Positions 1 to 64,000 of a DNA stretch of 64,000 bases are shown piece by piece. A program made the translations under genes and the position numbers. This stretch comes from Gautieria morchelliformis (Eukaryota; Basidiomycota; Agaricomycetes; Gomphales; Gomphaceae). The notes beneath the pieces were generated by a model. That model made no database searches and had not been told where the DNA came from. It worked only from the letters and a program-made list of their open reading frames with translations. Where the stretch lies: assembly GCA_015179125.1 (NCBI GenBank), contig WHVA01000186.1:1-64000 (forward strand), in the 5' to 3' direction. Position 1 is the first letter of the stretch. Each line of letters opens with the position of its first letter.

Positions 1-470
1 CCTGTAGTGCTTGACAGTCTGTCTCGATCTCAATTTCCGTTCCATATACTTATAATGTTGTTGAATTCATCCAGCACAAACTTCAGGGCTGCAAACTCCA
101 GCATGAATGGTTCATAGTTCTCTTTGCTCTTCGATGTGCGCTTTGAGCAGAAGACTACTGGGTGCCATTTCCTCACTGTGTTGTCTTTGCTGTCGGTGTC
201 TTTGATTTGTTGGCTTAGCATTCCCCCGAAGCCCTTTTCAACCCGTCCCTCATGACCCTGAAGATCCTCCTGTCATATTATGCACTGCGTAGGACTGGTT
301 CTGAGGCTAGGAGTATCTTGATTTTGAGGAATGCCTTGTGCTATTCTTCTCCCAGCTGCGCCTAATGGGTGTCATCTTCAGCACTCTCTTGAAGGTTCCA
401 CACTTCATCTTCCCCATGGTTGTTGACTTTCCGGCTTATCTCTTGTGAGATCTGACAATGGCTGCACAAT
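1..470 (-). mobile_element. Ty3/gypsy pol fragment (RNase H region)
   Basis: Minus-strand translation between about 220 and 1 gives a stretch with HPVVFCSKRTSKSKENYEP followed by LEFAALKFVLDEFN and then EIETDCQAL. This is the RNase H region of basidiomycete Ty3/gypsy polyproteins, just after the reverse transcriptase thumb. Sequence from about 230 to 470 on the same strand reads like the weakly conserved connection upstream. The element runs off the left edge of the window. No LTR is visible. It is a broken, old fragment. Confidence 0.75.
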
Positions 471-479
471 CTTCATGAA

Positions 480-720
480 TCTGTGCACCGTACCAACAAG
501 TGCAGCCTACGGTGCACAAGCACTGTTTCCTGCCTCTCACTATGGTGCACATGCACCGTAGGCCACGCCTCAGTACGGTGCCCATGCACCCTATGCCACC
601 TGTCAGTACAGTGCATGTGCACCATAGGATGCTGTCTCCCTATGGTGCATGAGCACCATAACCTGCCTCTCACTACGGTCCATGTGCACCATGGCACACC
701 TGTCAGTATGGTGCACTTGT
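480..720. repeat. Minisatellite with palindromic 20-bp cores, locus 1
   Basis: About seven units of roughly 34 bp. Each has a near-palindromic core close to TACGGTGCACATGCACCGTA and a spacer of about 15 bp resembling GGCCTGCCTCTCAGT. Cores vary at single positions, but the central GTGCAC/GTGCAY symmetry is kept. The same units recur at 22283-22515 and, inverted, at 23400-23545. Reading frames stay open here on both strands, but the peptides only mirror the repeat, so I do not call a gene. Confidence 0.7.
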
Positions 721-1038
721 TCCAGCCTCATCACAATCAGGCACACTGGCCTTGCCCCTTGGCACACCTCATAAGGTCCCAGCAGGCAAGCATGGACCTG
801 CAGCTTGCCATAAGCACACATCCTCCATCATTAGCAACTTTGCAGTGCAGAGGCTTTCCTCACACAGGTCGCCGCTGTCACATCTGTGATGGATGGCCAT
901 GTGTGCACAGTGCCCACACACACAGAAGGGTCGGAATACCTCACTGTGAGTTTGCCTCCCTGGGATTGCTTCCCCATGTCTTAGACAGTGACTGCCACCA
1001 GGTGGTTGGACTCCATGAACATCTGACCACACCTTGCA
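721..1038. other. Unassigned interval
   Basis: A frame from the minisatellite stays open on the plus strand to about 1150. It has no recognisable domain and reads into the adjacent repeat, so it is not called as a gene. Confidence 0.5.
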
Positions 1039-2321
1039 AACCCTTCAAGACTTTGGTGTTATTGCTGACGCCTCAATCCATCAGAATGTGTCGTTTACAA
1101 GACTTCAAGAATATCAAACAATGCTGCAGCACAACTCCAGAAATAATTTGATATTTGTACCTTGGTTGCAATCCATGTAAAAACTAGTCCAAGTTAATAT
1201 GGATGGAAGGCAATGCATTTCCTAGCAGCACTGAACAATAAACTAAAAGACTGTACGTTCAAGGACACTATCAGGGTCCAAGCATATTCCAAAATACAAA
1301 GAAATGTACTTATCAGTCAAGTTTATAAATGGTCTGCCCTGATAATCTACCAGCACACTGCAATAAAATGAGGGATGAGTTTTGTGGAAGTGACTTGCGA
1401 AAGTCTCTGAACAGGAAAATCAACTGATCAGATCATCTCAGGTATTGGAATGCGAATGGCAAGACTATCAATTGACAGACTCACTCTGTAGAATTACACC
1501 TGGAGGATTAGTCCAAGTGGCTAAGCAGTAAAGTAACTACTTAATGAGGAATTAGACACTAAAGTAAGGAGGGTGTTTGGAATTACTATAATATCAGATG
1601 TTTACTAATAAAAGTGATATTCCCATAAAACTCCATCTTTAAATAGTGATATCTTTTCTGAAACTATTCCATCATTAAAAAGCAATTCTGGGAAATAGTT
1701 CTCCATGTTACATGCTAAACAATTAAAGGTCATTTAATAGAATCCATTGTATATGATTTCCTTCTGTTTATAGATATCTGTTAATACTTTTGTTGGTACT
1801 CCATTTTTTAAAAACTAAACTGCAGTTCTTTCCATGTAAAATATGTAAGATATTATTGGAGATTTTTCATGCTACAACCTTCCTAATTAAGCAAACCCAC
1901 CCAGGTATTCTTAGTATGTTGAATCAAATAGAAATACATTCTAGTTAACTCACCCATTCCGAGGTAACACGTATGTATTTAAAGGTGTCAATGGCATACA
2001 CGTGTATGAAATGTACTATCTAAGGGAGTCTACCTTTTAAAATTCTTAAAGTTCTAACTCACCACAGTGTTTCATAATCTATTCAGCTCTTAAAAGATGC
2101 TTTGTTTCATGATGTACAAATAAGTTTTAAAAATTCCAAAAGTTTTAAAATCCAAATTATGTTTAGAAAAGACTCCAAGTATTTAAATGGTCTTAAGGAG
2201 ATATTAGAGTTTGATACTTCTTATAGTTTCCGAACAACCTCCTAAGTGAATAACCCTAGCTGGGATTAGCAGCTTAGTAAGATGCAAGTCACATAAGGTC
2301 ACATGGATAGAAGATGTTAGA
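1039..2321 (-). mobile_element. LTR-like repeat, family C, copy 1 (interrupted)
   Basis: Reverse-complement relative of the 52706-53724 LTR. Shared landmarks are the AAGTCTTGAAGGGT end (here as ACCCTTCAAGACTTTGG), the GATCTGATCAGT stretch, and the block with CTAGCTGGGATTAGCAG. Similarity stops near 2321, before the TATA region kept in the other copies. The copy is split by the MITE at 1568-2242. It is a truncated, diverged LTR with no internal coding region attached. Confidence 0.6.
1568..2242. mobile_element. Non-autonomous DNA transposon, PIF/Harbinger-like MITE
   Basis: This is a 675-bp AT-rich insertion. Its left end is GGAGGGTGTTTGGAATTACT. The right end, read inverted, is GGAGGTTGTTCGGAAACTAT, giving imperfect terminal inverted repeats of about 24 bp. 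It is flanked by TAA at 1565-1567 and 2243-2245. The related repeat at 53186-53188 has one TTA (TAA on the other strand) and no insert, so the boundaries and the 3-bp duplication follow from an empty site. A GGGTGTTTGG-type end with a TAA duplication is typical of PIF/Harbinger. No transposase is encoded. Confidence 0.85.
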
Positions 2322-2774
2322 TTTCTATCCCTTGTAACGATTGTGGTGTGTTTGTGCAAAGAAACTAAGAATTGTTACAAATATGGTCATCACCCATCCA
2401 AAACATCACAGTCTTCTCCCACCTCCGATCCACACCGCATACACACGTTCACACCAGCCATCCAATCCTTACCAACCCATACATGACTTCCTAAGCCCAT
2501 GCATACCCACATGCTCCACAATCTCACCACTTCATAGAACCATGGATCAACAGTCGATATAGCAAGCCACAGACCCATCCCCGAGCCCGAGACCGTCTGA
2601 TCTGTGGAGTGGCACGACAGCTAGCCTGCCATGCAGGCACCTTTCCTTCCTACCTTTCCCTTCTATCTTACCCATCACTCACTTCTGATACCAATGTCAT
2701 ATGCTCTCCCTCCCAATCAGTAGATAGAGTATGTACACACTACAGCGACTGGCATTCCAAACCCTGTAACCCAA
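2322..2774. other. Unassigned interval
   Basis: Pyrimidine-rich sequence with scattered CACC and CCATC motifs. No coding, RNA or repeat assignment. Confidence 0.5.
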
Positions 2775-2779
2775 GCCTC

Positions 2780-3077
2780 TGTCAAGATTGGTTTTTAGGT
2801 GTTAATATCGTGTATTGGTGAACACAGCGAATGCCTGAATAACTTGTGTGAAGAGGTATGCCGTTTGGTGAATAAGGTGAATGAATAAGTGTTCAGAAGG
2901 TAAGAGGGCTGCCCGAACGGAGCTCGCTGTCAAGATTGGTTTTTAGGCGTTAATATCGTGTATTAGTGAACACAGCAAATGCCCGAATAACTTGTGTGAA
3001 TAGGTATGCCGTTCGGCGAAGAGGGTGAACCAATAAATGTTCACAAGATAAGAGGGCTGCCAGAATGGGGCTCCTAT
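2780..3077. repeat. 149-bp tandem duplication at the LTR end
   Basis: The terminal segment beginning TGTCAAGATTGGTTTTTAGG occurs at 2780 and again at 2929. The two units are nearly identical, including the ATATCGTGTATT and AATAACTTGTGTGAA landmarks. The LTR terminus of the composite element is duplicated head to tail. The 46850-48124 copy has only one such segment. Confidence 0.8.
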
Positions 3078-3510
3078 CTACAGTCATAGCGAAATAGCCC
3101 GTGACACTTGACGATGTAACATGCAAGGTGTTGTCTAAGTAGCGACACTCCTTTCACCGGCGAAGGCGCTCCTTCAGAGCCCTTCGCCGACAGCGTAGAA
3201 AATAGTTCGAAGGCTAAAGTAACGAAGGTGAAGTATGAAAACTCACCAGTGGTACTCAAGTCCTCCTCTGGTCGAAGATCTGAATCTACAGGTGAGGGCT
3301 CAAGACGATGATCACAGTGAGGTCGAGTTTGCACAAGATGGACGTATGATAATTGAACGGGGGAATATACATGCGAATGTAAACTACTTATATCGAATGG
3401 TCGTAAGGTATCAGCGAATAGGAAAGAGGCCGTCATGAGTCAGCGTTGGATAGGGGTGCGCAGTCATGATACAAATAGATGAAATAAACATACAATAGAG
3501 TGGGGGAGGA

Positions 3511-5343
3511 TGTCATGATTCGTTTATTCTGCGAATCATCCCTCAGAACACAGTGAATGACCTCCTGAACCAGCAAACGGCTGCCCGAACCAGCGAATAT
3601 CTTGCCAAAATATTTGTCGCCATACTGCTTTCACAGTCGCTATTCGCATCATTCCTGCCAGGACGCCAGGTGTTGGGGCCCTCATCCATCATAGAACCCA
3701 TCATCTGTTAAACTCCCACCCCATGACAGACCCACATGCTCAGGATGCATTCGGATAGTGTCAGTTGCAGCCTCCATGCAGGTTGGACTCAATGGGACTC
3801 GTACCACTGCAGGGCAGGACGAATTAGCTTCGCTGAAGTTTTCACTACACAGTTGTCATGACCCATTCATTTCTCGTATCCAGCTATCCCTGTTTTCCCT
3901 TTCACCACTCTTCCATGTTCGCTCGTCTTCTCTCCATTCGCTCCTGGCTCCATTCGCTCCTGGCTCCATTCGCTCCTGGCTCCATTCGCTCCTGGCTCCA
4001 TTCGCTCCCTCCTGGCTCCATTCGCTCCTGGCTCCATTCGCTCCTGGCTCCATTCGCTCCTGGCTCCATTCGCTCCTGGCTCCATTCGCTCCTGGCTCCA
4101 TTCGCTCCTGGCTCCATTCGCTCCTGGCTCCATTCGCTCCTGGCTCCATTCGCTCCTGGCTCCATTCGCTCCTGGCTCCATTCGCTCCTGGCTCCATTCG
4201 CTCCTGGCTCCATTCGCTCCTGGCTCCATTCGCTCCTGGCTCCATTCGCTCCTGGCTCCATTCGCTCCTGGCTCCATTCGCTCCTGGCTCCATTCGCTCC
4301 TGGCTCCATTCGCTCCTGGCTCCATTCGCTCCTGGCTCCATTCGCTCCTGGCTCCATTCGCTCCTGGCTCCATTCGCTCCTGGCTCCATTCGCTCCTGGC
4401 TCCATTCGCTCCTGGCTCCATTCGCTCCTGGCTCCATTCGCTCCTGGCTCCATTCGCTCCTGGCTCCATTCGCTCCTCGTATCATTCACCAGCAGGCACG
4501 CCATCAAACACGATCGACATCCTTTACCCGGATTGATGGTTCATCACTGGTCCCAACATCTTCTCAACTCAACCCCCTTTGGGTGTTCCTATGGCCAGAA
4601 TGCATTCGCAGGGCATCCTACCTGTAGGTCATGTGGGATCAACCCAGCAGATGAAGAGTCCATGCAGGGTGGTGTATATGCAGGTCCCAAGGCATGGTTT
4701 CGTACATAGGGGCCTTCGCCCTGTTTCCTCTCCGTCGTTTCATGTTCGCACCCCTCTTCCATTCTATTGTATGTCTATTTCATCTGTTATGTATCCTGAC
4801 CGCGCACCCCTATCCAACCCTGACTCCAGACGGCCTCTTTCCTATTCGCTAGCACCATATGAGCATTCGGTATAAGTAGTCTACATTCGCATGTATATTC
4901 TCCAGTTTAATTATCATACGTCCATCTTGTGCAAACTTGACCTCGCTGTGACTATCGTCTTGAGCCTTCCCCTGTAGATTTCTATCTTCAACCAGAAGAA
5001 GACTTAGGCATCACTGGTGAGTTCTCATACTTCATCTTTGTTACCTTAGCCTTCGAGGTATTTTCTGTGCTGTCAGCGAAGGGCTCCAAAGGAGCGCCTT
5101 CACCGGCGAAAGGATTGTTGCTACTTAGACAACCTTTCCGTGACACCTTGCATGTTACATCATCAAGTGACATGGGCTATTTCGCTATGACTGTAGATCA
5201 GGGCGAATTCCTTTTGAGTAACCCTCTTACTTCTTAACCCTTACCTCTTCGGTACTGTTCGCTGGGCGATTCGCTAGATCGCACACGCTATTTGGGCATT
5301 CGCCACTAACATGCGATATTAACCCCAATATCCAATCTTGACA
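3511..5343 (+). mobile_element. Nested solo LTR, family A
   Basis: Plus-strand LTR beginning TGTCATGATTCG and ending CCAATCTTGACA. It is flanked by GAGGA at 3506-3510 and 5344-5348, an exact 5-bp duplication cut into the older minus-strand LTR. A TATA-like CGGTATAAGTAG sits near 4870, where a U3 promoter is expected. At 1833 bp it is longer than the 1275-bp relative at 46850 because of an expanded 16-bp minisatellite (3932-4477). It has no internal region, so it is a solo LTR, younger than the element it interrupts. Confidence 0.8.
3932..4477. repeat. 16-bp minisatellite, about 34 units
   Basis: The unit CTCCATTCGCTCCTGG is repeated almost without change. One irregularity near 4004 (an extra CTCC) shifts the register. 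Because 16 is not a multiple of 3, each strand repeats as a 48-bp, 16-residue cycle that has no stop. All six frames are therefore open across the array. The long predicted peptides (LHSLLAPFAPGSIRSW type on plus, MEPGANGARSEWSQER type on minus) are by-products. It lies inside the U3 side of the nested LTR. Confidence 0.9.
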
Positions 5344-6902
5344 GAGGAGTGCGAACGTGAAACGACAGAGGGAAAAGAGGGCGAAGGCACTTATGTACGA
5401 AACCACATCTTGGGACCTGCATATTCACCACCCTGCACGGACTCTTCATCTGCTGGGTTGATCCTACATGACCTACGGGTAGGACGTCCCGCGAATGCAT
5501 TCCGGTCATATGAACACCTAAAGGGGTTGCATTAGGAAGATGATGGGGCCAGTGATGGACCATCATGCCGGGTAAAGGATGTCGATCGTGTTTGATGGCA
5601 TGCCTGCTGGTGAATGATGTGAGCAGTGAACAACTGTTTGGCGAATGGGGCGAACAGCGAATGGAGGGAACATAGGGGAGGAGTGGTCGAAGAGTAGGGT
5701 GAACTCAGGCCAAGATGCAGAGGGAGCGATGAGGGGGAATGTAGAGGGAGTGAGGTAAGGGAAATAGACGGGTCATGACACTCGCCCTATCTACAGTTGT
5801 AGCAAAATAGCCCGTGGCACTCGACGATATAACATGTGAGGTGTCACAAAAAGGTTGTCTAAGTAGCAACAATCCTTTCACCGGTGAAGGCACTCCTTCG
5901 GAGTCCTTCGCCGACAGCACAGAGAATAGGTCGAAGACTAAGGTAACGAAGGTGAAGTACGAAAGCTCACCAGTGGTGCTCAAGTCTTCCTCTGGTCGAA
6001 GATGGGAATCTACAGGAGAGGGCTCAAGATGGTGATCACAGTGAGGTCAAGTTTGCACAAGCTAGACGTATGATAATTGAACTGAGGAATATACATGAAA
6101 ATGTAAACTACTTATATCGAATGCTCGTATGGTAACAGCGAATAGGAAAGAGGCCGTCGTGCGTCAGGGCTGGATAGGGGTGCGCAGTCATGATACAAAT
6201 AGATGAAATGAACATACAATAGAATGGAAGAGGAGTGTGAACATGAAACGACGGAGAGGAAGGGGGGCGAAGGCACCTATGTACGAAAACACGCCTTGGG
6301 GCCTGCATATACACCCTGCACGGACTCTTTGTCTGCTGGGTTGATCCCACACCTACGGGTAGGACGTCCCACGAATGCACCCCGGCCATATGAACGCCTA
6401 AAGGGGTTGCATTGGGAAGATGATGGGGCCAGTGATGGGCCATCATGCCGGGTAGAGGATGTCGATCACGTTTGATGGCGTGCCTGCTGGCGAATGATGC
6501 GAGCAGCAAATGGTTGTTCGGTGAATGCAGCAAAGGGCGAACGGAGAGAACATAGAGGAGGCATGGTCGAAGGGAGGGGTGAAGCCGAGCGAACACGGAG
6601 GAGGAGTGGTGAAAGGGGAAACAGGGATAGCTGGGTGCAGGAAATACATGAGTCGTGACAATCCGATTATAGGAACATCGAAAGGGGGTTGAGCGGAGGA
6701 GGTGATAGGGCCAGTGATGAACCACCAAGCCGGTCCAAGAACATCGATCGTGCTTTGATGGTGTGACTATGGCGAATGACGCGAACAGCGAAGATCGATT
6801 GCCGAACCCGGCGAAGGGCGATAGGAGCGAACATAGAGGTGGAGTGAGGAATGGGAGGACAGAGCGACTGGGTACAGGAAATAAACACGTCATGACAGCC
6901 TC

Positions 6903-7348
6903 ACACACATACCCACTCGTGCCGGTCACACCTCTTCCATCCTAGCTCACTCTACGCAATAGTTAAATAGCTGCCATGTGTACACTAGACTACCAGTCAA
7001 TTCAACTCGTAACTTTCCAAGAATCCTTTCCTCTCGACACATATAAATCTGCATATCTTCTATCTACTACATACACTTTCTACAAAACCCTTAGACCCAT
7101 ATTTCTCGAATCCACCCTCGATTCAGCTTTACTTGAAAGCTTGAATCATATATCTACCAAGTCATACCACATCTTGTCCAGATATTTTGTCAAGAATACC
7201 CAGCCAATCACTTTCCCTGGTTGGTACAGCCTTGTACAGCCCCATGACATCACGTGACTTATTTGGGGTTGTATCACCTTGTTTGGAGGCTCTGTTCATC
7301 CAATAGGTTTTGCTGAACTTGTAAGATAGCAGCAGTATAGACCGTGCA
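6903..7348. other. Unassigned interval
   Basis: A plus-strand frame from 6976 to 7257 (93 residues) has no recognisable domain and no supporting context. Its status is undecided; nothing else is seen. Confidence 0.4.
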
Positions 7349-8071
7349 CCCTCTTTTTTTTATTTTTTATTTATTTATTCTCCAATTTATTGTCTTTTGG
7401 GGTGTAGCCCTATGTAAGACAGTTCATACAAAGTGCTGGTCAACATGATTTTTCTACATGTCCTTTGATTATCAGTCTCTGCTTATGCTCCGTGGGCAAG
7501 GCCCTGGGCGTGTCCGTGCCTGCGTGAGGCTGGGGTGTGCGTGTCGTGTGTCTCTCCATCTTCTCTTTCCTCCTATTTCCTCATAGTCTCTTTCTCCCCC
7601 GGCAAGATTAAGTCCCCATGCGTCTTCCTGAACCTTCCAGTGTCTTGGATGTACTGGAACAAAGGCACCATCACCTTCCGTCTCATTAACAGGGTTCTCG
7701 CTGAATCCGCCCCTCTACACATCTCTCTCCTCAGTCTCTTCCTCTGCTCTTGGTACCCAGGGCATCTGAAAAGGTAATGGTGGACAGTCTCTTCCGGTGC
7801 ATTACACTTCAGGCATCTGGGGGACTCTTCCTTGCCTATTTTTGCCAGGTGTTTGTTCAGGGGTGCGTGCCCAGTTCTGAGCTGTATGAGTAGCGCTGCG
7901 TGCCTGTGGGGCATGTTGGCAGTGAGCTTTGCCAACGCTATCGAAGGCATGGATGGGCCAATCTTGTGCGCAATTTTAGCTCTTGGGGACTTAGTGAATG
8001 CTTCTCTGGCCTCCCACTTGAGCTCTCTATGGTACCACTGTATCTCCGCCGCTTTGCTTCTTGGGAGGTCT
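7349..8071 (-). mobile_element. LINE (RNase H-bearing, Tad1/I-like), 3' end
   Basis: Minus-strand, 5'-truncated non-LTR retrotransposon. The T-rich run at about 7353-7380 is the inverted poly(A)-like tail. Next to it is the shared LINE 3' tail with GTCTTACATAGGGC and CCCCAAAAGA. The frame from 7950 to 7573 gives the ORF2 C-terminus with the zinc-knuckle-like ESPRCLKC followed by ETVHHYLFRCPGYQEQR, a C-x2-C-x-H-x-C pattern. Upstream sequence to 8071 continues the same protein, and the copy then meets the family C LTR. It is broken and truncated. Confidence 0.8.
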
Positions 8072-9010
8072 TGTTTTGGAACCCTTCAAGACTTTGGTGT
8101 TAGAGCTAACGCCTTGGTCTATCAGAACGTGTCGTATACGAAACTGCAAGAATATTAGACACTACTGGCATAATGAATAACAAACTATTAGTTTGTAGGT
8201 TCGAGGACGACTATCGGGGTCCAAGTATTCCAAAAAGAGAGGAATGGCTTTCGCAGGAGAGTTTGTAAGTGGGCTGACCCGATTAACGTCAACGCACTGC
8301 AATAAACGAGTGACTGGTTTTTGGGTAGTGACTTGTGAAAGTCTCTGAACAGGAAAATCGACTGATCAGATCGTCTCGGGTATTGGAGTGCTAATTGGCA
8401 AGAAAATCGATTGACAACCTCACTCTGCAGAATTTCACCTGAAGGGTTAGTCTGGGTGGCTAAGTAGAAAAGCAACTACTTAACTGAGAATTAATACACT
8501 AAGCAAGTGTAATAACCCTAGCTGGGGTTAGCAGCCTGGTAAGCTGTGCAAGCTTGGCAAGTCACACAAGGTGCATTGGATAGAAGATGGTAGATTGGCT
8601 GATGAAAAGGCAGGCAAAAGGGCCTCCTTTTATATTGTAATGTACATGAGCTTAGTAAGCAGGTAGAACCTTCTATCTATTAATGGAATGGGGGGAGCAG
8701 CTTGTGGAAGCTGGAAGAAAGTATAGGAAGGGTCTGGGTGGTTCCAGATGACTCACAGCGTTTCCTACCAATCATAGCTTGATTTGTCAGGACTGACTCA
8801 CTGATCAGAGTCATGTGACTTGGCACAGCTTGGTTGAGTCATGTACTCCTGACTCACCAAGATGTGCCTGATTTTGTTGAGTCACTGAGGCTGTACATTC
8901 AGTTATGACTTTGGCACTCAGAGGCTGAGTAAGCAGATCTGAGCCAATTAGTGCTCTGTAGCCACAATAACCAAGGGCACTGCTTAGCATTGCCTTGTAT
9001 AGCCCGACAC
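8072..9010 (-). mobile_element. LTR-like repeat, family C, copy 2
   Basis: Minus-strand copy beginning TGTTTTGGAACCCTTCAAG and sharing long stretches with 52706-53724. Shared parts include the AATATAAAAGGAGGCC TATA region (inverted near 8625-8640), the CTAGCTGGGGTTAGCAG block and the GATCGTCTCGGGTATTGGAG block. The far end near 9010 is approximate because similarity fades upstream of the TATA region. I could not find a target-site duplication. It is a solo, diverged LTR. Confidence 0.6.
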
Positions 9011-9423
9011 AGCCTTGTTACCATGACTGACCAAGATCCCCACTGTTTGGTTCAGCCAAATAGGCTGCACAGTTGCTATGGCTGCATATAGCAATAGTTT
9101 GAGACTCAGCTGGAATTTACTGAGAGAGCCATCCTGCCGGACTTGTGGGCGCTTGAGTGACCAGAAGTCCGAAAATACGGTTACCGCCGAGGTGTCCGGC
9201 GGAGTTTTAAATGGAAAGTCCGTGACAGAGTTGTGGGTGCAAATGGACACACAACTCTGCAATAGCAGAAATAAGGCAGTTTGGGCCAAATAAATTGCGG
9301 AAAAATATGGAAAAATAGGGGAACGATGGAGGGATGTTTGAAATACTCCCACAATTTCTTATAGCTTCGTTTATATGCTATAACTCGTGAAAAAGTGGAA
9401 ATACACCGGTATGAGCCTATTGT
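9011..9423. other. Unassigned interval
   Basis: Overlapping short frames on both strands without recognisable domains. Possibly further LTR-derived sequence, but I cannot support a boundary. Confidence 0.4.
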
Positions 9424-9705
9424 AGCTGGTTGAACAGCTGATTCCCCAACAGGTCTCCTCTGCATTCCAGTGGTATCAAGCGCACTTTGCTCGAGTCTCC
9501 CGCCGCTGCCTTTTTTGCTTCCTCATCTGCGCACTCATTCCCTGCCACTCCTTTGTGACCCGGGACCCACCTCATGACCACCTCTGGCCGCCTCTGTAGC
9601 CCCATGACCCCTTCTACTTGCCTGTGAAGCGCGTCTACCAGGTATTGTCCCAACATTGTTTCTCCCGCCTTGTTGTCAGAATCGTCGCCTGGCTGTCACT
9701 TGCGA
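9424..9705 (-). mobile_element. LINE fragment (RNase H C-terminal half)
   Basis: Minus-strand translation gives RYVIASDSQATILTTRRE and then WVPGHKGVAGNECADEEAKKAA, the RNase H segment of the same LINE clade as its neighbours. It adjoins another LINE copy at about 9705 whose translation picks up at an overlapping part of the protein. These are therefore two separate copies abutting, not one continuous element. Confidence 0.7.
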
Positions 9706-11587
9706 TAACGTATCAATGTGCTCTCTCTATGTAGAGGAGCTTCGCTCCCATGGCCACCACGGGTTCCTAGTAGTTCCTTCAGTGACTTCGATCTGCGCCC
9801 CAGCTTCCATTGCAAGTGTATCCTCGCATGTTCATGCGCCCGGCAGTTGAGCAGGAAGTGAGCGATTGACTCCTCTGCGGCGGTACAGGCTGGGCATATC
9901 GGTGATGGGGCTCTTTTGATGCGGTGGAGATGCTTGTTGAGTGGGACGTGCCCTGTGCGCATCTGTGTCAGCAGGCTGATCTGTGCCCTGGTGAGCCCCG
10001 CTGTGGCATCGTAGTAGCTCCTGGACAGCAGCCTGTCATCTATCTGTGCTATCCGTGTGTATCGCGGCGATGTTGTCCACTTTGCCCTCCATAGGCCCTG
10101 CATGTTCATCTTGAACCCTTGGCGCGCAGCCGCCACACTGCGTGGAAGGGACTCAGTCGTAAGCAGCGAGGGTAGGTCACTCGCCTGGCTGCTATTTCCT
10201 TCTGCCGCTTTCTTCGCCTCCTTGTTAGCCTCCTCGTTGCCATCCACGTCGTCATGGCCTGATATCCAGGTGAGCTTCAGCTTGGTTTTCTGTCGTCTGG
10301 TTGGGGTGGCGACTCTGTTTGCGAGTTCGTGTGCCTGGCTGAGGAGTGTTTGGGCAGGTTGGGCTCTGACGTAGTTGATGGACTGGAGGACCGCTTGGTT
10401 GTCCAGTAGGACAGTCGCTGCGTTGAGGTTTTTTCTCGTGCGAGTAGTTCGAGCGCGAGTGTTAACCCCACGGCCTCTGCTTCATAAGTGGTGTGGCTAG
10501 CTAGCGGGCCCAGGTAGAACCTTACAGCTTTGGTGTGTCTGCCCCGTTTGTACATGACCACGGCTGCTCCCACATTGCCATCTATTCCCGAGCCGTCGGT
10601 GCAAATTTTCACTTCCGATTTATCACCCAGGTTGGCGCTCTTTGACTCTTCCCTTGAGTCTGCTATCTCGATTGTGAAGAGAGGGGGCCGGTTTGGGGCC
10701 TGCAGCGCCGGGGTAATTGTCTCGTACTCGCTTGGCCTCAGACAGAAGGTGTGAAGTAGGTGGTGGAGTGGCAATGGGTGGTGCCGGACGAGCCTGTTTG
10801 CGCACATTTGCACCAGATTGTGGAGAGGGTGGGATTTTGGTAGGGTGACTAGGCGGATGGTGGCTTGGTAGCATACGTGTAGCATCAGCAGTTCTATAGG
10901 CAGTATGTTAGCGTGCGCCTCCAGGACATCAGTCGCTGTTGTCTTCATGGCGCCTGTGATGGTGATGGTCACCATTCTCTGCACCGATGCCAGCTTCTTT
11001 GCCACTTCCACTGAGCCTGCAGCTTTTTTCTTTCCCCGGTGTCTCTGGATTGGGGTGAACCACATGTCGGCCGCATACGTGAATTTGGGTACTGCCACTG
11101 CCATGTAGAGCTGCCGCATGTATCTCGCTTGTACACCTTTCGAGGGTTTAGCTAGTCTGCAGAAGAGCAAGGTCCACTTAGCCGCTTTTGCCACTTCTTT
11201 CTCCGCCTGGACTTTCCATTGTAGCTCCTCATCGAGAAAGACCCCTAGGAACTTGTGCGCGTGTAGTGGCTGTATGGCCACCCCTTCATAGATGAAGTCC
11301 GGGCTGAAGTCTGGGGCGGTTCTCCCTGGTTGTTCAGGGTTGGGCACTTGGCGGCGGGTAAAGCAGACTACCGCGAACTTGCTTTTTTTGAATCTGGAGT
11401 GGTGGGTTTCTGTCCATTCCTTTGCGCTCCCAGGTTTCAGTAGCATTTCCCTCAGACTGTCGTAGGCTTCCTTGTAGCTGTTGCCTTCGACGTATAGGTT
11501 GGTGTTGTCTACGAAGGCGACCGCCGCCTGTCCCTTTGCTGAGGCCACATCGACTAGATCCACGTTATAGAAGAGGTACAGGATCAT
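9706..11587 (-). mobile_element. LINE (RNase H-bearing, Tad1/I-like), RT to C-terminus, truncated
   Basis: Minus-strand ORF2 remnant. From the right: ILYLFYNVDLVDVA and FVDNTNLYVEG (palm region, with N in place of the second D of the usual FVDD), the thumb, an RNase H domain (ICTDGSGIDGNVGAA, then YEAEAVGLTLALELL), and the C-terminal zinc-knuckle-like PSPICPAC followed by ESIAHFLLNCRAHEHAR. The RNase H is broken by a frame change near 10250-10280. The 5' part is missing: at 11587 the sequence switches to the LTR of the neighbouring chromovirus. The 3' tail is lost at the junction near 9705. Confidence 0.8.
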
Positions 11588-12059
11588 TGTAAGGGCAACC
11601 CTGGCTGGTTGTGGAGATCACACTACCACACAACTGACAAGGGGAAATCCAAAGTATGTATAAATGAACAGAGTATACAAGAGAGGGGATTCTCACCTGA
11701 CAAGGGGAAATCCAAAGAGAAAAGTCTAAGGACCCCCAATGTCAGCGAGCCCGTATTATACTACGCTGCGCAGCCAGGGACAACACTTGGCACCCGCCAT
11801 CAACCCTGCATCTCCCTGACCACCCTGACCCTTGATCGACCCTTGATGCCACCTATTACGCGAGTCGCTTGATTTCCGACACTGTTCCGAGGGTGGAAGT
11901 CGGAAATTGGAGTGGAACTGGCCAGGCGAACAGAACTGGTGGAAGTTCTCCCGGAAGCGGAGGCGGAGATGGAATTGGAACCGGAAGCGGAGTCGGAAAT
12001 GGAGTCGGAACTGGGTGTGGTGTTGGAACTGGAAATGGAAAACAGGGTGTCCCCTGACA
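11588..12059 (-). repeat. 3' LTR of the chromovirus, family B
   Basis: 472-bp segment with ends TGTAAGGGCAACC and TCCCCTGACA, next to the chromodomain end of pol. It shares the terminal motifs and the GGGGAAATCCAAAG-type internal repeats with the solo LTR at 45770-46202. A purine-rich imperfect repeat of GGAA-type units fills about 11885-12045. Confidence 0.75.
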
Positions 12060-14885
12060 TCACCCCCCTCTAGCGTGCTGCGTCCTTGAAGCACGGGACA
12101 CGAGGGATTGAAATGCCAGCGAGTGGATTCAGCGAGGGGCACCGGGGTGTGTCCTATAGAACTCACGGAGTTTGTCTGGAGCGGAAACATCTTGCTCCGG
12201 GACCCACGAATTCTCCTCGTACCCATACCCTTCCCATTTCACGAGGAATTGGAGTCGTCATCGCACAAACCGGCTGTCCAGAATCCATTCCACCACATAG
12301 TGCTCTTCCCCATCTACAATTTCCGGCGGAGGTGGCGGACGAGCCTTCTGACCTGGAATTGGGTCCTCAAGCATAGGGAGTAACTTCACCACGTTGAAGA
12401 CGGGGTGGAGGCGGGACATGGACATCAGAAGTCGGAGGCGGTATGCATTCCGTCCAACCCTCCGCGTCACTGTGAAAGGCCCAAGGTAGCGGTGGGCAAG
12501 CTTCTGCGAAGGGCGTGTGGTGCGGATGTCACTTGCATCTAGATACACCTTGTCTCCAACTTGGTACTCTGGGGCAGGAACCCGGCGTTGGTTGTAGTAC
12601 CTTGCCATGTCATCCTTGGCCTTCGCAAGGGCCGACTTGGCTTCCGAAAGGGTGGAGTCCATGCGGTCCCGGAACTCATTGACCGTCTCGAGTCGGGAGT
12701 CAGCCTGGTGTGGTTCGAAGCCCATCCGCGGGTGTCGTCCGGAGTCAAGCATGAAGGGAGTCTGTTGTGTGGCGGAATGTACATGGTTGTTGTATTGGAA
12801 TTCCGCCAGTGGAAGTAACTCATCCCAGTCATCCTGCCTCTCATTGACAAAGAGGCGGAGATATTGCTCCAACTCCTGATTGACCCGTTCCGTCTGTCCG
12901 TCACCCTGTGGATGGTATGCTGTGGTGGTAGCCAGCTTTATGCCGAGCAGGCGGTAGAGCTCCCGAGTCAGTTCCGCGACAAATTGCGGACCTCGGTCAG
13001 AAACAACTTGCTTCGAGAGCCCATGCAACTTCCAGACATGTGCAAGGAACAGGCAGGCCGCCCCGAGGGCTGTGATCGTCGTGTGTGTCGGAATGAAGTG
13101 GGACACCTTGCTTACCGAATCCACGACGTTCATGATCGCGTCGTAGCCATGAGACTCAGGGAGTTCAACGATGAAGTCGACACTGATGGTGTCCCAGAGG
13201 GATTCGGGAATCGGGAGCGGAATAAGTTCTCCGACGGGCGGATGTCGTTGTGCTTTGGTTCGGAGACAAAGGTCACACGTCTTCACGTACTGTCCAATGT
13301 AGCGGGACATCTGAGGCCACCAGTAATTCCGAGCCACTAACTCCAGCATCTTCCACCTGCCAGCATGCCTAGCGACCCGTGTGTCATGGTGCTGGGACAC
13401 GATGTGGCGGCGGAGGTCCGCCCCACCTGGAACGTAGACCTTGCCTCTGAAGTGGAGCAGTCCATCACGTTCCGACCATTCCGCTGCCCGTACAGACCGT
13501 GAGTGCCCTTTCCGAAGTTCCTCCACTGCCTTCACCACCGACTCCTCCTTTTCTCCATTCCGGTACTGCCTCCGGATATCCCGGAGAATTTCCGCTTCCA
13601 CCCCAACTGCAGTCACCCCTTCTAGGGCGCGGATTGCAGAGAGATTTGGGTGGAGCAGTGTCATATCCGCGTTGTCTCCACTTCCGCTTCCATGATCCGC
13701 ACGGGGGGATAGGGCATCGGGCTTGCCCATGGTGCGGCCGGGGCAGTGGTGGAGCATGAAGTCGAACCGGGACAGGTGTAGGGACCACCGTGCTTGTCGT
13801 CGGTTCAACTTCTTAGACGTGCGGAAATACTCGAGGTTCTTGTGGTCTGTCCAGATCTCAAATGGGCATAGAGCACCCTCGAGGAAGTGTCGCCACTCCT
13901 CCAGCGCTCGGATGATTGCCAGCATCTCCTTGTCATGGATCTCATAGTTCCGCTCGACTGGACTAAGGCTTTTAGAGAAGAAGGCAATCGGATGCCACCC
14001 CCCACCATCTTCCGATGACTGTTGTGACAAGACCGCTCCGGTAGCTGTGTCGGAAGAATCCACCTCAACTCGGTAAGGGCGAGCGTCGTCGGGAAAGATC
14101 TGGACTGGGGCAGAAGTGATCAGCTCTTTGAGTTTGTCAAAGGAGGCCTGTTCCGGCTCTCCCCACCACCATCCAACCTCCTTCTTGGTGAGGTCGAAGA
14201 GGGCACGGGCGTGGCAGGAGAAGTCCTTGATGAACCGCCGGTAGAAATTGACAAACCCAATGAAGGACTGGACCTCCTTCTTGTTCCGCGGCACGGGCCA
14301 ATCCGACACAGCGGAAACTTTGACTGGGTCCATTTCCACCTTTCCTTCCGACACAATCACCCCAAGATACTCTATCCGCATCCGCTCAAATTCGCACTTT
14401 TCCGGCTTGAGACACAGGTTGTACTCCCGGAGCCATTCTAGCACTCTCCACACGACTTCCCGATGTTCGGACATTGTTTTTGTGAAGATGAGGATGTCGT
14501 CGAGGTAGACGCAGACAACCCCTTCTGCTATAATGTCATGGAAAATGTCATTCATCATCGTCTGGAACGTGGCAGGACTGTTGGTGAGGCCGAAGAACAT
14601 AACCTGTGGCTCAAAGAGTCCTCGGTTGGTGCAGAATGCGGCCTTCCACTCGTCGCCCTCCCGGATCCGGACATTATTGAAGTCCCAGCGGACATCCAGC
14701 TTAGTGAAGTACCTCGCCCCGCGGAGTTGTGTGATCAGTTCAGAAATGAGTGGAATGGGGTACCGGTTCTTGATCGTGATCGCATTCAAGGCCCGGTAAT
14801 CCTGCACAAGTCTGAGCGAGCCGTCCTTCTTCTTGATGAAGAACACCGGAGATGCCATGGGTGACTTGGAGGGGCGGATCCTCCC
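11588..14885 (-). mobile_element. Ty3/gypsy chromovirus, 5'-truncated
   Basis: Minus-strand element. Reading from 14885 down: reverse transcriptase (KKKDGSLRLVQDYRALN, YLDDILIF near 14500), RNase H (HPIAFFSKSLSPVERNYEIH, near 13960), integrase zinc finger and DDE core (DFIVELPESHGYD; YHPQGDGQTERVN, near 12900), and a chromodomain at about 12110-12300 (VEWILDSRF, KWEGYGYEENSWV). The 3' LTR is at 11588-12059. Gag, protease and the 5' LTR are absent because the element stops at a LINE near 14885. It is a fossil; what remains is largely open with about one break. The chromodomain places it among chromoviruses, which in known members steer integration to marked chromatin. Confidence 0.9.
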
Positions 14886-14889
14886 TGTC

Positions 14890-16494
14890 CACGCACTCCT
14901 ACTCGCCTACATCACCTGTTGCACCATCACCGTCTTCCTCTCAGACCCTCGCACATCAACAAACTGGCGCGAATACAGCACCAAGCGGCGCTGGATATAA
15001 CAGGAGCCCTCAGATCCACAGCTACCAACACGCTAGACGCGCACGCGAACTTACTCCCATTCCCGCTGTTAGTAGCCAAGCAAGTACACAGAGCTGCGGT
15101 GAGACTAGCATGCCTACCTCAGGACCACCCACTCGCAAAGAAAGTCAGCAGGGCGGCGAAGAGATATGTGAAACGTCACCGGTCGCCGCTACACGAAATT
15201 ATGCACGCCTTCAACCTCATCCCGGACAAAATGGAGAAAATCCAAACCGTTGTACACGGGCCCAAGTGGGCCCCAGCATTCAGCGTAAGGATACCACAGA
15301 CAAAGGAGAGCGCGATCGCAGAGCACGACACAGAGAGGGTGGAAGTAAAGGTATACTCCGATGGATCGAGCATAGAGGGCGGCGTAGTGGCAGCGGCGGT
15401 CCTATACAAGAACGGAGTAGAGATAAGAACCGCAAGGCTATACATGGGGCCAGACACCGAGCACACGGTCTTTGAGGCGGAGCTGGCCGGGGTGGCCATA
15501 GGAGCGAAGATGATGTTGCAGGAAAGGAGCAAGAGGTATGCGATTGTTATAGACAATCAAGCTGCGATCCAGACGACCAGGAGGGAGAGAGCGATCCAGA
15601 CGACCAGGAGGGAGAGAGCGATCCCCGGGAAGTACTTAGTCAACGCGCTAGACATGCAGGTCCAAAGGGTCGTCCAATGGCAGAAAGGAGCGGAGGTGGT
15701 CATGGAAGGGAACGAGAGGGCGGATGAGGAAGCGAAGAAGGCGGCGAAGGGAGCAAACAGCAGGGAGCGAGACATACCGATTGAGTGCTCCCGATAAGCA
15801 GAACAGCCGAGATTCAAAGACACAACGCCGAGTTGAAGCTAGAAGCACGAAGGATGTTTGCTAAGTCGCCCAGAGCTCACTTCGCACATGAGATTGACCC
15901 TACGATGCCGTCCGCAGCGTTCACAAAGATCACTAAAAACATGCCGCGCAAACACGCGAGTCTACTCGTACAACTCAGAACGGGACACGTCGCACTGAAT
16001 GGACACCTTCACAAAATAGGCAAGAAGGACTCGCCCACCTGTCCAGCGTGCAGGAACGCGAACGAGACTGTCCACCACTACTTATTCCGATGCCCCGCAT
16101 ACCACGAACAGAGGAAAGTGCTGAGGAAAAAGCTTGGGAGAGGGGCAGACTCGATCAGAACACTGTTGGGAGGGCACAAAACCATGGGGCATTTGTTCAG
16201 ATATATACACGACACTGGACGGTTCAAGGAACAGTATGGGAACACACTGCTCCCAGCGGACGAGAAGAGAGGTTGAGGGGAATGAGCAAGGGAGAGGAAG
16301 GGACACGAAGAGCGCAAGAAAACACACACCTCACCCACACAGGCACGGACACGCTCAGGGCCCTGCCCAATGAGCACAAGCGGAGATAGAGGTCTAAAGG
16401 CGAGAAGGGAAACGTGTGAAGGAATTTGTATAAATCGTCTTACATAGGGTGATGCCCCAAAAGACGTTAAATTGGATTAAAAAAAAAAAAAAAA
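14890..16494 (+). mobile_element. LINE (RNase H-bearing), 5'-truncated, with poly(A)
   Basis: Plus-strand 3' half of ORF2. It shows the thumb region (INKLARIQHQAALDITGA), RNase H (VKVYSDGSSIEGGVVAAAV; FEAELAGVAIGAKMML), and a C-terminal zinc-knuckle-like PTCPACRNANETVHHY followed by LFRCPAYHEQR, then the shared 3' tail (GTCTTACATAGGGTGATGCC) and a run of 16 A at 16479-16494. The RNase H holds a short duplication, the QTTRRERAI segment occurring twice near 15570-15620. A frame change near 15795 separates RNase H from the C-terminus. Its left end abuts the chromovirus; its right end abuts a host-gene fragment. Confidence 0.85.
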
Positions 16495-16496
16495 CA

Positions 16497-17045
16497 GCAT
16501 CGGAAGATCGATAAGTTCTGGCCAGCCGATAAGTGATATCACGCCATACACCAAATGGCCTCGGCAAATGTAGTTCGAACACCACCAGACTACTGAGGAT
16601 GTCGTCCTCAGGCAAAGGCCGTCCAAAGATAGTAATCCTCATACTATCAAGGCTGCTTTGTGCAGTGCATTTCTGACACGACCAGGAGTAGTCGCTCCAC
16701 TGAGTGTGGCCATATCGATCAACCCACTTATGACTCATATGTGAACGCAAGTCATTTTCCCTCTTCAATCTATGTATGGTATTCTTCATTTCGGCGGACG
16801 CACTCTCGCTGCTTCTCGGCTTTTAATGCAGCTGCTTGCTGCTCAATATCTCTCCGCAGTTTATGCAAACCGAGGTCAGTCTGGAAATAACGGGCACCAA
16901 ACGAATCCCGGTGATGAATGAACTCGAAAAGAGAATGCCTAAGTGAATCAAAGATGAGATGGTACATTTCAACAAACCCCGAACCCTTGATGACCTCTGA
17001 GACCTCATTCAGAAAATCAACCAAAGGTATTGGGAACACTAGAGT
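16497..17045 (-). pseudogene. Fragment of a DUF3638/DUF3645-type host gene
   Basis: Minus-strand coding sequence unlike the surrounding transposons. First comes PLVDFLNEVSEVIKGSGF, LFEFIHHRDSFGARYFQTD and a basic helix (IEQQAAALKAEKQRE). After a frame change near 16780 it continues with WSCQKCTAQSS, then ITIFGRPLPEDD, VVFELHLPRPFGVWRDITYR. The C-x2-C pair followed by a PLP motif and VVFEL...WR resembles, from memory, the C-terminal part of the very large fungal DUF3638/DUF3645 proteins (putative ubiquitin hydrolase relatives). It is cut by the LINE poly(A) on one side and by gag on the other. The family assignment is tentative. Confidence 0.4.
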
Positions 17046-17440
17046 GAAGTCTCTTGTGAGACCCATTCCGCTCCCAAACCTGAGGCCAAGAACAATAAGT
17101 CCTCCAACCAAAACCGAGACTCCCAGAACAATGACCAACATCAGGGTCAAAGTTCCATCAACTCCAATGTCAATGCTGGCCGTAATAACCAAGGCAAAGG
17201 CAAGGAAAAGCTGAAAGGGAACAGCATGTCTGAGGGGAAGAAAAAAACCAAACCAGATAAGCTCGGTAAGGATGACAAACTCACACCGGTGGAATGCCAA
17301 CGTCGCATGGATAACCAACCCTGCCTAATATGCATGCAGAGTGGCCACCGTGCAAGAGAATGCCTGAAGGGCACATTGGCCCAGGTTGCCATGGCTTCTG
17401 ATGTGAAGATGTCTGAGGATAAATCCCAAATCAACTAACT
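17046..17440 (+). mobile_element. Ty3/gypsy gag C-terminal fragment (zinc knuckle)
   Basis: Plus-strand translation is Asn/Gln/Lys-rich (NNKSSNQNRDSQNNDQHQGQ) and ends with a CCHC zinc knuckle, CLICMQSGHRAREC (C-x2-C-x4-H-x4-C), near 17325-17370. This is the nucleocapsid end of a Ty3-type gag. No pol follows. It is a small broken fossil whose left junction, near 17045, is with the host-gene fragment on the opposite strand. Confidence 0.65.
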
Positions 17441-17505
17441 GTCTTGGGGTATATCTACATGAGCTACAAATCATAGCCTTTATTTGAGTTTTAAGATGGT
17501 TTTCC

Positions 17506-18741
17506 TCAGTGGAACACAAGTAGTCCCATTTCATCCAGTTGGTCCATTCGCATCCTAATTACTTGGCTGCCCTCCACAGGATCCACAGTTCCACACCATC
17601 GAAAAATAACTCTCTTCAATCCACTGAAAACAGGCTTGGTGATAATATCCTGTACCAGCTTTAGATCCACTGTCTCAATTAGGTGGAGTTGGCTCCAGAT
17701 CAAAACGAATGATATTTCCTCAATATAGCAGGATGTGACCTGGGAGAGCAAGACAGGAAGCTATGCATAAGTTTGTGCATATTGTAGACTTAGTAAAAGG
17801 CTGCCGAAAGTTAGAGTGCGTAACCCTGTGTTAGATGATAAGAGGTCCATCTTTGTTTTCTCTAAAATGGTGTCAACAGGAGATGAAAGCCTCCACAAAG
17901 GGAAATTCATACCAGGAGACTCTGAAATGCATTGATAAATGGAGAAGGTGAGGTGTTCGAGGGAAAATCCAATGAGTTGGAGAAGCCTCGCCATCTGGGG
18001 AGCCTGATGGATGGGATAGGATGATTGAGTGAGCGTATGAACAGGCAGAACGTGATAGTAAGATGACAGCCAATCAATCATGCTGAGAGATATGGGATGC
18101 AATTTTATGCACCATAACTGTGAGTGCAAGTCAGGATACTCCTGAAACACATTCTCCCAGTGACTTTCCATGGTCACCGACTTCCAGAAGATGAACTCAT
18201 GATCCAGGCATTCTAGGAAGGGATGCACAACTATGAGTGCTGCAAAGTCTCTGAATCCGTTGAAGGTGATGGATGAAATGTGTAATTCTTGGAGAGTAGA
18301 GAAGTTGTGAATTAATTCAGACAGGACCTTTGGGTCCTGCTTAGCTAAGGTCACCCGTTTGACTCGAAGGGTCTTCAGTCTTGTCAATTTGGGAGCAATT
18401 GCTGGAATGACCGCATCCAGATAGTAGTCCAACCTTTTGTGCGCCGGATCCAGGTGTCCATTAATAGTGAGCGACCTGACCAAGGGGGAAATGTGCGGGC
18501 TAGTTTCCAGATGCACAGCGAGTGCGTCGGCACGCTCAGCGTCGGAGAGCACAATGTCATGGAATATATGAAACCGTGCACTGGGGGCCCATGCGCGACA
18601 AGTGATACAACACGCTCGTAGAGAGGGTGAGTCATCGTGCAAGTGGTCGATGACTTGGTCGATCAATTCTCCTGGAAGTATGTATTTCGTGGATCTAAAG
18701 GAGGTGCTGTATTGTGTGTTTACATTTTTTAGACTGGACAT
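17506..18741 (-). CDS. F-box protein, putative substrate adaptor
   Basis: The main minus-strand frame starts at 18741 and runs 326 residues. An N-terminal F-box lies at about residues 20-60 (ILPGELIDQVIDHLHDDSPS, then CRAWAPSARFHIFHDI). A leucine-rich, repeat-like body follows, as in the large F-box families of Agaricomycetes. F-box proteins pair with Skp1 in SCF ubiquitin ligases; the target here is unknown. Sequence at 17739-17506 continues in similar style (CYIEEISFVLIWSQLHLIET, then GLKRVIFRWCGTVDPVEG) and is probably the last exon. The likeliest splice (GTCTAC...CCCAG, 17789-17740, 50 bp) is out of phase by one base. Either the gene ends at 17761 or a small indel has occurred. Confidence 0.7.
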
Positions 18742-19775
18742 TGTTACAACTTACGATGTTGACATTGGGAAGAGTCGCGATGTTGTGGCGATAGCTAGGA
18801 GGTTGCACCAGATCAGGGGATATTAGGATCCAAATTCAGGGGCGCTACTCCGATTGAGCTGCGGCTCAATGTACTAATGGACAAATGTTGCACCAAATAG
18901 GGATATGCGGTAGCACGTACTCAGTGATAAAACAGCAGCATAAGGACCACTGAACCCTGCTGAAAGTGCCTGGAGGCACTCAGACTACTAGTATAGCACT
19001 ACAGCCCAGAGCGGCTGGTGGCCACTGAGCCCAGTGGAAATCGATTCAAATTAGGGCTGCACGTAGCTGTAAATACTGATAATGAAATCCAAAGTCAGGG
19101 TCAAATCTGTAGGTGTCGGTGACGCACAGACGCGTTCAGTTACAAAAATTCGTTGCTTCCGGTATGTTGCTTGACAGCTTCGCTTGACTTTTCCTGGACG
19201 CACTCTCGTTGTCACTCCATTTCACGTGTCTGCGCGCGCACTCACATCTGCATTCTGCCATTGTCACCCGAGTTCCCATTTCTGCGAGTGCACTGGTATC
19301 TGCGCAGTCAATGCTCGATTTCCGTTTCCGCGATTTTCTACGACTTTTCTGCATACGGTGCGAGTCTCTCGTTTCTACGGACGCAGTCATAACCTAAGGC
19401 CGATATTTTATTCTTCTACGCACAGACACGCCATGTGTGGCCAGCCCTCGTTTTTCTGGCACAATTACGGTCTTGGATACGTTGCGGAGTGGACCATTAG
19501 CTGCTATGTTTCTATGTGTTATACTCTCACACATGATTTGGGTAGACAACCGAACCTGATCAGGGTTCCCTTCTACCACGTGTTCAAAACTGGCCCTCCT
19601 CTAAACCCGCGGCGCGTTCTACTTCTACTCGGTACATCTCCACCCGCTTATGGCCAAGGATGAAGTGGAGATTGATGCTGCTCTGGAAAGAATCAGACAA
19701 ATTTGGAAGTGCATGATGATGCGTGTGAGAGGTCTCTGAGAGCACGTTGCGAGTGGCCAGGGTCCGCGTGAAGCC
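18742..19775. other. Unassigned interval
   Basis: Contains short frames on both strands without domains. A small palindrome, ATTGAGCTGCGGCTCAAT, lies near 18855. No gene or repeat can be supported. Confidence 0.5.
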
Positions 19776-20621
19776 ATGGCAGGTGGTGCGGGGGTGAGAT
19801 ATCAACCGCCAGCGCCTGAACCCGCGGGACCTACACAGCTTGCCTATACACTCTGGCAGACCTACAGGCCCGACCTCACTGCCCTCCTCTATGCCCCGTC
19901 TAAACCACCATCACCACCCTCATCGCCCTTCCCATCTACATCCGCAGTCCCTCCCATCGACCTCTTCTAACCACGGGAGCCAGCCTCCCCATCCATATGC
20001 ACAGCCCCCGTCACAACCCCAGCCGCACGATTCGCGTGCGCGGGGAACCACTCCTGCCATTGACATGCATCCAGATGCGATGCTCCTCGACAGCGTCGCG
20101 CGCTCGAGGCAGAGCTCTCTCCGCTCCCGCGCCCGAATCCATATGGCGAAGCGCATGTGTTCCTGATCGCGCAGCCCGCACTTCCCCATTCCCCACGACA
20201 GTCCGCCATGCCACGCGGGGCCTCATCAACGTATCGCCTGGCGCCAGGTGACGAGCGCGGACTGTATGAACAATTCGCAGGGAAGAGATTGGAAGTGTGG
20301 ATGAAGGCGAGGGTGCTGGGGACGATAGAGGTGGGGCGAGGGCGAGCAGTGGATCGTGGTAGAGCTAGTGGTGGGGTGAAGGATCACCGGGGGCGATGGA
20401 CAAGTAAAGACAGAATGAATGATGCTACCTGGAAGTCTTACATGAGCGCACTGCGACAAAGCTCACTGATGTGCGTTAAGATGACGCATCTCCAGTGGGT
20501 TACCTTGGAGGGGAACACGAGGAAACGAGATGGTATGAGAGATCGAGCTCAATCCCCCGAGTGTGCAAATGGCTGTAATTTTATAGCGGTCTTGGAGCGG
20601 TATCAGCTCCTGTCAACTTGA
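19776..20621 (+). CDS. Possible hypothetical protein, unrecognised
   Basis: I do not recognise this. A GC-rich stretch begins at an ATG (19776) with a Pro-rich N-terminus (QPPAPEPAGPTQLAYTLWQT; PPSPPSSPFPSTSAVPP). A different frame from about 20105 to 20621 gives LPRPNPYGEAHVFLIAQPAL and APGDERGLYEQFAGKRLEVW, which reads like protein. Joining them would need one or two introns, and I could not find an unambiguous in-phase pair. It could be a host gene with introns or chance open frames in GC-rich DNA. Confidence 0.25.
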
Positions 20622-21179
20622 ACGTTGGGGGATATGGCGACACGAGACCATTTTATCTCCTTTTGGTGGCATGTCCTGTACGGCGTGCGAAGAGGCCGTA
20701 TGAAGAGACCATCGTATTTCAACATGGAGCACAACGACCTGGTAACCGCGATATTGTGCACTCGGCGTATCGGCTGTGACAGCGATGTAGTAGATCTTGC
20801 TACCGGTGACCCGGGAAAGCCCAGGAAGTTACTGAGGTGATCTGCGACGTGTTTGTAGTTTTGTTTAGTAAATATTATTAGAATGGTGACAGTGCGAGCT
20901 AGGGAGAATAAACGGTATTGGACGTCTGGCGTGTTTATACAGTCATTCGATAATTCAGGTTGGAAAAATTTGTAGCACCGGTAACAAGCTCACCTGGTTG
21001 GATCCAGAGTCAAACATAACAACCTTATCCAGATATACAACGAATTTGATAAACACTTATCGACCGCATACTGATACTTCTGAGCGAAGAGAGGTAACAG
21101 CTTCCGACGTCGTGGTGAGGAACCCACCAAACAAAGACAAACATGCTCCCTGGCGCCCGACCCTGACGTCGTCGTTGCA
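20622..21179. other. Unassigned interval
   Basis: No domain, RNA or repeat recognised between the hypothetical frame and the hAT-like element. Confidence 0.5.
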
Positions 21180-21186
21180 TGGTACG

Positions 21187-21746
21187 CAGTGTTGGCCCCT
21201 AAGGGTAAGCCTTAAATGGTCCTACCCTTAATTAAGGCCGTAACGTTACAGCTTAACTGGCGGGCAGGAGATGGTAACCCTTAATTAACCCTTAACTCAT
21301 ATATTCTATTTTTCATGATTTTCCAGCCCAGCGGTTGGAGGAGAGGGATGCAGAACTTCAGTCTAGCAACCAGCGCCGCACCACCAAGTGAAAATCTATT
21401 ACACTCGAAAATCTGTTCGGTGGCACCAAGCACAAGCCTGCACGCCCTTCGAGAATCATTGAAGAGGAGGAGGAGGAAGCCCTGGCTCAGGCTATGGCTG
21501 AAGCAGCAGAAGATGAGGTTCCAGATGATGGTTCCACTGAGATTGGATCAGATGAAGAGTACCAATGAATACTCTAAGTACTAGGTGAATATATTTCTGA
21601 GAATTACAACCAATATTAAATATTCAAGTTATATTACATATTCATGTTAATGCCCTTAACTCAACACCCTTAATTAAGCCTTAATCCTTAACCTACCCCT
21701 TAACATGCACCAGTGCCCTTAATTAAGGCCTTAGGAGCCAACACTG
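21187..21746 (+). mobile_element. hAT deletion derivative (560 bp)
   Basis: The ends are CAGTGTTGGCCCCTAAGGG and, inverted at the right, CAGTGTTGGCTCCTAAGGCC. TGGTACG flanks both sides (21180-21186 and 21749-21755), with two extra bases on the right, so the duplication is imperfect. CAGTG-type ends with roughly 8-bp duplications are typical of hAT. Inside is the last exon of a gene: after an acceptor TTTTCCAG near 21326 comes QRLEERDAELQSSNQRRTTK, a TGA stop, ITLENLFGGTKHKPARPSR, a Glu run and GSDEEYQ before the final stop near 21568. The rest of the transposase gene is deleted. CTTAATTAAG palindromes recur just inside both ends. Confidence 0.75.
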
Positions 21747-21756
21747 ATTGGTACGC

Positions 21757-22282
21757 ACATGTCGTCCCGTCCTTTCTGCCCACACCATCCACACCCTCAT
21801 CTTTCACGGTATTACCACGCATTTTACTCTTTCACTCTAAATGTCAGTTCACCTCCCCTCACATAACACTGACAGCCTCCCCTCCCAGGCTTCATATCTC
21901 CCACCGCCCTCTCGATGCTGCCTACGGACATGAGCTTATAATAATGTTTCCGGCGTGTGTTTGCCAGTGGAAGGGACGGTGGGTGTGTATGGTGTTTTTG
22001 CCGTGTGTAGATACGCCCAGCAAGAGGAACGAGCCCAGTATACGGTACTTCCCTTTGCATAAAACCTGGCCCTCCATCTCAGACCCTGGAGATACACCCC
22101 CACCCAGCCGATGGTACGTCCCGTTTTCCTGTCCCTCGTGTCTCTTACCCAGCACCACTCGCTGCTCCCTACACTCCAACCTCCCGCCTCCTCAAATCTC
22201 TGGACGAGTCACTTCGATCGCTTCAGTGACCATTTCCTCACGCTTCTGGGAAAAGTGTCCGGATGGGAGTCACTGGACGCCA
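21757..22282. other. Unassigned interval
   Basis: A long plus-strand frame runs from 21713 into the next minisatellite and has no recognisable domain. Not called as a gene. Confidence 0.45.
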
Positions 22283-22515
22283 GCTGTCTTCACCGTAGGC
22301 CGCCCCTCCATACGATGCCCCTGCACCGTATCGCGCCCCTCAATACGATACAGAGGCACGGTATCCGCCCCCTCAGTACGGTGCAGAGGCACCGTACCCG
22401 GCCTGTCGGTACGGTGCACCATAGGCCACCACAGTGCGGTCCAGGTGCACCATATCCCGCCTCTCACTACGGTCTCGACCATAGGGTGCTGCTCACTACG
22501 GTGCACTTGCATGAG
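22283..22515. repeat. Minisatellite with palindromic cores, locus 2
   Basis: About seven units, each with a core such as TACGGTGCAGAGGCACCGTA separated by CCCGGCCTGTCGG or CCCGCCTCTCAC spacers. It is the same family and orientation as 480-720. Several cores here have an odd central base (GAG) rather than the GCACATGC centre, yet the arms stay complementary. Confidence 0.7.
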
Positions 22516-23399
22516 GGCTATGCGCCTGGATGGACGTATTAGAGGGCAACGATGATCTGCAAGACAGCTTACCCTCCTGTACATTTACCGCAGGTCATGT
22601 CGAAACGTTCGCAAGGGGGCATCGTTTCTCGCCCTTGAGCATCCGATGTATGCACAGACGGATATGGCATTGTGTTGGTAGAGTACCAAAATGGTTTGGC
22701 GCTCCCCGAAACGTACCTCAGGGATGTAAGTTAGAAGCAACAAACAGAGCACGCGCGTCACGAGTTGGTCACGTGATCACTACCTGACCTCAGAATTAAG
22801 ACTGTGGAGTGACTTGCACGTGGTATCACGTGATCTACCCCAAACACCGCCTGCCTCTCACTCAGCCAACCAGTCAAATATATGAGATTACATACATTGC
22901 ACCACGTCAGTGAGGATCAATTCCGATGTGTGGCCGGGAGATTACTGGATAAGGTGTGATACATCCAACAATGCTACTGTGACTCAAGGGCATGTTATGC
23001 GGACATTGGGAAGCGAGTCTTTAGCATCACACGGCCTGAGATGTAAGTGGGCCCCAGGGCTTCAGGTTCTACCAGTCTTACCAATATACAGCGATAATAA
23101 TGACCCAGCCGCCATCACGCAGGTTTCATGAATAGAGCAAACGGCTCTTCGTGCAGCTCATGCAAACGCGGACAGCTGGGTTGGTCCCCAATCTAGCCAG
23201 CTCGACGCATCGCACTGACGAGAAGTGAAACAGGGCTATGGCAGAATCGATGTATCTCACAATACATCCTCCAAAGGAGAGGATGCCGCAGCTTGGACTG
23301 AGCAGCTCTGAACTGTGCTGAAATATCTGGACGACCGGGTGACGATTATGGTTCTCACCATCAGCGGCTCAATTAAAGGTAAGCCTGACTTGATGGACT
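22516..23399. other. Unassigned interval
   Basis: No coding or RNA assignment. CACGTG-type palindromes occur near 22770 and 22825. Confidence 0.5.
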
Positions 23400-23545
23400 C
23401 ACGGTATGTGGAGGTGGCGTACGGTGTCGGTGCACCGTACGTGGAGACGACCTATGCTGCAGGATGGTGCAGGTGACCGTAGTGAGAGGCCGCATATGGT
23501 GCAGACGCGGGATACGGCGCAGGTGCACCGTATATAGAGGCGTAA
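23400..23545. repeat. Minisatellite with palindromic cores, locus 3 (inverted)
   Basis: Four or five units such as TACGGTGTCGGTGCACCGTA. The spacer appears inverted (GTAGTGAGAGGC rather than GCCTCTCACTAC), so this locus runs opposite to the other two. Units are more degenerate than at the other loci. Confidence 0.6.
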
Positions 23546-23910
23546 GGACGGTCGGCGGTCAGCGTATGTGGACGCGAGGTGAACCGAATACGTAGGAATG
23601 GACGTGTAAATTGACCACCCATGTATTTTACAGCAGCGCACTCGATGTAGCGATATAAATAGACCGCCACGTGTGCCCATTGCGTCACTCTTCCCACGCT
23701 CATTTTACTGACAGCTGACAGCGCTCGATCAACTCGTTGCCACGCGACCTTCATGACAATAGTCCCGTTTCTAGCGCGCGTCCTCCGCCGCGCACGCCCG
23801 CAACGCCAACCCCCCGGGTGCTCAGTGCGAAAGTGCGACGCCTGTGGCAGCATCCACACGCGCCCACGCCGTTCCATACTGCTTCATCCACGCTTGAGTC
23901 TCGAATAACA
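23546..23910. other. Unassigned interval left of the copia element
   Basis: No gene recognised. The copia element has inserted at the CAATT at its right edge. Confidence 0.5.
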
Positions 23911-23915
23911 CAATT

Positions 23916-24035
23916 TGTTGCATCACGTGATGCAGTCAGGGCATTAGTCGCCCGTCGTACTATACAGTACGCGGCTGAGTTCGGAAGAAGAATCATACTC
24001 ATCTTCTTCCGAACTCAGATATCACTGCGCTCACA
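23916..24035 (+). repeat. Copia 5' LTR (120 bp)
   Basis: Starts TGTTGCATCACG and ends GCGCTCACA. It is built largely of palindromes: GCATCACGTGATGC near the start, GTACTATACAGTAC in the middle, and a 15-bp stem (GAGTTCGGAAGAAGA with its complement) separated by about 10 bp. Confidence 0.9.
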
Positions 24036-24077
24036 GGTTATGGGCCCCGCGCCGTAGTCGAAGGAGAGATCATCGCC

Positions 24078-24860
24078 ATGTCAGATTCAGAAGCGGAAAA
24101 CCGCACGAAGAGCACGAAGCTCTCAAGCACAAACTACAACGTTTGGGCGGTAGCGCTACAAGGCGAGCTAATGACTATCAATGCGTGGCGGATTATCACC
24201 GAAGAATTCAAACGGCCAACCGACGCAGCAGAGGCTGAGAAATGGCTACTGAAAAAGGAGGAAGCGGCCGGCATCCTATTAAAATCCTTATCGCCCACAC
24301 AATACGTCCACGTTGAAGGCATGATGGACGATCCCATTGAGATGTGGAAGATGCTAAGAGCAGCGCACCGGTCGCAAGTCGCAAACAGTCGATTCCACGC
24401 GATGAAAAAACTGCTAAACGTACGAAAGGACGACGCCGAATCTCTTATAGACTATATCACCCGTGTTAACACTGCTACAAATGATCTTACAGCCCTTGCA
24501 CCGAATACCCTAACCGTGCAAAACATTATCGATGAAATCGGCGTACACGCGGCGCTTACAGGACTCGATCAAGCTGAATATGGAGCCTTCACGTCCTCCC
24601 TCCTCCTGATCAGCACCCTTGACCGTACCACCGTGGCCACAGCGTTCCGAAATGAAGACCTGAAACGTCAGGCTTCTACGATCTCAACAGTAGCCGCACC
24701 GTCCATGACTCGAAGCAAAAAGAGTACTATTCTTACGTGCGCAGTATGCAAAAAGCGAGGGCACCTGGCAGATCGCTACTGGATCGCTCACTCAGAGCTT
24801 GGACCAGCACGAAATGACAAGAGGAAGGCCGCAAACCAAGCCAGAGAGAGCGCCCCGAGC
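24078..24860 (+). mobile_element. Copia gag part
   Basis: The capsid-like region begins MSDSEAENRTKSTKLSSTNY, followed by the NVWAVALQGEL and WKMLRAAH features of UBN2-type copia gag. A zinc-knuckle-like CAVCKKRGHLADRYW lies near 24740. Gag forms the particle that packages element RNA. Approximate bounds. Confidence 0.85.
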
Positions 24861-24929
24861 GAAAATACGCAGGAACTTGCTGGAAACGCGAATTTGCGGC
24901 TGTCTTTCCCTTCCCACGGCGACGATGCC

Positions 24930-26200
24930 AACTTACGCTGGAACACAGACACGGGAGCGACGAGTCATATGACTCCACACCGACACTGGCTCCGAAACTA
25001 CGAGCCTTACCACGTACCCATCCGATTAGCCACGAATGAAGTCGTTTATTCAACCGGAAAGGGACAGATTCTATTCACCCCTATAATTTACGGGAAAACG
25101 GCACAGGACATCATTTTCTCGAACGTCCTACATGTACCAGCCCTCCAAAATAATCTATTAGCTGTTCTCCGCCTCACCACCCACCACAATTTTACCGTCA
25201 ATATTGTGCGAAGCCGTATCTCATTCGTCCAAGATGGAGAGTTACGTTTCTGCGCCACGGTGCGAAACGGAACTGGTTTCCTAACCGGAAACACTGTCCC
25301 TAACCCAGAATACGCATTCTCCACATCGTCACCCATCGTAGATCGATCTCTATTACACAGGCGACTTGCACACATAGGGTCATCCCGTTTGGAAAGACTT
25401 CTAAAACATGACATGGCCCGCGGAATACATGTAAACTCCAATGCAAGCATGCCACCCATCTGCGAACCATGCATTGCGGCGAAACAACACCGTGATCCGT
25501 TCCCAAAAAGAAGCGAAAGCCGTACATCCAAACCACTCAACCTTGTTGTCTCCGATGTCCATGGACCCCTCCCTGTACGCACACCGTCCGGTCATCGATA
25601 TTGGATAACTTTCACAGATGATCATACACGCTATCGATGTGTGTACCTCCTGAAATCAAAGGATGAGGCCTTCGATGCTTACTGATCCTACGAGGTGTTT
25701 GCCGAAAACCAAACAGGATCACGAGTGAGGAGATTCAGGGACGACAAAGGAGGGGAATATATAGGCCGGAAATGGGACGAGCATTTCCAACACCGGGTAC
25801 GCCACAACAAAATGGAATCTCGGAACGAACCAACCGCACTCTTATTGAAGGAATGATTGCATTACTGCAACAAGCTCGTCTGCCAGCATCAATGTGGGGA
25901 GACGCCCTACAACTGCTAGTCCGTATTATCAATGCCACACCAACCTCTGCACTGCCAGACATGACGCCGTACGAAGCCTGGCACGGCCACAAACCAGCTC
26001 TGGGAATGTTACGTACCTTTGGCTGTACAGCGCATGTTCACATGCAGAAGGATCAAAGGGATGGACTTCAGCCTAGATCTCGAAAATGCATCTATCTTGG
26101 CTTCGAAAATGGATACAAAGATTGGCGTTGTCTCGATCCCACCACAAAGCGCACTATCATATCCCGCGACATTATTTTCAACGAGACTGAGTTCCCGGGC
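24930..26200 (+). mobile_element. Copia protease and integrase part
   Basis: The aspartic protease signature DTGATSHMT is near 24950. The GAG-pre-integrase zinc-binding region (LLHRRLAHIG, CEPCIAAKQH) lies at about 25340-25490. The integrase core follows (VVSDVHGPLP; FTDDHTRY), and then PGTPQQNGISERTNRTL near 25790 with the conserved glutamate. It cuts the polyprotein and inserts the DNA copy. Approximate bounds. Confidence 0.85.
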
Positions 26201-26689
26201 CTCTCCACTAACAACCCTACCCAAAGTCTGCTCAGATCAACACCTGTCTTACTCCCAAATGAGGTCGCTGCACCGCCTGACCCAGACCCACCGGATGCCC
26301 ACCATGAAATCCAACCTCCTCCTATCCCAGACCAACCTGACCATGATCTACCAGCTCCTCCAGACCCAGCCCCACCTGCCCCTGAACCGCCAGTTCCAGC
26401 TCCAGACCCTGCTCCACCCGCACCTCCCGCGCAACCCCGCCGTTCCAGCAGAGCTCCTGCCCGCCCCGACTACCGGTATCTGCATGACCCCTTCTTCAGA
26501 CCACGACCACCTCCCGATCACGACGATCCAGGGCCTGAAGGGGGTGCTGCAGCCAGAGCCTCAATAATCCAGGCCCTGGAATTCATACACGATGGATTGG
26601 ATGTCACCAGAGCAAAATTAATCTCACCTGACACCATTGAGATAGCATTCAATGCAACCATCAAAGATGATCGTGTCCCGAAAACATTC

Positions 26690-28235
26690 GCTGAGGCAAT
26701 GCGGCGCTCTGACGCACCATTATGGAAGGATTCCACAGACGCAGAAATGCAAGCGCTCTTGGACAACGGGACATGGGAATTGGTGAGACTGCCACCCGGA
26801 GAAAAAGCCATTGGTTCACGATGGGTATTCCGAATTAAACTCAACTCAGACGGTTCCCTGGACAAATACAAAAGTCATCTGGTGGCAAAAGGCTATACCC
26901 AGCGACCAGGAATCGACTACGACGAGGTGTTCGCTCCTACCACGCGATGGGCAGCCCTGCGGACGATACTGGCGCAAGGGGCATTTCAGGGAGCGTACAT
27001 GGAGTCCATAGACATTTCGAATGCATACCTAAACGGGATCCTAAGCGACGATGCCCAAATCTATATGGAACAACCAGAAGGATATCATCAAGGGGGTGCC
27101 GACTGGGTATGCAAGCTCAAGCGGGGACTCTACGGACTAAAGCAAAGTGGAAGGCTGTGGTATGAGCGGCTCGGATCGGCACTTGAGAACATGGGATTCA
27201 CACGTCTTCAATCTGACCCAAGTGTCTATGTCTGGACAAGCGAGACCGTCAAGATCGTTATACCAGTCTTCGTTGATGACCTCACCCTGGTATCAAATTC
27301 GAGACACGATCTTGATAGAGTCAAAAGCCGTCTAGCCGAAGTCTTCAAATTGAAGGATTTAGGAGAAACAAGATCATTACTAGGTGTGGAAGTACAGTAT
27401 GATCGCCTGCAGAAGACGCTAAAGCTCTCACAAAAACAATACATCGAGGAACTATTCAATCGATTCCACATGTCCGACTGCCGGCCTGTATTCACACCTA
27501 TGAGCCCTGGATTAAACCTAAGCTCAGAAATAGGACCATCAACACCAGAGGAGATAGCAGACATGCAAAACCTACCTTACTTGAACGCAGTTGGAGCACT
27601 GAACTATCTGGCCATTGCCACTCGCCCTGACATCACCTATGCCGTTGGATGCCTTGCTCGATTCAACTCAAATCCGGGCCCGGCACACTGGGCAGCCGTA
27701 AAACATCTCCTACGTTATTTAAAGGGGACGGTTGACCTAGCACTCACATTCGCGCCAAATAACACGGGCGAAACCTTTCAGACATGGACAGACGCCGATC
27801 ATGGAGGAAATCCAGACAACGGTCGCTCAACATCTGGTTTCCTCATCAAGATCGGGACTGGAACGGTTAGCTGGGCCAGCAAACTGCAGAACATAGTTAC
27901 CCTATCCACGACAGAAGCCGAGTTCGTGGCAGCGACCCTCGCCGGTACTGAAATCATCTGGCTACGAAGCCTATTCGATGAACTCGGTTCGAGGGTTGAG
28001 GAGCCATCTCATCTCTACATCGATAACCAATCCGCACTCACCGTCGCCAAAATCCAGAGCATCACGGGCGAATGAAGCATCTGGATCTCCGATACTTCTG
28101 GTTGCGGGAGAAAGTTGCCCAGAGAGCCATCCAAGTCGGATACGTGCCCACGAAGGATATGCCAGCCGATTTATTAACGAAAGCGTTACCTCGTGAATCG
28201 GTAGAACAGCACCGTCGCGCTATGGGGCTCTTCTG
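26690..28235 (+). mobile_element. Copia reverse transcriptase and RNase H part
   Basis: RT begins near WVFRIKLNSDGSLDKYKSHL, with KGYTQRPGIDYDEVFAP, the palm DISNAYLNG, LKRGLYGLKQSGRLWYERL and the catalytic FVDDLTLV (about 27275). RNase H lies at about 27780-28200 (TWTDADHGGNPDNGRSTSG; TTEAEFVA; IDNQSAL; YVPTKDMPADLLTKALP). A Pro-rich linker precedes RT at about 26270-26460. Approximate bounds. Confidence 0.85.
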
Positions 28236-28263
28236 ATCGCAGATTGACTGCATCAAGGGGGTG

Positions 28264-28443
28264 TGTTGCATCACGTGATGCAGTCAGGGCATTAAGTCGC
28301 CCGTCGTACTATACAGTACGCGGCTGAGTTCGGAAGAAGAATCATACTCATCTTCTTCCGAACTCAGGCAAGTAGTTAGTATCTTGTAGATAAAGAACAA
28401 TCATACTCATCTTCTTCCGAACTCAGATATCACTGCGCTCACA
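28264..28443 (+). repeat. Copia 3' LTR (180 bp, with 59-bp extra segment)
   Basis: Identical to the 5' LTR apart from one single-base length difference and an inserted 59-bp segment. The segment begins GCAAGTAGTTAGTATCTTG and repeats the CATACTCATCTTCTTCC arm. This kind of partial duplication can come from template switching during reverse transcription. Confidence 0.9.
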
Positions 28444-28448
28444 CAATT

Positions 28449-29020
28449 GCCTTGAGTGCCACTCTTCAGCTTCAGGGCTCGCGTCGCTCATTAAATAATA
28501 TCCCTGGCGCAGATCTCCGCTCAATGCGCGTTCCACCCATCAACCCGCCTTGTGATTGGCTATTCCTTTTCCAGCCGGATGAGCTAACCGCCCCAGCCTA
28601 ACAATAGCATCGCGCAGGTGTTCCAGCCCCACGTTCACGTACCTGGGCGTCCCTACAATACACGTAATGTACCCTCGAATATACCCTATGCCTTTAGTGC
28701 CGCACTTACTGGCCGTGGTCACTCACATGGACCACTTAGCTACAGCGTCAGGCTTCAGGCGCTTGCTTCTCCGCGCCCGTCCTCGCTCACTAAATATTAT
28801 CCCGTAACCAACGCTGCAGAATCCCACTCATCCGCGCCCAGAGCGGATCTCCACCCGTCTCACTGCCCCCCCCTCGCCCAAATATATTATTATTTGTCCA
28901 CGCCGAACACCTCGCTTACACAAATTTACTTCCCTATTCCGAGTCCCTGAGTCAATCTCGCTCAACCTAACAATAGCACCCGCTCAGCGAAGCCCCCGTG
29001 GCGATAGTCCCTACTTGCGT
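28449..29020. repeat. Degenerate tandem duplication, about 350 bp period
   Basis: Similar landmarks occur twice: CGCTCATTAAATAATATCCC and CGCTCACTAAATATTATCCC; CAGATCTCCGC and CGGATCTCCAC; GCCTAACAATAGCATCGC and ACCTAACAATAGCACCCGC. No coding frame stands out. It could be a duplicated promoter or intergenic segment. Confidence 0.45.
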
Positions 29021-29029
29021 CTAGCGATT

Positions 29030-29250
29030 GCATGCGCAATGCCCTCCAATGGACAGCGCAGCTGCAGACGCAGGCTGCCCCTCCGCCACCCAGCAGCATA
29101 CGCATACGCACACGCGTCCAGGGCCGCGGGGTGATCGGGCACACGCATACGCGTATGCACAGGCCCAGACGCAGACGCAGACGGAGCACGCCCAACCCCG
29201 CACGCAACGTCGCGGTTTTTGGTGCGGGAGATCAGCGCACGGCATGATGT
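29030..29250 (-). repeat. GC-rich satellite unit, inverted copy
   Basis: The reverse complement of this segment matches the units at 30022-30700 (TGCGTATGCTGCTGGGTGG, CTGCGCTGTCCA). It contains CGCAGACGCAGAC hexamer runs. One unit is placed opposite to the main array, 0.8 kb away. Confidence 0.65.
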
Positions 29251-30021
29251 AGATGCGGCGCGTAGGCGTTTCTGGCCCGCCTTCTGCAGAGCTTCCTTTT
29301 GGTCTGTCATATTATGAGCGGCTTGATTCGATGAAGCGAGTGCGTGCCCGGTCCTCACCGCCGAACCCGCACCCGCACCCTCACCTCCGCACCCTGTCAG
29401 CCCTACACGCACCCGCCATCAGTCGACCAGCCAGTAATGTACCATGCAGCTGCGGACGCCGCCCACCTATCGTGCCCTTGTCCCTGCGCAACCCCACAGG
29501 CTTGGGTACTTGAGTGGCATTGCTCACCCGAGCAGTTCCAATGCAATGTCGCAACGGAACACGCCTGGATTCAGCCAGGCGTGCTGGAGCCCGTGCTGTT
29601 ACAGTGCAGTTCGCACATGCCCCGCAATGCAAACACGCGTCGGGGCCGCAGGACGAGCAGGCACTCACACCCCCATACGGGTACGCACAGGTGTGGATGT
29701 GCGGCAGGCGCAGAGCAGACGCAGACGCAGCATGCGCGGCCGTGCGGTCGAGACGTGCAATGCTGCGTGCGGCGTGATGTAGATGCGCGTGGAGTTATGA
29801 GTGTGCTTCCGGCCTTGTGCAGGCTTCCATACGGTATCGTGCTTGATTCGATGATGAGCAGAGAAGCGTGTGGCTGACTGACATTTTTGGTCGAGTGGCG
29901 ACGTGCATGGGGAGCGCTGGGTTGGCGGGGAGGTGCGGACGCTAGAAAGGTGAATATTTCGTTATTTTGCAACTGAACAGGAGAAAAGCTCACCGGTGCT
30001 TATCTAGAGGCAGGTCCGGGC
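29251..30021. other. GC-rich spacer between satellite copies
   Basis: Contains more partial matches to the satellite hexamers (CGCAGACGCAGACGCAGC near 29715). Open frames on both strands are a consequence of GC bias and lack stops by chance. No gene is supported. Confidence 0.5.
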
Positions 30022-30700
30022 CTGTGCGTATGCGTATGCTGCTGGGTGGTGGAGGGGTACGTGGCGTCCACAGCTGCGCTGTCCATTTCTGGATGGCGGA
30101 GGGTCGAGCGGCGACCTGCATGGGGGCCGCTGGGTCGGCGAGGAGGTGCAGACAGATGGGGTGCTCTGCCTCAACGCGTGACGACGGCCGGGCCCAGGCG
30201 TGCGGCATCTGCATCTGCGTCTGGGCCTGCCGCAGGACCAGGTCTGTGCGTATGCGTATGCTGCTGGGTGGAGGAGGGATAGGCCGCGTCAGCGGCTGCG
30301 CTGTCCACTGCCGGGTGCTGGGTGCCGGAAGGTCGAGCGGCGACGTGCGTGGGCGGTGCTGGGTCGGCGAGGAGGTGCAGACGGACGGGGTGCTCTGCCT
30401 CACAGCTTGGCGCGACGGCCGGGCCCCAGCGTGCTGCATCTGCGTCTGCGTCTGGGCCTGCCGCAGGACTGGGTCTGTACTTATGCGTATGCTGCTGGGT
30501 GGCGGAGGGGTAGGTCGCGTCTGCGGCTGCATTGTCCACTGCTGGGCTCTGGGTGGCGGATGGTCGAGCGGCGACGTGCGTGGGGAGGGCTGGGTCGGCG
30601 AGGAAGTGCGGAGGGACGGGGTGCTCTGCCTCACCACGTGTGGCGACGGCCGCGTGTGCTAGGCCCGTCGTGGACTTGCCTGGGGGGGAAGACTGGCGAC
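30022..30700 (+). repeat. GC-rich satellite, about 222-231 bp units
   Basis: Three consecutive units begin near 30022, 30244 and 30475, each with TGCGTATGCTGCTGGGTGG, CTGCGCTGTCCA, GGTCGAGCGGCGACGTGCG, GGTCGGCGAGGAGGTGC and GACGGGGTGCTCTGCCTCA. The third is shortened at its right end. Open frames in several registers are repeat by-products. Confidence 0.8.
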
Positions 30701-30820
30701 GAGGGCTTGACAGGCGGCGTCCGCGGCTGCGCTGTGCGCTGCTGGGCGGCGGAGCGTAGGGTGGTGAGGTGCGGAGGACTGACTGGGTGAGCACGTGAGA
30801 GGACTGGCGTGGGGAGCGGG

Positions 30821-33800
30821 TTTTTTTTTTTTTTTTTTTTAATCCAATTTATTTCTTTTGGGGCGTGGCCCTATGTAAGACGCTTCTACAAATACCCAGT
30901 TAACAATTTTCTTCTATCTAGCCCTTATATCTCTATCTCTGCTTCTGCTCCATGGGCGACGCCCTGGGCTTGTCCGTGCCTCCGTTGGCGAGGTTTGGTT
31001 GCGCTTCTCGCGCGGTTCGTCCCTACTCCTTCTCTTCTTCCTCCCTATTTTCTCCCTTTTTCCCCGATCTCCAGGTTCCCGTATATTCTCTCAAACCTCC
31101 CTGTGGCGCTGATATCCTTGAACAGAGCCTTCATCGCTTTTGGCTTGGCTAGTAGGTGCTGACGGCACTGGCGGCCTTCTTAGTGTCCGCTTCAGTTCCT
31201 TGCACTGTTCCTTGTATGTGGGCATCTATATAAAAAGTGGTGGACCGTTTCTTCCGCTCTTTTGCACGCTGCGCAAATAGACGTGTCGACCTTTCCTATT
31301 TTGTAAACGTGCTTGTTGAGTGCAATGTGGCCCGTTCTGATTTGTATGAGAATTGCTGCTTGTCTGCGGGCCATGGCTTCGGTCAATTTGGCGTATGCTG
31401 GGGATGGCATTGTCTTGTCTATTCTGTGCGCGTATTCAGATCTCGGCGATCTTGCGAATGCCTCTTTTGCTCTTGTTCTGAGTTCCTTCTTGTGCGTCTG
31501 GAGCTCGCTGCCTTGCTTCTCGGCAGCGTGCCTCGACATTCCATTGGGATGTACCTCTCTTGGCTGCTCTCCCCCCTCGCTGCCTTCTTAGCCTCTTCGT
31601 CCACCCTTTCATTTCCCTTGACCCCCTTGTGTCCTGGCGTCCATCTCATAACCAGCGTTGCGTTCGGTTGTGCCCTTGCGACATTCTCGAGCTGTCCGTG
31701 TATGGCGTCACCAGGTATTGCGCCGGGATCTGCTTTTCTCTTCTGGTCGTCAGTATGGCCGCCTGGCTATCCAACCCTATCACGTATCTTTCGCTGCGTT
31801 CTGCGTTCAACAATTTCGCTCCCATCGCCGCTCCCACTAACTCGGCTTCAAATACAGTGTGCTCTGTTTCCGCTCCCAGATGGAGCTTCACTGTCATCTC
31901 CTCCCTTCCGTCTGTATAGAGGACTGCTGCTGCTCCTACGCCGCCGTCTATGCACGACCCATCGCAGAAGACTTGTGTCCGCGCTGTTTCGTGACTTATC
32001 TCTGCTATTGCCGTCTCCTCGTCCGGTGGGATCACTATTTGGAAGGCGGGGGTCCACTTGGGTCCTCTGATCACCGTGTGTATCTTCTCCATCTTGTGTG
32101 GCTGGAGCTTATACGCGTGCAATATCTCATGCAGTGGCGTTCGGTGTCTCTTGACGTATCTGGAGGCGGTGCGATGAGCTCTGGGGGATAAGGGGTGACC
32201 TTCGGGGAGGCAGGCTATACGGGCGGCGGCTCTGTGCACTATTTTGTCCACTAGCAGGTGGAACGGCAGTACATTCGCATGTGCATCTAATAAATCACTC
32301 GCCGTTGTGTTCATGGCACCCGTTATTGCCAGCGTGGCCTGTCTTTGAACTCTAGCAAGCTTGTTGATGTACCCTTTAGTCCCTTTGTTTCGTGCTGTGC
32401 CTGGCACCAGGTATACGTCAGCTGCGTACAATAGCTTCGGGACGGCTACTGCTATGTAATATTGTCTCATGTACTTAGCTGGTACCCCTCTCGACGGCTT
32501 GGCTAGTCTGCAATATTGTTCCACGAACTTGCTCCCTTTTTGCAGCGCGAAATTGACCTGCTATTTGAACCGGAGCTCCTGGTCGATTATGACACCGAGG
32601 AACCTGTGGGAGGACGTGGGTTTGACGACGTGCTGCCCTATCTTTATGGTGGGTCGTGCCGTCGGTCTGGTCTTTTTGGTTCCCGTGGGGTCAGCTTCTC
32701 GTCTCCTTGTTAGACCCATGAGTCCGAACTTGTCGACTGCGAAGGTGCAGTCGTGCTTTTGCGCCCATTCTTGCACTCCTCCGTGCCTGGTCATGATGCG
32801 TGTCAGTTTATTGAACGCTTCATCCAGGCTCGCCCCTTCTGCGAACAGTGTCGTATCGTCTACGAAGCCGACACTGTCTTCGCCTTTTTTTCCACTGGTG
32901 ATCTCCAGGAGTCCGGCATTGTAGAACTGGTATGATATCGCTGATAGGGGGCACCCTTGGTCCATGCCGCGTCCGGCTTCCATCATCTGCGTGCCGTAGT
33001 CATCCAGTCGTAGCGTGGTCTGTCTGCCCTTGACCTTCCTCCTTATCCATTCTGTGTACTCGCGCGGGACCCCTCTCAATCACATGTTGTGTATCAGTTG
33101 GCTGAGGATGATGCTGGGGAAAGCGCCCTTTATGTCGAGGAACAGTACTCCCAGTACTTTTCCCCTGCGCCATGCGTCCTTCGCTCCTCCGACGAGGTAA
33201 TGGATGGCGTCTGTGGTGGTCTGCCCTGGACGGCACCCGAAGTGATTATTGGGTAGTAGCACGTACCTCTCAGTCATCTTGACTATGTCTTCTGCTATGC
33301 ATGCCGATAATACTTTGCCGATCGTGTCCAATAGTGCTATGGGTCTATACGACCCAGGTGTGCCATAGTCTTTTTTCCCCGGCTTCCTTAGCACTTTTGT
33401 GATGGAGTCCCTCCATTCCGTCGGGTATACTTCTAGTTCGAATGTGGCGCGAAAGAGTGGACCTATATACGGGAGCAAGACGTTAATGCTTTGCTTTATC
33501 ACAGCATTGGGGATACCGTTGGCACCCGGCACCTTGAAAGAGTTCAGCCTTTCTACCGCTCTTCATATTTGTGTGTCTGGGATGCCGGTGTACTCGAATG
33601 CTGCCGGTGGGTACTGTTGTTCGTCGAAGGAGGCTGAGGGGTCGTTTGTCGGCTCTGGGAAGAATGTTCTGAATAGCATGTCGGCTTTGTGTTCGTTCGT
33701 GCTGGCAATCCACGTAGTTCCATCGCTGTGTTTTGTCTTGAGCATCGGTACTTGGGCTCGCCCTCCGTCCGAAGGGTCCATTGACGCATATTTGTGTGCC

Positions 33801-34620
33801 GTCCAGACCGTCGACTGAGCCGTTATTTCCAGGAAGTCCTCCCAGTGCTCTTTTTTTGACCTCTCTATCGCCCTCGTGTGTTTGTTTCTGGCTCTCCTAT
33901 ACACCCTGTGCGTGTCGTGATTTGGGTCGTTCCTATGCTGATACGCCTGTCTGCCCGTTCTACTAGTCGCCCTTCTCAGCTGCGCTATCTCCATTGACCA
34001 CCATCTCTTCATGAACGGGGACGGCCTCGTCATCGGTACGTGGTCCGTAGCTGTTTCTATGATCACGTTGGTTAGTTCCTGTAAATTCTGTGAAAATTGA
34101 TGCTTGTCTTTGGGGTTCGGCTCCGCGATCGCTTGCTTAAGTTTCTCTTCGAGTTTCTCGTTGAAAAGCTTCCAGTCGACCTGTCTGTAGTTTCGCTTCG
34201 CGTCAACGTCTGCTGCTTCCATCGTGACTTCTATCGCTGTGTCTATGGGATAGTGATCGCTCTTCATTGGTTGTTCTTCTGGCACTGTGTAACAATGTAT
34301 CAGTCTTTCTGTTAGCTCGAATGTAAGGAAAACGTTATCGGTTCGAGTGTTGTTGCCTATGGACATGGCCCTCAGCGTCGGAATATCTTTAGGGAGCGCC
34401 ATATGCATGTCCCAGTCTACTGTTACGTCAATTAATATTTGTGCTTCGTCCAGGTTGTGTCTCGTGAATAGATGGTTACTGCGTTCTTCGTCCCATTGTG
34501 GGTGATGCTGATTGAAATCTCCCAGTCATACCATTCCTGCCTCGTGGTTTTTGTTGTCAGCTCCTGCCTGCGTCTGTAGGTGGGTTTTCACTCTTCTGAT
34601 GCTGTCCGAATTGTTGCAGT
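30821..34620 (-). mobile_element. LINE (APE-type endonuclease, RT, RNase H), longest copy
   Basis: A 3.8-kb minus-strand copy. The T run at 30821-30840 is the inverted poly(A), next to the shared 3' tail. From the right: endonuclease remnant (LGDFNQHHPQWDEERSNHLF near 34510; SDHYPI near 34260), RT (NGIPNAVIKQSINVLLPYIG; YRPIALLDTIGKVLS; GCRPGQTTTDAIHYL; FVDDTTLFAEG near 32870), thumb, RNase H (VFCDGSCIDGGVGAAAV; FEAELVGAAMGAKLL) and the C-terminal CAACKRAEETVHHFLYRC. The reading is interrupted by at least four in-frame stops (TGA in the endonuclease, TGA near 33564, TGA at 33080-33082, TAG at 32561-32563) and a frame change near 31690. The 5' part of the endonuclease and any ORF1 are missing. 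RNase H and the endonuclease type suggest Tad1/I-like. Confidence 0.88.
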
Positions 34621-34944
34621 CACGCCGCAGCACCCACTCGCGCACAAAAGCCCCCTGATGCTACATCCGAACATTCCATAATAAGTATCTATAAGTATCT
34701 GCACCTCGGCCTTGGTCCTCCTCTGCGCCCTGTGTCCTACTCACATGAACATCACTGCTTTGACGGAAGCAGCAGCACCGCGCTTCACTCTAAATTTTGG
34801 GTGGCCGATATCTCAGTGTAATTCCAAAAATTATCGGAAAGTACTCGGAATAGTACCCAAATTATGCACTCACGAGATTTGACCTTCTGTCCAAATAAAA
34901 ACGGCATGTAAACCAAATTCCATCCAAGATTTCAGCCATCCTTC
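34621..34944. other. Unassigned interval
   Basis: No coding or repeat assignment between the LINE and the following pol fragment. Confidence 0.5.
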
Positions 34945-36373
34945 AAAGAAATGATATCGATGTTTGACCCCTCATTTAAGTTCCCAACTATTTTAAAGGA
35001 ACTATATCAAAAAGACAAATTTTCTAAGGGAATAATCGAAAATTTACAACACCAGGACAACTTTCTAATGCAAGATGGCTTGCTCTACGTCAAGATGAGT
35101 GGTGAACCGCGCCTCTGCATCCCGGATGGCGCCCACGGAAACAAAGGGATAAAAGAATGTGTCATATCACACGCACACTCCTTATTAGCGCATCTAGGAG
35201 GCCGTAAAACGTACTATTACCTACAAGATCACGTATGGTGGCCCAGGATCTATGCGGACACGAAGGACTTTTGTGATAGATGTCACATATGTGCCGGTAA
35301 ACCAGAAACAATTTGGGAACTTGAAACCGCTAAAAGTACCAAACCGCCGCTGGCAGCAGATCGGCATCGATTTCGTGGGACCACTCCCGATATCCTGCAA
35401 TAGAAGTGGTGAATTCGACATGATATGTGTAGTAATAGACCACTTAACTTCAATGGTACATCTCCCCCCATCAAAACAAACATACGGAGTGAAACAGATA
35501 GCGGAGCTGGTGTTCAATACAGTTTACAAGTTACACGGTATCCCTGAGGTCATAATTAGTGATAGGGACTCGCTATTCACATCAGCATTCTGGGAGAAAT
35601 TACACACCCTGATAGGCGCAGAGCTGCGCATGTCCACGGCCTACCACCCGCAGACTGATGGCACAACAGAAAGGGCAAACAGGACAATCACACAGATGCT
35701 CAGAATGGTAGTGGCAGCAGACCAAAAGGACTGGGTCTTGAAGCTGCCCGCAATCAAGTTCACATTCAACAGTGCACGATCGGACTCGACGAGGTTCACT
35801 CCTTTCTTCCTGAACTACGGGAACCTACCAAGGCCGATGATATGGGACTCGGGGCGAGAGCAGTTGCCAGGAGTAAGGTGTTTTGCACAAAAACTAAAAG
35901 ACACCCTGATAGCTGCACATGACTCAATACTTACCCAACGAGTAAAACAGACCCACACGCTAACAGGAAGAGACGGCCCGCCCCTTTTAGAGTAGGGGAC
36001 CTAGTTTACCTATCAACTGTGAACCTAAAGCTCCCAAAAGGAAGGGCTCGTAAACTATCGCCAAAATACATAGGTCCCTACAGAATAACAAATGAGTTAG
36101 TAAAGGGAACAACTTACAAGCTGGCTTTACCGAACGAGCTGCTAGCGCGTGACATACACCCCATATTCCATGCTAACCTATTATGCATACATATCGCAAA
36201 TGATGATCGACGTTTCCCTGGAGGAGCTGTGACACAGGTTACCGATCTAGGGGACGCCCCATTAGAATGGCATGTGAAAAGACTAGAAAATCACTGTAAG
36301 TCCGGAAAGGACGCCTGGTTCCGGGTCCTATGGCAGAGCAATGACAGGACCTGGCTTCCCTTCGCGTCAGTAA
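34945..36373 (+). mobile_element. Ty3/gypsy pol fragment: integrase to C-terminus
   Basis: Plus-strand integrase zinc finger (HAHSLLAHLGGRKTYYYLQD; CDRCHICAGKP), then the DDE core (IGIDFVGPLP; VVIDHLTSMVHL; ISDRDSLFTSAFWEKL; TAYHPQTDGTTERANRTI), then a C-terminal tail (KLSPKYIGPYRITN; HPIFHANLL; WFRVLWQSNDRTWLPFASV) that resembles the post-integrase chromo/SH3-like segment. It ends directly at an LTR. Protease, RT and RNase H are absent. A broken fossil with a few breaks. Confidence 0.85.
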
Positions 36374-36595
36374 TGTTAGTAATCGGGACGATGACACCGC
36401 CGAGGCAGAGCCGGCACGCACTTAGCTGGAAGTTCAAGAACGCTCTCGACTCCGGGTTGCTGGTGCACCGGCATTGCATCGGCACAGCAGCTCGAAGGTA
36501 TTAGTAATATAACGGACATCATATTTTGTATATAAAGGCAGACGATCTCAAGTAGATTGTGATATATCAGATTATTATTACTCTTTCATTCCACA
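36374..36595 (+). repeat. LTR, family D
   Basis: Begins TGTTAGTAATCGGGACGATG and ends CTTTCATTCCACA, 222 bp, with a TATA-like GTATATAAAGGCAGACG near 36530. It is closely related to the solo LTR at 41701-41913, which fixes both boundaries. Pol lies to its left and a gag-like frame to its right on the same strand. Confidence 0.8.
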
Positions 36596-37836
36596 AGTAA
36601 AACATCTGGCAGCATTGGATGCTTACCTGGACGAACAAGACATAATTAGCATCGATGACCTGCCAAACGGCGCCAGACAGCCCCCTCCAGACATAGAGCA
36701 GATATTGGACTTACCGGAACGGGAAAGCTGCATGCCCCCGATCGACAGCAACGCAATCACGCTGACTATACCGATCGACAGAGACATTCCCTATAAAAAG
36801 AGGGATAAGACAGGTCTGAAACTTACAGTAACACTCACCCCTATGTCTGGCAACGACATTATGCAACCCGCTCCACCGGCCACTCAGCAGCAGTGGCACA
36901 ACACATCCACGCTCCACGAGTATGCTGGAGGACCCAACCCTGGGCCTGCACACCCAGGCTACAAGGCCTGGTTGGCAGAGCAGTCATTCTACGCTGCCAA
37001 TAGGCACCCCCGAGAAAACCACAATGATGCTATATCTGAAATATCGGATGTCTTCAGTCACTTTGACTCAATCTCGCAATACGCAGCAACTGACCAGGTG
37101 CCCATGGTACAACAACGGGCCCCCCCGCTGTCCGTGGCTGGAATGCACACCTACCCTCCCAGGTACTATGGCGCTCCGGTGCAACAAGCCCCACCACGAA
37201 ATGCTGCTACACACGGTTACCCCCCCTATCAGCGCGCACAGACGAGCCACTCTGATTATTACTCACCTTACCATGTCCCGCTCGAGTACGACCTGAAATC
37301 CCTGAGGAGAGCTTCATGGAGCGCTATGCCTCCTTCGGCCTATTCCAGCAGATCAATCACAGAGCAATGGCAAACTATAACTCCACCTCCGACCACGGGC
37401 AACGATCATTCCACGGAGGACATCGAGGGAGGGGAAGGGGGAGGGGTTCCACCGATGGTCAGCAGTCGGACAGGGACCGTGTCCCCAGGCGCAACGACGG
37501 CCAACACCTAGGAGGGACTCGTGTGCCCAGACAGTACCCTAGGAGTAACACGGCAGGACCTAGCCAACCCCCACCTGCCGTGCAGGCTCCACCGGCTGCA
37601 AACGCGCCCGAACCTGGTATGTTACCTGATGATCCACGCTCGACGCTGTCACCCGCTGACGAAAGAGCATTCGAAGCCGTGGGCCAGCAAATCATCAACG
37701 GCATGGCTGAGTTGGCCACTGGAACCGAAGAGGACGAAATGCTGGACGCCAACAACTAGATACCATGGTTAGTACTCACTTTCTTTGCTTGTTTCAGGGA
37801 TAAAGTGTTCACTACCTTGTAGCGAAGGAGGGCGAG
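36596..37836 (+). mobile_element. Ty3/gypsy gag-like fragment
   Basis: A plus-strand frame with acidic start (DAYLDEQDIISIDDLPNGA), a Pro/Gln/Tyr-rich middle, and then an Arg-Gly stretch (GGHRGRGRGRGS), ending before 37760 in an acidic tail (GTEEDEMLDANN). Composition and position after an LTR suggest gag. It has more than one frame and no zinc knuckle is visible. A purine-rich GCGAAGGAGGGCGAG lies just before the next LTR, as a polypurine tract would. Function inferred from context only. Confidence 0.5.
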
Positions 37837-38298
37837 TGTAAGGACCCGGGATAGCTTACTAACACCAAGCCCTTACAGACTCTGACAAGCTAAAGATAGT
37901 ATTAGAAAAAACATATATAAGATCAGAACAAATTTCCTGTACATATTCAAGACTCTTAGCACCCTCTAAGACTTGTTATAAATATATTTATCTATGCGAG
38001 TCATCTCAGTAGTTGCTTGAGTGCAAAGTACTATATAAGTTCACCTATGTGAGTAATCTATACAAGCGTATAAGTAAAATGAATATAAGAAATATGCCGA
38101 ATGTCTTACCTCAGTAGTTGCTCGAGTGCAAAGTACTGAGGAAGAAGGGCTTCTAGCTACCTACTTTATAGTATAGGAGAACAATGGAATCTAAACTACA
38201 ATAGGCACATAGGACAATAAAAGAGTGGAACAATGAGACTGCGCATATGAGGTCACAATGGGGTGACACGGGGTGATGCAGTTTGCCCCTGGCTTACA
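37837..38298 (+). repeat. LTR, family E
   Basis: 462 bp from TGTAAGGACCCGGG to CTGGCTTACA, preceded by a polypurine-like tract. It holds a direct repeat of about 33 bp (CTCAGTAGTTGCTTGAGTGC and CTCAGTAGTTGCTCGAGTGC near 38010 and 38110). No target-site duplication with the immediate flanks, so it is probably the 3' LTR of a mostly deleted element. Confidence 0.6.
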
Positions 38299-40271
38299 CG
38301 TTCACCTCCTACACACCCACCTATCAGGTTGACTCAGACTGGTTATATCGAGTGCTGCACCTCTTAAGAATTCGGTTTCCACAGTCTGTCGCTATACTTT
38401 GAGCTCCGACTCACACTTCCTTACAGTGACCAATAACGCGTGACCATTGACCACGACCACACAGATTTCTCTCCACCGCGCGCATCGCTCACAATCAGAG
38501 TGGCATTTTGGATGCACTCAGCTACAGCACTGCTATTAATGACAGAATTATGCTCGTCCATCTCACTTTCAGCTTTTATGTAATATCTGTATCAACAATT
38601 GACCTCGGGTTCACTACTTGAGCATGCTCTTGCCTTTATTTCTCGTCTTCCTGACGGATCCGTTGTTCAGAAACACCAGGATCAAGCTATTCAGCTTTTT
38701 AAGTAAAAACACTTGTCACTAGGATGTCAGGCTTCATCCCATCCCACATACTTTGGTATGACCTGCCCCATTGGTCGAGGCGGTCGGACTAATAGAATGC
38801 TTTATTTTCAAATACGTTGTCGTACAGTACATCAAGCCAGATCTCTATCTCCCGTGGTTAGAAGCCCTTGTCCTCGACAAGGGAACATGACATGACCATC
38901 AACCATGACCATGCAGATTTCTCTCCACCACGCGCGTCGCTCACAGTAGATCGGATTCGGCGGAATACTAGCTACATATCATGTCGTGCCTTGCAGGGAG
39001 TGAACTCGGTGCATGGCCTGGGCAAGTTTCATGGATCCGTTGTCGCGCCCACAACACACATCACCGCAAGGAAGATCCAGGATTTCACCCACGCGCTTGC
39101 CGCTTTGCGATTCTGTAGACCCCTTCCCGCAGCAACATCTGCCGCCATCCCCACCCAGTGTGCAGCTGCTCCAGGATGACACGTAACGGCACATGCTGTC
39201 CATGTGGCGTAGGATCGCCCTGTCGGTCCGGGGTCGTGACCCATGTCGAAGGCATTACCACCATGACCCGTTCATTTTCCGCGAAGCTCGGGTGGCGCTG
39301 TCCCTGCAAGTGTAGTCCTGCACCGGCTGTGGTACAGCCCCCTGCACTGCGGTACACACTCCCCTTGCTCGGCAGAGGCTGCCGCCGTCCCCTGGCCCTC
39401 TACCTGTCGCGCCATTCCCGACACCGTCATCCATGCGAAGCGTGATAGACACTGTTAGAATGATTTCAGAAGTAATCGGAGAACGCGCATTAACTTGAGC
39501 ACAAAGGCAGACTCGACTATTGCTCAGTGGTTAGAACCACTGTGTTCGCCTCTCTTCTGTGTGCTGACTAAGCCTTTCAAGGCACGTCCGGCACTGATGG
39601 ATGAGAGTCATGTAACTGTGTCGACAGAAGGATGGTGTCGATCCAAGGGATAACCAAATCAAAAGTGTTTTCTTTTAAGGTGGTACAGAGTAAACAGTGA
39701 TAGTGAACCCTCAACGAAGATTTGGAATAAACTATCAATATTTGAACTCTGTAGCTATCAAACAAGACTACAGTAGTTTCAGGGGGTAAAATAATTGATT
39801 CTGGATAATCTCGTTCATACCTTTGTACTAGCTATTTATACTATATTAATAGTAACTACTAGTGTTCAAGATATTGGACAGATGGGTTGAAAGACTACTT
39901 GTAATTAAGGGGTGACTAATTTATGGTCATGAAGTCATGGGGTGATAGAGATAGTGTTAGGATTGTTTAGGCTTTGGAATAGAGATCTGTACCTAGCATA
40001 CAAAGCCCCTGTTCACATGATGTTAGGATAGTAGTCAGTCGGTCGTGTCATGGAGTTCAAATAGAAAAATGGAGTTAAATCTGCCCTGCCTAGCATAAAT
40101 GCTAGGCTTGGTGATAGGGCCTCTATCTCTGTGCCCTTTCTGTGGGGCAGCTAATTGAGTATGTGTACTGTGGATGATATTCTCAAATCACTCCACAGTA
40201 CCCTGTGCTCCTGCGCAGTCTATTACTCTCTGCGGCGTTTGGTGCCCGCACCCTCTCGGTGCCTGTGGCCC
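38299..40271. other. Unassigned interval
   Basis: A segment of about 55 bp with GATTTCTCTCCACC and GCTCACA occurs near 38447-38501 and again near 38895-38952. A plus-strand frame at 38868-39179 overlaps the second copy and has no domain. A tRNA-A-box-like string near 39515 has no matching B box. AT-rich DNA follows to 40160. No gene supported. Confidence 0.45.
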
Positions 40272-40438
40272 AAAAAGAAATAGAAATGAGACTCAGGATA
40301 GACGTTGGCGCAGACGACGAGCACATGAATTTATGACTTGCTACTTTACCCACAGATCGGGTAAAGTAGCAAGTCATAAATTCATGTGCTCGTCGTCTGC
40401 GCCAACGTCTATCCTGAGTCTCATTTCTATTTCTTTTT
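40272..40438. repeat. Perfect 80-bp inverted repeat with 7-nt loop
   Basis: The left arm 40272-40351 starts AAAAAGAAATAGAAATGAGA and ends CTACTTTACCC. The right arm 40359-40438 is its exact reverse complement over all 80 positions. The loop is ACAGATC. Transcription in either direction would give a long perfect hairpin. The next 60 bases are T-rich on the plus strand. No TG...CA or known transposon end is evident. It may be a real hairpin locus, a fold-back element, or an assembly or sequencing fold-back artefact. Confidence 0.95.
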
Positions 40439-41700
40439 GATCTTTTTCTTGTTTTTTTTTTTTTTCTTTCTTTATTAGTTTCTTTTGTATATAAATGATT
40501 TAAAATAGAATAATTGCGTTTATCACAACACGCAGCTCGCCCGCGAACTCAAAGCGACCCTTCATGTCGTTCTCAGAGCGAGGTCGAGCGACAAAATCTG
40601 AGAAAGCGTGGTTCGGCTCGTCGACGTCGGCTTTGTTGGCGCCGTCATGGGACAGCATGGAAGGTGAGTGTGGGGGGCTGGACTGGGTATGCAGAGTGGC
40701 CAGGCTGTTCTCCCTACAGGGAACTCGGCTGGGGAGGGCGAGGGTTCTGGAAATGGAGAAAATCAAGCATCAGCGGCGACGGCTCCATGGACTGTGAATA
40801 TGCTTATGACCCCCGTACTATGATACCTGGCACGCGCAAGGGGAACGTGGGAGTAGACGTTGGCGTCGAAGGAGATGTTGATCTGGAAGGTTCAAGAGCA
40901 CAGACAAGCTTTGCTCCCAAAACTCTTTCATCTCGTACCCCAAGCTCAGACATGAGAGTATTATTTTGCCCCGCTTCCGAAGCAGAGTTAGTGCTGCGTC
41001 GTTGATTACACTCCCCTATGATTTCAGACATATTATTGCAGGCGAACATCACACGTGGTACGGGTGTTGTGATTTTGGCTTGCGCTCCGGGCTGTGAGAT
41101 AGTGACACGTAGGGTGGGACATTGAGGTTATGGAGTGGTTCCAAGGAGACTTCTGGTGGACATTTGAGTCGCAGGCTTGCCGTCGTCAGTTGCCGTGGTT
41201 ATTCGGAATGGGCTCGGTGGGATCTGGTGACACGTGATGGAAGTAACGAGTGCTGGTGTGGCTGGCTACACTTATAGACGTCCGTATGGTGGGGAGCGTG
41301 GCGTGACAGGACGCAGATGGCAATGGCCGCTAATGGTATATGGATGTCCATCTCGCGGGTGTGCAATGATGGGTCAGCAAAGCAGATAATCTCCCGCAGG
41401 CTGGCAGCCTGGGGATGGTGATGTCACGGAAGGAGTCAGGATCTGGGCCAGACACGAAAGGGTGAAGGGGAAGATATATGACAGAAGATCTGGATGTGGT
41501 GTAGAGGGTGGGGCGGTGTACGGTACATATTTCCACGAAAATGAACTGATTGCTCACGCACATTGGAAATGCCAATTTTCAGGCACCCCGCTACAACGTT
41601 AGCACTGACGCGCGTCTTACCTCAACAGGGGTCTTTATTTACCAGCGACGCACAAGCCTCTTCATCTGCACGCTTCACAAGCGTTTCCCTTCTGCTCTAT
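40439..41700. other. Unassigned interval
   Basis: A T-rich run at 40440-40475, then overlapping frames on both strands at 40500-41050 with no domain. Nothing further can be supported. Confidence 0.45.
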
Positions 41701-41913
41701 TGTTAGTAATCGGGACGATGATACGGCCGAGGCAGAGCCAGCACGCACTTAGCCGGAAGTTTGAGATCGCTCTCGACTCCGGGATGCTGGTGCACCCGCA
41801 CAGCATCAGCTCGAAGGATTAGTAATATAGGAACATCACATTTAGTATATAAGGACAGACGATCTTGTATAGATCGTAGAATAACAGTTTATTATTTACT
41901 CCTTCGTCCCACA
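41701..41913 (+). mobile_element. Solo LTR, family D
   Basis: Starts TGTTAGTAATCGGGACGATG and ends CTCCTTCGTCCCACA, 213 bp, with an exact TCTAT duplication (41696-41700 and 41914-41918). A TATA-like AGTATATAAGGACAGACG lies near 41855. It is a clean solo LTR left by recombination, of the same family as 36374-36595. Confidence 0.9.
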
Positions 41914-42039
41914 TCTATTTGTAGGAATTTATTGAAGACTACGGATATTCAGTCACGGTTGTGAGATCTAGCACATTTACACCTCAGGAAATTTAACTCC
42001 GAGCCCTTAGGTTCGCCGTTCAGCGTCAAGGCAACCTAT

Positions 42040-43426
42040 TTGGAAGTGAACGCCACTACCACGGCAACCCTGCGAACGACCATGAATAGTCTATCCCCAG
42101 AACTCATTGATGACATTATCGGCCATGTTTATGAGGCAGACTATGATATTTGCCGCAATGATGTTGGGCCGCTTGAGAAGGGAGACTACTCTGACCTGCT
42201 CACCTGCTCGCTGGTTTGCCGTCTATGGCTTCTCTCAAGCCAACGTCGCCTCTTTCACTACATAATACTTGGAAGCGTTTCCAGGGTGGAGGCAAAAATC
42301 CAGCGTCTGGATCAGGTTCTACTCAACTCGCCCCATCTTGCCAGTTCCATCCAAGTGCTGTACCTACCTGACTTGGACAGCTATGGAGAGTATGGATACT
42401 TCGAGCACCGACACCCAGCTTGCATTGCAATAGACAAACGACTATCCTCACTGTTGCACAAGTGCACCCATTTGCAGTGACTCAAAATTTTGGGCCTGCC
42501 TTGGAATGCCTTGGCAGGAGATTTGAGACAATCACTTTGCCGGGTACTTGAGCTGCCCTCAATGGTGTTTGTATATGTTCACCGCACTCGATTTCGCTAC
42601 ACGGACCACTTTACGAACTTTACAAATCACGCCAGAGGCCTAACAGGTCTCACCTCAGGCTTTATCGAAACTTCATGTCCGCAATGTTTCAAAGTGGAAG
42701 CCAAGCAAGCGGAGGATAATAAAGAGAAGTTCGAGCGGCACTGCATTTCTCACCTTACTCGCCTGAACGTTGTGTGCTATGACAATTCCTTATCTGCTCA
42801 CTGGCTCCTTGGACCTCGATCGCATGTGGACCTATTGCACGTCCATACATTGCACATATTCATCTGTTTTGATCAATATGTCAGTGTCAATCGGCTACTT
42901 TGGGCCGTCGGCAGCTCACTCAAGCACATCACTATTATCCTGCCATCTAAGTGTGAGTGACCATCTTATTGGTTGAATACAAAAACCTTCCTGACATGCA
43001 AGCAAAGCCCCAGTCTTTGTCAATCTGGCGTTCAATGTGAATATTGAAATCTTAAGTTTGGCTGGTATGAATATGCAAAGTGACACCCTATCCACCTTAA
43101 ATCACGTGCTGTCTACTATCGATGCATCCAACCATATACATCATATAGGCTTGACTGTGGATCCTGGCTGTGGCGCCAATTGGCAGGTAGACTGGCCAGC
43201 TTGGGAAGAAGTGTACAGCGTCCTTGCGGGGCCTCTATTCCAGTTCCTGCGGGTGTTGTGCATCAATGTCGGTCCTGGCAATCGCTTACTCCATCCTGAA
43301 CCGGTGGTTGAGATGAGTAGGGACATGGTTGCCGCATATCCAGTATTAGCAACACGAGGCGTTAGGGTGTCTTTTTGTGAGCAAACTAGTTGCCAGTGTG
43401 TATCTTGCTATAATCTTTGGAGTTAA
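42040..43426 (+). pseudogene. F-box protein gene with one in-frame stop
   Basis: Plus-strand gene with an F-box near the N-terminus (NSLSPELIDDIIGHVYEADY; LTCSLVCRLWLLSSQRRLFH). The body resembles leucine-rich-repeat F-box proteins of Agaricomycetes, expected to act in SCF ubiquitin ligases. Exon 1 is one continuous frame apart from a TGA at 42478-42480 (CTHLQ, stop, LKILGL). A GTGAGT...CAG intron at 42953-43013 (61 bp) joins in phase to FVNLAFNVNIEILSLAG, and the frame then runs to 43426. One premature stop in an otherwise well-kept gene points to recent loss, read-through or a sequence error. Only weakly similar to the F-box gene at 17506-18741. Confidence 0.7.
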
Positions 43427-44964
43427 GTTGGTTGTCTAAGGATATAACTGGCATTTACATGCACATTTCAGTGAGTGGGCTGATCACAGAAAATTCACAC
43501 AGCTGGAAGAAGCTTACTAGTAAGACCAAGGTCAAGCATAACGTCTGGAATGATGGCTACAGAATGGCTACCAAATATCAAAGTTCAACTACTTCATAAG
43601 TACAAGCGGTATGGTATGACCATGGTGCACTGCAAGGATGGCAGGTGCTCACCAGGGATGAGCTAGGTGCGTAAGTGGGGATGTCAATAAATGGCGGAAT
43701 AAATGTGTGACCCCATGAGACATACCTGGTACGGGCATGCATGGGGGACGTCGGGGTAGATGTTGATCTGGAACAAACCACGACCCACAAACAACGAACC
43801 ATGATGCATGATGCATAAACCATGAATCCCGTTCCCCTGATGAACCGCAATCAGACTGTCGCCAGAAACAATTTGGAATTTGGGCTTCACCATGCCTATG
43901 TCGTTATAGATGAGGACACTGCTTTTCTGTTCAAAAGGGTTAGCAATGGGTGCAGGTGAATGTGTACTTCGGCACAATATCCAGAAAAAGTGATCTCCAG
44001 CGAACGTTGACATTGATCCACGATTGAATCAAAAGGATGCACGAACGGCCTATCAACTTCAATGTATGGTAGTCCATGTATCCACACATGATGCACGAGT
44101 GACAACATGGGATAAACGGCACTGTAACCATTTATGATTAAGGATCCAGAATTACTGCCAGGACGATTATGTGCACTGGTTAACCATTTTTACTGATCAA
44201 CGGACAGAACATACCCCATCAGTACGCCGTATCGTCCGATATCGTGCCGGCTTAGCCCCGGGTCGGGATGTCATACAGGTCGAGGTCGTTTGTTGATTAT
44301 TTCTGCCAGGAGCTGCACGGACATGGCTGCGTATTTCGGGCATAGTGCCACTACCGTCACCTGTACGTCATACTGCATTCCCGTAACATCCACGTTCGCC
44401 ACCGTCACTCCCCATCACTAGCATGCACATCCCTTCCGGCGCCAGATCCGACACTGATGAGCGTGCAGAGAGAGGACCCAGAGAAGAGATATGAAGCATT
44501 GAAGGCAACGCTCGTCGCTGGACCACGTGACGCCAGGTGAATGAGAATGAGTGGGTGTCACTACTATGCCCGAGTAGGAACTGGATCGGTGCAGGATATG
44601 GATAAAGTGTCTTAAAATATATACCTCAGCCATTTTAGGTCAGTTTTGTAGCTAGAGTTACAAGTTATACATAGTAGTTTATCCAAGCAAATTAATGAGT
44701 AACAGGAAGAAGAAGTCTAAGTGCTGGAAGCTGCCTAATGTGTTTCCAAGCATTGTTAACAACCCCATGAGCTGAAATGTGTAGGTTTAATTGCAAATTT
44801 TCACTCAATTACACTATACTCTTATAATATGGATTTCCTCCCATGCCGGCACAGCAAGGAGCTCTGGTTCTTGGTTTCTTCCGTCACGATCTCTTAGACA
44901 GCTTTGGCGTGACAACACACTTTTGATCTCCGATTGAATCCAAACCTTCGATGTTTCGCTCCAC
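43427..44964. other. Unassigned interval
   Basis: Scattered short frames on both strands, none with a domain. Sequence just left of 44965 may be the 5' end of the transposon, but I see no clear terminal repeat. Confidence 0.45.
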
Positions 44965-47900
44965 ATGTCAGTCACAGAATGCCCGAAGTCGCCTGTTAAA
45001 CAGGTGACTTTGGAGAAGGAGGAGCGCATTCAAAAAGCCCTGGGGATGGTGAGGTCAGGTATCCAGGTCTCTTTGCATGGCGCTGCTCAAAAATGCAACA
45101 TTGCGTACTTGACCCTGCGAAATCGACTGCATGGATCGAAGCCTCACAAGCTGGCACACTCTGAACAGCAGCACCTCAGTCCGGAGCAACAAAATGTCCT
45201 GATGGCGTGGTGCAAGTACCAAGCTAATATGGTGATGCCACTCTCTCGTGCAGGGCTCCGGGAGAAGATAAATGATATGGTAGGCCAAATCCCGAGTGAC
45301 AGTTGGATACAGCGGTTCCTCAAAGCCCACGCGAAGGATATCGAAGCGGCCAAGTACCGTGGTCTGGATCCAAAGCATGCCCAGGCTTTCAACCCGTCGA
45401 CCGTAGCCACACACTTCACACTCCTTGGGAAAGTCCTTGATACATTCAAGATCCCTGTGGGGAACATCTACAATTTCGATGAAAAGGGAATCCAGCTAGG
45501 TGGAGGTCGGAAAGGGCTCCAGCAACAATTTATATTTTCGAAAGGTGATCGGGATTGCTACGCACAAAAATCCAACTTGCTTGTTCTGGTCACCATAATG
45601 GAGGCTGTTAGTGCCGATGGTAATGCAGTTCCACCTGGGTTTGTCTTGCCAAAAGGTGAGACTGGTGAATGGTGGAGCGTTCTGGTGTTGGATGGTAAGT
45701 TTGCCTGTCTTCTATCTATACACTATGAATTTTTTTGTATCCAGTGTCGCAACATCATATGCAGGCTGGTATAAGGGCAACCTAGGCAGACGCTCTACAC
45801 TCAAGTGGTGAACTGGCGAAGGGGGATCCAAAGTAAGATAGAGAACTATATACAGGACATAGACATACCTGGCGAAGGGGGGTCCAAAGAGAAAACTCTA
45901 AGGAACCCCTTCGTCACCTAACTACGACTATAAGCAAACTCAGGCATGCTATCCCGATTACCGAATGCCCGAGTTACATAAGCAATGATGCCAGCGATAA
46001 CAGGGCTGGACAGATAAGGAAGGAATGATGTCGGAAGGGGCCGGAACAGGAAGGGAAATAAATGGAACACAAGACAGAAGGATGCTAAAGGCTAGGAGAA
46101 GCTCAGGGGCCACCAACAACATGCTGCGATAATGCACAGTGTGATAATGCGTGCGATAAAGCATGTGATAATGCGCAGTGTGTGATTGGTGTTCCCCCGA
46201 CAGCTGGACAGATGATGTCCTGAGTCTTATGTGGTTTGAAAAGGTCTTTATTCCTCATGCTGTCAAGCACAACCCAAGCGGCTCCCCAATCCTTCTCATA
46301 TCCGATGGCCATTCCTCTCACGAGACGCCAGCACTAAAATCACTCGCATACAACCATAACGTCCTTCTCTATTCATTACCTCCACACACCACTCATAAAC
46401 TGCAGCCCGTTGACGTCGGTGTGTTCGGACCACTGCAAACTGGATGGGCCAAACACTGCCAACAACGTGCCACCATGCACAATACTGTCACATGTGCTAA
46501 CGTTGTGTTCGAGTATATGCTTGTGTGTGAGAAGTATTTAACACCACGCCCTATCGAGTCAGCTTTCTGTCGTTGTGGGATCTGGCCATTCAACCCAAAT
46601 ATATTTACCAATGCTGACTTCGGACCAAGTCAGGTGTCCTCAATTCAAATTGGTGCACCTATGGGCCACCCTGAAGCTATGCCATCGTCACCGTTCAGTG
46701 CAGCCCTGACTGATCCCAATGACATGGACTGGGAGTCATCATCAGTACTGGAGTTCATAGATATCGAAGGAACAGCTGGGCTTAGCGATCTTGCAGAACC
46801 GTCAGGTCACTCCCCAGTCCGCCAACCACCGATTGACTTATCGGATGGCTGTCATGACGCGTTTATTTCCCATACTCAGAAGCTCAGCTTTCCTATTTTC
46901 TCACCCCACCTTCGTGTTCGTTCCGATCACCATTGTCATGTTCGGCAACCAATTCTCGCTGTTCGCGCCAACTACCATAGCCACGCCGTCAAACGCACGA
47001 TCGACGTCTTGGGACTGACTCGGCAGTCATCACTGGGCCTACCACCTGCTCTGCTCGACCCTCTTCCGATGGTGTTCTGATAGTTGGGTTGTCATGACCT
47101 GTGTATTTCCTGCACCTTGGTATCCCCATTTTCCCTTTTGCTACTCCTCCTCAGTGTTCGCTTGGCTTCGCCCTCCACCTCGACCTCTCCTCCCCTATGT
47201 CACTTCTGTTAGCCCTTCCTTGCATTTCGCCGAACAGCTATTTGCTGCTCGCATCATTCGCCAGCAGGCACACCATCAAATACGATCGATACCATTCACC
47301 CAGCATGATGGTTCATCATTAACCCCATTGTCTTCTTAAATCCAACCCCATTGGGCGTTCGTATGGTCAAAGTATGTTCGCAGGACATCCCTCCCATAGG
47401 TCATGCAGAATCAACCCAGTAGACCAAGAGTCCGTGCAGGGTAGCATGTATGCGGGTCTCAAGACATGGTTTTGTCCATAAGTGCCTTCGCCACCTTTAC
47501 TCTCCGTTGTTTCATGTTCTCCCTCTTCTCACATTCTATTGTATGTTTATTTCATCTATGTTGTATCATGAATGTGCACCCCTATCCAACCCTGACTTGT
47601 GACGGCCTCTTTCCTATTCGCTGATACCTTACGAGCATTCGATATAAGTAGTTTACATTCGCATGTATATTCCCCAGTTCAATTATCATACGTCGTTCAT
47701 CTTGTGCAGCTTTGACCTCGCCGTGGTCATCATCTTAAGCCTTCTCTTGGAGATTCCCATCTTCGACTAGCAGAGGACTTAGGCATCACTGGTGAGTTCT
47801 CATACTTCATCTTCGTTACCTTAGCCTTCGAACCATTTTCTGCGCTGTTGGCGAAGGGCTCTGAAGGAGCACCTTCGCCAGCGAAGGGATTGTCAAGACT

Positions 47901-48984
47901 TAGACAGCCCTTCCATGAGACCTTGCATGTTACATCGTCAGAAGCCACGGGCTATTTCGCTACGACTGTAGATAGGGTGAGCCCCGTTTACGCAAACCCT
48001 CTTACCTTGTGAACATTCATTGGTTCACCTATTCGCCGAACGGCATACTTATTCGCACAAGTTATTCGGGCATTTGCTGTGTTCACTAATACACGATATT
48101 AATGCCTGAAAACCAATCTTGACAATGGCTCCCTGGCTCCCGAATTCCCTCTTCCTATATGTCACACACATGTGTCACGGCCCCTTCATGAACCCTTGAC
48201 CGCTGTCACACCACCAACAATTAGGGGTATGGACAGCCATGAAACCTCAGTCAGTCAGGCTCCTATGCATAGATACAGCACTCGGAGCTGTGTCGGCCGG
48301 CTCACCCACAGCCCATTCCTGACTATATCTCGCTCTGGATCCAATTCCTCACTCACCTCCTCTTCAAATGGCAGCCTCTCTTCACGTGCTCTCCAGAATG
48401 AGAACGAGACTCTTCGACGCAAGGTTAATGACCTTACAACAATGTATCAGAACATGTGCAAAGCCCTCGACACCAAGCGAGTGCATCGTGAAATGGTTCA
48501 AGCCCAGCATCATGCGGCTGAAGCACACTGTACATTGCATGCTATGGAAGCACGGGACTTGCATCAGCAGCTCCATGACAAGTCTAAAACTGGCAAGCGG
48601 CGCACATTGAATACGCAGGCACGGCTGCTTACTGCACCTGAGGCTAAAGCACAATTTGAGGACCAGGAACGTACTCAGCTTGGGAAGCTTGCCGCCGATA
48701 CCAGTAAACACGAACAAAAGGAACTCGAGGATCGGACTCGTGACCTCCAGCGGGCACAAAACACCGTCCTCAAAGTCTTCGACACTTTGGGGTCATACAA
48801 ACGCAAAGATGAGTTACTCGATATTGCTGCCGCCCTCGCCCTTGATCACAAGGGTACCATCTCCAAACTCACTGCTCGCATCAAAGCCCACCTTCAGGGC
48901 CACCCTCATTTAGTGGAGAACCCCAGGTTTGCTGGTCTTTACCAGACGACTCATCGGGGCGCAAGCGGACCATTCAAGACATGA
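44965..48984 (+). CDS. Pogo/Tigger-like DDE transposase, split by two solo LTRs
   Basis: The transposase has a helix-turn-helix DNA-binding N-terminus (LHGAAQKCNIAYLTLRNRLH, then a CENP-B-like segment with PLSRAGLREKINDMVG). A DDE_1 catalytic domain follows, with first D in IYNFDEKGIQLGGG, second in LLISDGHSSHETP and third in HKLQPVDVGVFGPLQ, so all three are present. Pieces are 44965-45694, 45765-46849 with an LTR at 45770-46202 excluded, and 48130-48984. A GTAAGT...GCAG intron lies at 45695-45764. The frame is continuous across the intron and both LTR sites (VLVLDG, then WTDDVLSLMW; DLSDG, then SLAPEF). The C-terminus has a coiled coil (ALQNENETLRRKVNDLTTMY). No terminal inverted repeats found. 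The split gene should be inactive unless the LTRs are removed. Confidence 0.88.
45770..46202 (-). mobile_element. Solo LTR, family B, in the transposase
   Basis: 433 bp from TATAAGGGCAACCTAGG to TTCCCCCGACA, flanked by GCTGG at 45765-45769 and 46203-46207. It shares its ends and the GGGGGATCCAAAG-type internal repeats with the chromovirus LTR at 11588-12059. It sits immediately after the transposase intron. Confidence 0.85.
46850..48124 (+). mobile_element. Solo LTR, family A, in the transposase
   Basis: 1275 bp from TGTCATGACGCG to CCAATCTTGACA, with an exact ATGGC duplication (46845-46849 and 48125-48129). A second TGTCATGACC occurs near 47092, showing the tandem U3-like start seen also at 6664-6897. 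A TATA-like GATATAAGTAG lies near 47642. It is the cleanest representative of family A in the window. Confidence 0.92.
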
Positions 48985-49478
48985 ATACAGAGGCAACACC
49001 AGTTGCTGGTCCTTCAAATGATTCACAGCTGATGCAGCCTCTATTGCTACCTCAAGCCGCCACTCCTTCATATCCACCCATTCCTTCTAATTCTGATACA
49101 TCAGTACACATCCATGCTTTAATTGACCCATCATTACTTTAGCATCTAGTTAATTGATCAATGGAGCAACTTGTGTTTCTTGGGAAAAAAAAAAAAAACA
49201 GACCCCCGCCGCCTCGGCAGACCTCTTGAATATTATGGTTTAGTGTGACAATTTACAAACAATTGTGACGATTCTTGGCCGGCATGCTGGTTCAAAGCCT
49301 CACTCGCAGCTTCTATCCTGCTGGCTCAATCACTTCGCTCAAATTATTTCTGAAAACTATACAGCTGTATTGACTACTAACTTCTCTTTGATAACCCTTC
49401 TGCCGGATTCACAGAAGTGGCAGCAAAGACCAGTATCAAGGTTTTATTGACTTTGGTCCATATCTCGCTGGGGCATAG
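48985..49478. other. Downstream of the transposase
   Basis: Contains an A run near 49185-49198. No convincing inverted copy of the upstream flank was found, so the right end of the pogo element is undefined. Confidence 0.45.
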
Positions 49479-50058
49479 TAGTGATGGGCATGGCCTGGCC
49501 CAGGCCGTGGGACAAGCCAGGCCAAGCCAGGCCAAAGCCAAGCCAGGAAGCCGTGGCCTGGTGAGCGCCTAAATACAGGACCTTCAGTCACCAAAAAGGG
49601 TATGTTTGCTCTGATACTGGTGTGTATATAATTTTTTTCAATGATATGTAGTGTAGTTACAGTCGCCTTACGTTATTTTTGGTTTAAAACATTAATTTTT
49701 CTGTCATAGCGGACTTGTAAAACCCTTCCCTGTCATCGGCTAGTACTCGGCTCGATGTTCCGCGACGTTTAGAACGTGGAATTTAGGAATTTAGCTCTAC
49801 GGAAAGTCACCCAATGATGTATCTACACTTCGCAGGCATATGCAAGTGTTTCACAAGGTAATAGTATATATATCACAGTTATTATTATTAACCTTACTAA
49901 TCTATCCCACCAACAGGCCATGGCCCAAGCCAAGGCCAAGCCCGAGCCGAGCCAGGCCAAGTGCTAATGGCCTGGCTCAGGTTTTTAGCAAGTCAAAGCC
50001 AGGGCGAGCCATGCCAAAGCCACGGCTTTCAGGCCAAGCCAGGTTGTGCCCATCACTA
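49479..50058. mobile_element. hAT-type MITE with GGCC-rich subterminal repeats
   Basis: Terminal inverted repeat TAGTGATGGGCA at 49479-49490, with its exact complement TGCCCATCACTA at 50047-50058; 580 bp. Immediately inside each end are clusters of GGCCTGG or CCAGGCC and CAAGCCAGGCC motifs, inverted relative to each other, as in hAT subterminal binding sites. The middle is AT-rich and non-coding. The flanks share only GGCAT, so the 8-bp duplication is degraded or absent. Non-autonomous. Confidence 0.75.
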
Positions 50059-50086
50059 GGCATCACGTCCACTTCTCCTAATTTAC

Positions 50087-50280
50087 GCCCTTCTTGCCGC
50101 CTTCTTGCCTTCTTGCCTTCTTGCCTTCTTGCCGCTATCTTGCCTTCTCGCCTTCTTGCCGCTATCTTGCCTTCTTGCCTTCTTGCCTTCTTGCCTCCAT
50201 CTTGCCTTCTTGCCTTCTTGCCTTCTCACCTTCTCGACTTCTTGCCTTCTCGACTTCTCGCCTTCTCGCCGGTGGGCCAC
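50087..50280. repeat. Minisatellite of CTTCTTGCC-type units
   Basis: About 20 imperfect 9-10 bp units (CTTCTTGCC, CTTCTCGCC, CTATCTTGCC) with no central order. Several frames remain open across it and are by-products. Confidence 0.85.
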
Positions 50281-50862
50281 CTTCGCCGTGGATAATATCT
50301 TCTCCACATACATATATGTTCTTCCACACAATTCCCATCTTCCCGCCCTCCTATGTATATCGCAGGTTTCTTATCCTTGCATGGTGCCTGGCCCTGGATC
50401 GACTGTATGTTAACACCTGTTAAATTCTTAACTATTAATTGTTACCTATACATCAAGGCTCGTCCGATTAATTATTTCCCTTCATTCCGATTATACTCGT
50501 GCACGGAATGCTAACTCAATTGCGATTAATCTCTAATTGCACAGTCGATAATCCCAACCCATCTAATCAGGCCCCTCGCACATGCAGGCGACGTGTCGAT
50601 CATTCACTCTTCAGTGCAACACACATTAGGTTGAAAACACTTCTCTCACAACGTCTGCACACAACGTCTGATAATGTTCCAATTATCAGACTCGGTTTCA
50701 TACCATGGCATTATATAGAATTCTAAACATCGCATCCTACCTAATCCTCCCGGGTAGCATTGGATTGAACCGGATTCCTAGTATCTGCGGGATAAGTAAT
50801 AGGCAACAATAACCCTCCCAAATCCCATCGAATAGTTTCAATCGAATTCTTTCGAATGACAA
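50281..50862. other. Unassigned interval
   Basis: AT-rich DNA upstream of the microexon gene; it may hold its promoter. I cannot identify a TATA box with confidence. Confidence 0.4.
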
Positions 50863-51679
50863 ATGAATGTGCGCAACACAGCTGGGCAAAGCTCTTGTCA
50901 AGACCAAACCTCGCAGACACAGGTTATGGTGAGTCGTTGATGGATATATATGGGTGACTTCTGATTAATCCATACGTGCAGACCGACATCATGACCCAGA
51001 CTCAGGTAAGCCCGCTTTTCGGGGTATCTCATACCGGTTGGGTCGTTCTGATACCTTCATTTCGTTTTGCTAGAGTGTAACTGCGACCGAAGTATGCCCG
51101 TCGTCCTTTCTGGTGATGTCATGCTTGCTAACAATTCTTATAGACTGCGACAGCAACTCAGACCGACCACGTGACTGATATGGTGACAGTGGTGAGTAGA
51201 AGCAGTGGTAAATTTGGATAGTTTGACTAACCATTACTTGCAGACTCAGCCAACGATGTTCACAAGCCTTTGGGTATCGACTGAGGTTATCAACAACACC
51301 CAGAAAGTCGAGCACACACAGACCCAGGTCATGGTGAGTCCTGAGTGTTCTGATGTGCGCCACATATAAGCGTTGAGGCTGATGATTTGCATAGTCCGAC
51401 GTCATGACAATGACTCAGGTGCGAGTTTTTTTTCATCGAGTCCTGTGTATTTAGTAGATGTTAATTGTTGTGGATCTTTTGATAGAGTGTAACTGCCACT
51501 CAGGTAAGTTGCTCTGCCATCAGAACTTCAGTGTTTGTTAAATCATCTATTTCAAGACCGACACTTCTGTCATGACGGACTTTGTGACCAAAACTGTTGA
51601 CTCAACGATGGTTCGTTTGGATGTGTGTCATACCAAGACTCTCGCTGGCTCGTCAGCCATACGAGTTGAGATGGCTTGA
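50863..51679 (+). CDS. Thr/Gln/Met-rich protein of microexons, unrecognised
   Basis: I do not recognise this protein. Eight plausible exons, all phase 0, separated by GT-AG introns of 52-68 bp: 50863-50928, 50982-51005, 51074-51091, 51144-51191, 51244-51333, 51395-51418, 51486-51503, 51557-51679. They encode, in order, a segment ending QTSQTQVM; TDIMTQTQ; SVTATE; TATQTDHVTDMVTV; a 30-residue segment ending EHTQTQVM; SDVMTMTQ; SVTATQ; then TDTSVMTDFVTKTVDSTM and a tail to a stop at 51677-51679. Exons 5-8 repeat exons 1-4 in order, and matched introns are alike in length (53/61, 68/67, 52/53 bp). Total about 136 residues. No signal peptide is seen. The start at 50863 is the first in-frame ATG of exon 1. 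It may be the N-terminal part of the following locus. Confidence 0.55.
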
Positions 51680-51798
51680 ACCGCAATCTCCTTGGAATGG
51701 GGGGCATTCGCGCAGGTGGGACCTTGACCCTGTGAGATGTGAGCCTTTTAAAGTTGAAAGGGGACCTTCACAGGTCCACAGGAGGGAGTGGCACGCAA

Positions 51799-52025
51799 TG
51801 GGTACACTAACTGATACAATGGGCCCACCGATCCGTGCACTCCGCTTGAAATGATTCCGTGGTTCCTTGCCACAACCATGCGCACGTACCTATAAATATG
51901 TCGTTAATCACGCAATCGGTCCACTAACTGATACAATGGAAACATACGCCCAGGCCTACCCCGATCCGTGCACTCTGCTCGAAATGAATGGGTGCCACAA
52001 CTATGCGTACGTACCTATAAAATTT
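51799..52025 (+). repeat. Tandem duplication, about 127 bp period
   Basis: CACTAACTGATACAATGG, CCGATCCGTGCACTC and the ACGTACCTATAAA block occur at about 51800-51900 and again at 51927-52025. The second copy is in an open frame; the first is less so. It lies between the microexon block and the next exon. Confidence 0.75.
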
Positions 52026-54590
52026 GTGGCCCCTGCCGTTTGTGTTGTCCATGACACTGAGGCCACAGCTATGGCTAACACCCCACAGAGTCTCCCTAAA
52101 CGGCGCCCCAATGGTACTGCGGCCTTTCACCAAGAGATCATTGCCTGCCTGCGGGAGCTTGTCAATAAAGTGGCCCCATCGAAATTCACTGAGATCGAAG
52201 AAATCCTTGAGTACGAAACTGAAATCCCAGGACACGAAATGTAAGTCATACCTGTCATTTACCAGTTGACTCCTGTTGGTCTGAAACACTGATCAGACCC
52301 GCCGACGGACAAATGCAGAAACTGCCAACTGAAACATCGGGTTCCAACTTGAGGACCACTTACATGGTTACCCAAGCCACGCAATATCATGAGATCCCAC
52401 AACCAAATACCCTCGAGGCCCAAACAGAAGCAACTGCGGGACACACGTCAACAGTTCAGACGCTTCCCCATGCTGACCTGTTGCAGTGTTGCTACCAGCG
52501 CAACGGATCAAACATGCAGCACAGAGGTCTACAGAGGATAATCACAGTTCTAGACAGGATCATGTTGAGGAACACGCCACTTCTGGGGAGGAGTACCTGT
52601 CGAGCAACAAGCCCAAGTGCCGGCGCTTCGGCCGCTGACCTTGAGCCCGAACTCCCTGGCCCTAGTAAAGGTCAGGCCAAACGCAAAACTTGCGTGGATA
52701 AGGAGTGAGCCCCTTTTGAAATAGTGTGAGTATGATACAATGGTGACGGCTCACTCAGGGTGACTCAAACAAAAGAACCGCAAGGGCGTGGCAAGAGGTA
52801 CGTGCAACGGCTGCTGAAGACATAGTGGCCAACGAGCTTTTGTAGACCTCGCATGCTGTCTGAGAAGGCCGCGATCGCCGAACAGTATGTCCACTGAACC
52901 GTGATTTTTATGTTGAACGTTTGACATTATTAATTTCCTTGCACAAACACACCACTATAGTTACGAGGGTGTGTTTTAGCTGCGCAAATATTTACTTATG
53001 ACATCACTCGCCTAATAGATAGAAGCTCCCCATTTTACGTAATCCTGTGTAATTTACAATATAAAAGGAGGCCATTCTGACCCCCTAGGAGAATCATTCA
53101 TTCTAGCAATCTAACATCTTCTATCCATGTGACCTCGTGTGACTTGCATCTTACTAAGCTGCTAATCCCAGCTAGGGTTATTCACTTACTTTAGTGTCTA
53201 ATTCCTTGTTAAGTAGATACTTTTCTGCTTAGCCACTTGGACTAATCCTCCAGGTGTAATTCTACAGAGTGAGTCTGTCAATTGATAGTCTTGCCATTCG
53301 CACTCCAATACCCGAGACGATCTGATCAGTCAATTTTCCTGATTAGAGACTTTCACAAGTCACTTCTAAAACTCATTCATCCCTTGTTTTATTGCTGTGT
53401 GCTGGTAGATTATCAGGGCAGTCCATTTATAAAGTCGCCTGCTAAGTACATTCCTTTATATTTTGGAATACGCTTGGACCCCGATAGTGTCCTTGAACCT
53501 ACATTCTTTTATTTTATTGTTCAGTGCTGCTAAGAAACGTATTGCCTTCCATCCGTATTAACTTGGACTAGTTTTTACGCGGATTGCAACCAAGGTACAA
53601 ATATTAAATTATTTCCGGAGTTGTGCTGCAGCATTGTTGAATATTCTTTGAGTCTCGTAAACGACACGTTCTGATAGATTGAAGTGTTAGCAATAACACC
53701 AAAGTCTTGAAGGGTTCCAAAACAGGAGTGCCCATGCGCTACACAGGAGACAGACCCGGATACCCGCCATTACTACCACATCTGGGTGGTCCAAACCGGC
53801 CAATATCACGGTAAGGTTGCTGCCGCCTGTGCACAGAAGTGGCAAGGCTGCGGTACATGGAGTGAGTCATTCAATCTACATCTTTTTGCTACACTAACTT
53901 TTGTCAGTCTGCCTGACAGACTTAATTAGCGATAACCCTGGTTTACCAGTGGAAGTGTACGCTGCAACACCAGACACCGAGACCAGTCCAGGTATTCTCT
54001 CGATTATTTTAGCTTAATACGACAGGTGATACTTAACAGTCATGCTAGGTCTCCCGGACTTCGATAGATATGGCCTCCTCCGTTCCTCCCAAATCCTGAG
54101 CAGTAAGCATTCTTCTTGTCTCCCTTTGTTGGTTCTCATGTCTCGTAGCATCTTGAACTAGCTCGCCCTCACCGATAAAACCACCACCTCCATATCATCA
54201 ATATCACCGGCAAAGACGAGGAGGCTTCAGTGGGGGTAAGTAATTACATCATTGTATCGTGTTTCTATGCTACTCAGTGCGGTGGTTTATAGTTGTCAAA
54301 CAAAGCAAGAGGGACTCGGGATAAAAATGAAGGCCCAAATTCCCACTGCGAGTGCTGACGACCCGTTTGTTGTCAGTCCACATTTGAGAACATGTGGCCC
54401 GCACATCATTATCGGCATCTCATGGCTGTGGTGGAGGCAAGCGTGGTATCAGGGGGTCAAGAGGTCGAGGGGCTGGAGTACGGGGCCACAAGGCCACGGG
54501 AGCCTAGCGGGAATTGCACACGGTGAGTGCCTGGGACTGCCCGAGCCCGAAAATGATCCTGATGACCGAAAAATGATCACAGGCGATTGA
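51867..54590 (+). pseudogene. Multi-exon host gene interrupted by an LTR, unrecognised
   Basis: No known family recognised. The first clear frame (51867-52244) ends ECLRE-type acidic helices (FHQEIIACLRELVNKVAPSK; IEEILEYETEIPGHEM) before a GTAAGT donor. The next exon from about 52299 is Thr/Gln-rich (TTYMVTQATQYHEIPQPNTL), like the microexon block, and runs to VDKE at 52705. There the LTR begins and supplies a TGA. After the LTR (53725 on) the frame resumes as CPCATQETDPDTRHYYHIWV, VQTGQYHGKVAAACAQKWQG. Later exons have GT-AG borders near 53868, 53928, 53994 and 54051 (ISDNPGLPVEVYAATPDTE; GLPDFDRYGLLRSSQIL). Coding-like sequence continues to about 54525 (FENMWPAHHYRHLMAVVEAS). Exact exon ends downstream are uncertain, and other defects may exist. 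Confidence 0.5.
52706..53724 (+). mobile_element. Solo LTR, family C, in the multi-exon gene
   Basis: 1019 bp from TGAGCCCCTTTTG to GGGTTCCAAAACA, flanked by GGAG at 52702-52705 and 53725-53728 (the shared string is AGGAGTG when read through). TATA-like CAATATAAAAGGAGGCC near 53055. Two minus-strand relatives lie at 1039-2321 and 8072-9010 and share the right-hand 640 bp. The left boundary rests on the duplication and on faint similarity to the copy at 8072. Confidence 0.65.
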
Positions 54591-54599
54591 TTCACTGAT

Positions 54600-54970
54600 A
54601 TAGGTAACTCGGAAGTGCCCCAAAGTGACCTAGAATAGAGTGGATATAGAGCCGATTCTTGAATCGTGGTTATACTGGATTGACATAATTAACGATGTGG
54701 ATTTCCATTGCAACTCCATTGGATTGATTTTGGATTTGTATCGAGTCGAAATCTGTGAATTCTTGCGTTGGATTCCCAGTGAATTCATGGGTTACTTCGA
54801 TGCGAATGTTGAACGGTATTTTCATCGTATTGCCATCGTATTTTTGGGATTATCGGTGGCGCACGAGTGGAATCGGATGGAGAAAAAAAAATCCAATAGA
54901 AAAGCAATTAATCAAAAGGCCCTTGCTCATAAGGTAGGATTTCATAGTTTCAGCTTTATTGCCTGGTTGA
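54600..54970. other. Unassigned interval
   Basis: AT-rich. GTATTTTCATCGTATTGCCA-type near-repeats (GGATTGA, GGATTCC) but no feature supported. Confidence 0.4.
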
Positions 54971-56154
54971 GCGGCGGCTGTAGCCTTTGTCCCGTGCGAA
55001 GCGACCATGCGCGAATCATGCTAACGTGACGTGCCGCGAAGAGAAGTTCATCCAGTTGATCCACTGCGAGCCCCTTAGTGTTTGAGAACATGCTCAGTGC
55101 GTTTTGGAATAGAAACGTACCAAGCGAAATGGACCATTCGCATGCCGCTCGAATGGTTGGATCGGCAGAGCAGCCACAGATCCGAATTTGGATCATCGAA
55201 CCATCCGAACTCGAACATGTCGAGCTAATACAAGTTCAGCAACCTATATATACATGTCGCATCCAATGAGAACTTACAGAACGGAGTCATCTGTCACCGC
55301 GACGAGCAAATGGTATTCACGGATTCATCGTAAATGCGCAAATGCGCGAGTGACGCGTATTTGGGTCTTCCACCTAACGCGTTCTGCTGTTACCTTGATT
55401 TTAAATCCACATTTGTACAACGCCGTTTCGTGCGCCTGTCAGAAAAACATCGTTCTGGGTGTACACATCAAACAAGGCGGGATGTACATAACCACCCACG
55501 TACATAGTCGTGGGGTAATAAAACACATCGCTGTCACGTTATAAATGGGCTCGCAGATAATGGGTTATCTATGTCGATGATGTGTAGGGTCATACCTTGC
55601 ATACCTACATCATTTTTGATGTTAGCTTTGACTGAATTCATAAACTTACTAACCAAGCGTGAGTGAACGATTTTGAAGTTGAGAAAGTCGGACGTCGTCC
55701 AACTGTAGTAAAATACGTGATAATGTTTGGTGACGACTGACGGCAAACGAACATACAAAGGAAATGCTCTAAATTAATTCACTTGATAAGCAAAGCACGG
55801 ATATACCGGCATGAACATACTATTGGAAAGAGAGATTGCATATGAGGACTGTGGGGGTAGGTCCAAAGCATGTGTAGCTGATGTGAATATCAGCGTGGTA
55901 CCCTCAGTACTGGTCGATGTGCTAATATACGGACAACACTCACACTACTATCTTATTAGATGCCCGGGCCTGTATTGAAGTAATCTGCATTATGGTTATT
56001 GTGAGTCGGTGTTATGTCCAAGCACTGACAAGAAAATCGCGACAGACCTCGTAGAAGCAACGATGCTCTGACAAAACAATGACTCACCCTTAGATTTGCG
56101 GAACAAAACCTTGAAAGTCACCTATAGATACACAGTTTTCTGTCCCTGGTCTTG

Positions 56155-57772
56155 CACCGCACTTCGCTTTAAATACCTGATGTAGAAATTCAGATGATAT
56201 TCTACGTATCTACAGGATATCCTCAACGTTTTCACCAAATAGCGCGGGCTCGATACTTGGGTAAATGTCGACGTTCTTACCGCATTTCTCCTACATATTA
56301 ACCAAGGATTGCCCCCAGTTATTTAATATTAATATAATCCTGGTATATGGTTAGCGGGGCCGCCCTCCATTCCGCTCGTGCTCAGGATAACAAACGAGAA
56401 ATAAAATAAAACTAATTGACACAGCAGCCATAACACACAAATGTCTAAAACACAATGTGAGAGCTACTAATGAAGCCATGTGCGTGCGTGTGAGCAGTGG
56501 ACGTTGAGTGGACCTTGTCTCAAAAAGGGTATGCATATATGGTATTGCCAGTCGAAGCGCAACGCTGCATGGTTGCATTAGAAGATGGTATGAGTAGAAC
56601 TAAATACAGCGTACCTGTGACGTTGTTGAAAGGGTATAATGGACGGTCCTTCTTCCTTGCCACTGTACCGATGCTTAAACAGTCGCTCACGACACCGTGC
56701 TGAACTGGCGCGATTTTCCCACCGCATCTAGTTTCTGGCTCATTGAAAAGAAAGCTGGACAATAACAGAGGTGAAGAGGATGCAGCTGAATATGAGAATA
56801 GGCCTATTCACCTAAGCTGAAACACATTTTCGTGCGTCCAGCACCGATCCTAGGCACTTCCTCCAGGTCAGTGGCAATCCTGAAGGTCCAGCATGGTCTA
56901 TCAGCAGTACAATGTTCAATGGGACAATGCGAAATGACACACTGAAGAGTACATTCCATTACAGTGGCACCACTTCGACAGTCCAATGGAAGTTTGAGAT
57001 AAGTGACACGGACAAAGAATTGCCCTTGATTATTAAATTCCTGAAGAGACTCGTCGATATCCTGTGACATGCTACAGAATCCTCACCTAATTGTTTGATT
57101 CCAAGGCACGCCAACAAGCTGCGTTGTGTTGAAAGTTCCCAAGCTGGCAAAGTTATCAAAGAGATACTGCCGAGTCCTCTTGTTGGTAAATAGTCAACTG
57201 ATAGGATAAAGCATAATACCCCTGTGTTGAGCTCCGAGCCTAACGCTGAAGTTTGAACACTGCATAGCATTGCAAATGCTGTGCTTCCCATTGTGAACAA
57301 GAACTCGGCGTAGGAAGTAAACAATTTGACGAACCGCCGTGTTTACAGGTCATACGCGCAACAGGGTTGAATCCTGCAGTGCAATGGCAGGGTGAAGGGA
57401 TGCGTGAACGTATGGATGGCATGTTGACGGGACAATGATGTAGCAGTCGGTGTCAGACTTATTGTGCAACAGTGACGCGTCAACAACGCGTCGTGGTGAG
57501 TCACGTGATGCGTCAACAATGCGTCGAGGGTGATGACGCGCGACCTGCAATATCGAATTATGTATATGATATATTACTTACACTACTATAGAAATTGAGC
57601 AAGCAAAAATAACAAGTCCATATATATCCCCAGCAGAGACTTGGAGAATATTTGGAATATTGGCTCACATATAAGCTAAATATCTCAATAGGAGATATTT
57701 GGCAAATACTCAGAAGATATTTTGAGTTTTACTCAAATTTCTTAAGGTGATTTTTTGGTTCAAAGTGCGGTG
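56155..57772. mobile_element. DNA transposon with CACCGCACTT termini, CACTA-like
   Basis: 1618-bp insertion. The left end is CACCGCACTTCGCTTTAAAT and the right end, inverted, is CACCGCACTTTGAACC; the flanks are TTG (56152-56154 and 57773-57775). The duplicate at about 63733 has the empty site (GGTCTTGTTCGGG). Ends beginning CAC with a 3-bp duplication suggest the CACTA/EnSpm group. No intact transposase; short minus-strand frames inside have no recognised domain. A GACGCGTCAACAACGCGTCG palindromic repeat lies near 57475-57535. Confidence 0.75.
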
Positions 57773-57935
57773 TTGTTCGAGGTGTGGCTCGGAATATATT
57801 TGCAACGCATATGCCATAGATCACCTATTTCCTCTCTACTAGCCCATAATGACTTACGCACAGCGTAGCTGTGTATTCCTCGAAGCAAATCCTCGAAGAA
57901 AGTGAGGCACGCGGCGCTCCTTATGTAAGTTCAGG

Positions 57936-58393
57936 TCGTGTTGTCGGCTTGGCGCGGCTCCCGGTAAGCGGAGAGCAGGCACCTATGTAGTTTTGGTAGA
58001 GCATAAGATAGTTCTATACACTCGAAAATACATTCTGAGGATCATATGCAAGCCCCAGTACTTCAACATTTATAAATGGCTCGGCTTCCCATCGCAAATC
58101 GGGCCCGTTACCAGTAGCTATAGGTCGAAGTAGAATAAAGTTCAGTAGTAGATTCCATGATGAGCAGCGACATAACTAGCTGCCTTAAATACATAGGTCA
58201 CATTCTAATTATAATTGCTGTCCTTTGTCTTGCAGACAACAAGGAGATCCTTGTTCTCTGCTGCGCTCCTTGTCCTCTCTACTGCTGTGACTACTCGCAC
58301 GGGTAATTGGCTTATGTCAGCACGCCGAAGTGCCGCTTTATCCAACAGTAGCTTGGCTCGGCGCCGAGCCAAAGCCGAGCCGCGGCAACACTA
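57936..58393. mobile_element. hAT-like MITE in the duplication
   Basis: 458-bp insertion. Its ends are TCGTGTTGTCGGC and, inverted at the right, TAGTGTTGCCGCGGC. The 8-bp flanks are AGTTCAGG (57928-57935) and AGTTCAGT (58394-58401), matching at 7 of 8. Copy 2 has AAGTTCAGGGCGTTGTC without insert. Near the right end is the palindrome GGCTCGGCGCCGAGCC. Non-coding. Confidence 0.7.
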
Positions 58394-58444
58394 AGTTCAG
58401 TCGTTGTCACGTGCGACCAGTATACGTAACGCGCGAGTCTAGCC

Positions 58445-59745
58445 ATGCCTCAAGAAACCGTTACTGTCTCTCTCGGTCAATGCGGCAACCAAGGCATGCG
58501 CCTCGATACCACCTGCGCCTTTACACTCACCCCACCCAGTCAGCCCCGTCTTATGGGAGCGTCTCTGTGCTGAGACAAGGAGGCATCCTCGAGGACTGGG
58601 TGACAAAGGGCGGTGAGCGCAAGCATGTCTTCTTTTACCAAGCAGAAGACGACCATTACATCCCCCGTGCTGCCCGAATTGATCTCGAGCCCCGTGTCAG
58701 TGCTGCTTGTTCCTCCATCTCAGGCCCAATTGACTCAGAGCGCCCCGTTCAGGTCATTAATACCATCCTGTCTGGACCACACGTAAATCTCTACAACCCT
58801 GAAAAAAATATTCATATTTTTTTTTTTTCAAAGGAAGGTGGGGGAGCAGGTAATGGCTGGGCGCAAGACTATGCAGCCGGCGAACGCATCTACGACGAGG
58901 TCATGGACATGCCCCCTCGTGAGACAGAAGGCAGCAGCTCCCTCGAAGTAATCCATCTTGCTGTATACCCTGGGACTGAATTCCTCACTACATTCTGGTT
59001 TCATGCTCTGCACTCCATCGCAGATGGCACCTGTTCTGGCCTTGGATCCTACGTCTTGAACGGCTCAACAATCGTTTCCAAAGAAGATGATGCAGACCTA
59101 CTCTGTCTTCCATAACCACCAATAAATCGATGTCGTTATTTAGCCCTACAATTCCCTTCTCACCCTCAAATGCCTCACGAAACATGCCCACTCACTCGCC
59201 GTGTTCGGCAATAACGTGCTCGCGCGCATATCGGCAGAGAAGCTCTATACTTACTGACGCCAAGCTTTGATCAGACCGATCAGTTGGTGAGTTATAAAGT
59301 TGTGTTTTATGCTTTACACGTGTGGCACGTGCGTAGACCATGCAACTAAGTGGTTTTTTACCAGGTGGCAACGGTAATGGCGGCAAGCACACAGACGCTG
59401 CGCTATCCCTGCCCCATGTACAACGACCTTCTCAGCCTTATCGCTCTCCTCATCTCTCGCTCACGCTGCCACTTGCGCTTGACCTCCTACACCTCTTTCA
59501 CAGGCGACCAGATTGATCAGGCGCGTTTCCTCACCCACAACTTGATCCTGGTCCACACCCATTCTCTTGTTTACCTCGCCATCCGTTCATCGCGTAGGCG
59601 AATCCCGTCCGTAAAGCAACAGTCCTCAACGTCATGCGGCGCCTCCTCCAACCCAAGAACCGTATAGTCTCGATGGCGCCTAGTAAGACCGCGTGCTACA
59701 TCTCTGCCCTTAACATCATCCAGGGTGACCGTCGACCTTACCGAT
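58445..59745 (+). pseudogene. Gamma-tubulin pseudogene
   Basis: Gamma-tubulin nucleates microtubules at spindle pole bodies. Here the start is ATGCCTCAAGAAACC (MPQETVTVSLGQCGNQ). It is followed, in other frames, by [126 protein letters not shown], and [20 protein letters not shown] with [12 protein letters not shown]. Introns remain: 58696-58752 (57 bp, GTCAGT...TTCAG) and 59287-59364 (78 bp, GTGAGT...CCAG), so the copy arose through DNA, not RNA. Frame changes and stops are spread throughout. The GTP-binding GGTGSG motif reads DGTCSG. The C-terminal third is missing. Confidence 0.9.
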
Positions 59746-60787
59746 GTACATTTCTTCTTTCACATTACATCTGCTTTCCATACCCTTCACACCCTTTCTT
59801 CCCCCAGCGCCGTGCTTCTCTGTCCTCTTGTCTGTCTTTCCTTTCAGCCTTCACCTGCCCTTAACTCTACTCCCAAGTCTACCAATCCCTCCTTCGCACC
59901 CGCCCTTTAGGTTCTCAGCGAAACTCGGGCCGTCAATGCATGAAGGGAAAGGGTACTAGTCATAAACAGCTGAACGCCACTAAGGCTCCTAGACGACTCG
60001 ATCGACTCGGCTCGACTGCTTACTGGCATCGTTATCACGCAAGTAACTTACGGAAGGTGCTACCTTACGCCTGAAGCTGGCTGGGGAATACTCGGACAGC
60101 CAGGTTTGTCATGTCTGTTGGCTACTTTTATCTATGGTGTGGGTCAGGTACACCATATATTTGCATTAGGATAGACTGATCTCATCGCATCTTTGTCTTC
60201 CCTATGAGATAAAGAGAACGCCTTCTACAAGTGCTGTTAAAACTCAACTGATATTCCGGTCCTGATGTTCAGGTGCCAGTTGACAGGTCGACATATTAGT
60301 AAAATATATAACTGAGCGCCTCACGGCGCCTGCTGCCCCAGGGTGTGAGTCGGTCTTACTCGAGGTGATGTTTCTAGTTCCCAATCCGAGTCGATTCTCC
60401 CCCTAGGAGTCCCTGCCCGGGATTGGAGGCGGAATTGCCACGCAGGCAATGCGCATGCCACTCAGCTTCTCGTACTTTCGATGTCATTGAAATAGGGGTG
60501 CGTTGGAAGTAACTGACATAGCCTTCTAAGTTGGCATCAGTGAGCGCTATATCAGAACATGATCTAACGGTGTTATACATCAGTGTAGCCACTTCCATCA
60601 CTCTCGCCAGTTGCCGTACTGTACGAAATTACTTCCGGGGTGCCTATAGGTATACATAGCCCTGCGAATGTGAACTAGGATCTTAACGTGACTAAGTATA
60701 CTACTTTCCGCGTTCCCGAGAAGCGCTTGTATACTCCAGTATTCTTGTTCTTTACTCTACTTCCTCTGTTCGCCTACATGAGAACGC
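59746..60787. other. Unassigned interval
   Basis: Pyrimidine-rich at 59750-59900, then mixed sequence. No gene supported. The last 200 bp probably contain the promoter of the next gene. Confidence 0.45.
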
Positions 60788-61897
60788 ATGTCACCCACCG
60801 TTGATCAGTTCGTATTGGAGCTTTATATCTATCGCTATGTAATAGGTGCGTGGCATGACCATGGAAATTTGTGCAGTCACGTCGAGCTCTCAGTACTGTA
60901 GCTTCAGTATATATCGTCCTACTCTTGGAACACCTGGCCTCTCTACCTCAGGTGCGTAAGACTCTTAATATTAACTGCCATCTATGAACTCGTTTATGCA
61001 GGAGATCGAGTTCATTTGGGGGCAGAAGACATCCGGAACTTTACCGCGATTATTTTTCCTCTTGTATCGCTATTCCGCGGTTGCTGGTCTTACCATGATC
61101 AATCATAGTAAGCGTCCACCTGGCGTGTGTACTAGTTCAGGACTGACATTGTGTAGTGTTGGCGGGTATCTCACGTCCTTTGGAACGCAACGTAAGTATG
61201 CAGAAAATTTCACTCAGCATGAAGCTGACAATTTGACTTCCAGCAGTCCGTCTGTCCCCGACTCCCTCATTCAAAACTAATGTTGTACTCAATTCAGCTG
61301 TAAACAAGCCATTGCTATGGCAGCCGCTCTGTCTATCTTTTCAATAGGCATCGCAGATGCTCTCGTTATGCTACGAGTATCTGTTCTCTGGGGGCGCCAG
61401 CGTCTCATATTGTGTATTCTCCTTTTCTCGTTTTTCAGTACATTTTCAGCCGCGGCTACATTTTTCGTGATCATTGCAACAAAACTTGTTGGTATGTTGA
61501 GCTACTTGATTGCGTTGGATCGGATGTGCCAATGCTTGCCGCAGCAAGCACCGAGGTCGTGCCATCTGTGAGCATATGCCGCTTCCCCCTTGCTGGCTTA
61601 CATCAAACGACTGCCGGAGTATGGGTTCCGGGGGTGGGTTTCCAACCTGAGAATGCACCTCGACTGGGTGGCAGGTGCCATGGATTGTCGCTAAAACTCT
61701 TCTGGTAGATGGTCTTCGACGGTCTGGTGTTGTCTTTGGCTGGCTGGAACGCATGCGCACGACCTCGGACCCAACAGACGGCCTTCACTGTGGCATTATA
61801 TCGGGATGGTGTTGTTGTGTTTCTGGTCTGTACAGCAGTAAATCGGAACTCGCAGGAGAAAGCTAACATGGCATCCCAGATCCTGGCCGGTCTGTGA
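60788..61897 (+). CDS. DUF6533-type integral membrane protein
   Basis: A basidiomycete multi-pass membrane protein of unknown biochemical role. It starts at ATG 60788 (MSPTVDQFVLELYIYRYVI). Introns at 60846-60886 (41 bp) and 60952-61001 (50 bp) join in phase to ALSTVASVYIVLLLEHLASL, PQEIEFIWGQ, LPRLFFLLYRYSAVAGLTMI. This is the DUF6533 pattern: a first helix, then E-x-x-x-IW, then an L-x-RY helix. A third intron starts at 61108. Further helices follow (MAAALSIFSIGIADALVMLR; FSTFSAAATFFVIIATKLVG), and the last exon from 61709 has FDGLVLSLAGWNA and ALYRDGVVVFLVCTAVNRN, typical of the family's final helices. Ends at about 61897. Middle exon borders are unresolved. Confidence 0.7.
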
Positions 61898-62632
61898 AAG
61901 AATTCCGCGAAATAGGAAATCATTGACATATCCTCCAGGCCTCCGCGCCGTTAGCTTGTTTGTTTCAGTATTCGGCAGTGAACTTTATCTTCCGGGACTC
62001 TGGTGAGAAACCAGATACAATGCCGAGAGACCACGAATCTTGAAGCTCACAACTACTAGCATATCATGGCCAATGTCGACGATCACGCTCAGCCGATTTA
62101 TATTTCGTCTGCGCCGCCGCGAGAAGGGACTGGCCTTCCCCTCAAACCGCGCGGGCGACACCGCTGTCGCTGATGCCGATTCAGGATCGTGCGGTGTGCC
62201 GGAGGGTTCTTCTGTATCCGTTCAGGCGCGACATAACTCCTTAGGTTGAATTCGGAGGTAGCATATTTGCGAGGCGCAAAGTCAATTAGAGACCTCACGG
62301 CGACAGGAAACGGTCAATGCTGAGGGGGGGAAGTAGCATAAAACAATATAGTCGTAGCTCTGGGTCGATGTCAAGCATCCAGGAGCAAACCACGGTGCGT
62401 CCATCACACACAGCCCCAGAAACGCAACGAAGGCAAGAGGTCACAGAGGCAATGGTAGTACGGTATAGGGACATCAGTCATGATATGTCTGGGGATCTTC
62501 CTTTACCTAACACGAGGATTCGAGTTCAGACCCAGAAGCGACGCAAAGCGTGTCCATATGACCGTCAAGCGAGACCGGCATTGCACGGTCGAAGCGAACC
62601 ATGTAGGAAGAAGTCCACTCCAACCTCTGTTG
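61898..62632. other. Unassigned interval
   Basis: Mixed sequence without domain or repeat assignment; it leads into copy 2 of the duplication. Confidence 0.45.
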
Positions 62633-63928
62633 GCGGCTGTAGCCTTCGTCCCATGCGAAGCGACCATGAATCATGCTATTCGTCACGTGCCGCGAAGAGA
62701 AGTTCATCCACTGCGAGCCCCTTAGTGTTTGAGAACATGCTCAGTGCGTTTTGGAATAGAAAGGTACCAAGCGAAGTGGGCCATTCGCATGCCCGTCGAA
62801 TGGTTGGATCGGCAAAGCAGCCGCAGATCCGAATCTGGATTGTCAAACCATCCGAACTCGAACATGTTGAGCTACTACAAGTTTAGCAACCTATATATAT
62901 ATGTCGCATCCAATGAGAACTTACAGCACAGAACCGTCTATCGCCACGACGAGCAAATGGTATTCACGGATTCGTCGTAAATGTGCGAGTGACGCTTATT
63001 TGGATCTCCACCAAACGCGTTCTGATCTTGGCTTGTTCTTAAATCAACAGTTGGACAACCCCGTTTCGTGCGCCTGTCAGAAAAACATCGTTCTGGGTGT
63101 ACACATCAAATAAGGCCGGATGTACAGAAAGACCCACGCACATGGTCGCGGTGTAATAAGAGACATCGCTGTGACGTTGTAAATGGGCTTGTAGATCATG
63201 GGTTATCTATGTCGATGATATGTAGGGTCATGCCTTGCATGCCTACATTATATTTGAAGTTAGCTTTGACTGAACGCATAAACTTACTAAACAAGCGTGA
63301 GGGAACGATCTTGAAATTGAGAAGATCGAACGTCATGCAACGGGAATAAAATACGTGATAATGTTCGGTGACGACTGACCGCAAACGAACATATTGACGT
63401 GATAAGCAAAGCACAGATATACCCGCAGGAACACACTATTTGGAAGAGATATTGCATATGAGCGTTCTGTGGGTAGGTCCAAAGGATGTGTAGCTGATGT
63501 GAATATCAGCGTGGTACCCTCAGTACAGGTAGATGTGACGATATACGGGACAACACTCACACTACTATCTTATTAGACGCCCGGGCCTGTATTGAAGTAA
63601 TCTGCATTCTAGCCATTGTGAGTCGGTGTTATGTCCAAGCACTGACAAGAAAAACAATGAGTCACCCTTATACTTGCGGAACAAAACCTTGGAAGCACCT
63701 ACAGATACAGTTTTCTGTCCCTGGTCTTGTTCGGGTGTGGGTCGGAATATTTTTGCAACGCATATGCCCTAGATCACCCGTTTCCTCTCCATTAGATGCC
63801 ATAATCACTTACGCACAGCGTTGCTGAGTATTCCTCCAAGCAAAGTCAGGCACACCGCGGCGCTCCTTATGTAAGTTCAGGGCGTTGTCAGCGACCAGTA
63901 TACGTAAAGCGCGAGTGAGAAGGTGGGT
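62633..63928 (+). repeat. Segmental duplication, copy 2
   Basis: Direct-orientation copy of 54971-58440 without the two insertions, thus holding both empty sites (near 63733 and 63878). It ends at GCGACCAGTATACGTAAAGCG. After it, at about 63929-63950, is a small stem, CCGCGCTTCGCGCGG. No gamma-tubulin sequence follows within the window. Confidence 0.9.
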
Positions 63929-64000
63929 ACCCGCGCTTCGCGCGGGGGTTTAGGTCAAACACATCAGTAAATTCACAGGCATTGAGACAATAAAAACTTG

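Follow-up and report, generated by a model that had tools for sequence, protein, structure and literature searches.

Short in-frame exons in the window

The window analysed here is a 64,000-nt stretch of the Gautieria morchelliformis genome (122 Mb in 1113 contigs), located on contig C211. Within an 817-nt block it carries eight short segments bordered by GT and AG, each a multiple of three in length (Table 1). The seven introns between them (53, 68, 52, 52, 61, 67 and 53 nt) are GT-AG throughout, and the spliced block forms a single open frame of 411 nt. With donors set to GTNNG, acceptors to HAG, intron lengths to 45-75 nt and phase-0 exon lengths to 12-99 nt (patterns picked post hoc from the sequence, with an open last exon optional), four seven-intron chains open from the start were recovered in the real window sequence and none in 300 dinucleotide shuffles; in at least one of the four, exons 2 and 6 and exons 3 and 7 were equal in length. 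The eight exons and their introns described in the initial annotation were all located.

That annotation had also described exons 5-8 as an ordered repeat of exons 1-4. The tail of exon 1 together with exons 2 and 3, set without gaps against the tail of exon 5 together with exons 6 and 7, shows 46 identities in 57 bases, a level reached by 0 of 2000 shuffles. The homology of exon 1 to exon 5 is restricted to its last 15 nt, the remainder of exon 1 being derived from the transposon. Where exon 8 ends, the GTTAGT of the parent gene described below is replaced by GTTCGT of the transposon. Since GTTCGT also serves as the intron-17 donor in our hand model of the parent gene, splicing at the end of exon 8 would be possible in the window.

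Table 1. Exons of the block and parts of the transposon that carries it (window positions)
Feature	Position	Strand	Description
Nonautonomous transposon copy	50414-54965	+	KDZ/Kyakuja-like ends CACCTG...GCCTG; split by insert 52928-54385
Transposon 5' arm	50414-50911	+	88% identical in KDZ-bearing L015/L016; side of the transposase gene end in long copies
Captured C138 fragment	50914-51613	+	From the tail of exon 8 through exon 15 into the start of intron 15
Exon 1	50863-50928	+	66 nt from ATG; transposon to ~50911, then tail of host exon 8 (QTQVM)
Microexon 2	50982-51005	+	24 nt, TDIMTQTQ; host exon 9
Microexon 3	51074-51091	+	18 nt, SVTATE; host exon 10
Exon 4	51144-51191	+	48 nt, TATATQTDHVTDMVTV; host exon 11
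Exon 5	51244-51333	+	90 nt, TQPTMFTSLWVSTEVINNTQKVEHTQTQVM; host exon 12
Microexon 6	51395-51418	+	24 nt, SDVMTMTQ; host exon 13
Microexon 7	51486-51503	+	18 nt, SVTATQ; host exon 14
Exon 8	51557-51610 (54 nt) or to TGA 51677-51679	+	Host exon 15, then transposon past the join
Transposon 3' part	51610-52927	+	Second internal deletion at ~52184/52187
Insert	52928-54385	+	Missing from seven other elements aligned there (L010-L013, L017, L019, L020)
Transposon 3' end	54386-54965	+	97.9-99.7% identical in L010-L013, L017, L019

Copies of the block and the transposon family

Comparison of the block with its own genome returned 16 matches, seven of them near full-length. Six of these seven, including the window, cover all 817 nt at 97-100% identity and lie in one transposon family, whilst the seventh (query 52-754, 98%) lies in a host gene on contig C138, which also holds a second, short match (query 375-478, 81%). 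A further six matches comprised the last 70 nt alone and two the first 49 nt alone, the latter sharing their contigs with two of the tail matches at distances of ~5.7-5.9 kb. In all six transposon copies, similarity to the donor gene is limited to a captured piece of ~700 nt, 98-99% identical to the C138 sequence (98% for the window, against L014 5232-4532(-)).

Alignment of window positions 44-58 kb to 12 fetched stretches delimited the element. Its abrupt 5' boundary at 50414 is common to eight aligned elements (window, L009-L013, L015 and L016), and its 3' boundary at 54965 is common to the window, L010-L013, L017, L019 and L050. Perfect 7-bp target site duplications (TSDs) flank L010-L013 (GTTCTAA, AACCGCC, GTTTGGC and CCAGATC), and the long element on C178 has ATTATTT at both sides. 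Overall, 7-bp TSDs were found in five of the six elements examined (the window copy, L010-L013 and the C178 element); the window copy has no TSD (5' ATGTTAA, 3' GTTGAGC). For four empty insertion sites, the open reading frames (ORFs) across them were listed. At the very ends of the element, inverted agreement extends to 6 of the first 16 bases, so there is no terminal repeat. Over 120 bases the ends show a weak inverted similarity (score 43); none of 200 plain shuffles and 2 of 1000 that preserved dinucleotides scored at least as high.

In two long relatives, L015 and L016, the match to the window breaks off at 50911 and resumes at 51610, with 5.7 and 5.9 kb in between. ORFs of L016, on the strand opposite to the captured sense, match the CxC2 domain (PF18803, 2.7e-29) and the KDZ transposase (PF18758, 2.1e-33), and a genome search places KDZ matches inside both long elements (C178 and C567). 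Among the 91 KDZ matches listed by that search (at least 91 in total, often several per element), none fell on the six block-bearing contigs. In the six block copies the captured block replaces the KDZ segment, which makes them nonautonomous. Pairing of 15 5'-end with 24 3'-end matches yielded no short derivatives of the family besides these six, several ends being partnerless on their contig and able to conceal others. By its TSDs, its ends and the transposase domain matches of its relatives, the family appears to be a close fit to the Kyakuja type.

The opposed orientation of the L016 transposase ORFs raises the alternative that the copies act as RNA, whereby transcription in the transposase direction would produce antisense to the C138 gene and possibly silence it. 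The high identity of the captured pieces to the donor would suit such a role, but the nonautonomous copies are without the transposase segment, and we judge this reading distinctly unlikely.

The 3' portion of the element shows two further discontinuities. At the second deletion point (52184/52187), L017-L020 hold ~2.6-3.1 kb. The insert listed in Table 1 was compared across elements other than L009, which is unalignable there. A 1456-nt portion of it is 99% identical to C190:181293-182749, of which ~795 nt belong to a high-copy repeat present in at least 38 more copies of 95-98% identity (40 scored out of 1184 candidates); for the remainder, C190 is the sole other holder among the scored matches. 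In appearance the insert is closer to filler DNA drawn from a different locus than to a clean insertion, and the second gap together with the stretch shared with C190 suggests repeated patching within this element family.

The parent gene

The hand model of the C138 gene (L014 6610-3869, minus strand) comprises 18 exons encoding 594 amino acids. Fifteen of its 17 introns are in phase 0, one is GC-AG, and their lengths are 48-67 nt. Exons 8-11 (90-24-18-48 nt) and 12-15 (90-24-18-54 nt) correspond to the two units in the window, and exon 16 (90 nt) begins a third; related exons extend beyond the captured region at both sides. Exon 5 measures 12 nt, and 5 of the 18 exons are of 36 nt or less. 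The hydrophobic N-terminus, MISLAIGLLLAGGAAAQ, was read by eye as signal-peptide-like. The product of the gene so modelled is probably secreted and rich in Thr, Gln and Val, with phase-0 microexon modules in tandem as its building units.

Between the repeat units, pS was 0.50-0.82 and pN 0.09-0.19, giving pN/pS of ~0.2 (uncorrected for multiple hits; exons 8-10, 12-14 and 16 compared in four overlapping sets), which indicates that the repeat protein is conserved. The coding status of the gene rests on the hand model and on this ratio. In a gapped test of the parent gene, which was insensitive, single short exons and introns scored under the 99th percentile of the shuffles. The full gene was found once in the genome, all other matches of the DNA and protein searches lying in the six transposon copies. 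No Pfam family matched the hand-spliced protein up to E = 1. A match of the repeat region to PDB entry 9e5c chain 0q (1.2e-15) consisted of six weak, biased Thr/Val/Ala-rich stretches and was dismissed as an effect of composition.

The microexon duplication is genuine and old, and it belongs to the C138 gene. The initial annotation was right that a whole exon-intron block had been duplicated in phase, but this took place in the C138 gene, and the window holds a transposon-borne fragment of the result. The parent gene is of note in its own right as an old and constrained array of in-phase exons of 12 to 126 nt in a basidiomycete, and it may possibly produce splice variants.

Junctions and probable capture history

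At the 5' join, transposon sequence ending in CCAAACCT is followed by ~2 unmatched bases (filler) and then by host CAGACACAGG. At the 3' join, host sequence ending in ATGGTT and transposon GGTTCG overlap by GGTT (4 nt). Both joins are identical in all six copies, which is most simply explained if the capture happened once and the chimera multiplied afterwards. Four of the six copies (window, L009, L010 and L011) have three changes in common, two of them exonic and one intronic; these fit a stepwise spread, with conflicts to a simple tree at 51469 (a CpG position, changed in the window, L009 and L013) and 51482 (where the window agrees with the donor against the other five copies). The two long KDZ copies with the best match to the 5' arm are only ~90% identical to it, so the immediate parent of the chimeric element was not seen.

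Identity alone gives no direction of transfer, and the C138 gene might in principle have taken the block from the transposon. The C138 modules, however, run on in frame at both sides, and the transposon copies, all six, break off at common points, of which one is mid-exon; we give the reversed direction next to no credence. The shared junctions, the 7-bp TSDs and the CA..TG ends argue that a KDZ transposon captured a fragment of a host gene in Pack-like fashion (transduplication) and now carries it as passenger DNA, a reading to which we assign a probability of about 0.93. Its basis is formed by the copies, the donor, the junctions, the TSDs, the transposase in the long copies and the substitution pattern described below.

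Under this capture reading, a KDZ-superfamily transposon, most like Kyakuja, would have lost its transposase segment and taken up in its place ~700 bp from the middle of the single-copy C138 gene. Uptake probably occurred through gap repair in the element with the host gene as template, a mechanism that we infer and that would leave filler at one end and the 4-nt overlap at the other. The chimeric element would then have moved to six or more sites, the window among them, presumably with the help of a transposase provided in trans, and its copies would persist as passenger DNA decaying at CpG sites as methylated repeats do, with methylation and silencing both presumed.

Sequence change in the six copies

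Across 698 aligned bases, the six copies differ from the donor at 25 substitution sites, of which 15 fall within the 291 exonic nt and 10 within the remaining, intronic bases, a count that leaves out a 2-nt difference in intron 2, a 7-nt deletion and the columns past 51613. The one-sided binomial probability for the exonic excess was 0.05, indicating that exons have changed no more slowly than introns. Counted by hand, with the donor frame applied to every copy including the frameshifted L013, the exonic changes comprised 11 nonsynonymous and 4 synonymous substitutions, against 3.5 synonymous expected by site counts. C-to-T or G-to-A changes at CpG accounted for 13 of the 25 (counted by hand, a change shared by several copies being taken as one), whilst CpG makes up 64 of the 698 bases (probability 6e-8 under uniform change). 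This excess suggests methylation of the copies.

By alignment, intron borders are kept in all six copies and the chimeric frame is open in five of them, L013 carrying the 7-nt deletion at the start of exon 4. With a divergence between copies of 0.7-2.2%, kept borders and an open frame are also allowed under neutrality, and judged by their substitutions the copies look unconstrained for coding. The window copy is moreover without the first seven exons of the parent, where the likely signal peptide lies, and without the last three.

Two gene-based readings bear on these data. The proposal that the window locus is itself a functional gene, producing variants by skipping of symmetric microexons, draws on seven border-intact introns, an open spliced frame and wholly symmetric exons. 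Against it, the signal peptide exon is absent, exon 1 is mostly transposon and exon 8 enters the transposon, the same junctions recur in six transposon copies, and coding constraint is not seen; we consider this reading highly improbable. Variant production at the window locus, as the initial annotation had proposed, is correspondingly unlikely for a fragment lacking the signal-peptide exon and any visible coding constraint. The second reading, that the chimeric copies now form a small, newly recruited gene family, expressed and translated from a transposon start joined to the host repeat, would account for the five open frames of six, for an ATG and a stop within transposon sequence and for the GTTCGT at the end of exon 8, from which onward splicing is conceivable. 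With 11 of the 15 exonic changes altering amino acids in a neutral-like manner, the exon 4 deletion in one copy and the CpG decay pattern, we hold it to be very unlikely.

Relation to known systems

Pack-TYPE elements are described as nonautonomous DNA transposons that multiply a copied piece of a host gene, with examples of this or of transduplication in plant Pack-MULE and Pack-CACTA elements and in a Pyrenophora tritici-repentis hAT element with a histone H3-like gene (PMC8903248, PMC3538342). The elements described here resemble them in carrying coding-gene DNA from elsewhere in the genome (~700 nt from C138), in being nonautonomous and present in six copies, and in having TSDs (perfect and of 7 bp in L010-L013). 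They differ in being of KDZ type, in the degenerate inverted similarity of their ends and in a cargo that is an array of phase-0 microexons. Because the superfamily is unlike those of the cited papers and clear terminal inverted repeats (TIRs) are missing, we regard the family as a variant of Pack-TYPE and not as a plain member.

Kyakuja transposons, KDZ elements of mushroom-forming fungi, are characterized in a 2025 paper by 7-bp TSDs, CA..TG ends and no TIRs, and the cargo published there is a TET/JBP dioxygenase gene (PMC12730594). The family shares with them the KDZ transposase and CxC2 domain of its long copy, the 7-bp TSDs and the CA..TG ends; its ends have no terminal repeat but show a weak subterminal inverted similarity above that of most shuffles. 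A search for TET/JBP (PF12851) gave no match in this genome, and the control genomes were equally silent. Other than the TET/JBP work (PMC12730594), none of the open-access literature matches listed concerned gene capture by KDZ or Kyakuja elements. The cargo-bearing transposon, the donor gene, both junctions, transposase-bearing relatives and TSDs are all held by one genome here, so that gene capture by a KDZ element can be traced stepwise. The case is also a warning that neat exon arrays in raw sequence may be transposon cargo.

Another basidiomycete, Pleurotus ostreatus, reportedly has class II elements with captured genes, in that case Helitrons (PMC4289320). Helitrons are not expected to yield 7-bp TSDs, and on these TSDs together with the KDZ-bearing relatives a Helitron identity was rejected.

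Micro-exon genes (MEGs) are defined by having most of their coding sequence in microexons, and their symmetric exons are placed between longer end exons. In schistosomes, MEG exons measure 3-81 bp (PMC10526429) and introns up to 5 kbp. Only the parent gene invites this comparison, being by its model a candidate gene for a secreted protein with a probable signal peptide and short exons. It differs in its short introns, which are nowhere near 5 kbp, and in that exons of 36 nt or less make up a minority of its 18. Its product may possibly be a MEG-like cell-surface or wall protein. Microexons in fungi are described as little characterised (PMC11121469), and we found no account of tandem exon duplication with fungal microexons in the open-access literature.

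As the captured introns are all in phase 0 and the wholly captured exons all symmetric, the fragment could serve as a ready-made mobile splice cassette. If the transposon came to lie sense-wise within a phase-0 intron, a new protein could gain Thr/Gln/Val-rich repeats without loss of frame; alternatively, antisense RNA from the fragment could act on the parent, which would then be a MEG-like gene with splice variants of its own. We consider a mobile cassette or feedback role of this kind very unlikely.

Other features of the window

Elsewhere in the window, a 16-bp unit is repeated in 33.9 copies at 3932-4477 (98% matches), and both strands of this array have long open frames. Long reverse-transcriptase/integrase-like ORFs at 12258-14906 (-) and 23979-28075 (+) appear by eye gypsy-like and copia-like, and ORFs at 44938-47080 (+) resemble, also by eye, a pogo/Fot-type DDE transposase. 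A frame at 58291-59115 (+) has a stretch that appears to resemble gamma-tubulin, apparently in degenerate form.
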